NCBI GenBank assembly: GCA_020686985.1
Contig: JAJEPU010000010.1
Span: forward strand, 1-64,000
Origin: Brotaphodocola catenula
GTDB lineage: Bacteria > Bacillota > Clostridia > Lachnospirales > Lachnospiraceae
Direction of reading: 5' to 3'
DNA: 64,000 nucleotides
In this document: piece after piece, positions 1 to 64,000 of the stretch
Position numbering within the stretch: the stretch's first letter is position 1
Layout of the letters: each line of letters opens with the position of its first letter
Translations under genes and position numbers: made by a program
Notes under the pieces: model-generated
What the model was told of the DNA's origin: nothing
What the model saw: only the letters and a program-made list of their open reading frames with translations
Database searches by the model: none

Positions 1-389
1 TTTCTTTCTGAAATGCTCTTAAAATTCCTATTAAAATCGCATCACGAAGTGATTATACTTCTGATAAGGTAAATTATTGGGAAGTGGGAGAGCAGTGAAA
101 AAAATGGATTGAATGATAAGAAATTAGGATAAAAAAATAGAAAGTAGTACAAGAAAAATAAAGAAAATGAGCACAGGTAAAAACGGGAAACTATAGAATA
201 AAGAGACAAATTCTGTATACAAAGTGCATATAGAAGAAATTCTTTTGGGTTTTAAGTGGGGCGGATGGGAAGACAAAAGAGAAAATAACACATGTTATCA
301 TGTGAAAAAATACGTCACTTTAAAGCAATAAAGAAAAAGTGTAAATTTGGATTTCAGACACATTCTACAAATTTCTTTCAATAAATAGA

Positions 390-403
390 TGTAAACGCTT
401 ACA
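390..403. promoter_or_regulatory. Catabolite-responsive element (CcpA site)
   Basis: The 14-mer TGTAAACGCTTACA is nearly palindromic and matches the CcpA cre consensus TGWAANCGNTNWCA at every defined position. It ends about 62 nt upstream of the -35 box at 465, a position more often associated with activation than with roadblock repression. That CcpA controls the ATP synthase operon here is inferred from motif and position. Confidence 0.6.
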
Positions 404-464
404 AAACCCTGTAAATTGATAAAAATTAACCTTTTATGAATAATATTAAACTTGAGTTAAGATG

Positions 465-493
465 TTGTCAAAACCGTTGAGATCGGTTATAAT
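465..493 (+). promoter_or_regulatory. Sigma-A promoter of the ATP synthase operon
   Basis: TTGTCA (465-470) and TATAAT (488-493) are separated by exactly 17 nt. The next gene on this strand starts at 749 and there is no terminator between, so this is the best candidate promoter for the atp operon. Confidence 0.65.
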
Positions 494-748
494 TAAATTT
501 ATGTTGTGTAATAATGACAGGAAAATATGATGGTTTTTAGGAAAACAATATAAAAAAGTGACAAAAACAGGAAAAATGTATCTTTTTTAACGTTTTCTTT
601 GCAGAATAATCGGGAACCATTTTTTTGACTAATATTTAACGAAAAATGGGGATTTAGATGGGGTTGCATAGGAAATGTGGAAACAAGATGATAATGAAAA
701 TAGTGAAATTGAGAAATGCTTTTTGGCAGTTCGAGGAGGAAGAATACG

Positions 749-1012
749 ATGAAACACTGGAATTCCGTTTTCCGGCAACTGTCCATGCTGAGCCAGATGG
801 GGATCTCTCTGATGATGCCGCTTCTTCTGTGTCTTTTGGGAAGCTATTGGCTGAATATGAGGTTTCATGTCGGAGGCCGGATTTACCTGCTCGGCTTTTT
901 CTTTGGGCTCGGTGGTTCCTTTGCGACAGCATACAAGATCTATCAATCCATTATGAAGGAGACAGATCGAAAAAAAGAAAAAAGATGTCCATCTTATAAC
1001 CGGCATCATTGA
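749..1012 (+). CDS. AtpZ/AtpI-like small membrane protein
   Basis: An 87-residue protein with two hydrophobic segments (roughly residues 12-35 and 40-62) separated by a short Gly-containing turn, and a charged tail. This is the pattern of the AtpZ/AtpI family encoded at the head of F-type ATP synthase operons, where members help assemble the c ring or supply Mg2+ or Ca2+. The ATG at 749 is chosen because GAGGAGGA lies 8 nt upstream; the ATGs at 658 and 716 have no such site. It is the first gene of the operon, followed after 217 nt by subunit I. Family assignment rests on hydropathy and context rather than a strong motif. Confidence 0.6.
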   Translation: MKHWNSVFRQLSMLSQMGISLMMPLLLCLLGSYWLNMRFHVGGRIYLLGFFFGLGGSFATAYKIYQSIMKETDRKKEKRCPSYNRHH

Positions 1013-1229
1013 CAAATGTATCGGGAAACCAGCATAATCAAGGAAATGGCAGATACAAGTTCACAAAGTTATCTGAATGGACTTGAGGAAGTTGTGAGAA
1101 GATAAGAAACAGCAAAGAATCATAGAATAGAACAAGAATATAGAACAAAAGAGATGAGACAGGAAATTTGTAGGACAGAAATCAGATACAACATATCAGA
1201 CACAAAATGTCAGCAGAAGGAGGATTCCG

Positions 1230-1646
1230 GTGATTCAGGTTCAGGATGCAGTGAAAAAGGAGACTGCCCGAATTGGGGCGGGAACGGCAGGAGTTTCTGT
1301 CGTGATGATTTTAGTATTTTGGGGCTTACATCTGGTGATTCCGGACTCAATTCCGTTTGACTACAAGGTGATTCTGGGGGCGGTGATCGGAAGTGCAGTG
1401 GCAGTGGGAAATTTCTTTTTCATGGGACTTACGGTGCAGAAGATTGCAGACATGCAGGATCAGGATCTGGCATATCGCCGGATGAAGACCAGCTACCATT
1501 ACCGCACAATGATTCAGTTTCTTTGGATTATTCTCGCAGTGACGGTACCTTTCATTAACGGAGTAGCGGGAATTATTCCGCTCTTTGTCCCGGGCGCGGT
1601 TATCAAAGCCCGCGGAATTTTGGGCACTATAAAAACCAATAAATAA
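1230..1646 (+). CDS. atpI: ATP synthase subunit I (AtpI)
   Basis: A 138-residue protein with four predicted membrane helices (about residues 17-37, 45-68, 92-110 and 112-130). Its place directly before subunit a is the usual one for AtpI, which assists c-ring assembly. The start is GTG at 1230, with AAGGAGG 6 nt upstream; no ATG fits. The 217-nt gap before it has no clear terminator, so it is probably co-transcribed with the AtpZ-like gene. Confidence 0.75.
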   Translation: MIQVQDAVKKETARIGAGTAGVSVVMILVFWGLHLVIPDSIPFDYKVILGAVIGSAVAVGNFFFMGLTVQKIADMQDQDLAYRRMKTSYHYRTMIQFLWIILAVTVPFINGVAGIIPLFVPGAVIKARGILGTIKTNK

Positions 1647-1727
1647 TATGTAGGTTCAAAGCCTTCGTTTTCATTCAGGGGGAGCGGAGAACAAGAGCAT
1701 ACATGAAAAAGAAAGGAGGAAACAAGG

Positions 1728-2805
<1,078 letters not shown>

Positions 2806-2820
2806 TTCATGAATGATGCG

Positions 2821-2882
2821 GATCAGATATTAGATCGAATCAGATAGATATCAATAGATATGGATCGATATAGATCGATATG
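2821..2882 (+). repeat. GATA/GATC-rich degenerate tandem tract
   Basis: Between atpE and atpF, short units of the type AGATAT, AGATCGA and GGATCGATAT recur for about 60 nt. The tract contains several GATC tetramers and ATCGAT palindromes and can fold on itself. It has no coding potential. Confidence 0.5.
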
Positions 2883-2951
2883 CCGGGTGAAAATCCGAGA
2901 AGATAAATGATCCGGAGAATGCGTGAACCGCAGGAAAACAGGAGGGAGAAC

Positions 2952-3458
2952 ATGCGCGAAGTACAGGATTTGGTGGGAATTGCACCATGGACCTTTATTG
3001 CACAGATCTGCAACCTCTTTATTCAGATGTACCTGATCAAGCGTTTTCTGTTTAAGCCGATCAATGCCGTGCTCCAGAAGAGAAAAGAGATGGCGGATGC
3101 TCAGCTGACGGATGCGAGAAAGTCCAAGGAAGAAGCGGAAGCGATGAAAGCCGAGTATGAGCAGAACATGGCTCAGGCAAAGGCAGAAGCAAGCGAGATC
3201 CTCAAGGACGCTCAGAAGTCTGCTCAGACAAAGGCAGAGGCAATCCTTCAGGATGCTCAGGCTCAGGCAGCCGGCATCAAGGCGAAGGCGGAGGCAGATA
3301 TTGCTCAGGAGCGCAAGAAGGCAGTTGGAGATCTGAAGAATGAGATTGGCTCGATTGCCATGGATATTGCAGGAAAGGTAATTGAGCGCGAGGTCAGCGA
3401 AGATGACCACGAGAAACTGATTAACGAGTTTATTAAGAATGTAGGAGAAGCGTCATGA
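2952..3458 (+). CDS. atpF: F-type ATP synthase subunit b
   Basis: A 168-residue peripheral stalk protein. It has one N-terminal hydrophobic segment (about residues 10-32, containing IAQICNLFIQMYLIKRFLF) followed by a long Ala/Glu/Lys/Gln-rich helix to residue 140, typical of the b-dimer coiled coil. The ATG at 2952 follows GGAGGGAG; the upstream in-frame start at 2907 would add a charged, unlike-family extension. The 3' end overlaps atpH by 4 nt, implying translational coupling. Confidence 0.93.
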   Translation: MREVQDLVGIAPWTFIAQICNLFIQMYLIKRFLFKPINAVLQKRKEMADAQLTDARKSKEEAEAMKAEYEQNMAQAKAEASEILKDAQKSAQTKAEAILQDAQAQAAGIKAKAEADIAQERKKAVGDLKNEIGSIAMDIAGKVIEREVSEDDHEKLINEFIKNVGEAS

Positions 3459-3988
3459 TGGATACAGGCAGGCTTTATGGAGACAGCCTGTACGATCTGG
3501 CTGCCGAAGAAAAGCTGACAGAGACTTTGATGGGACAGGTGGAGATGGTCGCAGAGGTTCTCAAGGAGAATCCGGAGTATCTGACCCTGCTTTCTGAGCC
3601 GTCGGTCGCAAAGGCAGAGCGACTTTCTCTGATTGATGAGGCGTTTGGCGAACAGGTGCATCCGTATCTGCTGAATTTTTTCAAGATTCTGTGCAGTGAG
3701 GGCATCGTCCGCAGTTTTTCCGGATGTAGTCGGGAATTCAGACGCCGTTATAATGAAGACCACAACATTGCCGAGGCACTCATTGTCACAGCGGTTGCGC
3801 TGAAAGAGGAGCAGAGAGAAGCACTCAAAGCACGCCTTGAGAAAATCAGTGGCAAGACGGTCATCATGAAAGAAAAGCAGGAGCCTCAGGTTTTGGGCGG
3901 TATTCGCGTGGAGCTCGAGGGAATTGCTCTGGACGGAACGCTTGAGAATCGTCTGGACAACCTGCGAAAGCAAATTACCGAAAACTAA
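3455..3988 (+). CDS. atpH: F-type ATP synthase subunit delta
   Basis: A 177-residue protein of normal length for delta, which joins the b stalk to the alpha3beta3 head. Its N-terminal helical domain and the C-terminal LGGIRVELEG segment are the recognisable family parts (conserved GG near residue 149). The start overlaps the atpF stop as ATGA. A second ATG follows immediately at 3458, so the precise start is ambiguous by one codon. Confidence 0.92.
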   Translation: MMDTGRLYGDSLYDLAAEEKLTETLMGQVEMVAEVLKENPEYLTLLSEPSVAKAERLSLIDEAFGEQVHPYLLNFFKILCSEGIVRSFSGCSREFRRRYNEDHNIAEALIVTAVALKEEQREALKARLEKISGKTVIMKEKQEPQVLGGIRVELEGIALDGTLENRLDNLRKQITEN

Positions 3989-4011
3989 ACGTATAAAGGA
4001 CGGGTGTAAAC

Positions 4012-5532
4012 ATGCAATTAAAACCGGAAGAAATTTCCAGGGTCATCCGTAGCCAGATCAAACATTATCAGAATGCGATCGAGCAGAGCGAGACCGGTAC
4101 CGTACTGACCGTCGGAGATGGAATCTCCAGAGTCAGCGGACTGGCAGGCTGTATGTCCGGTGAGCTTCTGGAATTTGAGGACGGCACATTTGGAATGGCG
4201 CAGAACCTGGAGGAGACAAGTGTTTCCGTTGTACTTTTCGGTTCGGATCAGGGAATCAGCGAGGGTCAGACGGTAAAACGTACTGGCAAGGTGGTTTCTG
4301 TTCCGGTCGGAGAGGCAATGATCGGACGTGTCGTAAATGCAATCGGACAGCCGATCGACGGAGCTGGCCCTATTGAGACATCGGAGTACCGTGCGGTAGA
4401 ATCTCCGGCACCGGGAATCTGTGACAGACAGCCGGTTAAGGAGCCGTTACAGACGGGAATCAAGGCAATTGACTCGATGATCCCGATCGGTCGTGGACAG
4501 CGAGAGCTGATCATCGGCGACCGTCAGACTGGTAAGACGACGATCGCAGTGGATACGATCATCAACCAGAAGGGGAAGGACGTTATCTGTATCTATGTTG
4601 CAATCGGACAGAAGCGTTCGACCGTAGCAGGACTGGTATCTCAGCTTCAGGAGAGCGGAGCAATGGACTACACGATTGTTGTCGCTGCAACTGCTTCTGA
4701 ATCCAGCCCGCTTCAGTACATCGCACCGTATTCCGGATGTGCGATGGGCGAGTATTTTATGAATAAGGGAAAACATGTGCTGATCGTATACGATGATCTG
4801 AGCAAGCACGCGGTCGCTTACCGTGCACTTTCTCTGCTGATTCGTCGTCCGCCGGGCCGTGAGGCATATCCGGGAGACGTTTTTTATCTGCATTCCCGTC
4901 TGCTTGAGCGTGCAGCTAAGCTGTCCGCTGAGAAGGGTGGCGGTTCGATGACGGCTCTGCCGATCATTGAGACCCAGGCAGGAGATGTATCTGCATACAT
5001 TCCGACAAACGTAATTTCGATTACTGACGGTCAGATCTTCCTTGAGACCGAGCTGTTCCATTCCGGTATCATGCCGGCAGTAAACCCGGGTATTTCCGTT
5101 TCCCGAGTAGGTGGTAATGCTCAGATCAAGGCAATGAAGAAGGTTGCCGGTACTCTGAAACTGGTTTATTCCCAGTACCGTGAGCTTCAGAGCTTCGCAC
5201 AGTTCGGTTCCGATCTGGATGCGGATACGAAGGCTCGTCTGGCACAGGGTGAAAGAATTGTGGAAGTGCTCAAACAGGGACGCAGTATGCCGGTTCCGGT
5301 TGAGAAACAGGTTGCAATTCTGTATGCGGTTGTAAATGGCGTGCTTTCTGCGGTTGCGGTAGAGGACGTTCATGAGTACGAGATGGGTCTGTATGATTTC
5401 CTCGACAGCGATGCAAACGGTGCGACTGCAATGGACAACATCCGTGCAAAGGGCACTCTCGATGCAGAGACTGAGGAGAAGCTCAAGACGGCACTCAAGG
5501 ATTACACGGAGAAGTTTTTAAAAGCAAAATAG
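4012..5532 (+). CDS. atpA: F-type ATP synthase subunit alpha
   Basis: A 506-residue non-catalytic nucleotide-binding subunit. The Walker A motif GDRQTGKT lies at residues 169-176, followed by the family stretch [20 protein letters not shown]. It starts 23 nt after atpH, with AAAGGACGGG upstream. Length and order of motifs are normal. Confidence 0.97.
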
Positions 5533-5574
5533 GGTGAAAGGAAGCTGAATGAAGCTGAATAAAGGAGGAAACTC

Positions 5575-6432
5575 ATGGCTGCAAATATGAAAGCGGTAAA
5601 GCTGCGTATGAAGAGCATACAAAGCACCATGCAGATTACCAAAGCGATGGAACTGGTGGCATCCTCCAAGCTGCGCAAAGCAAAGGAACGTGCCCAGGTC
5701 AGCAAGCCCTGTTTTGAGATGCTTCGGGATACCCTTGGACAGATTGCATCTGGAAATACAGATTTCATGTCTCCTTACACCAGAGAGAGCAAAAGCGAAA
5801 AATGGTGTTACGTCGTGATCGCGGGTGACCGCGGTCTCGCAGGAGGCTACAACTCCAATCTGTTCAAGCTCGTGGAAGAGCAGGTAGCCGGAAAAGAGTA
5901 TGAGGTGATGCCGATCGGAAAGAAGACGGTGGAGTACTTCCGTCGTCGAAATACAGGTCTGATGACAGAGGAATTTGCCGAGGCCGCAGATATTTCGATT
6001 GGAGACTGTTTTGAGATGGCAAAGCGGATCTGTGAGGGATACCGCGCCGGAAAGTACGGACATGTGGCTCTGTGCTACACGAGCTTCGTGTCGATGCTTT
6101 CCCAGAAACCGCAGACGACGGCACTTCTGCCGTTGAGGGACTTCTGTGAGGAGGAGACGGACCCGAAGAATGTTCGCTCTCTGATTCTCTATGAGCCGGA
6201 CAGTGAGACCGTCTTTGACGCGATCGTTCCGGAGTACCTTGCGGCGCTGATCTATGGTGCAATGTGCGAGTCGGTAGCCAGTGAGCTTGCGGCTCGTCGA
6301 ACGGCAATGGATGCAGCGACGAAGAATGCGGGAGAGATGATCGAACAGCTGAACCTTTATTACAACCGGGCGCGTCAGGCCAGCATCACGCAGGAGATTA
6401 CGGAGATTGTTGCGGGCGCGGAGGAATCGTGA
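5575..6432 (+). CDS. atpG: F-type ATP synthase subunit gamma
   Basis: A 285-residue central stalk subunit. The N-terminal helix has the family pattern KLRMKSIQSTMQITKAMELV, and the C-terminal helix ends with the conserved YNRARQASITQEITEIV stretch; both form the rotating coiled coil. An AAAGGAGG site lies just before the ATG. The gene ends 21 nt before atpD. Confidence 0.95.
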   Translation: MAANMKAVKLRMKSIQSTMQITKAMELVASSKLRKAKERAQVSKPCFEMLRDTLGQIASGNTDFMSPYTRESKSEKWCYVVIAGDRGLAGGYNSNLFKLVEEQVAGKEYEVMPIGKKTVEYFRRRNTGLMTEEFAEAADISIGDCFEMAKRICEGYRAGKYGHVALCYTSFVSMLSQKPQTTALLPLRDFCEEETDPKNVRSLILYEPDSETVFDAIVPEYLAALIYGAMCESVASELAARRTAMDAATKNAGEMIEQLNLYYNRARQASITQEITEIVAGAEES

Positions 6433-6438
6433 GGATAA

Positions 6439-7854
<1,416 letters not shown>

Positions 7855-7869
7855 GAAGGAGGAAGCCGT

Positions 7870-8289
7870 ATGGGATCAACCTTTCATTTGCAGATTGCCT
7901 CTCTTGACGGTCTGATGTATGACGGGCAGGTGCAGAGCGTATCCTGCCGAACGATCCATGGAGATCTTGCAATTCTGGCTCACCACATGAATTATTGTAC
8001 CGCAATCGGTATGGGTAAGGCTGTTGTGGTGCTCGAGGATGGAACAAAGCGGGAGGCTGCCTGCATCGGTGGAATGCTGACTGTGATGAATGGTGAGTGC
8101 CGTCTGATGGCGACGACCTGGGAGTGGAGCGAGGACATTGATGTGACTCGTGCGGAGGCTTCTAAGAGACGTGCAGAGGAGAAGATGGCGCAGACCGGTC
8201 TGTCTGAGCAGGATTATAAGATGGCGGAGTCGAAACTGCACCGTGCGCTTGTGCGTATTGGAACAGCGAGACAGAATCGCCGGAATTAA
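7870..8289 (+). CDS. atpC: F-type ATP synthase subunit epsilon
   Basis: A 139-residue protein with an N-terminal beta domain (residues 1-85, including GDLAILAHH near the usual GxxGxLxxH position) and a C-terminal two-helix region rich in Arg, Glu and Ala. It is the last gene of the operon, with an AGGAGGAAG site upstream and a terminator starting 37 nt after the stop. Confidence 0.93.
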   Translation: MGSTFHLQIASLDGLMYDGQVQSVSCRTIHGDLAILAHHMNYCTAIGMGKAVVVLEDGTKREAACIGGMLTVMNGECRLMATTWEWSEDIDVTRAEASKRRAEEKMAQTGLSEQDYKMAESKLHRALVRIGTARQNRRN

Positions 8290-8325
8290 TTTTTGAGTGT
8301 ATGGATATAAAATAATCAAATAATC

Positions 8326-8376
8326 AAAAAGCAGGGATTTCTCGTCGCAGATGCGTCAGGAAATGCCTGCTTTTTT
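8326..8376 (+). terminator. Rho-independent terminator of the atp operon
   Basis: Arms 8326-8340 (AAAAAGCAGGGATTT) and 8361-8375 pair over 15 bp with one mismatch around a 20-nt loop. The hairpin ends in a run of six T. Confidence 0.85.
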
Positions 8377-8486
8377 CGTGTTATTTCTTTTGCGAGAACC
8401 TTCCCATGCCGGAGCCTGTGATGCATCCTGAGTTCAAGTCTACGCTTGTAGAGATTTTGTAAGTGATCCTGAGTTATATGTATTTA

Positions 8487-9725
8487 TTAGGCATGCTTAC
8501 GGATAGAACGGAAATAATTTCGCAGTCCGAGCAAAATCATCAGAAGGACGTTGACGCTCAATGTGCCGATTGCACCGGTCATTCCGGAGCGGTCGGCGAT
8601 CCATCCGATCAGAGCCGGGGTGAGGATTCCACCGAGTGCGGAGACTGCGGTCAGAACAGACATTCCGAGTGTTGATCCGACGATATATTGTCCTCCTTCT
8701 GCGATGCAGGTCGGATAGATGCCTGCGAGGAAGAAACCGAGTCCACCGAGGGCGAGTGTGACGATCGGGAGAGTCGTCGCGTGGGTCAGAAGGAAGAAGA
8801 ATACCGTGCTTCCGATGGTCTGGATCACGATCATTCGGCTTCTTCCGACTGTGGCAGAGATCTTTGCAGTCATGAGTCGTCCTGCCATGATCATCAGCCA
8901 GGTGACAGATACCATGTTTGTCGCAAATGTGGTGCTCATGATGCCGGTGTTCTGAAGATAGGTCACGAACCAGCCGTTGATTGAGTTCTCAATTCCGAGA
9001 TAGAAAAAGAGAACGAAGGCGATGCACAGAAAATCGGAATTTTTCAGGAAATCCAGATTTCCGGAGTTCTTTGAGGTTGGGCTGGTGGCAGAAGTAGTCT
9101 TTGAGGAAGCTACCCTGGACGATTGCTTCGTGTTCGATTTCTTCTCAGAGGAAACGAGCGAGTAATCCATGCTGAAATAGCAGATCCCGGCACTTGCGGA
9201 GAGGAGAATCAGCAGGTAGAGGATGGTTCTCCAGCCAAAGCCAAGTCTGAGCAGGCAGGCGGTCAGAAATGGGGATGCAAATGCGCCGATTGCAAAGCTA
9301 CAATGAAGAAGATTCAGGTAGCGTGCAGGCTCTTCTATGACCTGATTGACTGCCAGATTGTTGATGATGGTGACAGAACCGCGCGCCAGACCGATGCAGA
9401 AGATCAGAGCATACATGGCCGGGAGCGGAGGAAGGAGAGAAAACAGGAAGAGGGTGATCGGGATTGTGAACGACCAGAACGAGATGGAAACGCGCAGTCC
9501 AAAGCGGGCTGTCATTGCCGGAAAAACGAAACTGGCGAGGAAGTTACCGATTGCCATGAAGGACAGAAGACCGCCTGCCGTTGCAAAGTTCATGCTGGAT
9601 TCTGCAATCAGGGAGGGCATGATTGCACCGAAGGAAAGGATGACCATTCCACTGACAAAGTATCCGTAGCAACAGCGTCGAAAGACGGAGAGTGCCAGTT
9701 TGGTTTTAGAAACTGAGGAATTCAT
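8487..9725 (-). CDS. Major facilitator superfamily transporter
   Basis: A 412-residue protein with about twelve hydrophobic segments in two halves, split by a polar Ser/Lys-rich loop near residues 195-230. The first loop has the positively charged pattern expected of MFS members (ARFGLRVS near residue 78). The substrate cannot be told; the fold recalls FucP/YfkF-like permeases. The start has AAAGGAG upstream and a strong promoter at 9797-9825. It is a single-gene unit that converges with the atp operon. Confidence 0.85.
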   Translation of the reverse strand: MNSSVSKTKLALSVFRRCCYGYFVSGMVILSFGAIMPSLIAESSMNFATAGGLLSFMAIGNFLASFVFPAMTARFGLRVSISFWSFTIPITLFLFSLLPPLPAMYALIFCIGLARGSVTIINNLAVNQVIEEPARYLNLLHCSFAIGAFASPFLTACLLRLGFGWRTILYLLILLSASAGICYFSMDYSLVSSEKKSNTKQSSRVASSKTTSATSPTSKNSGNLDFLKNSDFLCIAFVLFFYLGIENSINGWFVTYLQNTGIMSTTFATNMVSVTWLMIMAGRLMTAKISATVGRSRMIVIQTIGSTVFFFLLTHATTLPIVTLALGGLGFFLAGIYPTCIAEGGQYIVGSTLGMSVLTAVSALGGILTPALIGWIADRSGMTGAIGTLSVNVLLMILLGLRNYFRSIRKHA

Positions 9726-9796
9726 ACGTTTGCTCCTTTGAAGTGTAGTCTGGTAGCTGTGAGAACGAGGACACAGAACCGTTATGTGTAACTTTC

Positions 9797-9825
9797 ATTA
9801 TAGGTCTTTCTGTGGACAGTGGCAA
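9797..9825 (-). promoter_or_regulatory. Sigma-A promoter of the MFS gene
   Basis: Read on the minus strand, TTGCCA (9825-9820) and TATAAT (9802-9797) are 17 nt apart, about 70 nt before the MFS start. The rest of the gap 9726-10076 between the divergent genes holds nothing else I can support. Confidence 0.7.
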
Positions 9826-10076
9826 CTCTTTTCGGACAAGCTGGTGGAGTACAAATCGTTACGGTTCATGCACATGTGTCCAGTAACGGAATTTGCCGTG
9901 GCTTCTCATTTAAATACGGTAAATTCCCATTGTCACCATCTTATCTTACGGAGCTCTCGGTTCCACAGGAGGACAGATTTTCGTTTGTGTGAAGTTGTGT
10001 TAAGATAGGGAGTAGAGTGAAATCAAAAGTATGAAAAAGAATTCAAGTCTGGGCGAGATTTCGTAAGAGAAGAGAG

Positions 10077-11189
10077 ATGAGAAATATGATGAGAGATGCA
10101 GGAAATGTAGAGAACAAAGAAAAGCAATATACTGTGGTTGCGTGGATCTGTCTGATTCTGGCGCTGTTGTTTCAGGTGATTGCAAGAAATGTGCCGGGAT
10201 TTGCGGACTGGTATGCACATCACACCTATCCGCTGATTGTCGGGAGTGTGGGGAGAGTGTTTGGGTGGTTTCCGTTTTCTGTCTCTGAGTTTGGAATCTA
10301 TGTGATTGTGGTTGTCGGAACAGGATGGCTGATCGGGCAGATTCGCGCGCGAAAGCCATGGAGGATGCGTCTTTTGCGGAGAATGTGTTTGACGGCGACG
10401 TTGCTGTTTTTCTTGTATACAATGAATTGTGGGATCAATTATCATGCGAGAGCGTTTTCCGAGTATGCGGGGATTGAGACGGGGCGCTATACGACCGAGG
10501 AGCTTGCAGATTTGTGTGAGTTTCTGACAGAGAAAGTTAATGAAAATGCGCCTGTTTCCGAGGAAGACTGGGAGAAGAACTTTTCTTATAAAAATAAAAA
10601 GTGGGAGTGGCAGAGAGAAGAAATTTGTGCGATGCAGGCGGTTGGAGAACACTATCCGGAGCTTGCGGGATTTTATCCGAGGGCGAAACAGGTTACCGTG
10701 TCGGAGATTTTGTCGATTCAGCAGTTGAGCGGGATTTATTCACCGTTTACGGTGGAGGCAAATTATAACAGGGCGATGACGGATTACAACATTCCGCACA
10801 CGATCTGTCATGAACTCTCTCATCTGAAAGGGTTTATGAGGGAGGATGAGGCAAATTTTATTGCCTGTCTTGCTTGCAGTTTCTCGGAGGATCGGGCATT
10901 TCGGTACAGTGGATACCTGCTTGGATGGATTCATGCGACAAATGCGCTTGCCGATGTTGATCGAGATGCATATCAGAAGTGTGTTGCGAGGTTGGAGACG
11001 GAGGTAAGGGAGGATCTTGCCAGGAATAATCAGTTTTGGGATCGTTATGACACAAAGACTGCCAAGGTCGCAAACCAGATCAACGATACCTATTTGAAGG
11101 CAAATCTTCAGGAAGATGGTGTGAAAAGTTATGGCAGAGTTGTTGACCTGATGCTTGCCTATCGAAAGCTGGAGAAGCGTGGAGAGTGA
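10077..11189 (+). CDS. DUF3810-like membrane zinc metallopeptidase
   Basis: A 370-residue protein with three N-terminal membrane helices (about residues 19-36, 60-88 and 98-120) and a large outer domain. The domain contains the zinc peptidase motif HELSH near residue 245, followed by the acidic EDEANF stretch that would supply the third ligand. This layout is that of DUF3810 family proteins, whose substrate is unknown. ATGs occur at residues 1, 4 and 5, and the ribosome site (GAGAAGAGAG) is modest, so the start is uncertain by a few codons. Confidence 0.75.
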   Translation: MRNMMRDAGNVENKEKQYTVVAWICLILALLFQVIARNVPGFADWYAHHTYPLIVGSVGRVFGWFPFSVSEFGIYVIVVVGTGWLIGQIRARKPWRMRLLRRMCLTATLLFFLYTMNCGINYHARAFSEYAGIETGRYTTEELADLCEFLTEKVNENAPVSEEDWEKNFSYKNKKWEWQREEICAMQAVGEHYPELAGFYPRAKQVTVSEILSIQQLSGIYSPFTVEANYNRAMTDYNIPHTICHELSHLKGFMREDEANFIACLACSFSEDRAFRYSGYLLGWIHATNALADVDRDAYQKCVARLETEVREDLARNNQFWDRYDTKTAKVANQINDTYLKANLQEDGVKSYGRVVDLMLAYRKLEKRGE

Positions 11190-11201
11190 CGATTAATAAA
11201 A

Positions 11202-11248
11202 AAGAGAGTTCACAGAAGATGAGATTTTCATCCTCTGCGAACTCTCTT
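11202..11248. terminator. Hairpin terminator between convergent genes
   Basis: AAGAGAGTT (11202-11210) pairs with AACTCTCTT (11240-11248), with further pairing inside. On the minus strand the stem is followed by six T, so it best fits the end of the gene at 11333-12322. It may also stop the plus-strand gene. Confidence 0.7.
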
Positions 11249-11332
11249 GTATTTGTATGAAAGGACTGCATACGAGCTTCCTGCAGGATTATTTTGCAGA
11301 TCGCAAAAGCATCGGTGATACTTTCACGAATC

Positions 11333-12322
11333 CTATTCCTCAGTGGAAGCTGCGCTCTGACCAGCTACAAGTACAGTGGAAGTTGCAGTCTGCTCAGCCT
11401 CAGCGTTTGCGTTTGCCTCAGCCTCTTCCTTTGCCCGCTCAGCCTCAGCTGCAATCGAATCCTGCTCACTGCAGGTTACGGAGAGGGTTGCGCTTCCGTT
11501 GCTGTAAGTCAGGGTGTAGCTGTTGCCAGAATCGGTGTTTGCGCTACGATTGAAGGATGCGGTTCCTGCATTGCGAGCCTCGTTGATCGAGTCAATCACT
11601 GTCTGACCCTCAGTCTCGCCTACTGCTGCGATTACCATCTGATTGAAGGTATTGCCGAAGATCGTAGCTTCCTCACCGCCCATGGCGTTGAAGTTGTAGA
11701 ACAGATCGAATGCCTGCGGTTTGTAGTTGGTGGAAGACTCCTTAACAGACAGCCACTCGGTTGCCTCTAAGAAATGGTAACCATCGTTGGTCTTGAATGC
11801 ATAGGTGATCTCGGTGTTGTCCTCGTCGGTTGTGCCGGCAATATCGTCGTTTGTGCAAGCCTTGCCTGCCTCGATGAAGTATTTGTCCATAAATACCTTC
11901 ATCTCGGACTGATAGGAAGTGCGTCCTGTCGTGGTAGCAGTGGTAGCTGTCTTTGCAGCGTCAGCAGCGACCTCAGCAGAAGCAGCTTTTCTTGCCGGGC
12001 TCGGACGGGAAGCAAGCTCTGCCTTGCGGGCTGCCTCACGCTGGAGATCCTCCTCGGTCTTCTCGATACGACGACCATCGTCATCAAGGCGGTATCCCTC
12101 AACCTTGGTGTTCGTCATTGCATAACCATCCGGGTCCATGTAATACATCGCTCCGTCTTCCGGATCGGTGAACCAGCCAGCATATACCGGGCGGGAACCG
12201 TCATCGTTCTCGTAATATTTACCATTCTCATCGGATTTCCAGGAACCTGCAAATGCGGTCATTCCAGTGGAGATAGAGAGTGCAAGTGCAACTGCTGCCA
12301 TGCTGAGAAAACGTTTCTTCAT
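11333..12322 (-). CDS. Secreted cell wall-binding repeat protein with unknown C-terminal domain
   Basis: A 329-residue protein with a clear signal peptide (MKKRF, hydrophobic core, cleavage near TAFAG at residue 26). Residues 27-85 hold two to three degenerate choline-binding-like repeats with the WKSDENGKYY, WFTDPEDGAMYYMDPDG pattern. Residues 145-290 form a domain I do not recognise, ending in an Ala/Glu-rich tail. These repeats bind wall polymers in related proteins. It lies 79 nt downstream of another wall-repeat gene on the same strand and may be co-transcribed. GGAGGGAC precedes the start. Confidence 0.75.
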   Translation of the reverse strand: MKKRFLSMAAVALALSISTGMTAFAGSWKSDENGKYYENDDGSRPVYAGWFTDPEDGAMYYMDPDGYAMTNTKVEGYRLDDDGRRIEKTEEDLQREAARKAELASRPSPARKAASAEVAADAAKTATTATTTGRTSYQSEMKVFMDKYFIEAGKACTNDDIAGTTDEDNTEITYAFKTNDGYHFLEATEWLSVKESSTNYKPQAFDLFYNFNAMGGEEATIFGNTFNQMVIAAVGETEGQTVIDSINEARNAGTASFNRSANTDSGNSYTLTYSNGSATLSVTCSEQDSIAAEAERAKEEAEANANAEAEQTATSTVLVAGQSAASTEE

Positions 12323-12401
12323 GTTAAAAGTCCCTCCATGTTCGTAGAATCAATGTTTTAAATACAGTCATTCATGTATAGGTTGTTGAATGAACGAAAA
12401 T

Positions 12402-12725
12402 CTAGCGTTTCTTTTCAAATCTTCCGGAGTTGTCAACGTGGTAGTTGTCAACCCAAGTATTCCTTGCCATTACACCATCTTCATCGAGATAGTACCAGGA
12501 ACCGTCATCCTTGAGCCAATAATCGGATTTGCGGTTGCCGTTTTCATCGAAATAATAGCGGTTTCCGTCGATTTCAAGCCATCCGGTTGCCTTGGAGCCA
12601 TCATCCTTCATGTATTGCCACTGATCTTCTCCGGTCTTGCGCCATTCGCCTGCCATTGCAGGAATGACATTCAGAAGAAGACAGAAGGTAATCATAGCAA
12701 AGAGTATTCCTATTTTTTTTCGCAT
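12402..12725 (-). CDS. Small secreted cell wall-binding repeat protein
   Basis: A 107-residue protein: signal peptide to about residue 26 (VIPAMAG), then almost nothing but three wall-binding repeats of the WQYMKDDGSKATGWLEIDG type, each carrying Trp/Tyr and Gly. With no other domain it may act as a wall-polymer ligand or a spacer protein. The ATG at 12725 fits AGAGGTG upstream. Its own promoter lies at 12756-12784. Confidence 0.75.
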   Translation of the reverse strand: MRKKIGILFAMITFCLLLNVIPAMAGEWRKTGEDQWQYMKDDGSKATGWLEIDGNRYYFDENGNRKSDYWLKDDGSWYYLDEDGVMARNTWVDNYHVDNSGRFEKKR

Positions 12726-12755
12726 AGTCAATCACCTCTTTTTCTTGCTGACCTT

Positions 12756-12784
12756 ATTATAACAGCATGAGAATTTGATGACAA
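12756..12784 (-). promoter_or_regulatory. Sigma-A promoter of the wall-repeat gene pair
   Basis: On the minus strand, TTGTCA (12784-12779) and TATAAT (12761-12756) are 17 nt apart, about 30 nt before the start at 12725. The remaining gene-free stretch 12785-13097 is AT-rich and shows nothing further of note. Confidence 0.75.
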
Positions 12785-13097
12785 TAGCTCGAAAAGGATT
12801 GTAAGGAAATCGGGGGAATCGTAAGAAAATCGTTATGAACGTCATGATTGACAGAAATTTGGGGGGAGAAAACTTCTGAACAGTAACAGGTGTCGAACTT
12901 TGCGATTAAATTCGCTTTTCAAAGAAACAAAAAAGAATTATATTGATTATATTATAGAAAAGAAAGTGAACAGAAGACAGGCTCAGAGATTTTCTGACAA
13001 AAAATCAGCCGAAAAGAATCGAGAGAAAATCTCCTGAGTCTGCGAAATGATAAAGGAAATTCGCTTGATGCAGGGAGTTAAAAAGGAGGCACATGAG

Positions 13098-13262
13098 ATG
13101 GGAATGTTGGAAAATTGGAAACGGCTGAAGCAGGAAAACGAGAGCCTGAAAAAAGAAAATGAGATACTTTTGAAGACGATCCGTCAGATGCAGAAAACGC
13201 AGGATCGTCTGATTGTTCGATATATTACTGGTACAGATTGTGTAAAAAATGATGAAAAATAA
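13098..13262 (+). CDS. Small coiled-coil protein of unknown function
   Basis: A 54-residue, highly charged protein. Residues 5-36 form a heptad-like helix (KRLKQENESLKKENEILLK). No signal peptide or domain is seen. The ATG at 13098 is preceded by AAAAGGAGG at 8 nt, much better than the site for the in-frame ATG at 13047. It converges on the zinc-ribbon gene at 13285, only 22 nt away, which carries a similar helix. The function is unknown. Confidence 0.55.
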   Translation: MGMLENWKRLKQENESLKKENEILLKTIRQMQKTQDRLIVRYITGTDCVKNDEK

Positions 13263-13284
13263 AAATTTGTGGAAATCCGCTTAA

Positions 13285-13791
13285 TCAATCTGCGGATTCG
13301 GATTGCTCATCCGGTGAATCGGTATTATTCTTGGAAGAGAGATCATCCTGCGAGGAGGATGGATCGTGATCCGGCAAAGCATCGGAAGAAAGCGATTCCG
13401 GAAGATCCGGAAGAGAATCTGCACTTTCAAAACGCGGTTTTTTGCTGAGAAGTTCCCAGATCGTCTCGTGCATCCAGTTGAGAGTTTCAAGCAGCTGCTT
13501 GTTCTCCAATTTCAGATCATAGACCTGAGAGTGAAGAGTGGCAATCGTCTTTCGATAGCTGTGTGCACGGTCTGCGGTCAGAATCCGGTTGGAGACGGAC
13601 GGATCGTGGGACAGGATTTTCTGAATCAGAAGGGCATCTCTCGCCTCAAGGCTGAGGTTGACAAAATCCGGGTATGGCAGGTCGAGACAGTCCAATTTCT
13701 TGAGACAATTCGGACAGATTGCGTTCTGTTCAAGATGAAAATATCCGTAGTATCCGCATTTTGGACAATAATAGACAGCCAGTTCCCGCAT
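13285..13791 (-). CDS. Zinc-ribbon and coiled-coil protein of unknown function
   Basis: A 168-residue protein. The N-terminus has a zinc ribbon with CPKC (Cys9-Cys12) and CPNC (about residues 26-29). A central helix follows (LHSQVYDLKLENKQLLETLN, around residues 84-103). The C-terminal 50 residues are acidic, Ser/Asp/Pro-rich and probably disordered. The start at 13791 fits GGGAGGAAG upstream; an in-frame extension to 13866 lacks a ribosome site. Likely a nucleic acid or protein-binding factor, but nothing specific can be claimed. Confidence 0.6.
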   Translation of the reverse strand: MRELAVYYCPKCGYYGYFHLEQNAICPNCLKKLDCLDLPYPDFVNLSLEARDALLIQKILSHDPSVSNRILTADRAHSYRKTIATLHSQVYDLKLENKQLLETLNWMHETIWELLSKKPRFESADSLPDLPESLSSDALPDHDPSSSQDDLSSKNNTDSPDEQSESAD

Positions 13792-13989
13792 GATTTTACT
13801 TCCTCCCAACAATAAATCCTTAAATCCTTTGATTTTCAAGGCTGATAAATGGGGATACTTCCCCACTTCGTATCACTCAAACAATCACAATAATGGTTAC
13901 GGCAGTTCCGAAAAAATATAACAAAAATTTAAAATTTTTATTTATCTGGTCTTATAAAATTCAAATACGCGTCAGGAATAAAAATAAAA

Positions 13990-14053
13990 TATGGGCAACA
14001 AAATCATTTCTTATAGTGGTGAACGGATGAAAAGACTTGATTTTGTGCCCATA
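13990..14053 (-). terminator. Terminator of the large wall-repeat gene
   Basis: ATGGGCAACAAAATCA and its near-complement TGATTTTGTGCCCAT form a long stem with one bulge around a roughly 30-nt loop. Read on the minus strand, a T-rich run follows. It lies 31 nt past the stop at 14084. Confidence 0.65.
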
Positions 14054-14083
14054 ATGTTTAATTGTTTTTCGTTCGCTTATGTT

Positions 14084-15481
14084 TTACTGCTGGATAATGC
14101 CGTTTCGGTCAACCACCCAGATCTTATCGTTGGAGTCCTTGAAATCCTTAAATCCGTTTCCAAGCTCCGGTCTGGAGGAAGATTTTGTGGAAGCAGAAGC
14201 CTTCTGGATTGCTCCGGAGGTATTTACAAGGTAAAGCGTTCCGTCGAGGTCGGCAGGTGCGTAGCGTAAGTCGCGGTCTGCATCGAGACGCAGTCCACGG
14301 CGATAAACGCTGTTGTCGCGGACTCCATGAACGCCCTGTCCCTTGTTTCCGCCGTCCGTGTAGAAGAACCAGGACTGGGTCTCATCGAGATCCTCATCGT
14401 AGATCGACTGTCTGCCGGTCTTCATCACGCCGTCCTCTCCAAAGTAAAAGTTTGCGGTAGTTCCGTCCTCAAGCGTTACCTCCTGAAGACCGGTCTGCAT
14501 CTCTCCGCGGGTGTTGAAGCCATAACGGCGGGACTCCACGCTGAATGTCTGGACGCCGGTCTGTGCGTAGTAAGGTGCACCGTTTTTGAAGTAAAACTTG
14601 AAGAGCTCGCCTTCCTCGCTGATCTCCGGAGCGCCCTCGATCGTGTACCAGCCGTTTGCGCGCTTTCCGTCCTCCTCATAGTACTGATAGGAAGAGATCT
14701 GCGGTACAGAAGTAGCAGATGCATCGGTGGCGTTGGATGCGGAGGCAAGGTTATTCTCGCCCTCGGTTCCGGTTGCATTTGCAGAATCAGAAGCCGGAAG
14801 CTGATACCAGCCGGTCTGTAAAATGCCGTTCTCAAATGTATAGTAATGATTTTCGATCTTGCGGTCGATCTGGTTCATCACCATGCGACCGTTTCCGTCA
14901 AAATAGTGCCAGACAAGCTCATTGTCCGGATCATCGCTCTCATTCTCAAGCTGAATCCAGCCCGTCTTCATGACACCGTCATTTTCTTCTCCTAAGTAGT
15001 AGGTAAAGCCGTCCAGCTCGATCTTTCCGGTCTGCATATGGCTCTCTTCATTAAAGTAATAGTATTTTCCGTCAATCACCTGCCAACGGGAGGTGACTGC
15101 TTTTCCGTCTTTTCCGAAGTAATACCAGAAAGTGTCCGGGGCCTCATCGTCCCATTCCTCTCCATCTTCTCCGATCCAGCAATTCACAACGCGCTTTCCG
15201 TCAGCGTCAACGTAGTACTCGTCAACCATCGAGGAGCGTGTCAGACGGCCATCTTCCCCAAGATAATACCACTCGCCGTCCTTCTTTTTCCAGGTGTCGG
15301 TGAGATAGTAGCCGTCGCTGTCGCGGTAGCGGAGCTCTCCGTCTTCCTCCACCCATCCGGCAGATGCACCGAATGCAGTCTGCACCGTGCCCGGAATCCA
15401 TGCCGGGATCGAAGGAAGAACCGCGGTGAGAACCGCCGTTGTGGATAATACAGCCAGTGTGGTAAATTTTCTGTTTTTCAT
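14084..15481 (-). CDS. Secreted multi-repeat cell wall-binding protein
   Basis: A 465-residue protein with a signal peptide (cleavage near residue 38, FGAS) and at least twelve choline-binding-like repeats across the rest, each with the GWxxxxGxWYYxxxDG logic (for example KKKDGEWYYLGEDGRL and WQVIDGKYYYFNEES). A Ser/Ala/Thr-rich stretch near residues 235-265 divides two repeat blocks. No enzymatic domain is visible. It is probably a surface adhesin or wall-associated scaffold. It is transcribed divergently from the polysaccharide block. Confidence 0.8.
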   Translation of the reverse strand: MKNRKFTTLAVLSTTAVLTAVLPSIPAWIPGTVQTAFGASAGWVEEDGELRYRDSDGYYLTDTWKKKDGEWYYLGEDGRLTRSSMVDEYYVDADGKRVVNCWIGEDGEEWDDEAPDTFWYYFGKDGKAVTSRWQVIDGKYYYFNEESHMQTGKIELDGFTYYLGEENDGVMKTGWIQLENESDDPDNELVWHYFDGNGRMVMNQIDRKIENHYYTFENGILQTGWYQLPASDSANATGTEGENNLASASNATDASATSVPQISSYQYYEEDGKRANGWYTIEGAPEISEEGELFKFYFKNGAPYYAQTGVQTFSVESRRYGFNTRGEMQTGLQEVTLEDGTTANFYFGEDGVMKTGRQSIYDEDLDETQSWFFYTDGGNKGQGVHGVRDNSVYRRGLRLDADRDLRYAPADLDGTLYLVNTSGAIQKASASTKSSSRPELGNGFKDFKDSNDKIWVVDRNGIIQQ

Positions 15482-15566
15482 GAAAATAATCTCCTTTAAA
15501 TAAATCTCAGATTCTGTTCTTCGCAGAATCTCGGTGGCCGAAAATCCGTCTCTGCATTACTCTGCG

Positions 15567-15595
15567 ATTATAGCGGATTTGATTTTTGATTTAAA
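15567..15595 (-). promoter_or_regulatory. Candidate promoter of the large wall-repeat gene
   Basis: On the minus strand TTTAAA (15595-15590) and TATAAT (15572-15567) are 17 nt apart, about 85 nt before the start at 15481. The -35 box is weak. Confidence 0.5.
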
Positions 15596-15662
15596 GTGAT
15601 GGTTGATGGAAACGGTGGAAAGGCATGGGAAAGTGTGTTATACTCTCCTCATACTGTACGGA

Positions 15663-15678
15663 CCCCAGAGGGCTGGGG
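15663..15678 (+). promoter_or_regulatory. Leader hairpin before the ThDP enzyme gene
   Basis: CCCCAG pairs with CTGGGG around AGGG, and flanking G and C residues can extend it. It lies 20-40 nt downstream of a TATACT box at 15639-15644 and 40 nt before the start codon, so it is probably within the mRNA leader. Its function is unknown. Confidence 0.4.
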
Positions 15679-15717
15679 GGTAAGACTAAGTTTAGGAGAT
15701 AAGCGAGGGGCTTTACT

Positions 15718-17691
15718 ATGAAAATGAAAGTATCAAACTATATCGCACAGAGAATTGTCGATGCCGGAATCAATCAGGTGTTCACGGTGACGGGCGGAGG
15801 CGCGATGCATTTGAACGATGCACTCGGACATCAGAAGGGACTTTCCTGTCTCTATCAGCATCATGAGCAGGCGTGTGCGATGGCAGCGGAATCCTATGCG
15901 AGAATCCACAATAAAATCGGTCTGCTCTGCGTGACGACGGGACCGGGAGGAACGAATGCAATCACCGGAGTGGTCGGAGGATGGCTCGACTCGATCCCGA
16001 TGCTGATTCTGTCGGGACAGGTGCGCTACGACACGACGGCGCGCTGGTCGGGAGTCGGTATTCGTGCGATGGGGGATCAGGAATTCGACATCACAAAGTC
16101 GATCGCGTGCATGACAAAGTACTCTGAGATGGTGATTGATCCGATGAGAATCCGTTTCTGTCTTGAGAAGGCTCTTTATCTGGCGCAGACGAAGCGTCCG
16201 GGTCCGACCTGGCTTGACATTCCGCTGAATGTTCAGGGTGCTTTTGTTGAGACCGAGGATCTCATCGGCTTTGATCCGGAGGATTATGAGGCAGGTGGCA
16301 CAGGATGGGCTGGTGTCTATGAGAGCGATCCGCCTCATGCGACTGCGGAGGATTTTGCCGGAAATGGTGAGCAGAGGGAACCGGAGCTTCCGAAGGTGAC
16401 CGAGGAACTCGCGGAGACGATTATCGAGAAGATCAGACAGGCAAAACGCCCGATTTTCTACACCGGAAACGGAATCCGGATTGCAGGTGCTTACGAGGAG
16501 TTTCTTGAGACCGCAGAGCGTCTTGGAATCCCGCTTGTGACCGGATGGAACAATCAGGACTGTGTCTGGGATGAGCATCCGCTCTATGCAGGACGTCCCG
16601 GTGGAATGGGAGATCGCCCGGGCAATCTTGCGGTTCAGAACAGCGATCTCGTCTTTTCGGTGGGAAGCCGTTTAAGCATCCGTCAGGTCGGATATAATTA
16701 CAAGACCTGGGCGCGCGAGGCCTATGTGATTGTCTGTGATGTCGACGCAGAGGAACTCAAAAAACCGAGCGTTCACGTTGATCTTCCGGTTCATGCAGAT
16801 GCAAAAGATCTCTTGGGTGTGATGAATCGGGTGCTGAAAAAGCAGGGCGCAGACAAGGATCATCCGGTCTTTAACGGCGGAAAGGGTCTCAAAGATCTGA
16901 ACTGGGTGGAGACTTGCCGGATGTGGAGAAAGCGTTATCCGGTGATCCAGAGCAAGCATCTTAAGCGTCCGGATAGCGAACCGGCGAATATTTATGCGCT
17001 TGTGGAAGCGCTCAGCAGCAGGCTCAGCGAGGATCAGGTGACGGTTGTCGGAAATGGCTCAGCCTGTGTTGCAGGTGGTCATGCCTACATCATCAAGAAA
17101 GGTCAGCGTTTCATCTCGAACTCGGCGATTGCGTCGATGGGATACGATCTTCCAGCAGGAATCGGAGCCTGCATGGCAGTTCACGATCCGGAGTTTGAGG
17201 GCGATGGAATGTCGTCCCACGATCTGATTGTGCTGACCGGTGATGGAAGTATCCAGATGAATCTTCAGGAGCTTCAGACGATCATCTCGCATCAGATGCC
17301 GATCAAGATCTTTCTGATTAACAACAATGGTTATCACTCGATCCGTCAGACGCAGAAGAATTTCTTTGGAGAACCACTTGTCGGAGTCGGAACTGACAGC
17401 CATGATCTGAGCTTCCCGGATATGGAGAAACTTGCGTATGCCTATGGATATCCGTATGTGTCAGCTCATCACAACAGTGAGCTTGCAGATGCAGTCGAGA
17501 AGACGCTCGCAATTGACGGACCGGCTATCTGTGAGGTCTTCGTCTCAACAGACCAGAACTTTGAGCCGAAGTCTTCCGCGAAACGTCTTCCGGATGGAAC
17601 ACTTGTCTCCCCGCCACTTGAGGATCTCTCCCCATTCCTTTCGGATGAGGAAATGGATGAGATGATGATTATTCCGAGAATTCGTGGATAA
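15718..17691 (+). CDS. Thiamine diphosphate-dependent enzyme, acetolactate synthase-like
   Basis: A 657-residue enzyme with the three-domain layout of the acetolactate synthase/pyruvate decarboxylase group. The catalytic glutamate is Glu50 in YQHHEQACAM. The N-terminal TTGPGGTNAITG stretch is conserved, and the ThDP/Mg2+ motif starts at GDGS near residue 507 and ends with INNNGYHS. It is longer than typical synthases by about 90 residues, with an insertion around 185-225. Next to sugar epimerases and a sugar C-methyltransferase it more likely acts on a nucleotide sugar, as YerE does for CDP-yersiniose (two-carbon transfer from pyruvate), than in amino acid synthesis. That role is inference. 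No regulatory subunit gene is nearby. Confidence 0.8.
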   Translation: MKMKVSNYIAQRIVDAGINQVFTVTGGGAMHLNDALGHQKGLSCLYQHHEQACAMAAESYARIHNKIGLLCVTTGPGGTNAITGVVGGWLDSIPMLILSGQVRYDTTARWSGVGIRAMGDQEFDITKSIACMTKYSEMVIDPMRIRFCLEKALYLAQTKRPGPTWLDIPLNVQGAFVETEDLIGFDPEDYEAGGTGWAGVYESDPPHATAEDFAGNGEQREPELPKVTEELAETIIEKIRQAKRPIFYTGNGIRIAGAYEEFLETAERLGIPLVTGWNNQDCVWDEHPLYAGRPGGMGDRPGNLAVQNSDLVFSVGSRLSIRQVGYNYKTWAREAYVIVCDVDAEELKKPSVHVDLPVHADAKDLLGVMNRVLKKQGADKDHPVFNGGKGLKDLNWVETCRMWRKRYPVIQSKHLKRPDSEPANIYALVEALSSRLSEDQVTVVGNGSACVAGGHAYIIKKGQRFISNSAIASMGYDLPAGIGACMAVHDPEFEGDGMSSHDLIVLTGDGSIQMNLQELQTIISHQMPIKIFLINNNGYHSIRQTQKNFFGEPLVGVGTDSHDLSFPDMEKLAYAYGYPYVSAHHNSELADAVEKTLAIDGPAICEVFVSTDQNFEPKSSAKRLPDGTLVSPPLEDLSPFLSDEEMDEMMIIPRIRG

Positions 17692-17758
17692 GATCATGGA
17701 TGGGACAATTTACAAATCCGTGGATAAGAAAATCTGGAAAAGCAGGATAAAAAGTAGA

Positions 17759-18730
17759 ATGAAAATTGTAGTGACAGGAGCAACAAGTTTTATTGGAACC
17801 GCCAGTGTACGGCGGTTCCTTCTTGACGGACAGGATGTTTTTGCGGTCATTCGTCCGGGATCAAAAAATCTTCCGGCTCTCTTGCAGGTGGAGAAGGAGG
17901 TCGCGGAACAGATGAGTAAGACAGGCACAGTTTCGGGCAGACTTCAGATTGTGGAGTGCAATTTGAGCCAGATCGAGAGGATTTCGGAGTGTGTTCCACA
18001 GGCAGATGTGTGGGTGCATCTTGGCTGGGACGGAGCGGGGAGTGAGAACCGCACGAGACGCGATGTCCAGCAGAATAATGTCGTGCTGTCTTTAGCATCT
18101 GTGCGCGCCGCAGTCTCGATTGGCTGTGGTCGTTTTTTGTTTAGCGGATCACAGGCGGAGTATGGAGTCTGGCATCAGACTATAGACGAAGATACGCCGT
18201 GTCATCCGGTGTCTGAATATGGAAAAGCGAAGGTGGATTTTTACAATCAGGCAAAAAGTCTTTGCAAAATCTTGAAAATGGAGTATATTCATACGAGAAT
18301 CTTCAGCGTGTACGGGCCGGGGGATCATCCGTGGTCGTTAGTGAATTCCTGTCTGGATACCTGGACACGGGCGGAGACGATGAAACTCGGACCGTGTACT
18401 CAGAACTGGAACTTCCTTTATATAGAAGATATGGCGGAGGCGCTTTCTCATCTTCTGAGTGAGGGGAGAGAGGGAACTTACAACATCGCCAGTATGGATA
18501 CAAGACCTCTGCGCTCCTATGTCGAGGAGATGTATGAGATCTGTGACAGTCAGGGAAGTTTCCTGTATGGGGAACGTCCTCAGAATGCCGAGGGACCGGC
18601 GGATCTGATGCCGGATATTCAAAAAATCTGCCGGGAGACAAGCTGGAGACCGAAGACATCATTTGCGGAGGGAATTTATGAGACATTGCATTGCCTGCGG
18701 ACATCGTCTGCCGGAGAGAGAATTATTTAA
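17759..18730 (+). CDS. NAD-dependent sugar epimerase/dehydratase
   Basis: A 323-residue extended short-chain dehydrogenase. The Rossmann motif is VTGATSFIG (residues 4-12) and the catalytic pair is Tyr/Lys in SEYGKAK near residue 160. It probably epimerises, reduces or dehydrates a nucleotide-linked sugar. The ATG at 17759 puts the Rossmann fold at the N-terminus; upstream in-frame starts at 17684 and 17696 would add about 25 charged residues overlapping the previous gene. The 3' end overlaps the methyltransferase gene by 53 nt. It resembles the second epimerase at 19959 throughout, suggesting an old duplication. Confidence 0.85.
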   Translation: MKIVVTGATSFIGTASVRRFLLDGQDVFAVIRPGSKNLPALLQVEKEVAEQMSKTGTVSGRLQIVECNLSQIERISECVPQADVWVHLGWDGAGSENRTRRDVQQNNVVLSLASVRAAVSIGCGRFLFSGSQAEYGVWHQTIDEDTPCHPVSEYGKAKVDFYNQAKSLCKILKMEYIHTRIFSVYGPGDHPWSLVNSCLDTWTRAETMKLGPCTQNWNFLYIEDMAEALSHLLSEGREGTYNIASMDTRPLRSYVEEMYEICDSQGSFLYGERPQNAEGPADLMPDIQKICRETSWRPKTSFAEGIYETLHCLRTSSAGERII

Positions 18731-19883
18731 ACTGAATCATGCACCGGCATCTGCTCAGGATATTCCGGATGCAGAAGAAGTAAAGGCGGATCGCGGAATT
18801 GACCTTGATCTGTATCAGTGTCCGGCATGTGGACTCGTGCAGTTTGATTGTGAGCCGGTATCGTACTATCGAGATGTGATCCGCGCCGGCGGATTTTCGA
18901 CGACGATGACCGGTCTGCGCCGAAATCAGTACCGTCATTTGATTGAAACCTATCATCTTGAGGGAAAACGATTCCTTGAGGTTGGTTGTGGAAGAGGAGA
19001 ATTTCTCAAAGTGCTGACCGAGTTTCCGGTGAAGGCATACGGAATGGAGCACAAGGCGGATCTTGTGGAGATTGCAAAACAGGATGGTCTTTGTGTCTGG
19101 CAGGAATTTCCGGAGACGAAGGATCAGGTGTTTGCGGGATATGAGGAGGCCCCGTATGATGTCTTTCTCTCCTTTAATTTCCTGGAGCATCAGCCACGCC
19201 CGGATGTGATGCTTCAGGCGATTCGGCACAATCTTGCCGAGGATGGAATGGGCCTTGTGACGGTTCCGAGTCTGGAGTATATTTTGGAGAAGGGCAGTTA
19301 CTATGAGCTGATCCGTGACCATATTGCATACTATTCGTTTGGGACGCTTCGAGCACTTCTTGAGCACAATGGATTTGAGGTGCTTGAGGAGGAGATGATT
19401 AACAGGGATACGCTCTCGATGGTTGTAAAGAAGATGTCGGATGAGAGATGGAACAAAATGCAGTCGCAGGAGCGAGCTGGAGAGAAGCAAAAAGAGATTA
19501 AGGCGGTTTCAATTCAGCCTCTGCTCGACGGATACCAGCAGGTCAGCGGAGATCTGCGTGCACTTAAGGGACGATTGGAGGCGGAGAAGAAGCGCTTTGC
19601 GGTCTGGGGAGCGAGCCATCAGGGATTTACTCTGCTGTCAACGCTTCATATGGAAGAGTACACGTCCTATATCATCGATTCTGCGCCGTTTAAGCAGGGG
19701 CGGTTTGCACCGTCGTCTCACATTCCGATCGTCGCTCCAGAGCATTTTCAGGAAGAGCCGGTCGATGTGATTTTGATTGTCGCACCGGGTTACTCTGATG
19801 AGATTGCCGGAATTATTCGAGAGCGATTTGGCGCGCAGGTGGAGGCGCTGACACTGAAGACGGATCGGATTGAGCCTGATTAA
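18678..19883 (+). CDS. Sugar C-methyltransferase (SAM-dependent)
   Basis: A 401-residue protein with the three-part structure of deoxysugar C-methyltransferases such as TylC3 and NovU. It has an N-terminal zinc site (Cys4, Cys7, Cys48, Cys51), a SAM-binding domain with EVGCGRGE at 101-108, and a C-terminal Rossmann-like domain (FAVWGASHQGFTLL near residue 310). These enzymes add a methyl carbon to a keto-deoxysugar nucleotide. GGAGGG lies 5 nt before the ATG at 18678, inside the upstream gene. It is translationally linked to the epimerase and supports production of a branched sugar. Confidence 0.85.
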   Translation: MRHCIACGHRLPERELFKLNHAPASAQDIPDAEEVKADRGIDLDLYQCPACGLVQFDCEPVSYYRDVIRAGGFSTTMTGLRRNQYRHLIETYHLEGKRFLEVGCGRGEFLKVLTEFPVKAYGMEHKADLVEIAKQDGLCVWQEFPETKDQVFAGYEEAPYDVFLSFNFLEHQPRPDVMLQAIRHNLAEDGMGLVTVPSLEYILEKGSYYELIRDHIAYYSFGTLRALLEHNGFEVLEEEMINRDTLSMVVKKMSDERWNKMQSQERAGEKQKEIKAVSIQPLLDGYQQVSGDLRALKGRLEAEKKRFAVWGASHQGFTLLSTLHMEEYTSYIIDSAPFKQGRFAPSSHIPIVAPEHFQEEPVDVILIVAPGYSDEIAGIIRERFGAQVEALTLKTDRIEPD

Positions 19884-19958
19884 CGGGATTTGATATGAAA
19901 AAAATACGAATGTGCTCGTTCTCTTTGAGTACATAATAGTTAAACGGAGGAATTTGAG

Positions 19959-20891
19959 GTGGAACTGAGAGGAAAGAGAGTCGTGATGACAGGTGCGACC
20001 GGATTTATCGGCAGGAACACGGCGAAGGCTCTGCTTGAGAGCGGAGCGGAGGTCTTCTGCCTTGTGCGTCCAGGTTCGCCAAACCGCGGACTGCTTCCGG
20101 AACATGAAAAATTGACCGCAGTCGAGGGAGCGCTTGATCAGGTGGAGAGTGCTGTGAAAACGATCGGTCAGGCGGATGCATTCTTTCATTTTGCGTGGGG
20201 CGGTGTCAACCGGGCAGAGATTGATTCGCCGGTTGTCCAGCAGAAGAATGTCGAGGATTCCCTCGCATGTGTGCGCGCCTCCCATGCGCTCGGCTGTACG
20301 TTTTTCCTCGATGCGGGTTCCCGCGTGGAGTATGGAATCACCGAGGACGGGACGATGGAAGAATCGATGGAGTGCCATCCGGTCAATGCCTACGGCAGGG
20401 CAAAGCTGGAATTTTATCAGCGGGCAGTGCCGTTGTGCAGAGAGTATGGGATGACTTACTATCATCTGCGCTTTTTCAGCGTTTACGGGCGAGGCGATCA
20501 TCCGTGGTCGATCATCTCGACGCTTGTACGTGATCTGCCACTGGGCAAGACCGTCTCTCTGAGTGCCTGCCGTCACAGATGGAACTTTATGGATATTCAG
20601 GATGCGTCAAGGGCAGTGCTTGAACTTTACCGGTTCAGCGATGAACACAGTGGGGAGAGCCAGATCGTCAATGTCGCAAGTAAGGATACGAGAGTCCTCA
20701 GAGAGTTTGTTGAGGAGATCCATGAGATTGCGGGAGGACGAGGCGCACTCGAGTACGGCACGTTTGTGCAGGCAAAAGAAGGAGCGCTCTCGATCTGTCC
20801 GAGAACGGAGGTTCTGTCTGAGCTGACTGAGGGAACATGGAAGGAAGAAATCGCGTTTCGGGATGGCATCCGGCGCATGATGGAGGAATGA
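19959..20891 (+). CDS. NAD-dependent sugar epimerase/dehydratase, second copy
   Basis: A 310-residue extended short-chain dehydrogenase with MTGATGFIG near the N-terminus and YGRAK as the Tyr-Lys pair near residue 145. It shares many segments with the enzyme at 17759, including the FSVYGRGDHPWS stretch. The start is GTG at 19959, with ACGGAGG 8 nt upstream. The stop overlaps the next start as ATGA. Its substrate is probably a nucleotide deoxysugar made by its neighbours. Confidence 0.85.
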   Translation: MELRGKRVVMTGATGFIGRNTAKALLESGAEVFCLVRPGSPNRGLLPEHEKLTAVEGALDQVESAVKTIGQADAFFHFAWGGVNRAEIDSPVVQQKNVEDSLACVRASHALGCTFFLDAGSRVEYGITEDGTMEESMECHPVNAYGRAKLEFYQRAVPLCREYGMTYYHLRFFSVYGRGDHPWSIISTLVRDLPLGKTVSLSACRHRWNFMDIQDASRAVLELYRFSDEHSGESQIVNVASKDTRVLREFVEEIHEIAGGRGALEYGTFVQAKEGALSICPRTEVLSELTEGTWKEEIAFRDGIRRMMEE

Positions 20892-21877
20892 TGAAAAAAA
20901 TTAGTGTACTGATTCCTTGCTATAACGAGGAGGAGAATGTAGAGCCGATCAGTCAGGCTGTCTTGGAGACGCTGAATCGGGATCTGCCGGAATACGATTA
21001 TGAGCTGGTCTTTATTGATAACGATTCCACGGATCAGACGAGGTCAATTCTTCGCCGTATGTGTGCAGGAAATCCAAAAATCAAGGCAATTTTCAATGCA
21101 AGAAATTTCGGTCAGTTTAATTCGCCGTACTACGGGATGCTTCAGGTTACCGGAGACTGTGTGATTGAGATGGTTGCAGATTTTCAGGACCCGGTTGAGA
21201 TGATCCCGAAGTACGTCCGGGCGTGGGAAGAGGGATATAAGATCGTCATCGGCATCAAGACGAGCAGTAAGGAAAACCGTCTGATGTATGCCCTGAGAAG
21301 CTTTTATTACAAGACGATCAAGAAACTCTCCGATGTCGAGCAAATCGAACATTTTACGGGATCGGGTCTCTATGACCGCGATTTTATTGAGGTTCTGAGA
21401 AAACTCGACGATCCGACACCGTTTCTTCGCGGAATCGTTGCAGAGCTTGGATATAAGCGCAAGGAGATCCCGTATGAACAGCCGAAACGGCGTGCTGGAA
21501 AAACACACAACAATTTCTACCGTCTCTATGATGCGGCAATGCTGAGTGTGACTTCTTACACGAAGGCAGGACTGAGACTTGCGACGTTTCTCGGAGCGTT
21601 CAGCTGTCTCGTGAGTCTTGCAGTTGCTCTCGCCTATCTGGTGATGAAGCTGATCTGGTGGGATCGTTTCCCGGCAGGGATGGCACCGATGCTGATTGGA
21701 ATGCTGTTTTTGGGATCGGTACAGATTTTCTTCATCGGTATGGTCGGAGAGTATGTGCTCTCGATCAACCAGAGAGTGATGCACCGTCCGCTCGTTGTCG
21801 AGGAGGAGCGTTTGAATTTCACTGAGGATAAAAAAGTGAAAGAAAAATCAGAGAGCGAAGCGAACGGGGATAACTAG
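20888..21877 (+). CDS. Family 2 glycosyltransferase, GtrB/DPM1-like, membrane-anchored
   Basis: A protein of about 329 residues. The N-terminal GT2 domain starts with SVLIPCYNEEENVEPI and has the metal-binding-like MVADFQDP. Two C-terminal membrane helices (about residues 240-265 and 270-300) match the GtrB/ArnC/dolichol-phosphate-mannose synthase group, which moves a sugar onto a polyprenyl phosphate. Two adjacent ATGs (20888 and 20891) follow GGAGGA; the second has more natural spacing. It overlaps the preceding gene by 4 nt. Confidence 0.85.
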   Translation: MMKKISVLIPCYNEEENVEPISQAVLETLNRDLPEYDYELVFIDNDSTDQTRSILRRMCAGNPKIKAIFNARNFGQFNSPYYGMLQVTGDCVIEMVADFQDPVEMIPKYVRAWEEGYKIVIGIKTSSKENRLMYALRSFYYKTIKKLSDVEQIEHFTGSGLYDRDFIEVLRKLDDPTPFLRGIVAELGYKRKEIPYEQPKRRAGKTHNNFYRLYDAAMLSVTSYTKAGLRLATFLGAFSCLVSLAVALAYLVMKLIWWDRFPAGMAPMLIGMLFLGSVQIFFIGMVGEYVLSINQRVMHRPLVVEEERLNFTEDKKVKEKSESEANGDN

Positions 21878-21909
21878 AGGGAAAAGGATAGGATGAAGGA
21901 ATAAGATTT

Positions 21910-24102
21910 ATGAAATATAAGGTAGATGTGGTAAGAATTCGGGAAAATTCGATTCAGCTCAACGGCTGGGTAGTCGGAAAGACGCCGGAGTCAAAGGCAC
22001 AGTTTAAGGTTCTGGATGGAAATAAAAAGCCGGTCAAAGTCCGGTATGTGGCGACGAGACGTGACGATGTGAGCCAGATTTATTATAAGAAGGTGTATGA
22101 TCGGGATTTTGGATTTGACATCCAGTTTCCGTATGAGAGAGGAAAGGATTACTGGCTTTTAATCCGCTGTGACGGGCGCACTGTCAAGATCAAGTACAAC
22201 GAACAGCTTGTCGAGAAGCGCGCGAGTGTCCTGCACAAGAGAATCGAGAAGATCCGTGATCTGATGAACATGGAGACCGTCCATGTCGCCCTCGAATTCT
22301 GGAAGAAGAATGGACTCAAGGCACTGATCTTAAAGTCGAAGCACAAGATTCAGGGACTCGATAATGACTATGATTACGGTGAGTGGTATAAGCTGACGAA
22401 GCCGACCGAGGAAGAGTTGGAGCGACAGAGAAAAGAAAAGCTGGCATCAGAGCCTCTGCTCTCGATTGTGATTCCGGCATATAAGACACCGGAAAAGTAT
22501 CTCAGAGAGATGCTCGACTCGATCAAGGCACAGACGTACTCGAACTGGGAGGTCTGTGTCGCAAATGGAAGCCCTGCCGGGGAGGGAAAGATCGTCAACC
22601 GTGTGCTTGCACAATATGCAAAGGAAGATCCACGATTCCGATTTGTTGATCTGGGTGAGAACCGTGGGATTTCCGGAAACACGAACTCCGCGCTTGAGAT
22701 GGCAAAGGGTGATTTCATCGTGCTCGCCGACCATGATGACACGCTCCCGGAGCATGCGCTGTATGAGGTGGCCTCTGCGATCAACAAGAATCCTGACTGT
22801 GATGTGATTTATTCGGATGAGGATAAGCTCGATATGGATGGAGGCGCTCTGTTTGATCCGCATTTCAAGCCGGATTTCAACCAGGATCTGCTGACAAGTG
22901 TAAATTATATCTGTCATCTTTTTGTTGTGAAGCGGGAGCTTTTGAACCAGGTCGGCGGGTTCCGTCAGGAGTTTGACGGTGCTCAGGACTATGATTTCAT
23001 TTTCCGCTGCACAGAGAAGGCAAACCAGATCGTGCATATCCCGAAGGTGCTCTACCACTGGCGTTGCCATCAGAACTCGACGGCAAGCAATCCGGAAAGC
23101 AAGATGTATGCGTTTGAGGCGGGCGCAAGGGCGATCATGGCGCACTATGAGAGATGCGGAATTCCGGCTGAGAAGGTTGTGAAGGGTGTCGACTACGGCA
23201 TTTACCATACGATTTTCAAGGTGCAGAACAATCCTCTTGTCTCTGTGATTATTCCAAATAAAGACCACAGTGCCGATCTTGATCTGTGTATCCGGTCGAT
23301 TTTGGAGCGCGCGACGTACGAGAATCTCGAGTTTATCGTCATTGAGAACAACAGCACGGAGAAAGAGACATTTGCATACTACGAGAAGATCCAGAAAGAG
23401 TTCCCGCAGGTTCATGTTGTGAAATGGGAGCGCGAGTTCAACTACTCGGCAATCAACAATTTCGGTGCCCAGTTTGCAAAGGGAGAGTATTTCCTCTTCC
23501 TGAATAACGATACCGAGATCATTTCTAAGGATCTGTTTGAGGAAATGCTCGGCTACGCGCAGAGACCGGAGGTCGGAATCGTTGGCGTTCGTCTGCTCTA
23601 TCAGGATAACACGATTCAGCATGCGGGGGTTGTCATCGGATTTGGCGGAATCGCGGGTCACACGTTCATCGGTCTGCATGAGGCAGAGAGCAGTTACTTC
23701 CACCGCGCAATGTGCGCTCAGGATTACAGTGCGGTGACTGCGGCATGCATGATGACGAGAGCATCCCTGTTTCGTGAGCTTGGTGGATTTACCGAGGAGC
23801 TTGCGGTCGCATTTAACGACATCGATTACTGTATGAAGGTCAGAAATGCCGGAAAACTCGTTGTATACAATCCGTATTCCGTGATGTACCATTATGAGTC
23901 GAAGTCGAGAGGACTTGAGGATACGCCGGAGAAGGTTGCGCGCTTTAACCGCGAGATTGCGATTTTTGCCCGCCGTTGGCCGGATGTTTTGAAAAACGGA
24001 GACCCGTATTACAATCCGAATCTGACGCTGAGAAAGTCCAACTTTGCACTCAGAGATCTCCAGAAGGAGAAGATCGGAGAGCCGTATAAGCTGGAGGTGT
24101 AG
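21910..24102 (+). CDS. Tandem-domain family 2 glycosyltransferase
   Basis: A 730-residue protein with two complete GT2 domains. The first spans about residues 182-410 (SIVIPAYKTPEKYL, then ADHDD). The second spans about 440-690 (SVIIPNKDHSADL, then LNNDTEI). The N-terminal 100 residues form a beta-rich domain seen in rhamnan-type transferases. Two active domains suggest alternating addition of two sugars. No signal or membrane segment is present, so it acts on lipid-linked glycan at the inner face of the membrane. Confidence 0.85.
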   Translation: MKYKVDVVRIRENSIQLNGWVVGKTPESKAQFKVLDGNKKPVKVRYVATRRDDVSQIYYKKVYDRDFGFDIQFPYERGKDYWLLIRCDGRTVKIKYNEQLVEKRASVLHKRIEKIRDLMNMETVHVALEFWKKNGLKALILKSKHKIQGLDNDYDYGEWYKLTKPTEEELERQRKEKLASEPLLSIVIPAYKTPEKYLREMLDSIKAQTYSNWEVCVANGSPAGEGKIVNRVLAQYAKEDPRFRFVDLGENRGISGNTNSALEMAKGDFIVLADHDDTLPEHALYEVASAINKNPDCDVIYSDEDKLDMDGGALFDPHFKPDFNQDLLTSVNYICHLFVVKRELLNQVGGFRQEFDGAQDYDFIFRCTEKANQIVHIPKVLYHWRCHQNSTASNPESKMYAFEAGARAIMAHYERCGIPAEKVVKGVDYGIYHTIFKVQNNPLVSVIIPNKDHSADLDLCIRSILERATYENLEFIVIENNSTEKETFAYYEKIQKEFPQVHVVKWEREFNYSAINNFGAQFAKGEYFLFLNNDTEIISKDLFEEMLGYAQRPEVGIVGVRLLYQDNTIQHAGVVIGFGGIAGHTFIGLHEAESSYFHRAMCAQDYSAVTAACMMTRASLFRELGGFTEELAVAFNDIDYCMKVRNAGKLVVYNPYSVMYHYESKSRGLEDTPEKVARFNREIAIFARRWPDVLKNGDPYYNPNLTLRKSNFALRDLQKEKIGEPYKLEV

Positions 24103-24111
24103 AATAGCAAG

Positions 24112-25152
24112 ATGGGTGAAAAGAGCGAGAACAGCGAGAAGTGTGAGATGAGCGAGAAGGGCAAAATGAAGAAAGCGACGATTATTATTCCGAACTACAA
24201 TGGTCTGAAATTCATGGAAATGTGCATGAGCGCGCTGGAGAAACAGACCTGCAAGGATTTTGAGATTCTCGTTGTCGACAATGGATCGACGGATGGAAGT
24301 GTTGAGTGGCTGAAGGAGAACGAGATTCCCTCGATTTTCCTTCCGGAGAATACCGGATTTTCCGGTGCGGTCAATGTGGGAATCAAGGCGTCAAAGACTC
24401 CGTTTGTGATTCTGTTAAACAACGATACCGAGGCGAAAGAGGGATATGTTGAGGCGCTGATTCGCGAGATTGAGCGTTCTCCGAAGATCTTTTCGGTCAG
24501 CCCGAAGATGATTCAGCTCTACCACAAGGAGCTGATGGATGATGGTGGAGACATGTACAGCATCATGGGCTGGGCATACCAGCGCGGAGTCGGTCAGGAG
24601 ATTGAGCGTTACAACCGTGCGTGCAATGTGTTCTCGGCGTGTGCCGGGGCGGCGATTTACCGCAGGGAGGTCTTTGAGGAGATCGGATACTTTGATGAGA
24701 TGCATTTTGCATATCTTGAGGATATCGATGTGGGATACCGCGCAAAGATTGCGGGATACTATAACCGTTACTGTCCGTCTGCTGAAATTTATCATGTCGG
24801 GAGCGGAACGAGCGGATCGAAATACAATGAATTCAAAGTTCGTCTTGCGGCGCGCAACAATGTTTACTTAAATTATAAGAATATGCCGGGCTGGCAGCTG
24901 CTCTTAAACAGCATTCCAATTGGTCTTGGAATCCTCGGAAAATATTTCTTCTTCAAGAAAAAAGGATTTGAGAAGGAGTATGTCGGCGGAGTTCTCGAAG
25001 GAATCCGCACGGTAAAGAAGACAAAGAAAGTCGCTTATCGACCGGAGGATTTTCAGAACTACCTCGCAATCGAGTGGGAGCTGATCTACGGCGCGATGCT
25101 CTATATCTATGAGTTTGGAAGACGGCAGATCAGAAAGAAACTGATAAAATAA
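24112..25152 (+). CDS. Family 2 glycosyltransferase
   Basis: A GT2 enzyme of up to 346 residues with TIIIPNYNGLKFM at the start of the fold, LLNNDTE as the metal-binding motif, and AYLEDIDVGYRAK near the acceptor-side acidic residues. This is the rhamnosyltransferase-like (WbbL) pattern. The first 18 residues repeat EKSENSEKCEMSEKG and are low complexity, so the true start may be the ATG at 24166 with GAGAAGGG upstream. It is the last gene of the run that begins at 15718. Confidence 0.85.
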   Translation: MGEKSENSEKCEMSEKGKMKKATIIIPNYNGLKFMEMCMSALEKQTCKDFEILVVDNGSTDGSVEWLKENEIPSIFLPENTGFSGAVNVGIKASKTPFVILLNNDTEAKEGYVEALIREIERSPKIFSVSPKMIQLYHKELMDDGGDMYSIMGWAYQRGVGQEIERYNRACNVFSACAGAAIYRREVFEEIGYFDEMHFAYLEDIDVGYRAKIAGYYNRYCPSAEIYHVGSGTSGSKYNEFKVRLAARNNVYLNYKNMPGWQLLLNSIPIGLGILGKYFFFKKKGFEKEYVGGVLEGIRTVKKTKKVAYRPEDFQNYLAIEWELIYGAMLYIYEFGRRQIRKKLIK

Positions 25153-25222
25153 TGTTACAAGTTGTAAATATAACATTACGAAATTTAAGAGAAATTTAAT
25201 AGTGCAAAGAAAAGAATTCGTG

Positions 25223-25228
25223 TATAAT
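25223..25228 (+). promoter_or_regulatory. Candidate -10 box of the sugar-phosphate transferase gene
   Basis: TATAAT lies 66 nt before the start at 25294, within an AT-rich gap after the glycosyltransferase gene. No -35 box at the right distance is convincing. Confidence 0.4.
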
Positions 25229-25293
25229 CGTTATCATTGAGTTGCTATGCGCTTAAATAGGGAGGAATTTTCCCTGTACGGAGGCAAAAATAA

Positions 25294-26706
25294 ATGATAA
25301 AGAGTAACCAAAAGAGGCTGAACCGCATGCATGTGGTGCTGGATGCACTGGTGATTGCAGGGGCGTACATCCTGAGCTGGTTTGTGACAATAAAGAGTGG
25401 CTGGTTTGACACGGGCGGAGTACTTCCCGACTGGTTTTATATGGGAGCGCTGCTTGTGCTTGTACCGTTGTACCTGCTGCTGTATACAATTTTTCAGCTT
25501 TTCACCCCGAAACGGGTTCAGGGGCGCAGGCAGGAATTTGCCAATATCTGCAAGGCGAACCTGATCGGTTTTCTGATCAGCGGTCTGCTTCTCTATTTGA
25601 CAGGTAAAAATCCATATCTGAGAGAGTTTTCCCGAAAACTTGTCATTGTCTTCTGCGCGGTCAATGTGACAGCAGAGACGATTGAGAGGAATTTGATTCG
25701 AATTTTCCTGCGCTCAATGCGGGCGAAGGGATACAATCAGAAGCATATTCTTCTGATCGGATACAGCCGGGCAGCGGAGAATTACATTGACCGCGTGCTG
25801 GCAAATCCTGAGTGGGGATATCAGATTCACGGCATCCTCGATGATCACAAGGCGAGGGGGAGCGAATACCGGGGCATTAAAGTCATCGGTCCGATCAGCA
25901 ATCTGAGAAACATTTTGAATCTGAATTTCATGGATGAGATTGCGATCACGCTCTGTATTCGGGAGTATGGAATTCTCGAGGATCTGGTGGCAGAATGCGA
26001 GAAATCCGGCGTACACACAAAGTTTATTCCGGATTACAACAACATCATTCCGACAAGACCTTACACGGAAGATCTTCAGGGACTTCCGGTTATCAATATC
26101 CGCCGCGTTCCGCTCAGCGATCCGCTGAATGCGATGATGAAGCGTGCTGTCGATATTTTTGGAGCGCTGGTAGCGTTGATTTTGTTTTCACCAATTATGC
26201 TTGTCACTGCGATTTTGATTAAGCTGACAGCTCCCGGTCCTCTGATCTATTGTCAGGAGCGAGTCGGACTTCACAATCGACCGTTTAAGATGTACAAATT
26301 CCGGTCGATGGAGGTGCAGGACCCGAAGAAGGAGAAAAATCAGTGGACGAGTCCTCATGATCCGCGCGTGACGCCGATCGGAAGATTCATCAGAAAAACA
26401 AGTATTGATGAGATGCCACAGCTTTTCAACGTGTTGTTTGGCGATATGAGTCTGGTTGGTCCTAGACCGGAGCGACCATTCTTTGTAGAAAAATTTAAGG
26501 AAGAGATTCCACGATATATGATCAAGCATCAGGTTCGACCGGGAATGACCGGATGGGCGCAGGTAAATGGTCTGCGTGGAGACACCTCGATCACGAAGCG
26601 AATCGAGCATGATCTGTATTATATTGAGAACTGGACACTTGGATTTGACTTTAAGATCCTGTTTCTAACGTTTTTTAAGGGCTTTATCAATAAGAATGCT
26701 TATTAA
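25294..26706 (+). CDS. Undecaprenyl-phosphate sugar-1-phosphate transferase (WbaP/WcaJ-like)
   Basis: A 470-residue polyprenyl glycosylphosphotransferase that would start glycan synthesis on undecaprenyl phosphate. Four membrane helices occupy about residues 12-32, 46-70, 80-100 and 110-125. A CoA-binding-like Rossmann domain follows (LLIGYSRAAENYI). After a further membrane helix near residue 290, the catalytic domain has KRAVDIFGA, FKMYKFRSM, TSIDEMPQLFNVL, GPRPERP and the GMTGWAQVNG ending. All family motifs are intact. ACGGAGG precedes the ATG. Confidence 0.93.
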   Translation: MIKSNQKRLNRMHVVLDALVIAGAYILSWFVTIKSGWFDTGGVLPDWFYMGALLVLVPLYLLLYTIFQLFTPKRVQGRRQEFANICKANLIGFLISGLLLYLTGKNPYLREFSRKLVIVFCAVNVTAETIERNLIRIFLRSMRAKGYNQKHILLIGYSRAAENYIDRVLANPEWGYQIHGILDDHKARGSEYRGIKVIGPISNLRNILNLNFMDEIAITLCIREYGILEDLVAECEKSGVHTKFIPDYNNIIPTRPYTEDLQGLPVINIRRVPLSDPLNAMMKRAVDIFGALVALILFSPIMLVTAILIKLTAPGPLIYCQERVGLHNRPFKMYKFRSMEVQDPKKEKNQWTSPHDPRVTPIGRFIRKTSIDEMPQLFNVLFGDMSLVGPRPERPFFVEKFKEEIPRYMIKHQVRPGMTGWAQVNGLRGDTSITKRIEHDLYYIENWTLGFDFKILFLTFFKGFINKNAY

Positions 26707-26942
26707 ATTAGTTAAATGAGATACGAAAGAAAAAGCTATTTTTAAGTGTTAGAGCTTTATAGAAGCAGATAGAGGGATCAATGGACAGATAGCTGTGAGT
26801 GGATAACAGACAAATGAGTGGTGCGCTGACAGACAGTGGACAACGGACACCTGAGGATGCGGAAGGAAAGTAGAAAGTGATGATCTGAGAGGATCAGGAT
26901 GATGGGCTTCTTTCCGGGCAATAAATAAAATGAGGTAGATAT

Positions 26943-29039
26943 ATGAGTCGTGAGTACGAGGAAGACAGAAGACAGGGAGACGAGCGAAGCCGTCGCCGGA
27001 CTTCAGAGCGTCAGAGAGAGATGGAAGGACCGGTTATCATGGAGGGCGGTTCGGTGACAGTGAGTCGTTCCGGACATTCGATGCATTCTGCACGTTCTGC
27101 GCGTTCTGTGCGCAGAGTTCGCAGTGTGCAGACTTCTGGAAATTCTGTAAATTCCGGAAGCAAAGAAGCAAAGCGGTGGCGCACAGCATCCTCTTCACCG
27201 GAGTCCGGTGCGGGGAGACACCAGAGTGCACAGAGAAATGTTTCTCCAAGTAAAAATATTTCCAAGAGTGCATCTTCGAGAGGAGGCGGTGGCAATTATA
27301 ACAATGGCGGTCACGGTAATGGTGGTGGTCGCAATGGTGGCAATAATAATGGTTATAATGGCAATAACAACGGAAATAACAACCTGCCGAACCCGAGAAA
27401 AGAGATGGAGCGCGCCAAGAAGAGAAGAACGATCCGCAGAATCATCACGACAGTGATTGCGGAGTGCTTTGCGCTGTTCTTTATTTTCGGATATGGATTT
27501 TTCGCACGCACGGCGGCAAAGATTCAGCGACCGAGCGAGGAAGAGATGAAGGAAGTTACGGTCAATCAGGATCTTCCGGAGGTCGCAACCCAGAATATGA
27601 AGGGTTACTGGACAATCGCAGTCTTCGGTGTGGATGCCCGTGACAATGCGATCAAGAAGGATACGAATGCGGATGTCAACATCATTTGCAGCATCAATCT
27701 GGAAAACGGAGAGATTAAGCTCGTTTCCGTTTACCGTGACTCCTATCTGAACATCAGTCAGGAGAAGGGAAGCTACAATAAGATTAACCAGGCATATTTC
27801 CTTGGTGGACCAGCTCAGGCGATGACCGCGTTAAACCGCAACCTCGATCTGAATATTACGGACTATATCACCTTTAACTGGAAGGCAGTTGCGCAGGGAA
27901 TTGATATCCTTGGCGGTGTCGATGTGGAGCTGAGCAAGGCAGAGTTCTACTATATTAACTCTTTCATCACAGAGACCGTAAAGGCAACCGGAATCGGTTC
28001 GACTCAGCTGACCCATGCAGGAATGAATCATCTTGACGGTGTTCAGGCAGTTGCATATGGTCGTCTCCGTCTGATGGATACGGATTATGCGCGTACTGAG
28101 CGCCAGAGAAAGATTATCAGCCTTGCGTTTGAGAAGGCGCAGAAGGCAGATTTCCAGACTCTTTATCGTCTGATCGGAACCGTGTTCCCGAATACTTACA
28201 CCAGCCTTTGGGTGGATGATCTTGTAAACAATGCGAAGAACATCTCGAAGTTCCATCTCGTAGATACGACTGGATTCCCGCAGGCGCGCGGTGAGGCGAA
28301 TATGGGCAAGAAGGGATCGGTTGTTGTTCCGGCAACGCTTGAGAGCAATGTCAAACTGCTTCATGAGTTCCTCTACGATGAGACCGATTATGAGCCGTCT
28401 GAGACCGTAAAGAAGATTGGCGAGAAGATCTCTGCGAATACCGGCATCTATAAAGAGGGTCAGGTTGTCAAGAAGGTGGGAACGGACAGTGGAGTTGTTC
28501 AGCCTCAGAAGACGACGGCTTCTGCGACAACTGGATCTTCAAAGAATTCTAAGGATGAGTCTGGCACCGATGACAAGAAAGATGTAAAGGTGACTGTGGA
28601 GTCGGATGATTCATCTACCGGAAAGATTTCCGAGAGCACGAAGGCGGATGAGAAGGGGTCTAAAGACTCGAAGGATGCTCACGAGACGACATCTGCAAAG
28701 GATGTAAAGGAAACGAAGGACGCAAAGGAAACGACGAAAGAGACAACAAAAGAGGAGAAGGGAACAACAGAAATAAAGGAGACGATCGCGCCGAAGGAGA
28801 GCACGAGTGCGAGCCATGCGGGAACGTCGACGACCTCCGCTTATCGTGAGACAACTGCGTCTCATTCTACTTCCGGTGGAACATCTGAACTTCCGCCGGC
28901 ATCGACTGTACGCGGAGAGGGACCGGCTTCGTCTACGACGTCAGCGTCCAAGGAGACCACTGCACATGTGGGACCGGGAGGAACAAGTACAACGCCGACG
29001 ACTGCTGGATCTGGTCCGGTTTCAAGACCGGGGCAGTAA
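26943..29039 (+). CDS. LytR-CpsA-Psr (LCP) family glycopolymer ligase
   Basis: A 698-residue protein. The cytoplasmic N-terminus (1-160) is unusually long, Ser/Arg-rich with HSARSARSVRRVRSV-like repeats, then Gly/Asn-rich (115-150). A membrane helix lies at about 165-187. The LCP domain runs from about 222, with FGVDARD, SVYRDSY and DYARTERQRK carrying the conserved Asp and Arg residues. The C-terminal 220 residues are Thr/Ser/Lys/Glu-rich and probably disordered. LCP enzymes move undecaprenyl-linked glycan to peptidoglycan, fitting its place after the glycan genes. The 236-nt gap before it shows no clear promoter. Confidence 0.9.
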   Translation: MSREYEEDRRQGDERSRRRTSERQREMEGPVIMEGGSVTVSRSGHSMHSARSARSVRRVRSVQTSGNSVNSGSKEAKRWRTASSSPESGAGRHQSAQRNVSPSKNISKSASSRGGGGNYNNGGHGNGGGRNGGNNNGYNGNNNGNNNLPNPRKEMERAKKRRTIRRIITTVIAECFALFFIFGYGFFARTAAKIQRPSEEEMKEVTVNQDLPEVATQNMKGYWTIAVFGVDARDNAIKKDTNADVNIICSINLENGEIKLVSVYRDSYLNISQEKGSYNKINQAYFLGGPAQAMTALNRNLDLNITDYITFNWKAVAQGIDILGGVDVELSKAEFYYINSFITETVKATGIGSTQLTHAGMNHLDGVQAVAYGRLRLMDTDYARTERQRKIISLAFEKAQKADFQTLYRLIGTVFPNTYTSLWVDDLVNNAKNISKFHLVDTTGFPQARGEANMGKKGSVVVPATLESNVKLLHEFLYDETDYEPSETVKKIGEKISANTGIYKEGQVVKKVGTDSGVVQPQKTTASATTGSSKNSKDESGTDDKKDVKVTVESDDSSTGKISESTKADEKGSKDSKDAHETTSAKDVKETKDAKETTKETTKEEKGTTEIKETIAPKESTSASHAGTSTTSAYRETTASHSTSGGTSELPPASTVRGEGPASSTTSASKETTAHVGPGGTSTTPTTAGSGPVSRPGQ

Positions 29040-29124
29040 AGTGGGCTGGTGTTAGCTAGCACGATGAAGATTTTAAACATTTTCGACAGGTAATAAAAAA
29101 ATAAGAGATTATAAGATGGCTCAT

Positions 29125-29261
29125 GGCTCCGTTCACGGGTAAAGTCATGCAAACGCGCTCTCGCTCCGGGTTCAACGTAGCGGTGCATAAGACCGTAAAA
29201 GACACGGTCTAAGCACCGACGTCTCACACGGGTTTGCATGTACTTTCCCGCTGACGGAGCC
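29125..29261 (+). repeat. 137-nt structured intergenic element, copy 1
   Basis: An outer stem joins GGCTCCG (29125-29131) to CGGAGCC (29255-29261). Inside it CGGG pairs with CCCG, then AAAGT with ACTTT, then ATGCAAAC with GTTTGCAT. A central arm contains ACGT/ACGT, CGGTGC/GCACCG and GACCGT/ACGGTC around the loop AAAAGAC. A copy of equal length and same orientation lies at 57137-57273. It starts 86 nt after the LCP gene. There is no open reading frame and no T-run, so it is not a simple terminator. The element is unclassified. Confidence 0.75.
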
Positions 29262-29440
29262 TTTTCTGCATATATATTCATTGAAAGAAAGAGACAGAAA
29301 AAAGTGTCTGTCATAGCTGTTTTTGTATACACGTTTCCCTCAACTATTTTTCTTATGTGTATGTTTCACATCTTAGATACGTTTCCATCACATTTCCGAC
29401 ACAATTAATTGTTATAGTCTTGATAGTAAAGAGAGAACAT

Positions 29441-29572
29441 TACTGTAACGGGTAGGTATTTTTTGAACTGAAAATGCCGTATGATACAGTGGTGGTAGCA
29501 GGTTTTGCCGATTTGGAATGCAAAGCATCGGCAAAATCCGTTGCTGTTTGCAGGGTGTGTGAACAGCAACGA
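29441..29572 (+). repeat. Three-hairpin intergenic repeat, copy A
   Basis: About 132 nt matching 51279-51411 on the opposite strand at close to 90 percent by eye. It folds into three consecutive hairpins: GCATTTTC-type arms around AGTTCA in the sister copy (weaker here), GATTTTGCCGAT/ATCGGCAAAATC-type arms, and GTTGCTGTT/AACAGCAAC. It lies in the 639-nt gap between the LCP and HtrA genes. It has no coding potential. Confidence 0.7.
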
Positions 29573-29678
29573 GAATATAAAAGATATTTGCGATAGAAAA
29601 TGGTTTTCTGAGACAGTGAGAGTATGGAAAACGTGATTGCGAATATCATGAGGTGATAGAGGAAAGGGGACTGGAGAA

Positions 29679-31106
29679 ATGTTTGAGGATGAGGACAGAG
29701 AGTTCCATGAAAATAATAGAGAGAACGATTATCATGATGATGCATATGACAGAATGAATGAGGACGATCAGAGAACATCGCAGGAGATGTGGGAGGATGA
29801 CGGACAGGAGTCTGTGAAGGAAGATCCTCAGAGCGGATGGGTGGAGAATCATCCGAATGCTCAGATTCCGGATGAGCCGGTTCACGGTTCAGCGGGGATG
29901 CCACCGGTTGTCAAAAGGATTGCCGGGGTTGCAGTTTCGGCGGTTCTGTTTGGTGTGATTGCGGGTGGAACGATGTTTGGAGTGAACCAGGCAGGAAATT
30001 ATCTGAGAGATCAGTATTTTCCGAAGAGTGAGACTCAGCTGATGATTGCCCAGGCGCCGACGGCAGATCAGGGTGGGGACGCTGCATCTTCGATTCAGAC
30101 CGGAATGGATGTATCGGAGATTGCTTCCAATGCAATGCCGTCCGTTGTGGCGATCAATAATACGATGCTGATGCAACAGCAGACCTGGTTTGGGCCGGGA
30201 AGAACCGTGGAAGTACCGAGCAGTGGATCAGGAATCATCGTCGGACAGAATGACAGTGAGCTTCTGATTGTGACGAATAATCACGTTGTCGAGGATTCCA
30301 ATCAGCTGACAGTGACCTTTATTGATAACAGTCAGGTCAATGCGACGATCAAGGGAACGGATGCCGATCAGGATCTTGCGGTTATTGCAGTTTCGTTGAA
30401 AGATATCCCGGCGGAGGCAATGAGCCAAATCAAGATCGCGACGCTCGGAGATTCCGATGCGCTCAAGGTTGGTCAGGGCGTTGTCGCAATCGGAAATGCA
30501 CTTGGATATGGACAGTCGGTGACGGTTGGCTACATCAGTGCGCTTAACCGAGAAGTAAAGACAAGTGAGACGGATGTGAAAAAACTGCTTCAGACGGATG
30601 CTGCGATCAATCCGGGTAACAGTGGTGGTGCACTTTTGAATACGAGGGGTGAGGTGATCGGAATCAACTCTGCCAAATATTCTTCGACCGAGGTTGAGGG
30701 AATGGGATATGCAATTCCGGTGTCTCAGGTCAAGGATATTATTAATCAGTTGATGAACCGTAAAGTCCGCACAGAGGTTGCACAGGCACAGCAGGGCTAC
30801 CTTGGAATTCAGGGACAGAACATCGATGACAATGCAGCGTCGATGTATGGAATGCCAAAGGGAATCTATGTCTACAAGATTGTGGAGAATGGAGCAGCGT
30901 CGAAGTCAGAGCTGAAGGAAAAGGATATCATCACAAAGTTTGATGGGCAGAGTGTTCGCACAATGGCAGACTTGAAAGACTTACTGAAATATTATCGGTC
31001 CGGTGAGACGGTTGAATTGACCGTTCAGTCGCTGGAGAACGGAGAGTATCAGGAGCGTACCGTTTCAATCACACTCGGAACTAAACCGGCGGACAGCAGA
31101 CAGTAA
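29679..31106 (+). CDS. htrA: HtrA/DegP-like membrane-anchored serine protease
   Basis: A 475-residue protein with a 75-residue acidic cytoplasmic N-terminus, one membrane helix (about residues 86-108) and an outer trypsin-like domain. The triad is visible as His in TNNHVVED, Asp in DADQDLAVIAV and Ser in NPGNSGGALLN. A PDZ domain occupies about residues 375-465 (GIYVYKIVENGAASKS). It probably degrades or refolds damaged exported proteins. GGGACTGGAGAA precedes the ATG. It appears to be a single-gene unit ending at the terminator at 31137. Confidence 0.93.
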   Translation: MFEDEDREFHENNRENDYHDDAYDRMNEDDQRTSQEMWEDDGQESVKEDPQSGWVENHPNAQIPDEPVHGSAGMPPVVKRIAGVAVSAVLFGVIAGGTMFGVNQAGNYLRDQYFPKSETQLMIAQAPTADQGGDAASSIQTGMDVSEIASNAMPSVVAINNTMLMQQQTWFGPGRTVEVPSSGSGIIVGQNDSELLIVTNNHVVEDSNQLTVTFIDNSQVNATIKGTDADQDLAVIAVSLKDIPAEAMSQIKIATLGDSDALKVGQGVVAIGNALGYGQSVTVGYISALNREVKTSETDVKKLLQTDAAINPGNSGGALLNTRGEVIGINSAKYSSTEVEGMGYAIPVSQVKDIINQLMNRKVRTEVAQAQQGYLGIQGQNIDDNAASMYGMPKGIYVYKIVENGAASKSELKEKDIITKFDGQSVRTMADLKDLLKYYRSGETVELTVQSLENGEYQERTVSITLGTKPADSRQ

Positions 31107-31136
31107 CGGACAGAGATAAATTTAGATAAAAAATGG

Positions 31137-31179
31137 GTACTGTGATGGGAGAAATCTTCTTTTGTCACAGTACTTTTTT
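31137..31179 (+). terminator. Terminator of the HtrA gene
   Basis: GTACTGTGA (31137-31145) pairs with TCACAGTAC (31165-31173), followed by six T. Confidence 0.85.
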
Positions 31180-31211
31180 GTATGATAGGAAATTGCGTCC
31201 TATCATACAAA
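31177..31211. repeat. Perfect 14-bp inverted repeat
   Basis: TTTGTATGATAGGA pairs exactly with TCCTATCATACAAA around a 7-nt loop. It begins within the T-run of the preceding terminator. The left arm recurs with one change near 42637 (GTATGACAGGAA). It may act as a second terminator or as a mobile-repeat relic. Confidence 0.65.
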
Positions 31212-31280
31212 AACGCTCCGCGAGGATGCGCACTCGGCGCAGGGAAAGAGGGTTGCCGAAGCAACCGCGCCTCAGCGCGA

Positions 31281-31306
31281 GAATGTGCCAGGGCACATTC
31301 TTTTTT
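31281..31306 (+). terminator. Second terminator-like hairpin before clpX
   Basis: GAATGTGC pairs with GCACATTC around CAGG and is followed by six T. With the hairpins at 31137 and 31177 this gives three stems in 170 nt between htrA and clpX. The 31212-31280 segment is GC-rich and can also fold. Confidence 0.65.
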
Positions 31307-31345
31307 ATTAGACTACCTCTTTTGCTGTCTGGCAGATTTTCTGCA

Positions 31346-31372
31346 TTGACCTGTGAGGAAGATGCGTATAAA
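31346..31372 (+). promoter_or_regulatory. Candidate promoter of clpX
   Basis: TTGACC (31346-31351) and TATAAA (31367-31372) are 15 nt apart, slightly short, about 56 nt before the start at 31428. Confidence 0.4.
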
Positions 31373-31427
31373 GTATACATGAGGGCGAACAGGATAGATT
31401 CGGTCAAGGCTGGAGAAGGAGAGAACG

Positions 31428-32954
31428 ATGGAAGATTTCAGAGAAGTACAGGATGAACAGAAAAAAGATGATGTGAAAGAGATAACAGGAGAAAAGACAG
31501 AAAATATGGAGATAGATGATAAGACAACAGAGAAGAAGGAAACCTCTTCGGACACGCAGGAATATGAGAAAGTCTGCTACATTTGCCGGAGACCGGAAAG
31601 CAAGGCAGGAAGCATGATTATGATGCCGGGAAATATCTGCCTTTGCCATGACTGCATGCAAAAAGCCTTTGACTCCATTATGGGAAAAGGCATGGATATG
31701 TCGAAGATTGACTGGTCGAAGATGGATCTCTCCCAGATTCCGGGGATGCCATATATGAATATGAACTTTACGAATCCGACGGATATGGAGGGATTCGGGA
31801 ATGCGATGATTTCAAACAAGCAGAAGGTAAAGAAGCGCAAGGAAAAAAACGGACCGGATTTTCAGTTAAAGGACATCACGGCACCCCATATTCTCAAGGC
31901 AAAGCTCGATCAGTATGTGATCGGTCAGGACAAGGCGAAAAAGGTGATGGCGGTTGCCGTTTATAATCATTATAAGAGAATTTTTGATGAGGAACAGCGC
32001 CAGGCACTCGAAAAAAAAGGCGAGAAGTCAACAGACGATGTGCGCATTGAAAAGTCCAATATCCTGATGATTGGACCGACCGGAAGCGGAAAGACGTATC
32101 TTGTCAAGACACTCGCAAATCTGTTGAATGTTCCGCTCGCGATTGCCGATGCGACCTCGCTGACAGAAGCAGGATATATCGGAGACGATATTGAGAGCGT
32201 AGTTTCCAAACTCCTGACGGCTTCCGGAAATGATGTGGAGAAGGCGGAGCATGGAATTATCTTTATCGATGAGATTGATAAAATTGCCCGCAAGAAGGAG
32301 ACGAACACCAGAGACGTGAGCGGAGAGTCTGTTCAGCAGGAGCTTCTGAAACTTCTTGAGGGAAGCACGGTGGAGGTTCCGGTCGGAGCCGGTCAGAAAA
32401 ATGCGCTTACACCGACGACAACCGTGAATACAGAAAATATCCTGTTTATCTGCGGGGGCGCTTTTCCGGATCTTGAGACGATCATCCGTGAGCGTTTGCA
32501 GAAAAAGTCATCGATGGGCTTCGGTGCTGTTCTCAAGGACGATGCAGAGCAGGAGAGACAGATTCTCTCAAAGGTGACGACGGAGGATCTCAGAAAGTTC
32601 GGTATGATTCCGGAGTTTCTCGGAAGACTTCCGGTTACAGTTACGCTTGAAAAACTGAATGAAGAGCTGTTGATGAGAATTCTCAGGGAGCCGAGAAATG
32701 CGATTCTCCGTCAGTATGAGAAACTTCTCTCAATGGATGAGGTCAAGCTCGAGTTTGAGGAGGACGCACTCAGATGGATTGCAGAAGAGGCACTCCGGAG
32801 AGATACCGGAGCGCGTGCGCTTCGGGCAATTCTTGAGGAGTTCATGCTCGACATCATGTATGAAATCCCGAAAGATCCGGGAATCGGCACGGTCGTTGTG
32901 ACTCGCTCGTACCTTGAGAAAAAGGGTGGACCACTGATCCAGATGCGTGGATAG
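31428..32954 (+). CDS. clpX: ClpX-type AAA+ unfoldase with long linker
   Basis: A 508-residue protein, about 80 longer than usual ClpX. A 45-residue acidic N-terminus comes before the zinc finger (CYIC, then CHDC after 19 residues). A Met-rich linker of about 60 residues (MGKGMDMSKIDWSKMDLSQ) then joins it to the AAA+ core. The core has Walker A GPTGSGKT, Walker B IIFIDEID, pore loop AGYIGDD and a ClpP-docking loop SMGFG in place of IGF. The docking loop suggests it still works with ClpP, though no clpP is adjacent. AAGGAGAG precedes the ATG. A second, standard ClpX elsewhere in the genome is possible. Confidence 0.88.
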   Translation: MEDFREVQDEQKKDDVKEITGEKTENMEIDDKTTEKKETSSDTQEYEKVCYICRRPESKAGSMIMMPGNICLCHDCMQKAFDSIMGKGMDMSKIDWSKMDLSQIPGMPYMNMNFTNPTDMEGFGNAMISNKQKVKKRKEKNGPDFQLKDITAPHILKAKLDQYVIGQDKAKKVMAVAVYNHYKRIFDEEQRQALEKKGEKSTDDVRIEKSNILMIGPTGSGKTYLVKTLANLLNVPLAIADATSLTEAGYIGDDIESVVSKLLTASGNDVEKAEHGIIFIDEIDKIARKKETNTRDVSGESVQQELLKLLEGSTVEVPVGAGQKNALTPTTTVNTENILFICGGAFPDLETIIRERLQKKSSMGFGAVLKDDAEQERQILSKVTTEDLRKFGMIPEFLGRLPVTVTLEKLNEELLMRILREPRNAILRQYEKLLSMDEVKLEFEEDALRWIAEEALRRDTGARALRAILEEFMLDIMYEIPKDPGIGTVVVTRSYLEKKGGPLIQMRG

Positions 32955-33036
32955 TAGTTAGCTGTCCCAGATGTAGTTCGACACGGATTTTTTATCTCAT
33001 TACGACACCTATGGAATATTGTCTTTACGGACTTAT

Positions 33037-34776
33037 TTATTCCCTTAAATTTAGAAAAGACTGATACAGATTTAAAGTTCCATATCCCCACTGTCGATTT
33101 GGATAGCGGAAGGCAGGATTGCGTCCGGCACCTCCGATCAGCATTGCCTTGACGGAGGTGCTTGTGAGGTAGGGCGCATTGCCATCGACAAATGCCCAGG
33201 AAAGGATATCAGCACAAGCACCTGCGGTGAGCCCGGCGGAGACGGAGGTTCCCGTTTTGCGGGTGAAGAGATTTTCAGGATCGGCATTGGGATCGTCCGA
33301 TGAGGAAGCACCCTGCACATCGACACCCGGGGCGCACAGATCTGGTTTGATCGCGCTGGAGCGGGTGTACCCGCGACTGCTGTGAATGTAAATACTGTCA
33401 GTGAGATGGTTGTAAGCCCCTACGGTTACAGGCATCTGCCCGTTTCCGGGATCGGTGATCGTCGTATCCGGATCAGATCGGAGAAAGATGGTTCGAGGAG
33501 CAATAAATGGATTTTGCGGAAGCCAGATATGGAACTGTCCGCTGAGATAGAGTACCGGATAGACACGGATGTGCCAGATCCCCGGAGATGGAGTCTCAAA
33601 GCGCAGAAAAATCAGCTGGCTTCCCGAGGAACTCTCATAAGTCTGATAGGTAAGCGCGATCTTTGTCGCGTCGAGAGCAAAGGTGATCTCTGTTTCTTTT
33701 CCGAGAACAAGGGGGACGCGCTCGATCTGCTCTCCGGATGGCGACACAAAACCAATCGTGTAGAGATCTGGCTCATTTGCCCAAAGTTCCATGCAAAAAC
33801 CATTTTCCCCTTCTGAGACGCGAAGTTCCACATCGTCCCATTCTTCTTGTTCTGAAAGATTTCCCAGATAATGATGATGATATCCGGTCTCATTCCCGGC
33901 TCCTGCGACAGCGACAAGTCCCATTGAACTTGTGAGTGCCTGAAGCTGAAGGCAGAGCGGAGAAGTCCCATCGTGACTTCCCTGAGACGTTCCAAGCCCG
34001 AAGAGAAGGACGAGGGGCATCCGGCGATCACCTGCTAACCCGAGGAGAAAGCTCACCGCACTCATAATATCATTTTCCTGATAAGCAGGTACATCTGGAG
34101 CAATTAAAAAGAAATCACGCAGATATTGTTTTGCTGGTTTAAGTTTGACAACAGCAAGTTCTGCCTCAGGTGCTGAGCCGGAAAAGGCAGTCGGAGTCTG
34201 AATCTGGCTTCCACCGGCAATACTTGCAAGAAAGGTGCCATGCCCGTTCGTATCGCGACTCGGGACGAGTTCATAAGGATTTCTAAGACGCAGAGCGTTG
34301 TTAATGTCATCCTGTATGTATACAGTTCCGTAAAAAGGCTGAAAGCCAGAAACCGCCTGTGGTTCTGTATCAGAGGAGATTGTCTGATCCCAGATTCCGA
34401 CGATGCGCGTGGTTCCGTCGGCACGGCGAAAAAGAGGACTCGTGTAATCAATTCCGGTATCGATGATTCCGATCATGACTCCTCGCCCCGATGCCCGGAT
34501 TGCAGGTTGACGGACTGCATCAAGAACTCCACTGCTCTCAAGTGCTGTGGTATCCAACAGACTGTAAAGTTTTGGAATTGCGGTGTAGGTGTAACGACTG
34601 ATACTTAGAGGGAGAACACTCTCGAGAGGTGTGTGAACGATGGCAAATTCACGACTGATAAAATTGATACAGGTACTGCTTGTGAATTTGAATACCTCAT
34701 CGCTTGCGCGTGAAGAATAACGAAGAATAAAGTCGGCATAATCTTCCGATGCCGGATCAAAGGAACAGGGGATCAT
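33037..34776 (-). CDS. Csp-like subtilisin family (S8) protease
   Basis: A 579-residue subtilase without signal peptide. The triad is intact: Asp in GIIDTGIDY (near residue 105), His in TNGHGTFLAS (near 175) and Ser in GTSVSAGLTAGA (near 525). About 130 residues between the His and Ser blocks are beta-rich (ELWANEPDLYTIGFV onward), matching the jelly-roll insert of Clostridia Csp germination proteases. Its role could be germination or another intracellular or spore-linked processing event. CCGGAG lies upstream of the ATG. It is convergent with clpX across an 82-nt gap without a clear terminator. Confidence 0.82.
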   Translation of the reverse strand: MIPCSFDPASEDYADFILRYSSRASDEVFKFTSSTCINFISREFAIVHTPLESVLPLSISRYTYTAIPKLYSLLDTTALESSGVLDAVRQPAIRASGRGVMIGIIDTGIDYTSPLFRRADGTTRIVGIWDQTISSDTEPQAVSGFQPFYGTVYIQDDINNALRLRNPYELVPSRDTNGHGTFLASIAGGSQIQTPTAFSGSAPEAELAVVKLKPAKQYLRDFFLIAPDVPAYQENDIMSAVSFLLGLAGDRRMPLVLLFGLGTSQGSHDGTSPLCLQLQALTSSMGLVAVAGAGNETGYHHHYLGNLSEQEEWDDVELRVSEGENGFCMELWANEPDLYTIGFVSPSGEQIERVPLVLGKETEITFALDATKIALTYQTYESSSGSQLIFLRFETPSPGIWHIRVYPVLYLSGQFHIWLPQNPFIAPRTIFLRSDPDTTITDPGNGQMPVTVGAYNHLTDSIYIHSSRGYTRSSAIKPDLCAPGVDVQGASSSDDPNADPENLFTRKTGTSVSAGLTAGACADILSWAFVDGNAPYLTSTSVKAMLIGGAGRNPAFRYPNRQWGYGTLNLYQSFLNLRE

Positions 34777-34888
34777 AATAGAAAACTCCGGTGATTCGCT
34801 TTTATTCTCTTATATTTTATGGAAACAGAATGAGAATGACAGATCAAATTTAATTCTAAGAAAGAAATAATGAATAGGATGAATTGAT

Positions 34889-34917
34889 TTGACGGAAAAT
34901 TGAGCAAATAGTAAAAT
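34889..34917 (+). promoter_or_regulatory. Sigma-A promoter of lspA
   Basis: TTGACG (34889-34894) and TAAAAT (34912-34917) are 17 nt apart, 47 nt before the lspA start. Confidence 0.6.
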
Positions 34918-34964
34918 GAAATAACAAAGCTCTTATTTCACAGTCGGAGCGGAGAGGAGAAGAT

Positions 34965-35525
34965 ATGATTTATTTATTCTTAATTGCGGGGATTGCAGGT
35001 GGAGATCTCGCACTTAAATGGTGGGTGGAGAAGCAGAATCCAGAGGATTTCCCGCGGGAGCTCAAGGGAAGCCACGGAAAAATCTGGCTTTACCGCAATC
35101 ACAACGCGGGATTTCCATTTGGATTTCTCGAAAAGTATCAGCAGATTGTGCGCTTGATTCCACTTTCGATCATTTCTGGTCTGTTTGGCGTGTTTCTTTA
35201 CCTGCTTCCGAAAAAGGGAGCACAGGCGCATGTTCAGAAGCTCGGGCTTTCGATTCTTCTCGGAGGAGCACTCAGCAATCTCTATGACCGGATGGTTCGT
35301 CATTACATCGTAGATTATTTCAGCATCCGAATCGGGGCACTCAAGAAAGTTGTCTTCAATCTCGGAGATTTTGCAGTTTTCTTGGGGAGCGGAATCCTTG
35401 CAATGTTCGGGCTGGTTCAGGATGTGAGACAGACCCTTGCAAAGCATGCGGAGATGATGCAGGCGCAGGCAGAAAAGAAGAAAGAACTCGGCGCGGTGGC
35501 GGAGCATGCCGGCGATAGGTTATAA
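34965..35525 (+). CDS. lspA: Signal peptidase II (lipoprotein signal peptidase)
   Basis: A 186-residue polytopic membrane protein. The two catalytic Asp regions are visible as GGALSNLYDRMVRHYIVDYF (near residues 105-124) and FNLGDFAVFLG (near 133). The N-terminal DLALKWWV matches the family start. It has a charged, Lys/Glu-rich cytoplasmic tail about 30 residues longer than usual. It processes prolipoproteins at the membrane. It stands alone, apart from the common neighbour rluD. Confidence 0.85.
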   Translation: MIYLFLIAGIAGGDLALKWWVEKQNPEDFPRELKGSHGKIWLYRNHNAGFPFGFLEKYQQIVRLIPLSIISGLFGVFLYLLPKKGAQAHVQKLGLSILLGGALSNLYDRMVRHYIVDYFSIRIGALKKVVFNLGDFAVFLGSGILAMFGLVQDVRQTLAKHAEMMQAQAEKKKELGAVAEHAGDRL

Positions 35526-35549
35526 GTTGGAGAGAGTCCGAGTCCACTC

Positions 35550-35915
35550 TTATCCCGCAATCCCACCGATCATTCCGGAGACCGCACAGCAGATTACGAT
35601 GGAGATCAGTCGGCTTGAGTAACGGCTCTCCTCCTGTCCGAAAAGCCAGGAGACGGCGACTAGGACGAGCACATAGAGAAGACCGGTTAAAAGTCCCCAG
35701 AAAAAACGGCGTGATCGGATCAGGCGTGCGCTTGCGAATCCTCCGACAAGGCAGGAGAGCGCATAGACACCGAGGATTAATGTGCCGGTCATTTGCTCGG
35801 AAATCTGCATTTTCCACACTGCGAAGGAAAGCAGAAGCAAAAGAATTCCGGAGATGAGATAGGAGATCAGAAGAGAAGTGAGAAGCGCTTTGGGTTGAAA
35901 ACGGGAAGAGGACAT
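35550..35915 (-). CDS. TIGR04086-like four-helix membrane protein
   Basis: A 121-residue protein with four membrane helices (about residues 10-32, 41-64, 70-92 and 101-120) and Gly-rich helix packing. Length and helix layout match the TIGR04086/YrzE group found in Firmicutes, whose function is unknown. It is convergent with lspA, 24 nt away. Confidence 0.65.
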   Translation of the reverse strand: MSSSRFQPKALLTSLLISYLISGILLLLLSFAVWKMQISEQMTGTLILGVYALSCLVGGFASARLIRSRRFFWGLLTGLLYVLVLVAVSWLFGQEESRYSSRLISIVICCAVSGMIGGIAG

Positions 35916-36038
35916 GACGATTTGATCCTTTCTTAGTTTATTTTTGAAAGTTTCCGGTTAAAAAATTCCTACCCGTATACAGGGAAACAGAATCCACTAC
36001 CATCATACAGAAAATCCTTGTAAAATATGAAAAATATC

Positions 36039-36067
36039 TTGACAGTGGGTAAGAATATCGATATAAT
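36039..36067 (+). promoter_or_regulatory. Strong sigma-A promoter of the rpsL operon
   Basis: Perfect TTGACA (36039-36044) and TATAAT (36062-36067) boxes are 17 nt apart, about 98 nt before rpsL. Confidence 0.9.
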
Positions 36068-36164
36068 GATATGGCGTGCAAATTTCACGCAATGTTTTTG
36101 TGTGCAAAAAGCAAAAGCTTGAATGTACAGCAACCAACAGACAATATCACAGGAGGTGAAAAGA

Positions 36165-36587
36165 ATGCCAACATTCAACCAGTTAGTGAGAAAGGGAAGA
36201 CAGACCGCAGTTAAGAAGTCTACTGCTCCGGCTCTGCAGAAGGGATACAACTCTTTACAGAAGCGCGCAATCGATACTTCTTCTCCGCAGAAGAGAGGCG
36301 TTTGCACCGCAGTTAAGACTGCTACCCCGAAGAAGCCGAACTCTGCACTTCGTAAAATCGCCAGAGTACGTCTTTCCAACGGCATCGAAGTTACAAGCTA
36401 TATCCCGGGTGAGGGACACAACCTTCAGGAGCACAGCGTTGTTCTGATCCGTGGAGGAAGAGTAAAGGACCTTCCGGGTACCAGATATCACATCATCAGA
36501 GGTACTCTGGATACCGCAGGCGTAGCCAACAGAAAGCAGGCTCGTTCCAAGTACGGCGCTAAGAGACCGAAAGCTACCAAGAAGTAA
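36165..36587 (+). CDS. rpsL: 30S ribosomal protein S12
   Basis: A 140-residue protein with [10 protein letters not shown] at the start, [22 protein letters not shown] and GRVKDLPG. The two lysines whose change gives streptomycin resistance in other bacteria are both present in TPKKPNSA and GRVKDLPG. The ATG at 36165 follows AGGAGGTG. First gene of the S12-S7-EF-G-EF-Tu run. Confidence 0.97.
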
Positions 36588-36835
36588 GATTGACTGCATA
36601 ACAGTCAGACTGCCCCTGGCAGTGTAACAGATGGAGCAGATTCCCGCAGAAGCGGAGATTCCGACTCCAATGTACCACTAACGTAAGTAAAAAGTGACTG
36701 CATATGCAGTTGCGCCGGAAGTTGATATTGACCTGTGGGTTGCAGGAAATAGATATTTACCCGCGCGAACACATTTTATGGAAACATGTGAGTACCGATG
36801 AATTAATGCAATTTATGATTAAGGAGGGAAGTAAC
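36588..36835 (+). promoter_or_regulatory. Long structured rpsL-rpsG spacer
   Basis: These 248 nt hold several inverted repeats: TTGACTG/CAGTCAGA-like arms near 36592-36612, CTGCC/GGCAG near 36611-36623, and GGAGCAGATTCC with GGAGATTCCGACTCC near 36632-36674. A reading frame in phase with rpsG runs from 36704 but has no ribosome site and no family similarity. The spacer could carry an S7-type autoregulatory site, as in the E. coli str operon. That is inference. Confidence 0.35.
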
Positions 36836-37306
36836 GTGCCACGTAAAGGACATATTCAGAAAAGAGACGTATTAGCAGATCCTTTATACAACAATAAGGT
36901 TGTAACCAAGCTGATCAACAACATCATGCTGGATGGTAAGAAGGGTGTTGCTCAGAAGATCGTATACGGTGCATTTGGCCGTGTAGAAGAGAAGACCGGT
37001 AAGCCGGCAGTAGAGGTCTTTGAAGAGGCTATGAACAACATCATGCCTGTTCTGGAAGTAAAGGCAAAGCGTATCGGTGGTGCTACCTATCAGGTGCCGA
37101 TCGAGGTTAAGCCGGAGAGACGTCAGACCCTGGCACTTCGCTGGATCACCATGTTCTCCCGTAAGAGAGGCGAGAAGACCCAGGAAGAGAGACTGGCAAA
37201 CGAGATTATGGATGCAGCAAACAACACTGGCGCATCTGTAAAGCGTAAAGAAGACATGCACAAGATGGCAGAGGCTAACAAGGCCTTCTCCCATTTCAGA
37301 TTCTAA
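36836..37306 (+). CDS. rpsG: 30S ribosomal protein S7
   Basis: A 156-residue protein starting [17 protein letters not shown], with the usual [20 protein letters not shown] segment and C-terminal [13 protein letters not shown]. The start is GTG at 36836, with AAGGAGGG upstream; family length supports it. It is followed 15 nt later by fusA. Confidence 0.96.
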
Positions 37307-37321
37307 TAGGAGGATAAAGCT

Positions 37322-39445
37322 TTGGCTGGAAGAGAATATCCGTTGGAGAGAACCAGAAATATTGGTATCATGGCTCATATCGATGCTGGTAAGACCACTT
37401 TGACTGAGCGTATCCTGTATTACACTGGTGTAAACTACAAGATCGGTGATACTCATGAAGGTACTGCAACCATGGACTGGATGGAGCAGGAGCAGGAGAG
37501 AGGTATTACCATTACTTCTGCAGCTACTACCTGTCACTGGACCATTCATGGTCAGGACAACCGTCCGATCAAGGGACAGCCGGAGTATCGTATCAACATC
37601 ATCGATACCCCTGGACACGTAGACTTCACTGTTGAGGTTGAGCGTTCCCTCCGTGTACTGGACGGCGCAGTAGGCGTGTTCTGTGCAAAGGGTGGTGTAG
37701 AGCCGCAGTCTGAGAACGTATGGCGTCAGGCTGATACCTACAACGTACCGCGTATGGCATTCATCAACAAGATGGATATCCTGGGTGCAAACTTCTACGG
37801 CGCAGTAGAGCAGATTCGTACCAGACTTGGTAAGAACGCTATCTGCTTACAGCTCCCGATCGGTAAGGAAGATGAGTTCAAGGGAATCGTCGACCTGTTC
37901 GAGATGCAGGCTTACATCTACAACGATGATAAGGGCGACGACGTTACCGTTTGCGAGATCCCGGATGATATGAAGGATGATGCTGAGCTGTATCACACCG
38001 AGCTGGTAGAGAAGATCTGCGAGCTGGATGATGATCTGATGATGGCATACCTTGAGGGTGAGGAGCCGTCCATCGAGGAACTGAAGAAAGTTCTGAGAAA
38101 GGCTACCTGCGAGTGTACCGCTGTTCCGGTATGCTGTGGTAGTGCATATAGAAACAAGGGTGTTCAGAGACTTCTGAACGCAGTTATCGAGTTCATGCCG
38201 GCTCCGACCGACATCCCGGCTATCAAGGGTGTTGATATGGAAGGCAACGAGATCGAGCGTCATTCTTCTGATGACGAGCCGTTCGCTGCACTGGCATTCA
38301 AGATCATGACTGACCCGTTCGTTGGTAAGCTGGCATTCTTCCGTGTGTACTCCGGTACTCTGAACTCCGGTTCTTATGTACTGAATGCAACGAAGGATAA
38401 GAAGGAGCGTGTAGGACGTATCCTTCAGATGCATGCTAACAAGCGTCAGGAGCTCGACAAGGTTTACTCTGGTGATATCGCAGCAGCAGTAGGATTCAAG
38501 AATACTACTACTGGTGATACCATCTGTGATGATCAGCATCCGGTAATCCTGGAGTCCATGGAGTTCCCGGAGCCGGTTATCGATATCGCAATCGAGCCGA
38601 AGACCAAGGCTGGTCAGGGCAAGATGAGCGAAGCTCTTGCAAAGCTGGCAGAGGAAGATCCGACCTTCCGTGCTTCTACCAATACCGAGACTGGTCAGAC
38701 CATCATCTCCGGTATGGGTGAGCTTCATCTGGAGATCATCGTAGACCGTCTGTTGAGAGAGTTCAACGTTGAAGCAAACGTTGGTGCTCCGCAGGTTGCT
38801 TACAAGGAGACCTTTACGAAGGCTGTTGATGTAGATAGCAAGTACGCTAAGCAGTCTGGTGGTCGTGGTCAGTACGGTCACTGTAAAGTACACTTCGAGC
38901 CGATGGATCCGAACGGTGAGGAGACCTTCAAGTTTGAGTCTTCCGTAGTTGGTGGTGCTATTCCGAAGGAGTACATCCCGGCTGTTGGAGAGGGTATCGA
39001 AGAGGCTTCCAAGACTGGTATCCTGGCTGGATTCCCGGTACTGGGTGTTCATGCTAACGTATACGATGGTTCTTACCATGAGGTCGATTCTTCTGAGATG
39101 GCATTCAAGATCGCTGGTTCCATGGCATTCAAGGATGCTATGCAGAAGGCAGGTTCCGTTCTTCTTGAGCCGATCATGAAGGTTGAGGTTACCATGCCGG
39201 AGGAGTACATGGGTGATGTTATCGGTGATATCAACTCCCGTCGTGGCCGTATCGAGGGTATGGATGACGTCGGCGGTGGTAAGATCGTAAAGGCTTACGT
39301 TCCGCTGTCTGAGATGTTCGGTTACTCCACCGACCTGCGTTCTAAGACTCAGGGTCGTGGTAACTACTCCATGTTCTTTGAGAAGTACGAGCCGGTTCCG
39401 AAGTCCGTACAGGATAAGATCATTAACGAGCATAAGGGCAACTAA
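37322..39445 (+). CDS. fusA: Elongation factor G
   Basis: A 707-residue translocation GTPase. G1 is AHIDAGKT (residues 18-25), G3 is DTPGHVDF and G4 is NKMD. Domains II-V follow in normal order and length. The start codon is TTG at 37322 with TAGGAGG upstream. Codon use is strongly biased, as in highly expressed genes. Confidence 0.97.
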
Positions 39446-39461
39446 TACTAATGCAATCCTT

Positions 39462-39496
39462 AGCCTCCAGACAGTTTTTTGAACTGTCCGGGGGCT
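39462..39496 (+). terminator. Hairpin after fusA (attenuator or terminator)
   Basis: GACAGTT pairs with AACTGTC and AGCCTCC with GGGGGCT, giving a 14-bp imperfect stem. The T-run is in the loop rather than after the stem, so termination may be partial. It lies between fusA and the tuf promoter. Confidence 0.5.
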
Positions 39497-39507
39497 GGAA
39501 AATAGGC

Positions 39508-39536
39508 TTGAAAATATTGCGCAAATAGCATATAAT
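39508..39536 (+). promoter_or_regulatory. Sigma-A promoter of tuf
   Basis: TTGAAA (39508-39513) and TATAAT (39531-39536) are 17 nt apart, 63 nt before tuf. EF-Tu can therefore be transcribed independently of fusA. Confidence 0.8.
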
Positions 39537-39599
39537 TGTAAACAGCCTAATTATAAATCAACAAGCCCAAATGGGCCCAATTAAGGAGGACGCTATAAA

Positions 39600-40793
39600 A
39601 TGGCAAAAGCAAAGTTTGAAAGAACCAAACCGCATTGTAACATTGGTACCATTGGCCACGTTGACCATGGTAAAACCACTCTGACTGCAGCAATTACCAA
39701 GACCCTGCATGAGAGATATGGCACTGGTGAGGCTGTTGCATTCGAGAACATCGATAAGGCTCCGGAGGAGAGAGAGCGTGGAATCACCATCTCTACCGCA
39801 CACGTTGAGTATGAGACTCCGAACAGACACTATGCACACGTTGACTGCCCAGGACATGCTGACTACGTTAAGAACATGATCACTGGTGCTGCACAGATGG
39901 ATGGTGCTATCCTGGTAGTAGCAGCAACCGATGGTGTTATGGCTCAGACCCGTGAGCACATCCTGCTGTCCCGTCAGGTAGGCGTACCGTACATCGTTGT
40001 ATTCATGAACAAGTGCGATATGGTTGACGATCCGGAGCTGCTTGAGCTGGTAGACATGGAGATCCGTGAGCTGCTGAACGAGTATGAGTTCCCGGGCGAT
40101 GACACCCCGATCATTCAGGGTTCCGCACTGAAGGCTCTTGAGGATCCGCAGAGCGAGTGGGGCGACAAGATCCTTGAGCTGATGGAAGCTGTTGATAGCT
40201 GGGTTCCGGATCCGCAGCGTGAGACTGATAAGCCGTTCCTGATGCCGGTTGAGGATGTATTCACCATTACCGGTCGTGGTACCGTAGCTACCGGTCGTGT
40301 AGAGCGTGGTGTTCTTCATCTGAACGATGAGGTTGAGATCCTTGGTATTAAGGAAGAGGTTAAGAAGACCGTTGTAACCGGTATCGAGATGTTCCGTAAG
40401 CTTCTGGATGAGGCTCAGGCTGGTGATAACATCGGTGCTCTGCTTCGTGGTATCCAGAGAACTGATATCGAGCGTGGTCAGGTTCTGGCTAAGCCGGGCA
40501 GCGTTACCTGCCATCACAAGTTCACCGCTCAGGTTTACGTTCTGACCAAGGACGAGGGTGGTCGTCATACTCCGTTCTTCAACAACTATCGTCCGCAGTT
40601 CTACTTCAGAACAACCGACGTTACCGGCGTTTGCGAGCTGCCGGAGGGCACCGAGATGTGCATGCCGGGTGATAACGTAGAGATGACCGTAGAGCTGATC
40701 CATCCGGTAGCAATGGAGCAGGGTCTTCGTTTCGCTATCCGTGAGGGTGGTAGAACCGTAGGTTCAGGCCGTGTTGTTTCTATCGTTGAGTAA
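39600..40793 (+). CDS. tuf: Elongation factor Tu
   Basis: A 397-residue GTPase that brings aminoacyl-tRNA to the ribosome. G1 is GHVDHGKT (residues 19-26), G3 is DCPGHADY and G4 is NKCD. The effector loop and domains II-III are normal. AAGGAGG precedes the ATG. Confidence 0.98.
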
Positions 40794-40835
40794 TTAGAAT
40801 TTCTAATTATCCACCTTTAGAGCGCGATAAATAGG

Positions 40836-40881
40836 AGAAGCGTCAAATGACAAGATTTCTTGTTGTTTGGCGCTTCTTTTT
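40836..40881 (+). terminator. Terminator of tuf
   Basis: AGAAGCG and CGCTTCT form the base of a stem, extended inward by CAAA/TTTG and ACAAG/CTTGT, followed by five T. Confidence 0.85.
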
Positions 40882-40976
40882 GTGTTGTATAGGGCAATTG
40901 CACATCATAACTGTATATGGTAACGGTATACGTTAATTGTGCATATCGCAGTTATATATCGCGGAAGAATGAGACC

Positions 40977-41005
40977 GTGACGCATCGGCTGATTTGTGCT
41001 ATACT
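40977..41005 (+). promoter_or_regulatory. Candidate promoter of the secreted subtilase gene
   Basis: GTGACG (40977-40982) and TATACT (41000-41005) are 17 nt apart, about 150 nt before the start at 41158. The rest of the gap 40882-41157 shows nothing clear. Confidence 0.45.
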
Positions 41006-41157
41006 GAGTATGTTTCTATTTGAAATTGGGGATACCTTCCATGTATAGCATGCACTCCAGGAGTCTCCCTTGCACCTGCCTTTACGGCCGATTTTTCACA
41101 AAAACAGGCATAAAAAGATTCCGAGAGCACATTAGCGCGAAAAGGAGAGCTTCAGAT

Positions 41158-42474
41158 ATGACGAGAAAGAATTATAAGAGAGTGATTGCACCGCTTCTGG
41201 CGGTATTTCTGGCAGGAAATCTTCCGCTTGCCGTCTATGCGGAGCAGACGGAAATGAAAAATACGCAAATGAAAGATGCGAAGCAGAAGGCAGAGACAAA
41301 GATGCCGTTTTCCGCTCGGGTCTATGGTCCGGGAGAGGAGAATCTGTCCGCGTCCGATCCCTATGCCCGCTATCAGTGGGGACTCAAGAACGACGGGGAA
41401 CTTCAGTATGTGGAGATCCAGAATAAGTTTGAAAACAGCAATCCGGAGCTTGCAAAACGGATTGACCTCGCCAATTATCTTGGAATTCCGGCACCGGTTT
41501 CCGGTCCGGACGCCTACTATCAGGCGACGATCACTTCTGTGAAAGGAATCGACATCAACATTTTGCCGGCGTGGGAGCTGTACGATCAGGACACGACGTC
41601 GGAGCGAAGAAATGTCACAGTCGCTGTGATTGACACGGGAATCAATATCAATCATCCGGATCTGAAGGATTCGATCTGGACGAACGAGGGGGAGATTCCG
41701 GGAGACGGAATCGACAACGATGGAAATGGATATGTGGACGATGTACACGGCTGGAACTTTTTCAACAACACGAATCAGATCTATGTGGGAAAAGAGGACG
41801 ATCACGGGACTCACGGTGCAGGAACGATCGCGGGAAGCCGTGGAAAAGACGGAATTGCGGGAATCGCGGACAATAAGTATGTGAAGATCATGCCGGTCAA
41901 GGTGCTTGGAACCGACTACGGTCTCGGTGAGGAGGACGCGGTGATTCAGGCAATTGAGTATGCTGAGGCGAACGGCGCTTCAATCTGCAACCTGAGCTTT
42001 GGAACGACGACGTATTACCCGCATCTCGAGCAGGTGATGAAGGACTCCAAGATGCTCTTTGTCGTGTCTGCCGGAAACGGTGATTCTGCGGGAAAAGGCA
42101 TCAACATCGATGAGACACCGGATTATCCGTCTGGTTTTGACTGTGACAACATTATTTCTGTTGCAAACCTCATCTTTGACGGAAACCTTGAGGCGAGCTC
42201 AAATTACGGCGTCAAAAACGTCGATATTGCGGCGCCTGGAACCTACATCGTCAGCACGGTTACGGATGGATATGGCTTTATGTCGGGAACCTCGATGGCA
42301 GCGCCGATGGTGACCGGAGTGGCGGCGTTTCTGTACTCTTACCGCACCGACCTTGAACTTAAAGATGTGAGAAATGTGCTTCTCAATTCAGCGCGAAAAC
42401 TCGATACCTTGACCGATAAGGTTGCGTGTGGGGGCATGCTTGACGCTTACTCGGCAATCACTTACGGAAAATAA
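41158..42474 (+). CDS. Secreted subtilisin family (S8) protease
   Basis: A 438-residue exported protease. The signal peptide runs to about residue 25 (LPLAVYAEQ), followed by a propeptide of about 100 residues. The triad and oxyanion residues are intact: Asp in VAVIDTGIN, His in DDHGTHGAG, Asn in VVSAGNGD and Ser in SGTSMAAPMVTG. The DGIDNDGNGYVDDVHGWNF stretch near the active Asp is typical of the proteolysin-like group. The start at 41158 follows AAAGGAGA; upstream in-frame sequence to 41020 does not look coding. No wall anchor is seen, so it is likely released. Confidence 0.9.
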   Translation: MTRKNYKRVIAPLLAVFLAGNLPLAVYAEQTEMKNTQMKDAKQKAETKMPFSARVYGPGEENLSASDPYARYQWGLKNDGELQYVEIQNKFENSNPELAKRIDLANYLGIPAPVSGPDAYYQATITSVKGIDINILPAWELYDQDTTSERRNVTVAVIDTGININHPDLKDSIWTNEGEIPGDGIDNDGNGYVDDVHGWNFFNNTNQIYVGKEDDHGTHGAGTIAGSRGKDGIAGIADNKYVKIMPVKVLGTDYGLGEEDAVIQAIEYAEANGASICNLSFGTTTYYPHLEQVMKDSKMLFVVSAGNGDSAGKGINIDETPDYPSGFDCDNIISVANLIFDGNLEASSNYGVKNVDIAAPGTYIVSTVTDGYGFMSGTSMAAPMVTGVAAFLYSYRTDLELKDVRNVLLNSARKLDTLTDKVACGGMLDAYSAITYGK

Positions 42475-42614
42475 AAAAATAATCAAAGAATAATCAATCA
42501 TCGGCGGATGCGTCACTGGCGCATCTCCGATATACAAGAACAAGATAAGATGCAAGATAAGACGCAAGACAATAAAATACGCCCGATCGGCACTCACAAC
42601 TTGCTTCAACGTGT

Positions 42615-42637
42615 GATGCCTGGTCAGGCGTGTTTTT
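42615..42637 (+). terminator. Terminator-like hairpin in the 42.5-42.7 kb gap
   Basis: GATGCC and GGCGT-type arms flank TGGTCA, followed by six T. The next bases (GTATGACAGGAA, then TTGTGCCAAGGCACA and a T-rich run) repeat motifs seen at 31174-31306. A further perfect-looking stem (GGATGCG/CGCATC) lies at about 42503-42527. Confidence 0.5.
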
Positions 42638-42724
42638 TGTATGACAGGAACTTGTGCCAAGGCACATTCTTTTCTTATTGTTCAAGTCGACGTTCGCGAG
42701 GATTTTGTGTGTGATTTTTTATTT

Positions 42725-44329
42725 CTAAAAATCATCATCAGAATTATTTTCTGCGGGATCAGTGGTCGTTACCTCATCATCAGAGTCCGGATTTATCTCT
42801 TCCCCGGTGTGCTCTAAAGTCTCATGAATCGCATTTCTCTGTTGCTCTCTGAGACGGGAATCGCGCTTCCTGCGCTCTGCCATCAACTTCTCGAAGGCAT
42901 CCGTCTCACCGGCTTCCTGAAGGCGCTGGCGACGGCGCTCTCTGCGCTTTGCCATTGCGACTTTTTCTTCATGATGGCGATACAGAATCAGAAGAATCAG
43001 TGCGAGCACGAGAAGACCAATGATAGCGGCGACAATCAGAAGAATCGTTTGTGTGGAAGAGAGATTCAGAGACTGACCAAGACCAGTCTTCTGGTTATCA
43101 GTTTTCGTCTCATCAGGAGCTGTGGTCTCCGGTTCCGTGACAGCAGTGCTGCTCTCAACTTCCGGTTCGCTCGTCTCCGGCTCAGCGCCGTTGTTGACCT
43201 TGACGCCGTCCTTTGCAAGCAAAAAGGCTTTTCCGATTGCACGGTCATTGTAAGTGTATTTCAGAACTGCTGTTGCATTTGAGGGGAACTTATCCGGCAG
43301 GTAGTCGAGAGAGACCTCTGCGTCGTCAAACGAGGCATCATTTGGCAGGGTGATAACCTGGTCAGGTTCGATCTTTAAATCGGATGCCTTGAACGAGCCG
43401 GTGTTGAGATCAATCGTGTCATTTCCGGTCACATAGCGCTCCTCCGCATCTGCAATCACAACGTTTTTGAAATTGCGGAAGCCAAAGTCAAGGAGTGCCT
43501 GGGTGTCGAGGAAGTACTGGCGTGGCTGACCTTTCAGGATAACGGAGATCAGATGGCGACCATCCTGCTCGGCGTAGGTCACAAGCGTATTTCCGGCAGC
43601 CTGGGTGTAACCGGTTTTTCCGGCGACAGCGGACGGCGTGTAGAACTCACTTGAGGAATCCTCCGCAATCACGAGGCGATGTTCCTGCTGGAGTGTCTTT
43701 CCGTTTGGATTGTTTGTCGTCGGTGCAGTCTTGTAAGTGATTGTGGAGCTGATCTTTAAAAGCTCCTTGTTGTTGTAGGCAGCCTGACCGATCAGTGCCA
43801 TGTCGTAGGCAGTCACATACTGGTCGCTGTTGCTCAAACCGGACGGATTGGCAAAATGGCTCTCCGTACAGCCGAGTTCCTTGATCTTCTCGTTCATCAT
43901 GTCCACAAAGCCGGAAAGGCTTCCAGCCGTGTGAATCGCGAGTGCGTTCGCGGACTGGTTTGCGGAGACGAGAAGCAGGGAGTAGAGACAGTCCTCAACG
44001 GAGAGCTGATCGCCTGCGACGATGCTGAGTTTATTTCCGCTGTCCGGGTCAACGCTGTTGACGGCCTCGGTCGTGAAGTCGACGGTCTCATCGAGATCGC
44101 AGTTTTCGAGTACGACGAGGGCAGTCAGAAGTTTTGTGATGCTTGCCGGTGCGTAGGGAACGTGAATGTTCTGTCCGAAGAGAATCGCTCCGGAATCCAT
44201 GTCCATCACGATGCCTGCCTCTGCCTGAATTCCGGTGTCAGCCGGCCAGTCAGGTCTGGCGAATGCAGTGATCGAAAAGATCTGGAAGGCCAGCAGAAAA
44301 CACAAGATTTTTCTTATTTGCTGTTTCAA
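42725..44329 (-). CDS. D-alanyl-D-alanine carboxypeptidase (PBP5/DacF-like)
   Basis: A 534-residue S11 peptidase that trims peptidoglycan stem peptides. The signal peptide runs to about residue 24. Active-site motifs are SITK (near residue 63), SAN (near 121) and KTG (near 239). A PBP5 C-terminal beta domain follows (about 300-385), then a Ser/Glu/Thr-rich linker, a true membrane helix (TILLIVAAIIGLLVLALILL) and a charged 75-residue cytoplasmic tail. Anchoring by a full helix plus tail, rather than an amphipathic helix, is a variation on the family. Confidence 0.92.
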   Translation of the reverse strand: MKQQIRKILCFLLAFQIFSITAFARPDWPADTGIQAEAGIVMDMDSGAILFGQNIHVPYAPASITKLLTALVVLENCDLDETVDFTTEAVNSVDPDSGNKLSIVAGDQLSVEDCLYSLLLVSANQSANALAIHTAGSLSGFVDMMNEKIKELGCTESHFANPSGLSNSDQYVTAYDMALIGQAAYNNKELLKISSTITYKTAPTTNNPNGKTLQQEHRLVIAEDSSSEFYTPSAVAGKTGYTQAAGNTLVTYAEQDGRHLISVILKGQPRQYFLDTQALLDFGFRNFKNVVIADAEERYVTGNDTIDLNTGSFKASDLKIEPDQVITLPNDASFDDAEVSLDYLPDKFPSNATAVLKYTYNDRAIGKAFLLAKDGVKVNNGAEPETSEPEVESSTAVTEPETTAPDETKTDNQKTGLGQSLNLSSTQTILLIVAAIIGLLVLALILLILYRHHEEKVAMAKRRERRRQRLQEAGETDAFEKLMAERRKRDSRLREQQRNAIHETLEHTGEEINPDSDDEVTTTDPAENNSDDDF

Positions 44330-44399
44330 TGGAATCCTCCTGTAATGTCTTGTTTTAGAAAAAATTTGCGTAAAATACCCGCATTTTACATGCTATTTT

Positions 44400-44428
44400 A
44401 TCATAACTCATGGGAATAAAATATTCAA
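44400..44428 (-). promoter_or_regulatory. Sigma-A promoter of the carboxypeptidase gene
   Basis: On the minus strand TTGAAT (44428-44423) and TATGAT (44405-44400) are 17 nt apart. The expected leader contains the inverted repeat GTAAAAT-6-ATTTTAC at about 44371-44390. Confidence 0.6.
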
Positions 44429-44487
44429 CAAATATTGCAAAATTCCCCCTTTTCAGAAGAGTACTTTTGTAGTATGATATTACTCGC

Positions 44488-44531
44488 ACCATATATAGTT
44501 GGACGAAAACAAATATTTAACAAGATATAGT
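44488..44531. promoter_or_regulatory. Tandem NrdR boxes upstream of nrdD
   Basis: ACCATATATAGT (44488-44499) and ACAAGATATAGT (44520-44531) resemble the NrdR box core and are offset by exactly 32 nt, the helical-phase spacing typical of NrdR site pairs. They lie just downstream of a TATGAT box (44473-44478) and 18 nt before nrdD. Repression of nrdD by NrdR is inferred. Confidence 0.65.
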
Positions 44532-44548
44532 AGGTAGGAGCGGGGAAG

Positions 44549-46738
44549 ATGAGCACAGACGTGAAAAACAACGTAATTAAGCGAAATGGCAAGGAGGTTA
44601 TCTTCGACGAAGCCAAGATTGTCAACGCGATTCGGAAGGCTAATCAGAGTGTGGACAAACTTCACCAGATGAACGATTATCAGATCAAGGCGGTTGCCGA
44701 CACGATTGCCTCAACGGTTGACAAAGCAACCCATGCGATCAATGTGGAAGACATTCAGGACATGGTCGAGACCGGCATTATGGAGATGCGTGGTTATGAG
44801 GTGGCACAGAAGTATGTGCGCTACCGCTACAAGAGAGAGCTGACGAGAAAGTCGAACACGACGGACAATGGAATTCTCTCTTTGATCGAGCACATCAATG
44901 AGGAGGTCAAGCAGGAGAACTCCAACAAGAATCCGGTCATTAACTCCACACAGAGAGATTATATGGCAGGAGAGGTCAGTAAGGATTTGAGCCGTCGCGT
45001 TCTGCTCCCGGAGGAGATCGTGCATGCTCATGAGGAGGGAATCATTCACTTCCATGATACGGATTACTATGCCCAAAAAGAGCATAACTGCGACTTAATC
45101 AACCTTGAGGACATGCTTCAGAACGGAACCGTGATCAGTGAGACAATGATCGAGAAGCCTCACAGCTTTTTCACGGCCTGCAACGTGACGACACAAATCG
45201 TTGCACAGGTGGCGAGCAACCAGTACGGAGGTCAGTCGTTCACTCTGGCTCATCTTGCGCCGTTTGTGGATATCAGCCGTAAGAAACTGCGCAAGAACGT
45301 GATTGAGGAGCGCAAGGAGTGTGGAGAGTCCCTCGATGAGGCGATTATCGATAAGGTTGTCGAGAGACGTCTGCGAGAGGAGGTCAAGAGCGGAATTCAG
45401 ACGATCCAGTACCAGCTGATCACGCTGATGACCTGTAATGGTCAGGCTCCGTTTGTAACTGTTTTCATGTACCTCGATGAGGTTCCGGAGGGACAGACGA
45501 GAGATGACCTTGCTCTGATCATCGAGGAAGTGATGATTCAGCGTATGCAGGGTGTCAAGAACGAGAAGGGCGTGTGGATCACCCCGGCATTCCCGAAGCT
45601 GATCTATGTGCTTGACGAGGACAACATCACCGAGGATTCCAAGTATTGGCATCTGACGGAGCTTGCTGCAAAGTGCACTGCAAAGCGCATGGTTCCGGAT
45701 TACATTTCCGCAAAGATCATGAAGCAGATGAAGAACGGAAATGTTTACCCGTGTATGGGATGCCGTTCGTTCCTGACCGTTGAGGATTCTCAGCGCAATG
45801 CAGACGGAAGCCACAAATTCTACGGCCGTTTCAACCAGGGTGTTGTGACGATCAATCTGGTTGATGTTGCCTGCTCTTCGGACGGAGATATGGAGAAGTT
45901 CTGGCAGATTCTCGAGGAGCGTCTTGAGCTCTGTCATCGCGCCCTGCGTTGCCGTCATGAGCGTCTTCTCGGAACGATTTCCGATGTTGCCCCGATTCTC
46001 TGGCAGAACGGAGCACTCGCTCGTTTGAAGAAGGGTGAGACGATCGACAAACTGCTGTTTGACGGTTATTCCACGATCTCTCTTGGCTATGCAGGTCTTC
46101 ATGAGATGTGCGTTCGCATGATGGGTAAGTCCCACACCTCCCCGGAGGGCAAGGAATTTGCACTCAAAGTTATGCAGCGCCTCAATGACAAGTGCGCTGA
46201 GTGGAAGAAGGCAGAGAACATCAGCTACTCTGTATACGGCACACCGATGGAGTCCACGACCTACAAGTTTGCAAAGTGCTTACAGAAGCGTTTTGGCATC
46301 ATCAAGGGCGTTACCGACAAGAACTACATCACGAACAGCTACCACGTTCATGTGACTGAGGAGATCGATGCATTCAGCAAGCTGAAATTCGAGTCCGAGT
46401 TCCAGAAGCTGTCTCCGGGTGGCGCAATCAGCTACGTTGAGGTTCCGAACATGCAGAACAACATTCCGGCTGTTCTGTCCGTGATGAAGTTCATCTATGA
46501 CAATATCATGTATGCGGAGCTGAACACGAAGAGCGATTACTGTGAGTGTTGTGGTTACGATGGCGAGATCAAGATCGTCGAGGATGAGACCGGTAAGCTG
46601 ATCTGGGAGTGCCCGAACTGCGGAAACCACAATCAGGATAAGATGTCCGTTGCCCGCCGTACCTGCGGATATATCGGAACACAGTTCTGGAACCAGGGAC
46701 GCACGCAGGAAATCCGTGACCGTGTCCTTCACCTGTAA
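44549..46738 (+). CDS. nrdD: Anaerobic ribonucleoside-triphosphate reductase
   Basis: A 729-residue glycyl radical enzyme that makes deoxyribonucleotides without oxygen. An ATP-cone regulatory domain occupies about residues 5-95. The C-terminus has the zinc site (CECCGYDG and CPNC) and the glycyl radical loop RRTCGYIGTQFW with the radical glycine near residue 707. GTAGGAGCGGGG precedes the ATG. The activase gene nrdG, often next to nrdD, is not found downstream in this window. Confidence 0.97.
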   Translation: MSTDVKNNVIKRNGKEVIFDEAKIVNAIRKANQSVDKLHQMNDYQIKAVADTIASTVDKATHAINVEDIQDMVETGIMEMRGYEVAQKYVRYRYKRELTRKSNTTDNGILSLIEHINEEVKQENSNKNPVINSTQRDYMAGEVSKDLSRRVLLPEEIVHAHEEGIIHFHDTDYYAQKEHNCDLINLEDMLQNGTVISETMIEKPHSFFTACNVTTQIVAQVASNQYGGQSFTLAHLAPFVDISRKKLRKNVIEERKECGESLDEAIIDKVVERRLREEVKSGIQTIQYQLITLMTCNGQAPFVTVFMYLDEVPEGQTRDDLALIIEEVMIQRMQGVKNEKGVWITPAFPKLIYVLDEDNITEDSKYWHLTELAAKCTAKRMVPDYISAKIMKQMKNGNVYPCMGCRSFLTVEDSQRNADGSHKFYGRFNQGVVTINLVDVACSSDGDMEKFWQILEERLELCHRALRCRHERLLGTISDVAPILWQNGALARLKKGETIDKLLFDGYSTISLGYAGLHEMCVRMMGKSHTSPEGKEFALKVMQRLNDKCAEWKKAENISYSVYGTPMESTTYKFAKCLQKRFGIIKGVTDKNYITNSYHVHVTEEIDAFSKLKFESEFQKLSPGGAISYVEVPNMQNNIPAVLSVMKFIYDNIMYAELNTKSDYCECCGYDGEIKIVEDETGKLIWECPNCGNHNQDKMSVARRTCGYIGTQFWNQGRTQEIRDRVLHL

Positions 46739-46839
46739 AACGTGTTTTTTTGATGCATAAATGTACATGGATTCAGCTGACAGAACAATTATACAGTTGA
46801 TATATTTGAAGAAAATATGAGTGATGGTCAGTGATGGCG

Positions 46840-46877
46840 AAAATGGAGCTTGGCGAAAGTCAGGCTCCATTTTTTTA
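46840..46877 (+). terminator. Terminator of nrdD
   Basis: AAAATGGAGC and GCTCCATTTT form a 10-bp stem around about 14 nt, followed by further T. It lies about 100 nt after the stop. Confidence 0.85.
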
Positions 46878-46954
46878 TTACACGGTTTGTTGAAACATGA
46901 GGGTGAAAAATATTTTGCAAAGAAATACGTAAGAAAACGGTAAGTTGCTGTTTA

Positions 46955-46984
46955 TTGTCAGATATTAATACGATATATTATAAT
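46955..46984 (+). promoter_or_regulatory. Sigma-A promoter of the small membrane protein pair
   Basis: TTGTCA (46955-46960) and TATAAT (46979-46984) are 18 nt apart, about 110 nt before the gene at 47097. Confidence 0.65.
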
Positions 46985-47096
46985 AATAACAGATATAACG
47001 GATGGAAATCTTGTTGGCAACTTGGAAGAAAGATGAGATTATGAAACAAAAAGAAGCGCACAAAAAAGGCAGTGGTTTGAATGGAGGTGGAGCATA

Positions 47097-47330
47097 ATGA
47101 GTAAAATTTTGATTGCCATGATTGCTATGTTTGCATTGATGGTTTTTCCGGGAGCAGGGATTTGGTCCTTATTGTCCAATGTGCTTGGTGGTGGTGTCGC
47201 AGAATCCTTTTTATATCCTATTTATGGAGGGATTATTCTTTTGGCGGGACTTATAGTTGGATGTACGGTGATTATTTTAGAAGAGATTAAGGCATTGAAA
47301 GAGGAAATTAATCGCGTATCAAATAAATGA
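47097..47330 (+). CDS. Small two-helix membrane protein of unknown function
   Basis: A 77-residue protein with two hydrophobic helices (about residues 4-28 and 36-60) and a charged coiled tail (EEIKALKEEINRV). AATGGAGGTGG precedes the start. It is AT-rich compared with its neighbours, and the next gene begins 23 nt after its stop. It is not recognised. Confidence 0.6.
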   Translation: MSKILIAMIAMFALMVFPGAGIWSLLSNVLGGGVAESFLYPIYGGIILLAGLIVGCTVIILEEIKALKEEINRVSNK

Positions 47331-47353
47331 GCAGAGCGTTGTGGAGGTGTGAT

Positions 47354-47599
47354 ATGCGTAGAATCAAAGAAATACTCTTTTCTGAAAATGGGATGAAAAT
47401 TGTTAATACGCTATTTTTTCTTTCTGCTATTTTTTATAGAAGCGGGTTGATATTTATTGCCTATTTTGCATGGATTGTGTATCTTTCATTTTGTGTAAAG
47501 CAAGTGGAGTCAAAAGGGAGTAAGGTTATCTATTTTATATTTATGGGAATTGCAAGTATTATGATTATTATGAATTTCTATTTTTTATTACAAGGTTAA
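47354..47599 (+). CDS. Small membrane protein of unknown function
   Basis: An 81-residue protein with two to three hydrophobic segments (about residues 15-45 and 58-80). The ATG at 47354 has GGAGGTG 5 nt upstream, better than the in-frame start at 47327 that overlaps the previous gene. It forms a two-gene, AT-rich unit with the gene at 47097; the base composition suggests recent acquisition. It is not recognised. Confidence 0.55.
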   Translation: MRRIKEILFSENGMKIVNTLFFLSAIFYRSGLIFIAYFAWIVYLSFCVKQVESKGSKVIYFIFMGIASIMIIMNFYFLLQG

Positions 47600-47619
47600 T
47601 ATACAAGTGATTTAGTTAT

Positions 47620-47680
47620 CCACCACGGCATTATACAGAATTTTCAGTTCAGAAAATTCCGATTCCATGTACAGTAACTT
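47620..47680 (-). repeat. Decayed fragment of the three-hairpin repeat
   Basis: ATTTTCAGTTCAGAAAAT, CCATGTACAGTAACT and a degraded CCACCACGGCAT stretch match one end of the repeat at 51279-51411, in the same orientation. The other two hairpins are missing. Confidence 0.55.
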
Positions 47681-47723
47681 TTGGTCAGCTCTGCTGACCG
47701 CTTCATCTCATCTTCCAATTGTC

Positions 47724-47752
47724 TTGAGAATCGGTGTGATTTCTGATATATT
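47724..47752 (+). promoter_or_regulatory. Promoter of the alcohol dehydrogenase gene
   Basis: TTGAGA (47724-47729) and TATATT (47747-47752) are 17 nt apart, about 90 nt before the start at 47844. Confidence 0.55.
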
Positions 47753-47843
47753 CGTATCATGAAGTATTGCAATTACAGGAAAAAAACAAAATAGTCGCAA
47801 AAATAAGTGATAATGACACGAAACGATACGGAGGAGAAGGATC

Positions 47844-49031
47844 ATGTTTGGATTTGGGTATTATTCCCCGACAAAAGTAATCTTTGGAAAGGGTACAGAA
47901 AATCAGGTGGGGGAACTGATTAAGACGTATGGTGCGAAAAAGGTATTGATCCATTATGGCGGGAAGAGTGCTGTAAAATCAGGTCTGATTGACCGGGTAA
48001 AGGCATCTTTAAAAACATCTGGAGTCGCTTATACGGAGCTGGGCGGAGTTGTGCCGAACCCGCGCTTATCGAAAGTGAGAGAGGGAATTGAGCTTGGAAA
48101 GAGAGAGGACGTTGATTTTATTCTTGCAGTTGGCGGTGGCTCTGTGATTGACTCTGCAAAGGCGATTTCCTATGGGTTGGCAGAGCCACAAAAGAATGTC
48201 TGGGAGCTTTTTGCAAAGAAACGCAAGGCGGAGAACTTTCTGCCGATTGCGTCCATTTTGACGATCTCGGCAGCGGGAAGTGAGACGAGCAACAGCTGTG
48301 TGATTACCAATGAGGAAACCGGAGAAAAGCGATCCTACAACGACGATATTGCCCGCCCGAAATTTGCGATCATGAACCCGGAGCTGACGATGAGTCTACC
48401 GGATTATCAGACGGAATCTGGCTGTGCGGACATTATGATGCACACGATGGAGAGATATTTTACGCAGGGCGGAAATATGGAGCTCACCGATGAGATTGCA
48501 GAGGGACTTCTCCGCACAGTGATAAAATGTGCAAAAATTCTTCATCACGATCCGGAAAACTATGAGGCGAGAGCAGAGGTGATGTGGGCAGGAAGCCTGT
48601 CCCACAATGGACTCACAGGTTGCGGGAATGATGGCGGTGATTTTGCGTCTCATATGCTGGAACACGAAATGGGCGGAATGTTTGATGTAACACACGGTGC
48701 CGGTCTTTCCGCGATCTGGCCGAGCTGGGCAAGATATGTCTATAAAAATTGCTTGCCGAGATTTGTGCGCTATGCAACTCAGGTGATGGGAGTCACCCCA
48801 GAGGATACCGATGAAAAAACTGCGCTCAAGGGAATTGAAGCGATGGAAGATTTTTACCGCGAGATAGGAATGCCGGTCAACTTTAAAGAACTTGGGATCG
48901 CGCCGACGGATGAGCAGATCAGGGAGATGGCGGAGTCCTGTGTGAGAGCAACAGGCGGTCATAAAGGATCGGCGAAGGTTCTCTATTTAGAAGATATGAT
49001 TGCGATTTATCGCATGGCAAATCAGGCATAA
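47844..49031 (+). CDS. Iron-containing alcohol dehydrogenase (BDH/YqhD-like)
   Basis: A 395-residue type III dehydrogenase that probably reduces aldehydes or butanal with NAD(P)H. It has the nucleotide-binding GGGSVIDSAKAI (near residue 96), and metal-ligand regions SGCADIMMHTMERYF (near 193) and LEHEMGGMFDVTHGAGLS (near 270), with the conserved Asp and His residues. Its length is normal. It is a single gene with ACGGAGGAG upstream. Substrate assignment is by family only. Confidence 0.92.
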   Translation: MFGFGYYSPTKVIFGKGTENQVGELIKTYGAKKVLIHYGGKSAVKSGLIDRVKASLKTSGVAYTELGGVVPNPRLSKVREGIELGKREDVDFILAVGGGSVIDSAKAISYGLAEPQKNVWELFAKKRKAENFLPIASILTISAAGSETSNSCVITNEETGEKRSYNDDIARPKFAIMNPELTMSLPDYQTESGCADIMMHTMERYFTQGGNMELTDEIAEGLLRTVIKCAKILHHDPENYEARAEVMWAGSLSHNGLTGCGNDGGDFASHMLEHEMGGMFDVTHGAGLSAIWPSWARYVYKNCLPRFVRYATQVMGVTPEDTDEKTALKGIEAMEDFYREIGMPVNFKELGIAPTDEQIREMAESCVRATGGHKGSAKVLYLEDMIAIYRMANQA

Positions 49032-49197
49032 TGGATTTAACACGCCGTGAGCAAGAAATTCCCCTGATTGCCTTCTGATTGATTCAAATTGGGTAGATCG
49101 GTGAGATTGCTGGGAGACGACTCTCGTTGCGATCTCAGAGACCATAGCACCGTTGTAAGTTGAGTTACATATTTAGGTAAATGGGGCGAAAAGAAAT

Positions 49198-49943
49198 ATG
49201 GAAAGAGACTGGAAGGAATTGTTCCGCTGGTTTCATCGACATCCGGAAATCGGTTTTCAGGAGCATGAGACGACTGCAAAAATCCGTGAGATTTTAAAGA
49301 AAGAGGGACTTACTCTGCATCCAATTGAGCTAGAGACGGGTGTCATTGCGGTAGTGGAAGGCAAGAAGCCCGGGAGTACAAATGGGAAAATAATCTGCCT
49401 TCGTGCGGACATCGACGCACTTCCGATCGAGGAAAAGACGGATCTTCCCTATGCATCGGAGTACCCGGGATGTATGCACGCCTACGGTCACGATTTTCAC
49501 ACGACAGTGGCGCTTAAAACAGCTTCGCTTCTAAACAGAAGGAAGGAAAATTTAGAGGAAACGATTTATTTTGTCTTTCAGCCCGCCGAGGAAGTCGCCA
49601 GTGGCGCAGAATATGTGCGAAAAAATGGAAATCTGCCCGAATATTCGGAGGTTTTCGGCTTTCATGTGGAGCCAACCCTTCGACCGGGGCAGGTATCGAT
49701 CCAGCCGGGCAGTGTGATGGCAGCAGTAGATGGATTTCGGATTGATATCCGTGGAAAGGGGACTCATGGAGCGACTCCGCAGTTGGGAGTCAATCCGATC
49801 ACCACAGCCGTTTCTGTGGTGGAGAAACTTGGGCGTGTTGTTTCAGAGCAGTTGAGTCCGCTCCATGCAGGTGTCGTTAGCGTGACGCATCTTGAAGGTG
49901 GAGCAACCTGGAATGTGATTCCGGAAACTGCGTTTTATGATAC
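49198..49943 (+). pseudogene. M20 family amidohydrolase, 3' part lost at an IS4 element
   Basis: The first 245 or so residues match aminoacylase/hippurate hydrolases: FHRHPEIGFQEHET, RADIDALPIEE, the metal site MHAYGHDFHTT, PAEEVASGAEY and the lid domain start GKGTHGATPQLGVNP. Family similarity stops after WNVIPETAF. The frame then runs on through DTRKIRNYLVF into the IS and ends at 50049. The remaining family length of about 130 residues, which includes the last metal ligand, is absent, and I do not find it on the far side of the IS. The fragment is therefore probably inactive. Confidence 0.8.
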
Positions 49944-51280
49944 AAGGAAGATCAGAAATTATCTGGTCTTCTTTTTGGTATCACCAGTTTACAGCTTTAT
50001 AAATGGTAGACTTGTTGGTAAGCCAGCTGTTTTAACGCCTCTATCATAGCATTTGATTTTATGTGTATTTCGATATTTTTCACGAAAGTGGCAAAAAATA
50101 TCTGACTGCGAATACCCTGACTTAATTCAAAACGAAACTCCTGTACGCTTTTTGTGCGATACTCAGAAAAATGTTCGTTCTGATAGGGCAGAATCTTCAT
50201 AGCACAGTAACTGATATTAATCAGATTGACCAGCAGTTCAATTCCTTTGCAGCTCCGCACCATGTAGTTACAAAAAGACCAGAAAGTTTTTTGTTCATAG
50301 TAGCTTGTTTCAATATTCCAGCGAAACGAATACAGTAACAGTGGAAGATATTTCATCCAGTCACTGTCAGTCTGATTTCGTGGTGCTTTTTCCTGACAGG
50401 CGCAAAAAATCGGCAGATTTTCCGGGAAAACTGTACTGAAAAACAATCTTTTTGTACCATGCTGTTTTTGGGTATTAGTGACATACGCAAGGACTTCCCT
50501 GTTGCCGAAAATCCTTGTCAGAACCCGGCGGACACTGGTATAGTAATTGCCAATCGTTTCATCTGAAAAAGTAAAATCTGTTTCAACCGAAAGACGTTTT
50601 CCATGTTTGACAGGACGTCCCCGGTGACCGGTTCGTTCAGGTGTAAGATCATACATGACAGAATCAATCCTTGCATTACCGATCAGATCCAGATTTGGAT
50701 ATTCGTCAACAATAGACACCAGATTTTGTTTTGTATACCAACTGTCACAAAGAACGATGACATGTTCCTTGTTGTGAAATTCAGGCATAATCTGCCGGAT
50801 CATGGAGGCTGCCAGTTCCAGTTTGGATTCTTTTTTCTGCCACATACGATAGCCCAGAGGAACGGAAAGATAAGATACCTTATCCCCATTCCAGACGGGT
50901 ACACAGAGCATGATGCTCACAAAGCAGTGCCTATTCAGATAGTTGGAACCGTTGTGTGTGGCATGATCAAATAGTTTTGAAACATTTTCAAATTTTGTGC
51001 CAAACTTTGGTACCATCGTATCGTCAACACACAGAAATACCGGTTGTGTCTGTAAGGAATCTGGTATCAACTTTAATGCAATCCGGGCAGTGGTATTCAT
51101 AAATCTGGAATAATCAACCTTTGCATAGGAGCATGCATAATAAAATGCAGTTAATGATTTTTCCGTTATTCCGGATAAAAAATGCCCATACAGAAACCGG
51201 ATGGAATGTGCCGATTCCAATGCCAGTATGGATAGTATCAGCAGAAACAGAGTATCTGCTGTTGGAACAGAAAAAGTTGT
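49944..51280 (-). mobile_element. IS4-family insertion sequence
   Basis: The element contains one transposase gene on the minus strand and interrupts the M20 gene. The left limit is taken from where M20 similarity ends, and near it (about 49950-49975) lies a hairpin that could end transposase transcription. The right limit is taken from where the repeat at 51279 starts. I could not find convincing terminal inverted repeats or a target duplication, so both ends are approximate. Confidence 0.55.
49997..51220 (-). CDS. IS4-family DDE transposase
   Basis: About 407 residues with the DDE triad: Asp in CVDDTMVPKFG, Asp in VLCDSWYTKQN and Glu in RWNIETSYYEQK. The last segment fits the IS4 signature Y-(2)-R-(3)-E-(6)-K exactly. 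No ATG is available. A TTG at 51220 is used, but the frame stays open with family-like sequence upstream to about 51290, where an in-frame TGA occurs, without a ribosome site. The 5' end may be truncated, so activity is uncertain. Confidence 0.8.
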   Translation of the reverse strand: MESAHSIRFLYGHFLSGITEKSLTAFYYACSYAKVDYSRFMNTTARIALKLIPDSLQTQPVFLCVDDTMVPKFGTKFENVSKLFDHATHNGSNYLNRHCFVSIMLCVPVWNGDKVSYLSVPLGYRMWQKKESKLELAASMIRQIMPEFHNKEHVIVLCDSWYTKQNLVSIVDEYPNLDLIGNARIDSVMYDLTPERTGHRGRPVKHGKRLSVETDFTFSDETIGNYYTSVRRVLTRIFGNREVLAYVTNTQKQHGTKRLFFSTVFPENLPIFCACQEKAPRNQTDSDWMKYLPLLLYSFRWNIETSYYEQKTFWSFCNYMVRSCKGIELLVNLINISYCAMKILPYQNEHFSEYRTKSVQEFRFELSQGIRSQIFFATFVKNIEIHIKSNAMIEALKQLAYQQVYHL

Positions 51281-51411
51281 TACTGTTCACGCATTGCGCA
51301 AACAGCAACGGATTTTGCCGATGCTTCGCATTCCAAATCGGCAAAATCTGCTACTACCACTGTATCATACGGCATTTTCAGTTCAGAAAATGCCTACCCG
51401 TGTACAGTAAC
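51279..51411 (-). repeat. Three-hairpin intergenic repeat, copy B
   Basis: About 133 nt, the reverse complement of the repeat at 29441-29572. On the plus strand it shows GTTACTGTT/AACAGCAAC arms, GATTTTGCCGAT/ATCGGCAAAATC arms and GGCATTTTC/GAAAATGCC arms in order. It abuts the 5' side of the IS4 transposase gene. Confidence 0.7.
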
Positions 51412-51449
51412 TGAAAAGAAAAACCACGGGAAGAAAGAAATGGGATTCC

Positions 51450-51478
51450 TTGCACCTGCGTGGAATAAATGGTATAAT
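51450..51478 (+). promoter_or_regulatory. Sigma-A promoter of the second glycan block
   Basis: TTGCAC (51450-51455) and TATAAT (51473-51478) are 17 nt apart, 100 nt before the ABC ATPase gene. Confidence 0.75.
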
Positions 51479-51494
51479 GCTCCTCGAAGTAGGA

Positions 51495-51554
51495 AGCGTG
51501 TGCCGGAATTGGTATTTGAGAGCTGAATGTAAGCTCTGCATTTTCTGGCACGCT
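51495..51554 (+). promoter_or_regulatory. Structured leader before the ABC ATPase gene
   Basis: GTGCCGGAA (51500-51508) pairs with TTCTGGCAC (51543-51551), with AGC/GCT outside it. A second arm inside joins AGAGCT (51519-51524) to AGCTCT (51532-51537). It begins about 10 nt after the expected start of transcription and ends 23 nt before the gene. No T-run follows. It is not a riboswitch class that I recognise. Confidence 0.5.
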
Positions 51555-51577
51555 CGAGAGAAACGAAAGGAAATTTC

Positions 51578-52978
51578 ATGTCTTCAGACAACGAATATGC
51601 AATTCAGGTACAAAATGTAAGTAAGATTTATAAACTATATGAGAAGCCGATTGACCGGCTGAAGGAATCTCTTAGCATCACCCATAAGAATTATCACAGG
51701 GACTTTTTTGCGCTGAGTGATATTTCTTTTAATGTCAAGAAGGGCGAGACCGTAGGCATCATCGGAACGAACGGATCGGGAAAGTCCACGATCTTAAAGA
51801 TCATCACCGGTGTTCTGACCCCGACTTCTGGAAATGTGCGCGTCAGCGGAGTGATCTCGGCACTCCTCGAGCTTGGAGCCGGATTCAACATGGATTACAC
51901 CGGAATCGAGAACGTGTTCATGAATGGAACGATGATGGGATTCACGAGAAAGCAGATGGAGGAGAAACTGCCGGATATTCTGGAATTTGCGGATATCGGG
52001 GATTTTGTCTACCAGCCGGTAAAGACTTACTCGAGTGGTATGTTTGTCCGCCTCGCATTTGCGCTCGCGATCAATGTTGAGCCGGAGATTCTGATTGTCG
52101 ATGAGGCGCTCTCGGTAGGAGATGTCTTCTTCCAGTCAAAGTGTTACCGCAGAATGGAGGAGATTCGCAAGAACGGAACGACGATTCTGATGGTTACGCA
52201 TGATATGGGAAGTGTCATCAAATACTGTGACAGGGTTGTCCTCTTAAATAAGGGACATTACGTCGCAGAGGGAGCGCCGGGCAAGATGGTCGATCTCTAC
52301 AAGAAGATCCTTGCGAACCAGATGGGGGCGCTTGAGGAAGAGCTTGCCGAGATGAATGATTTCTCCGGTGGAATCGGGGATGAGGAGAATTCTGCAAAGT
52401 CAGGATCAGGAACTTCGGATTCTAAGACCGGAAAGAGTGCAGGTGGTCATCAGAAAACAGTGCATCAGGGCTTGATGCGTGACAAGCTGACGATCAACCC
52501 GAGCAAGACCGAGTATGGAAATGGAAAGGCAGAGCTCTATGACTTCGGTCTGTTTGATGAGAGAGGAAACCTCACAAATCTGCTCCTCAAGGGAGAGTAT
52601 TTTGAGATTCGTGAGCGCATTCATTTCTATGATACGATTCAGGCACCGATCTTTACCTATACAATTAAGGATAAGAAGGGTGCTGATCTGACGGGAACGA
52701 ATACGATGTTTGAGGGAGCGGATATCCGTCCGGTCAAGGATGGAGATGAGTATGAGGTCTGCTTCCGCCAGAAGATGACGCTTCAGGGCGGAGAATATCT
52801 GCTCTCGATGAGCTGTACCGGATTTGAGCAGGGCGAGCACACGGTTTATCATCGTCTGTACGACATTGCCAATATCACGGTCATCTCCAACAAGAACACC
52901 GTGGGCGTTTACGATATGGAATCTGAGGTCGAGGCAGTTTTGAAGCCATCGGGCACGCAGGAAGAAAAAGGAAATTAA
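51578..52978 (+). CDS. ABC transporter ATPase for polysaccharide export (Wzt/TagH-like)
   Basis: A 466-residue ATPase. The nucleotide-binding domain (about 1-250) has Walker A GTNGSGKST, signature YSSGMFVRLAFA, Walker B ILIVDEALSVGD and switch His in VTHDMGS. A polar linker follows. Residues 320-455 form a beta-sandwich typical of the Wzt C-terminal domain that reads the end of the glycan chain. The partner permease (Wzm/TagG) normally lies next to it but is absent; upstream are an IS and unrelated genes. The gene is preceded by its own promoter and structured leader, and GAAAGGAAAT lies before the ATG. Confidence 0.92.
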   Translation: MSSDNEYAIQVQNVSKIYKLYEKPIDRLKESLSITHKNYHRDFFALSDISFNVKKGETVGIIGTNGSGKSTILKIITGVLTPTSGNVRVSGVISALLELGAGFNMDYTGIENVFMNGTMMGFTRKQMEEKLPDILEFADIGDFVYQPVKTYSSGMFVRLAFALAINVEPEILIVDEALSVGDVFFQSKCYRRMEEIRKNGTTILMVTHDMGSVIKYCDRVVLLNKGHYVAEGAPGKMVDLYKKILANQMGALEEELAEMNDFSGGIGDEENSAKSGSGTSDSKTGKSAGGHQKTVHQGLMRDKLTINPSKTEYGNGKAELYDFGLFDERGNLTNLLLKGEYFEIRERIHFYDTIQAPIFTYTIKDKKGADLTGTNTMFEGADIRPVKDGDEYEVCFRQKMTLQGGEYLLSMSCTGFEQGEHTVYHRLYDIANITVISNKNTVGVYDMESEVEAVLKPSGTQEEKGN

Positions 52979-52982
52979 AAGC

Positions 52983-55900
52983 ATGAAAAAGATTGATGAG
53001 GAAATACAGGCACTCTTAAAAGAGCACAAGGGAAATGTCCGGGAAATTCTCGAGCAGAATACGCGCCTGGATTATCTGTATGCGCTCTCCGGGCAGAGAG
53101 AGCTTCTGCTTGAGTGGTATGACTTTAAGTCGGACGCTTCTCTGTTGCAGGTTGGTGCGGATTACGGTGCGATGACCGGACTGTTCCGCAGAAGTGTGAG
53201 CCGGGTGACGGTTCTTGATGAGAGCAAGAAGGCGCTTGAGACCGTGCAGATGCGGTATCCGGGTGCGCCAAACATTCGCTATGAGGAGGGCACGCTCTCT
53301 GATTATGCGCAGAAGCATAAAAAAGAGGCGGAGGATGCCCAGAAATCAGAACAGAAATACGATTACATTGTGTTTGCGGGAACGCTTGAGGCTCCGTATG
53401 AGGAGCAGATTCAAACGGCGAAGTCCCTGCTTGCACCGGATGGAGTTTTGATTATTGCAGTTGCAAATACGCTCGGCATGAAGTATTTTGCCGGAAGCAG
53501 GGGGGATGAGAATGCACTTTCCAAGAAGCAGATTCTCGAGCTTCTCTATGGAACAGAAAAGACTGTGAGTATGTCCGGTCGGGCAGAGTTTTACTATCCG
53601 ATGCCGGATTACCGCACACCGGTCAGTATTTATTCCGATCAGTATCTTCCGAAAAAGGGAGATCTGACGCGAGTGACGCCAGCGTATGATTATCCGCCGT
53701 ATCACATGATGGATATGGGAGAGAAGTTTGATGAGGTCTGCGAGGCAGGTGTCTTTGACTTGTATGCAAACTCCTATCTTGTATTCTGGCAGGCGAACGC
53801 AAGCATGCAGGCAAGCGACCGCCGGATTTATATCAAGTACAATAAGACGCGCAGAGAGCAGTTCCAGATCAAGACCTGTATCTGTGAGCGACTGACTGAG
53901 CAGAGTGCACCGGCACCGTATGAGAATTTGCAGGAAGTGCAGGTTTCTGCTGGCGCAGGTACAGAGGGCGCAGAGAACGAGCAGTCGGCAAGTGCAAACT
54001 TGGCATCGTCATCGGTTCAGAATGCAGGAACTCTGGGTCACGCAAACAAAGTCTGGAAGCGCTATGTTGAGAAGTCGGCTCTGAGCCTTGACGGGGCAGA
54101 GCATATCTGGTCATTTGAGAAAAAGTATCAGGCACTGACCAATCAGCACCGTACGCTCAAGGTTGCAAAGGCATTCTGCGAGAAAAACGGAAATTCCGCG
54201 TATTTCCCGTATCTGAATGGACAGACCTGGGCGGAGAAACTCGGAGAGCAGATCCAGAACGGACAGGTTCCGGCGATGGCGCTCAAGGAGGCGATGGGGC
54301 AGATTTATGACATTGCTCCGGAGTATCGCAGTGCATTTTCAGAGACAGAGGAGTTTGACGAAGTTTTTGGAGTGGGGCTGACCGATGAGGAAAAGGGCGT
54401 TCTTGCGAGCGATACCGCCTGCAAGGTTTCCAACATCGATGCTCTGTTTGAAAATATGCTTCTCACAAAGAACGGTATTTTCTGCCTGGATTACGAGTGG
54501 GTCTTCCTGTTCCCGGTTCCGGAACATTTTGTGAAATACCGGATTCTGTACTATTTCTATGAGCAGTACCACAGCGTTCTCGGTCAGCTCGATCTCGACA
54601 GTGTGCTTGCAATGTTTGAGATCACACCGCAGATGGCGGAGATCTACCGCAAGATGGAAGAAAACTTCCAGAACTATGTGCATGGAGAAAATCAGCAACT
54701 CTATCTTGGCAACTACATGGTTTACTCCCGCGGAATCCGCGAGATCCGCCAGACCGAGAGCGATCTTGCGCGTGCGAGAGAGCGCATTGAGCAGATGAAG
54801 ATTCATAGCCGGGAGAAGGATGTGGAGATCCGCAAGATCACAGAGGTACAGCGTTTGACGAACAACCATGTGACAAACCTTGAGGCAATCATCGCAGCTC
54901 TGCGCCATGAGAACGGAGAACTCGGAAAGACGCTCAACTACCTCAACAAGCATGAGGCGATTCTGTTTAAGATCCGCCGGAAACTCGGCGACAAGTTCAA
55001 TCAGAAATATCCGAGAGGATCGGTGGAGCGCAAACGCCTTTCTTATAAGAAGGAATACCTGATGCATCCGATCCGTTCGATGAAGTTATACTCGACTCCG
55101 GAGGGACGTAATCTGCGCGATGGAGATTTCAACATCGGAGAGATCTACCGTCAGCACGGAAAGATTCACTTTGAGAAGGTCGAGAACCCGCAGGTATCGA
55201 TTGTGATTCCGGTTTACAATCAGATTCACTACACCTATGCGTGCCTGCTCTCGATTCTTGAGCACACGAAGGATGTGACGTATGAGGTGATCATCGCGGA
55301 TGATGTGTCGACCGATGCAACCTCTCGTCTCGGTGAGTTTGCGGAGGGGCTTGTGATCTGCCGAAACAGCACGAACCAGGGCTTCCTCAGAAACTGCAAC
55401 AATGCGGCGCGCCATGCCCGTGGTAAGTATGTGATGTTCCTCAACAACGACACGCAGGTGACAGAAGGGTGGCTCTCTTCGCTCGTTCAGCTGATCGAGT
55501 CTGACTCGACGATCGGAATGGTAGGATCGAAGCTCGTATACCCGGATGGACGACTTCAGGAGGCAGGTGGAATCATCTGGAGCGATGGTTCCGGCTGGAA
55601 TTACGGTCGTCTCGATAATCCGGATAAGCCGGAGTACAACTACGTCAAGGATGTCGACTATATCTCGGGAGCGGCGATTTTGCTGTCCGTTGATCTGTGG
55701 AAGCAGATCGGAGGTTTTGACACCCGATTTGCACCGGCATATTGCGAGGATTCCGATCTCGCATTTGAGGTCAGAAAAGCCGGATACCGCGTGGTTTATC
55801 AGCCACTCTCAAAAGTGATTCATTTCGAGGGCGTTTCCAACGGAACCGATGTGCAGGGAACTGGACTCAAGCGTTATCAGGTTGCAAACTCCAAGAAGCT

Positions 55901-57113
55901 TAAGGAAAAGTGGGCGGAGGAGTTTAAGAAGCAGTGTGAGAATGATGGCAATCCGGATCCGTTCCGCGCACGTGAGCGCAGTAAGGGCAAGCCGATTATT
56001 CTTGTCGTTGACCACTATGTGCCGACCTACGACAAGGATGCCGGTTCCAAGACGACGTTTGAGTATCTGAAGATGTTCATCAAGAAGGGATTTGTCGTAA
56101 AATTCCTCGGTGATAACTTCATGCATGAGGAGCCGTACACGACGACGCTTGAGCAGATGGGAATCGAAGTGCTCTACGGACCGGAGTATCAGGTGAAGAT
56201 CTGGGATTGGCTCAGAGATCACGGCGATGACATTGCAGTCGCTTATCTGAATCGTCCGCATATTGCATCGAAGTATGTCGACTACATTCTCGACAACACG
56301 GATATCAAGGTGATTTACTATGGTCATGATCTGCATTTCCTCAGAGAGAGCAGAGAGTACCAGATCACCGGAGATCCGAAGATCCGCGAGAATGCCGAAT
56401 ACTGGAAATCCGTGGAGCTGACGCTGATGAGCAAGGCAGCGGTTTCCTATTACCCGTCCTATGTGGAGCGTGATGCGATCCATGAGATCGATCCGACGAT
56501 CAATGTCAAGGACATCACAGCTTATGTCTTTGATGAGTTCAAGAGTGATATTCAGGAAGATTTTGCGAAGAGGGAAGGACTGCTCTTTGTTGGAGGTTTC
56601 GCACATCCGCCGAACGCTGATGCCGTTCTGTGGTTCGTGAAGGAGATCTATCCGCGGATTCGTGAGAAGATGCAGGCACTCGGTCAGACCCCGCCGGATT
56701 TCTATGTGGTCGGATCGAAGGTGACCGATGAAATCAAGGCGCTTGCAGAGCCGGGAAATGGCGTGATCATTAAGGGCTTTGTCTCGGAAGAAGAGCTGAG
56801 CGAGCTCTATGCGACGAGTCGAATCGTTGTGGTTCCTCTGCGGTATGGAGCAGGCGTAAAGGGTAAGGTTGTCGAGGCAATCTACAACGGAGCGCCGATC
56901 GTCACGACATCTGTCGGAGCTGAGGGAATTCCGAATGTCGAGGATGTGCTTCTCGTCGAGGATGATCCGGAGCAGTTTGCCAAGACGACGGTTCGCCTCT
57001 ACCAGAATCCGGATGATTGCCGTGCGCTCTGTGAGAAGACTCAGACCTATATCCGCCAGCATTTCAGCATGGATGCGGCGTGGAAGCGGATTGAGGATGA
57101 TTTTAAGAGATAA
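52983..57113 (+). CDS. 1376-residue multidomain glycan enzyme (methyltransferase-like, kinase-like, GT2, GT4)
   Basis: A single frame with at least four domains. Residues 50-165 form a SAM methyltransferase-like Rossmann fold (LLQVGADYGAMTGLF). Residues about 360-575 resemble an aminoglycoside/choline kinase fold (NIDALFENML, then FCLDYEW). A coiled coil spans about 589-660. A GT2 domain spans about 735-990 (SIVIPVYNQIHYTY, LNNDTQV, YCEDSDLAFEV). A GT4-type domain spans about 1003-1376 (LFVGGFAHPPNADAVLWF, ending GAGVKGKVVEA). It starts 4 nt after the ATPase gene, so the two are coupled. It probably builds and caps or modifies the exported chain that the ATPase recognises. Confidence 0.85.
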   Translation: MKKIDEEIQALLKEHKGNVREILEQNTRLDYLYALSGQRELLLEWYDFKSDASLLQVGADYGAMTGLFRRSVSRVTVLDESKKALETVQMRYPGAPNIRYEEGTLSDYAQKHKKEAEDAQKSEQKYDYIVFAGTLEAPYEEQIQTAKSLLAPDGVLIIAVANTLGMKYFAGSRGDENALSKKQILELLYGTEKTVSMSGRAEFYYPMPDYRTPVSIYSDQYLPKKGDLTRVTPAYDYPPYHMMDMGEKFDEVCEAGVFDLYANSYLVFWQANASMQASDRRIYIKYNKTRREQFQIKTCICERLTEQSAPAPYENLQEVQVSAGAGTEGAENEQSASANLASSSVQNAGTLGHANKVWKRYVEKSALSLDGAEHIWSFEKKYQALTNQHRTLKVAKAFCEKNGNSAYFPYLNGQTWAEKLGEQIQNGQVPAMALKEAMGQIYDIAPEYRSAFSETEEFDEVFGVGLTDEEKGVLASDTACKVSNIDALFENMLLTKNGIFCLDYEWVFLFPVPEHFVKYRILYYFYEQYHSVLGQLDLDSVLAMFEITPQMAEIYRKMEENFQNYVHGENQQLYLGNYMVYSRGIREIRQTESDLARARERIEQMKIHSREKDVEIRKITEVQRLTNNHVTNLEAIIAALRHENGELGKTLNYLNKHEAILFKIRRKLGDKFNQKYPRGSVERKRLSYKKEYLMHPIRSMKLYSTPEGRNLRDGDFNIGEIYRQHGKIHFEKVENPQVSIVIPVYNQIHYTYACLLSILEHTKDVTYEVIIADDVSTDATSRLGEFAEGLVICRNSTNQGFLRNCNNAARHARGKYVMFLNNDTQVTEGWLSSLVQLIESDSTIGMVGSKLVYPDGRLQEAGGIIWSDGSGWNYGRLDNPDKPEYNYVKDVDYISGAAILLSVDLWKQIGGFDTRFAPAYCEDSDLAFEVRKAGYRVVYQPLSKVIHFEGVSNGTDVQGTGLKRYQVANSKKLKEKWAEEFKKQCENDGNPDPFRARERSKGKPIILVVDHYVPTYDKDAGSKTTFEYLKMFIKKGFVVKFLGDNFMHEEPYTTTLEQMGIEVLYGPEYQVKIWDWLRDHGDDIAVAYLNRPHIASKYVDYILDNTDIKVIYYGHDLHFLRESREYQITGDPKIRENAEYWKSVELTLMSKAAVSYYPSYVERDAIHEIDPTINVKDITAYVFDEFKSDIQEDFAKREGLLFVGGFAHPPNADAVLWFVKEIYPRIREKMQALGQTPPDFYVVGSKVTDEIKALAEPGNGVIIKGFVSEEELSELYATSRIVVVPLRYGAGVKGKVVEAIYNGAPIVTTSVGAEGIPNVEDVLLVEDDPEQFAKTTVRLYQNPDDCRALCEKTQTYIRQHFSMDAAWKRIEDDFKR

Positions 57114-57136
57114 GATCTAAATGTGAAAATTTTGGG

Positions 57137-57273
57137 GGCTCCTCAGGCGGGTAAAGTCATGCAAACGCGCTTTCGCTCCGGGTTCGACGTAATGGTGCAT
57201 AAGGCTGTAAAAGACACAGCCTAAACACCAACGTCTCACACGGGTTTGCCTGCACTTTCCCGCCATCGGAGCC
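57137..57273 (+). repeat. 137-nt structured intergenic element, copy 2
   Basis: Same length and orientation as 29125-29261. GGCTCC (57137-57142) pairs with GGAGCC (57268-57273), then CGGG with CCCG, AAAGT with ACTTT and GCAAAC with GTTTGC. The central arm is TGGTG/CACCA and GGCTGT/ACAGCC around AAAAGAC. Several arm positions differ from copy 1 on both sides so that pairing is kept. It starts 24 nt after the 1376-residue gene. Confidence 0.75.
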
Positions 57274-57351
57274 ATAGATGGTTTACAACAGAGATATTGT
57301 GATAGTTTGTGTATATAGGATTATATATAGGCTGAAAAAATTTGGAGGATA

Positions 57352-57389
57352 ACCTGCCAGGAAGAGAGACGGATTCCTGGTGGGTTTTT
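57352..57389 (+). terminator. Rho-independent terminator
   Basis: ACCTGCCAGGAA pairs with TTCCTGGTGGGT (two wobble pairs) around 10 nt, followed by five T. It would end the transcript that carries the ABC ATPase, the large enzyme and the 137-nt element. Confidence 0.8.
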
Positions 57390-57451
57390 CATTTCTAAAA
57401 AAATCTCTTACTTACAGATTTATGAAGTGGGTGGAATCTTTGACAAGAAAA

Positions 57452-57460
57452 TGATATACT
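57452..57460 (+). promoter_or_regulatory. Extended -10 promoter of the heptose genes
   Basis: TGATATACT is an extended -10 box 76 nt before hddC. A TTGACA at 57440-57445 is too close to serve as its -35. The gap 57390-57536 holds nothing else clear. Confidence 0.45.
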
Positions 57461-57536
57461 GTTCGGGTAGTTAATGGAAACGTGTACGGTTGGACAACCA
57501 AAAGAACAATATTTTAGCAATATGGGAGAATGAAAA

Positions 57537-58262
57537 ATGCAGGCAATTTTACTCGCAGGCGGTCTTGGAACGCGTTTACGCAGTGTGGTGAGCGACAGAC
57601 CAAAGCCAATGGCACTGATACAGGATAAACCATTTATGGAGTATGTGGTTCATGAGCTTGCAAAGCATGGAATCACGGACATCATCTTTGCAGTGGGCTA
57701 TAAGGGATCAATGGTGGAGGAGTATTTCGGGGATGGAAGCCGTTTTACCGCTCCGGATCAGACTCCGATTAAGATTCAGTATGCCTACGAGAAGGAGCTT
57801 CTCGGAACTGCCGGTGCGATCAAGAATGCAGGAAAGCTCGTGACGGAGGATGCCTTCTATGTGTTGAATGCGGATACGTTCTATCAGATCGATTACAGCA
57901 GACTTGCGCAGATGCAGGCAGAGAAGGATCTGGATCTGGCTCTTGTGCTCCGGGAAGTTCCGGATATTTCCCGCTACGGCGAGGCGACTCTCGATCAGGG
58001 CATGCTCACAGGATTCAATGAGAAGACGAGTGAGGCGCGTCCGGGAACGATCAACGGCGGAATTTATTATATGAAGAGAGAGCTTCTCGACGAGATTCCG
58101 GAAGGAAAAGTTTCTCTTGAAAATGAGATGATTCCGAAGTGGCTCGGCGAGAAGCGGAGACTCGGCGGATTTGTACACGATGGCTATTTTATCGACATCG
58201 GAATTCCGGAGGCATATTATCAGTTTATGGACGATGTGGAGAAAGGGGTGATCCGATGGTAA
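57537..58262 (+). CDS. hddC: D-glycero-alpha-D-manno-heptose 1-phosphate guanylyltransferase
   Basis: A 241-residue nucleotidyltransferase with [10 protein letters not shown] at residues 6-15 and RPKPM just after, and LNADTFY as the metal-binding acidic motif. On sequence alone it could be another sugar-1-phosphate transferase. The three following genes (kinase, phosphatase, isomerase) make the GDP-heptose role the best reading. It overlaps hddA by 7 nt. Confidence 0.85.
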   Translation: MQAILLAGGLGTRLRSVVSDRPKPMALIQDKPFMEYVVHELAKHGITDIIFAVGYKGSMVEEYFGDGSRFTAPDQTPIKIQYAYEKELLGTAGAIKNAGKLVTEDAFYVLNADTFYQIDYSRLAQMQAEKDLDLALVLREVPDISRYGEATLDQGMLTGFNEKTSEARPGTINGGIYYMKRELLDEIPEGKVSLENEMIPKWLGEKRRLGGFVHDGYFIDIGIPEAYYQFMDDVEKGVIRW

Positions 58263-59326
58263 TTCGAGGGAGAGCACCTCTGCGCGTGAGCTTTGGCGGA
58301 GGCGGTACAGATGTAGCACCTTTCTGTGTGGAGCAGGGAGGAGCGATTATCGGCAGTACGATCAATAAGTATGCGTACTGTTCGATTGTGCCGAGAACAG
58401 ACGATCAGATTATCGTGCACTCGCTTGATTTTGATATGACGGTCAAATACAATACAAGAGAGAACTATGTGTATGACGGCAGACTTGATCTCGTCACTGC
58501 GGCACTCAAAGCGATGGAGATCAAGCAGGGCTGTGAGGTTTATTTGCAGTGTGATGCACCGCCAGGATCGGGACTTGGAACATCCTCGACGGTGATGGTG
58601 GCACTTCTTGTCGCAATGGCGCGCTGGAAGGGCATTGAGATGGATGGATACCGTCTTGCCGATCTCGCTTATCAGGTAGAGCGCGAGGATCTGAAGATTG
58701 CCGGAGGATACCAGGATCAATATGCAGCAGTGTTCGGTGGTTTCAATTTCATTGAGTTTCACGGACGAAACAACGTAGTCGTAAACCCGCTTCGAATCAA
58801 GAAAGACATTATTCATGAGTTGCAGTACAACCTGCTTCTGTGCTACACCGGAAATATCCATGTTTCTGCAAATATCATTCAGGACCAGGTCAAGAACTAC
58901 GAGAAGAAGGATGCGTTTGACGCGATGTGCGAGGTCAAGGCGCTTGCCTATGCGATGAAGGATGAACTTTTGAAGGGAAATCTTCACAGCTTCGGAAAAC
59001 TTCTCGACTATGGTTGGGAGAGCAAGAAGCGCATGAGCAGTAAGATCACGAACCCGCAGATCGATGCGCTCTATGAGGAGGCAAAGAAGGCGGGCGCACT
59101 CGGCGGAAAACTCCTCGGAGCGGGCGGAGGCGGTTATCTTCTGATGTATTGCCCGTACAATGTCAAGCATAAGGTTGCAGAGCGCATGGAGCAGGTCGGC
59201 GGTCAGATTGCAGACTGGAACTTTGAGCTTCGCGGTGCCCAGTCATGGATTGCAGATGAGGATCGCTGGGATTACAACGAGGTGAAGGTTCATCTGCCCA
59301 ACGGGGATTACAAGTTTGAAGTGTAA
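58256..59326 (+). CDS. hddA: D-glycero-alpha-D-manno-heptose 7-phosphate kinase
   Basis: A 356-residue GHMP kinase. It has GRAPLRVSFGGGGTDV at the N-terminus, the ATP loop PPGSGLGTSST near residue 101 and the third motif LLGAGGGGYLL near 288, all typical of HddA. It phosphorylates C1 of heptose 7-phosphate. The start at 58256 overlaps hddC, with GAAAGGGGTG upstream. In-frame sequence upstream of this lies inside hddC and is not used. Confidence 0.88.
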   Translation: MVIRGRAPLRVSFGGGGTDVAPFCVEQGGAIIGSTINKYAYCSIVPRTDDQIIVHSLDFDMTVKYNTRENYVYDGRLDLVTAALKAMEIKQGCEVYLQCDAPPGSGLGTSSTVMVALLVAMARWKGIEMDGYRLADLAYQVEREDLKIAGGYQDQYAAVFGGFNFIEFHGRNNVVVNPLRIKKDIIHELQYNLLLCYTGNIHVSANIIQDQVKNYEKKDAFDAMCEVKALAYAMKDELLKGNLHSFGKLLDYGWESKKRMSSKITNPQIDALYEEAKKAGALGGKLLGAGGGGYLLMYCPYNVKHKVAERMEQVGGQIADWNFELRGAQSWIADEDRWDYNEVKVHLPNGDYKFEV

Positions 59327-59419
59327 GTGCTCAGAAAATAAAACAATGAGAGTACTAAGAATAATGAAAACACTAAGAAAACCGTAACAGATCGAACATG
59401 GGAGGACAGTCAGGAGACG

Positions 59420-60031
59420 ATGGAGAGAGTGATTTTTCTTGACCGGGATGGCACGTTGAATGAGGAAGTCAACTATCTGCACAGAAAAGAGGATCTCGTG
59501 CTTCTGCCCGGAGTCGCAGAGGCACTTGGTGAGCTCAAGCGGGCAGGTTATCGTCTTGTTGTGGTGACGAATCAGGCAGGTGTCGCACGGGGATACTACG
59601 GGGAGGATGAGGTAGTCAGTTTGCATGCCTATATGAATGAACTTCTCGCACCGCAGGGTGCGCAGATCGATCACTTCTTTTACTGCCCGCATCACCCGGA
59701 ACACGGAATCGGTATTTACAAGAAAGCCTGTCACTGCCGGAAACCGGAGACGGGGATGTTTGAGATGGCGGAGCAGTACTATGAGATTGATAAGGAACAT
59801 TCCTGGATGATCGGAGATAAGAAGATCGATGTGGAAGCCGGGCGTAATTACGGTGTGCACACGATTCTGGTCGGAACCGGTTATGGAGCTGAAGAGAGAG
59901 CGGAGGCAGAAGAAAATTTGCACGAGGGAGAGAGCCTTCCGTGGGATTTTTACGCCGACACGCTTCTTGAGGCGGTAGAGGAAATCTTGAAAAGCAATGA
60001 TCTTGAGAAAGGAACAAAACAGGAGACATGA
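59420..60031 (+). CDS. gmhB: D-glycero-D-manno-heptose 1,7-bisphosphate 7-phosphatase
   Basis: A 203-residue HAD phosphatase. It has the nucleophile motif FLDRDGTLN (near residue 6), VVTNQAGVARG, the zinc loop CPHHPEHG with CHCRKP, and the last motif MIGDKKIDVEAG. The zinc loop is diagnostic for GmhB. GGGAGGACAG lies upstream. It overlaps gmhA by 4 nt. Confidence 0.92.
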   Translation: MERVIFLDRDGTLNEEVNYLHRKEDLVLLPGVAEALGELKRAGYRLVVVTNQAGVARGYYGEDEVVSLHAYMNELLAPQGAQIDHFFYCPHHPEHGIGIYKKACHCRKPETGMFEMAEQYYEIDKEHSWMIGDKKIDVEAGRNYGVHTILVGTGYGAEERAEAEENLHEGESLPWDFYADTLLEAVEEILKSNDLEKGTKQET

Positions 60032-60687
60032 CACAGGGATTATCAGAGAAGGAAGCGAAGATTCTTGATGAGCTGACAGAGCGCTATCCAAAGCTGGAAG
60101 CTGTGAAGACGGAGATTTTAAATGCTTATGAACTGCTCAGAACCTGCTATGAGCATGACGGAAAACTTCTGATTGCGGGAAATGGCGGGAGCTGTGCGGA
60201 TTCCGAGCACATTGTCGGAGAGTTGATGAAGGGATTTGTAAAGCGCAGACCTCTGCCGGATGAGCTTTGGCAGAAGATCTGTCAGGAAAGTCCGGAGCAT
60301 GGGGAGGAGCTTGCGCGCTCACTTCAGGGTGGACTTATGGCGATTGCACTGACCGGACATGCAGGACTTTCGACTGCATTTGCGAATGATGTCAACGGAG
60401 ATATGACGTTTGCTCAGCAGGTCTGTGGATATGGCAGAGCGGGAGATGTATTTTTGGCGATTTCCACGTCTGGAAATTCCAAGAACATTGACTATGCGGT
60501 GACGACGGCGAAGGCGAAGGGAATTTCCGTGATCGGACTGACCGGAAAGAACGGTGGAATCCTCGGAAAGCGCGCGGATGTCGCAATCATTGTGCCGGAG
60601 TCTGAGACGTTTAAGATTCAGGAGCTTCATCTTCCGGTCTATCATGCACTCTGTCTGATGCTTGAGGAGCACTTTTTTAAGGAGTAA
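60028..60687 (+). CDS. gmhA: Sedoheptulose 7-phosphate isomerase
   Basis: A 219-residue SIS-domain isomerase catalysing the first step of heptose synthesis. GNGGSCADSEHIVGEL (near residue 51) holds the phosphate and active-site residues, and AISTSGNSKN (near 146) is the SIS loop. It is about 25 residues longer than E. coli GmhA, with an insert near residues 75-95 (RRPLPDELWQKICQESPEHG), as in GDP-heptose type homologues. It completes the pathway with its three neighbours. Confidence 0.92.
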   Translation: MTQGLSEKEAKILDELTERYPKLEAVKTEILNAYELLRTCYEHDGKLLIAGNGGSCADSEHIVGELMKGFVKRRPLPDELWQKICQESPEHGEELARSLQGGLMAIALTGHAGLSTAFANDVNGDMTFAQQVCGYGRAGDVFLAISTSGNSKNIDYAVTTAKAKGISVIGLTGKNGGILGKRADVAIIVPESETFKIQELHLPVYHALCLMLEEHFFKE

Positions 60688-60695
60688 TGGGAATA

Positions 60696-61487
60696 ATGAA
60701 TCACATCGATCACACATTTGCGGTCTGTGCGTATAAGGATTCTCCGTATTTGGAGGAGTGTATCCGCTCGCTGAAACGCCAGTCGGAGCCGTCAGAGATT
60801 ATCCTGTGTACCTCGACGCCGAGCGCGTTTATTGAGGAGATCGCAAAGAAATATGACCTTCCGCTGTTTGTGCGCGAGGGACAGAGCGATATTCAGGAGG
60901 ACTGGAACTTTGCGTGTGCAAATGCGAAGACACGCCTTGTGACGATCACGCATCAGGATGATGTTTACCACCGGGATTATACGAAGGCAGTGAAAGATTG
61001 CTGGGAGCGGTATCCGGATGCTTCGGTATTTACGACAGACTGTGTGATTCTCCGGAATGGAAAGACCGAACAGCCAGGACTGATCCACTTTGTAAAGAAA
61101 CTTCTGCGTCTGCCCCTGCGTCTGCGCCCGCTTGCGGACAGAACCGGAATCAAGCGGATGGCTCTGATGTTTGGAAATCCGATTATCTGCCCGTCCTGCA
61201 CCTACAATCTGGAGCTGCTTCAAAGACCGCTCTTTGATTCCCCGTACAAGTTTGCGCTGGACTGGGATATGATGTGGAAGTTTGCGGGACAAGAGGGACG
61301 GTTTATCTGTGAGGAACGTCCGCTGATCGGCTACCGGATTCACGACGGGGCGACGACGAAGGCGTGCATCGAGAACAACCGGCGCTCAAAAGAGGAGACA
61401 GAGATGTACCAAAAGATCTGGCCCGACTGGATTGTCCGTGTGCTGATGTTTTTTTACCGCGGGGCATATTCTGCCTATGAGAAGTAG
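60696..61487 (+). CDS. Family 2 glycosyltransferase (possible heptosyl transferase)
   Basis: A GT2 domain protein of about 263 residues: FAVCAYKDSPYLEECIRSL at the start and THQDDVY as the acidic motif. LDWDMMWKF near residue 190 would hold the acceptor-side Asp. No membrane helix except a weak C-terminal hydrophobic patch. The ATG at 60696 has AAGGAG 11 nt upstream; the ATG at 60687 overlaps the gmhA stop with only 2 nt spacing. Placement directly after the heptose genes suggests that it may transfer heptose, but this is inference. Confidence 0.78.
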   Translation: MNHIDHTFAVCAYKDSPYLEECIRSLKRQSEPSEIILCTSTPSAFIEEIAKKYDLPLFVREGQSDIQEDWNFACANAKTRLVTITHQDDVYHRDYTKAVKDCWERYPDASVFTTDCVILRNGKTEQPGLIHFVKKLLRLPLRLRPLADRTGIKRMALMFGNPIICPSCTYNLELLQRPLFDSPYKFALDWDMMWKFAGQEGRFICEERPLIGYRIHDGATTKACIENNRRSKEETEMYQKIWPDWIVRVLMFFYRGAYSAYEK

Positions 61488-61504
61488 GCGAGAATAGAAA
61501 ATAT

Positions 61505-61536
61505 ATTTAGGAGAGTTATCATTTAGGAGAGTTATC
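61505..61536 (+). repeat. 16-bp tandem duplication carrying the ribosome binding site
   Basis: ATTTAGGAGAGTTATC occurs twice, head to tail and without change, ending directly at the ATG at 61537. Each unit has AGGAGA. The second copy has suitable spacing to the start codon. Confidence 0.8.
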
Positions 61537-63414
61537 ATGGAAAGAAAACGTGTACAGAGAAAAGACAGGGAGGGGGAAGATCTCAAGCACAGTTTTGTCA
61601 AACGTCAGATTGAGTGGAGGTCAGAGCTTCTGATTGTGTGCCTGCTTGGGGCGTTTGCTTTTTTTGTCAATCGGCATATGGAGATCAAGGGACTTTATAT
61701 GGATGATCTGTATCAGTGGTACAGTTACAATTCAGAGTCTTTTCTCCAGGCGATCTTCACGTTCGGCGGAAGCAGATGCCGTTTTCTCTATAATTTAGTG
61801 GCATGGATCGAGATGGCGATCTTTGGACCGCATGTGGGTTGGTATGTCCCGTTCAATATCCTGTTAAACACTGGTCTTGCATACACACTTTACCGGATGG
61901 CGCGCAGTTTCAGCCGAAGCAGATATTTAGGAATTCTGTTTGCGCTGATTTTTTTGATGTCCCGCATGTCCTACTATCAGATTGGACAGGCACTTGGACT
62001 GATGGAGACGATGGCACTGTGGCTCGCAATTTCGATTCTTTATCTTCTGTACCAGATTTTGCATGAGCATGACGGAAAGGGAGAACGCCGGATGTTTCTT
62101 GCGAGCGGACTCTACTTTGCAGTCTGCTTTGTCCATGAGCGATACATGGTGCTTCTTCCGCTGTTTTTCCTCGTGCTTCTGTTCCGCAAGGAAAAGGATG
62201 TGCGCCAGTGGATTGCACCGGCGGTCTCATTTGCAGTCGTTCAGCTGATCCGTTTCTTTGTGATCGGCACGGTTGCACCGGCTGGAACCGGTGGAACAGA
62301 TGTCGCAGATACGATGTCGGTCAGCTCTGTGATTAAGTTTGCGCTTAGCCAGATTGCCTACCTGTTTGGAATCAATGCGGGACCGGAGCATTTAAACGGT
62401 CAGAACTTCCGCGAGGCTCCGCTCTGGGTCCTGATGATGATTGCGATCGCAGATCTGATGCTGATTGTGATGGTTGTTGCGCTGTTTATACGCCTGATTC
62501 AGAAAAAGGCGAAGCGCGTGGAGAGAATCCAGACCGTTGTATTGTTTGTGATGTTTATCGGCGCGTGCATTGCCTGCTCAAGTGTGACGATCCGCGTGGA
62601 GATGAGATGGGTCTATGTTTCCTATGCGACGGCGCTCTTGTTTATGGCGTGGATTTACGGTGTGCTGACGGAAGGAATGGCAGAAAAAGGAATCTGGCTT
62701 CAGGCTTTTCCGTATCTGTCTGTGTTGACGGTCTATGTTGTGTTGATGCTTCCGGTTGAGAATTATTATCGTGGTCTGTACCCGAATTTGTATTACTGGG
62801 CAGATCAGGAGAGATACAACTCTCTCGCGGAGGAGACCTACGGCAATTATGGGGTCGGAATCTTCGGGAAAAATATCTTCGTCGTCGGAAAAAATTTTGA
62901 GATGGAGGATTTCACCGCGGAAAACTTTTTCCGTGTTTTCGATCCGCTCAAGAGAGAGGAGAGCACACGCGTTGTTCATGTGAGTGATGTGCGTCAGTTC
63001 GGTCTTGTCGATGACAACATGCTCGTGATTCAGGAAGACCCGGAGCACAATCGTTTTCAGGATGTGACCCATGTGGTCAAGACGTTCAAGTGCCGTCCGA
63101 TCTACGGATTTTACGATGATGGATGGATTGATGAGAAATCGAAGGTTCAGGTCATGGCGGGAAAGACAGGAAAGATTCATCTGAGTTTTACTTATCCGCG
63201 TGATTTGACGGACGACCAGTGGCTGACGGTCTATGTCAATGACGAGCCGGTCGATTACCTGCACTTTACGGAGACTTCGGTGGAGACAGAGATCGAGGCA
63301 GAGCCATATGATGTTGTGACGCTTCGGTTTGAGACGAATTTCTTTGTTCCGAATGCGATGGAGCAGAGAGGAACGACGAAGCTCGCCCTGCTTTTGAAGA
63401 TGACGGCAGAGTAA
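61537..63414 (+). CDS. Polytopic membrane protein, GT-C glycosyltransferase-like
   Basis: A 625-residue protein with about ten membrane helices in residues 30-410 and a C-terminal outer beta-rich domain (about 420-625). The first outer loop contains MDDLYQWY, an Asp-rich motif in the place where GT-C enzymes hold their catalytic acid. GT-C proteins use polyprenyl-linked sugars outside the membrane. It could decorate the glycan with side sugars. It is not assigned to a named family. Confidence 0.65.
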
Positions 63415-63514
63415 AGTAGAGAATATGGAGTACAAAAAACACAGAAGAGTGCAGAGTAGGATAGAGGTTACTGTACAGAAGCAGAAGTACAGAGAAGAGA
63501 AAGGAAATACATTT

Positions 63515-64000
63515 ATGAAAGTAGTAATTCTTGCAGGAGGTCTTGGAACGAGAATCAGTGAAGAGAGCCATCTGAAGCCGAAGCCGATGATTGAGATCGG
63601 AGGCAGACCGATTCTCTGGCATATCATGAAATATTACTCGGAATTTGGCTTCCATGATTTCGTGATCTGTCTGGGATATAAGCAGTATGTGGTGAAGGAG
63701 TTCTTTGCGGATTATTTCCTCCACACCTCAGATGTGACCTTTGATCTTGCAAACAACAAGATGGAAGTCCACAACAACTATGCAGAGCCGTGGAAGGTGA
63801 CGCTCGTGGACACCGGTCTTCACACGATGACGGGTGGTCGTGTCAAACGGATTCAGCCGTACATCGGCGATGAGCCGTTCATGCTGACTTACGGCGACGG
63901 AGTCTGCAACGTCGATCTCGAGGCACTCGTGAAATTCCATAAGAGTCACGGACGCATCGCGACGATCACGACGGTAAACATCGGTCAGCAAAAAGGCGTT
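63515..64000 (+). CDS. rfbF: Glucose-1-phosphate cytidylyltransferase, 3' end beyond the window
   Basis: The first 162 residues are present and the frame is open at the window end. [36 protein letters not shown] and [12 protein letters not shown] are diagnostic for RfbF. It makes CDP-glucose, the first step towards CDP-linked deoxysugars. AGAAAGGAAAT precedes the ATG. It links this block to the sugar-modifying enzymes of the first block, since ThDP and C-methylating enzymes often act on CDP- or dTDP-keto sugars. Confidence 0.92.

Follow-up and report, generated by a model that had tools for sequence, protein, structure and literature searches.

We report that the window, a stretch of 64,000 nucleotides from Brotaphodocola catenula, carries two copies of a dispersed, non-coding palindrome that appears to be restricted to one bacterial family, the Lachnospiraceae, in whose genomes it is widespread and for which we found no name. 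The element displays very strong covariation, and this covariation is not RNA-like. The reading that we regard as slightly on the probable side is that folded DNA is the form in which the palindrome evolves and probably works, with template switching homogenising its arms.

A preliminary description of this DNA had proposed two 137-nt elements of nested architecture, and both are present, equal in length and on the same strand (Table 1), with the stems GGCTCC/GGAGCC, CGGG/CCCG, AAAGT/ACTTT and GCAAAC/GTTTGC that it had named. In copy 1 the inverted repeat formed by 29125-29157 and 29229-29261 is 76% complementary. The RNA folds of copies 1 and 2 reach -70.7 and -67.0 kcal/mol, i.e. 8.0 and 7.4 standard deviations below shuffled sequences, with none of 200 shuffles folding as well as either copy; single-stranded DNA folding of both copies, on either strand, gives z values of -8.3 to -9.8. 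The alignment bears out the three double changes reported between the copies, namely apical A-T to G-C, apical C-G to T-A and C-G to T-A at the base of the arm, together with the loss of one neighbouring pair (C-G to C/A), and the C-G/T-A pair of the side hairpin covaries in both the own-genome and the cross-genus alignments discussed below. The observation is hence correct and more than chance. Placement shortly after genes likewise stands: copy 1 lies 85 nt past the stop codon of the ORF at 26943-29039 and copy 2 23 nt past that of the ORF at 52983-57113, the preceding genes encoding a LytR-CpsA-Psr protein and a large glycosyltransferase, respectively, with a trypsin/PDZ protease and a nucleotidyltransferase encoded nearby. 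The proposed link to surface-glycan units is unsupported, as other copies adjoin other genes, e.g. ORFs that by eye resemble urease accessory genes, and with about 50 copies in the genome the pairing of these two is coincidental. The window also contains another dispersed repeat, about 132 bp long, at 29440-29573 (+) and 51279-51410 (-), whose copies are 89-92% identical and which occurs at no fewer than 10 places in the B. catenula genome, both window copies counted; its first copy has two 10-bp inverted repeats and is located just before the trypsin/PDZ gene.

Table 1. Parts of the two palindrome copies in the window
Feature	Position	Strand	Basis
Copy 1, medium form, 137 nt	29125-29261	+	R2 covariance-model match, 118.9 bits; fold
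Left outer arm, copy 1 (GGCTCC..CGGG..AAAGT..GCAAAC)	29125-29154	+	fold
Side hairpin of three-way junction, copy 1 (GCGCTCTCGCTCC)	29155-29167	+	consensus of A4; conserved across genera
Inner arm, copy 1: ACGTAGCGGTGCATAAG, apical hairpin, CTAAGCACCGACGT	29175-29222	+	conserved AG bulge, A-rich loop
Right outer arm, copy 1	29231-29261	+	fold, inverted repeat
Copy 2, medium form, 137 nt	57137-57273	+	R2 match, 120.7 bits; fold
Side hairpin, copy 2	57167-57179	+	fold, A4 consensus
Inner arm, copy 2	57187-57234	+	carries two apical double changes and one at arm base

The B. catenula genome (3.32 Mb in 112 contigs) yielded 43 BLAST pieces and 50 covariance-model matches, scattered across many contigs with no single array. 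Allowing up to 3 mismatches, the left core pattern was found at 53 places and the right core pattern at 40, while the reversed patterns were found at none. The element is modular: its copies fall into a short form (about 75 nt), the medium form (137 nt) found in the window, and a long form with an extra GC-rich hairpin, and copy L049 possesses the extra hairpin while the inner arm is absent. Judged by their sequences, the medium form resembles a short form into which an arm bounded by repeated CGGGTT has been inserted, and the short form L050 is interpretable as the product of a deletion between repeated TCTCAC motifs. The left half is found in tandem beside full copies in genome G019 and as short end repeats in B. 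catenula (L051, L012). In [Clostridium] symbiosum (L106, about 2009-2173) a copy has an additional AT-rich hairpin inserted into the apical loop, and in G023 (G023:C44 21500-25600, L091) the locus at about 1553-2350 contains a close series of hairpins in alternating orientation. Several G023 contigs end inside or beside the element, which probably breaks assemblies.

The covariance-model search proposed in the preliminary description uncovered many further copies, with all carriers falling in the same family. Model R1 matched 18 of 61 genomes, including B. catenula itself, and in a family-wide sample 122 of 397 genomes, with 108 of 334 genera carrying the element; the broader model R2, run on a class-wide sample of 391 genomes that includes at least 16 members of this family, matched 11, again including B. 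catenula. A core pattern search of named genome contigs gave six places, three in contigs of Lachnospiraceae metagenome-assembled genomes and three in [Clostridium] symbiosum, and an exact pattern from the B. catenula copies gave none in the same collection, which may omit B. catenula itself. In the genomes inspected the arm sequences are genome-specific, suggesting that copies multiply or turn over within lineages. As to viruses, a short core pattern occurs in eight viral contigs, none of which has the element's right half; seven of these stretches are similar and look like one phage group, and the full core pattern was found in no viral contig. No known class could be assigned, in agreement with the preliminary description: at the gathering score Rfam gave no match in the 64,000-nt window or in 18 loci with copies and only tRNAs in seven G006 loci, the best sub-threshold match at copy 1 scored 15.8 bits against a required 35, and relaxed thresholds produced nothing credible. 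Comparison of copy 1 with plasmids, phages and E. coli gave no match, and no such element appeared among the papers listed by literature searches aimed at the Lachnospiraceae, whose coverage mostly excluded subscription papers.

To characterize the fold across genera we used A4, an alignment of 58 cross-genus copies fitted to model R1, in which 93.3% of cells are paired; sliding the partners lowers this to 32.5-42.2%. Double changes occur in 35 of 38 pairs, and the 683 double-change cells compare with 196 in shuffles, so that the covariation called for as a test in the preliminary description is far above chance. The own-genome alignment A2, comprising 36 of the approximately 50 B. catenula copies and the full medium form only, shows double changes in 28 of 38 pairs. 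The consensus of the core in A4 reads GAC-CGCTCTCGCTC ... ACGTAGCGGTRC(A)TAAG - hairpin - CTAAGTRCCGACGT ... GGGTC. This core of about 90 nt forms a three-way junction with a small side hairpin, an ACGT/ACGT stem with an AG bulge and an apical hairpin with an A-rich loop; outside it, several relatives have long, near-perfectly paired outer arms of unrelated sequence. Such a stable and covarying fold, with invariant unpaired bases in its core, is what favours a structured RNA, i.e. a 3' UTR element, processing site or small RNA under selection on RNA base pairing. Conserved bases outside the pairs are as compatible with an RNA as with recognition of DNA.

On the transcribed strand an RNA helix can accommodate G-U but not A-C. 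This wobble tolerance, expected of a functional structured RNA, is not seen here: in the count that keeps all pairs, G-T and A-C cells stand at 36:35 across genera (58 copies) and 16:31 in the own genome (36 copies), and in the filtered count, which omits pairs that are less than 85% Watson-Crick, at 13:23 and 8:15. When the arms of 146 copies were aligned with no strand preference, they contained 87 G-T and 126 A-C mismatches (p 0.009), beside 399 other mismatches and 183 gaps; this slightly favours the complementary strand and is far from the ratio seen in RNA. By comparison, 16 tRNAs gave a GU:AC ratio of 19:0, helped by the preference of ARAGORN for wobble over mismatch, and 30 SAM riboswitches of related genomes, 19 from the same family and 11 from other families of the order with none from B. 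catenula itself, gave 30:1, with 19 of the 30 coming from one conserved U-G pair. The ratios of the element and of the SAM riboswitches differ with p 1e-8 and 3e-6. Against a non-RNA reading, 11 of the 58 copies have T-G at one core pair, and template switching could itself erase wobble pairs, in which case their scarcity would be compatible with an RNA role.

The tempo of stem change also sets the element apart from the riboswitches. Minimum spanning trees of the inner stems of the B. catenula copies have 102 double Watson-Crick changes versus 31 single ones, and 129 versus 84 when all pairs including the outer stems are counted, while the tree of the SAM riboswitches has 12 double versus 41 single changes. 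Among 13 of the 14 G023 copies (one being excluded for its length), separated by only 1-5 substitutions per edge, there are six double and seven single stem changes, none of them to G-T. In one copy of the same genome, L089, an arm segment is the exact reverse complement of the partner arm at a place where the other aligned copies are mismatched; this is most simply read from the alignment as a quasipalindrome correction from arm to arm, with the direction of change unproven. Template switching has been described as a source of compensatory changes in RNA genes (PMC8794818).

Orthologous loci in two species pairs provide a second view of this process, in regions that in all four genomes were mostly chosen around known copies, so that shared copies are favoured. 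G019 and G006 are 86-90% identical over matched stretches, with 7 of 21 G019 regions found in the G006 DNA examined, one of them cut by a contig end. Four loci have the element in both species and in the same orientation. At three of them the element is 95.0-96.9% identical versus 82-90% outside it; at the fourth it is 79.7% identical versus 88.4% outside, its arms differing by a cluster of mostly compensated changes, with arm scores of 28.0 and 26.0 within species and 18.0 when crossed. Of the six elements that could be assessed, one has been inverted at its site and one is without its right half in G006; a site in G006 that had been taken for empty proved to hold a half-deleted copy. G253 and G617 are 84-97% identical depending on the stretch, with a G617 counterpart for 7 of the 9 G253 copies in the regions examined and the element in both species at all seven comparable loci. 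Four of these loci are 91-97% identical including 25-nt flanks. At the other three the element is 66-73% identical with a nearly unchanged core, the 5' flank being 90-98% and the 3' flank 45-64% identical. At two of these three loci arm pairing scores within the two species are 19.5 and 22.5, and 21.0 and 24.0, versus 11.0 and 9.5, and 9.5 and 7.0, when the arms are crossed between species, the shuffled maxima being 12.0-13.0. Given that the arms pair within and not between species, both arms at these two loci have been rewritten together. At the third rewritten locus (L278/L287) the G253 arms score 32.0 and the G617 arms 10.0, the latter not above shuffles. Across 11 ortholog pairs, whose structures were predicted with 25-nt flanks from a single species and therefore take in weak outer pairs, the base pairs comprise 602 without change, 24 changed on both sides to Watson-Crick, 9 changed on both sides to non-Watson-Crick, 63 changed on one side and 22 with gaps; among single-sided changes GT-type number 22 and AC-type 14 (p 0.24). 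This preponderance of single-sided over double Watson-Crick changes, and of GT-type over AC-type among the former, counts against the folded-DNA reading.

Genomic placement was scored with a greedy longest-ORF caller, using copies that a regular expression detected and that were flanked by an ORF on each side (33 of the approximately 50 in B. catenula). At co-directional sites in this genome 16 copies are in sense and four in antisense (p 0.012), a bias that an RNA would predict and that had suggested a role in the sense strand of 3' UTRs; the other genomes, with 23 sense and 31 antisense copies, do not bear this out. Convergent sites outnumber divergent ones 36:12 when the G023 composites are set aside. 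An insertion preference for the lagging strand was rejected, as in G224 23 copies run with the leading strand as assigned by GC skew and 15 against it, which is no significant bias, with three in an interval lacking an assigned direction. The GC skew of 20 sampled stretches of the contig concerned (G224:C1, L258-L277) changes sign four times along its circuit, a pattern suggestive of large inversions or of misassembly. Taken together, the placement agrees more closely with a DNA element tolerated between genes than with a 3' UTR element acting in sense or a transposon that targets the lagging strand.

Of the two options offered by the preliminary description, the hairpin-type mobile repeat is supported as far as its dispersal goes, by the dozens of copies, the genome-specific arms and the lack of an Rfam match, with mobility itself not directly seen, and the structured RNA is weakened by the absence of a wobble excess on either strand and of a gene-orientation preference outside the own genome. 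The persistence of the core at orthologous loci speaks for an RNA and the element inverted in place speaks against it. On balance we consider selection on RNA base pairing unlikely.

Another explanation is that the element is a MITE, i.e. a non-autonomous insertion-sequence derivative with the hairpin as its body, as the dozens of similar copies per genome might suggest. In G023 many copies lie, with a second inverted hairpin, inside a repeat mostly of about 460 bp with ends like ATACCTTWTCGTGC, and in G224 some copies lie in 198-208-bp units ending in AGGGGCTGTAAA. Against this, other G224 copies lie outside such units, the ends differ between the two genomes though the core is the same, and in the other genomes compared common terminal repeats were not seen, the shared unit being the hairpin plus roughly 12-40 nt. 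Further, by eye no target duplication was recognised at the copies inspected, no full-length parent was found in the DNA examined, and no empty site was found among the G019/G006 and G253/G617 loci compared, a set favouring shared copies. We hence regard this origin as quite unlikely; the occurrence of the same core within unrelated ends argues that the core persists for reasons of its own. At the G023 loci L088, L136 and L090 another repeat, which resembles CCCTTCGGGCGGGCGTGCTCCGTCA in sequence, directly adjoins the ~460-bp unit at its ends. Convergent copy pairs were also considered as the two ends of one transposon and rejected, as three such pairs in B. catenula enclose ordinary-looking genes.

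That the element terminates transcription, or has inserted into the stems of terminators, would accord with its frequent position after stop codons and its preference for convergent gene ends, and is very improbable in light of the lack of a consistent T-run past the stem (by eye), the presence of separate terminator-like hairpins with T-runs upstream of some copies (L043, L083) and the location of the conserved core inside the arms. The GTAG foot is a motif of REP-type elements, which are several times shorter than this element. Mobilisation as a REP-type element, by a Y1 HUH transposase (RAYT) that acts on hairpins in single-stranded DNA, is hardly credible even though convergent pairs resemble REP doublets and relatives have a GTAG-like foot on their complementary strand, since the transposase does not track the element, 6 of 18 carriers (G004, G005, G014, G018, G025 and G034, with 1-22 copies and in some cases incomplete assemblies) having no Y1 hit at E 1e-5, and since G224 has no significant replication-strand bias.

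Several known systems invite comparison. Integron attC sites, which have terminal RYYYAAC/GTTRRRY boxes and an integrase, were considered, but the B. catenula copies do not lie in one array. BOX elements have a modular structure. The BOX elements of pneumococcus (PMC3049150) resemble the present element in this modularity, some forms here having an inserted hairpin module and others lacking it; the hosts differ, and the comparison concerns structure. The ERIC/IRU elements of enterobacteria (127 bp; PMC2759123) are likewise intergenic, dispersed, imperfect palindromes of similar length, but are unrelated in sequence, copy 1 having no match among 20,395 E. coli records in a distant-mode search at E 0.01, and differ from the present element with its three-way junction core and its arms that can change between orthologous loci. 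REP, BIME and REPIN sequences (PMC3116915, PMC8266576) are also dispersed hairpins with inverted doublets, whereas the element described here is much longer, has a central core with the variable arms outside it and is not tied to Y1 transposases. Similar in process are the hairpins maintained by template switching (PMC8794818), which likewise acquire multi-base compensatory changes in one event; those are RNA genes, whereas the present case is a dispersed repeat that can be compared against RNA controls.

Returning to the folded-DNA reading, the element would act while folded into a hairpin or cruciform, when the DNA is single-stranded or replicating. During replication the polymerase may switch template between the arms, writing both sides of a pair at once, and such switching would largely keep the arms complementary while allowing their sequence to change fast. 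The core would be kept by selection, probably as the putative binding site of a family-specific protein or of an enzyme that spreads the element; some protein probably reads the folded junction. A more general proposal, which we put forward only tentatively, is that there is a class of folded-DNA sites in which a junction core, single-stranded or cruciform, is read by a family-specific protein and the arms are repeatedly rewritten by template switching, remaining complementary while turning over faster than the adjoining 5' flank. Compensatory base changes are the main evidence for claiming a functional RNA. If this proposal is true, these sites would be a natural case of textbook covariation made at the DNA level and misleading RNA discovery. 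The hundreds of copies in the Lachnospiraceae, with their covariation minus the wobble signature, offer a test set for telling DNA-made covariation from selection on RNA.
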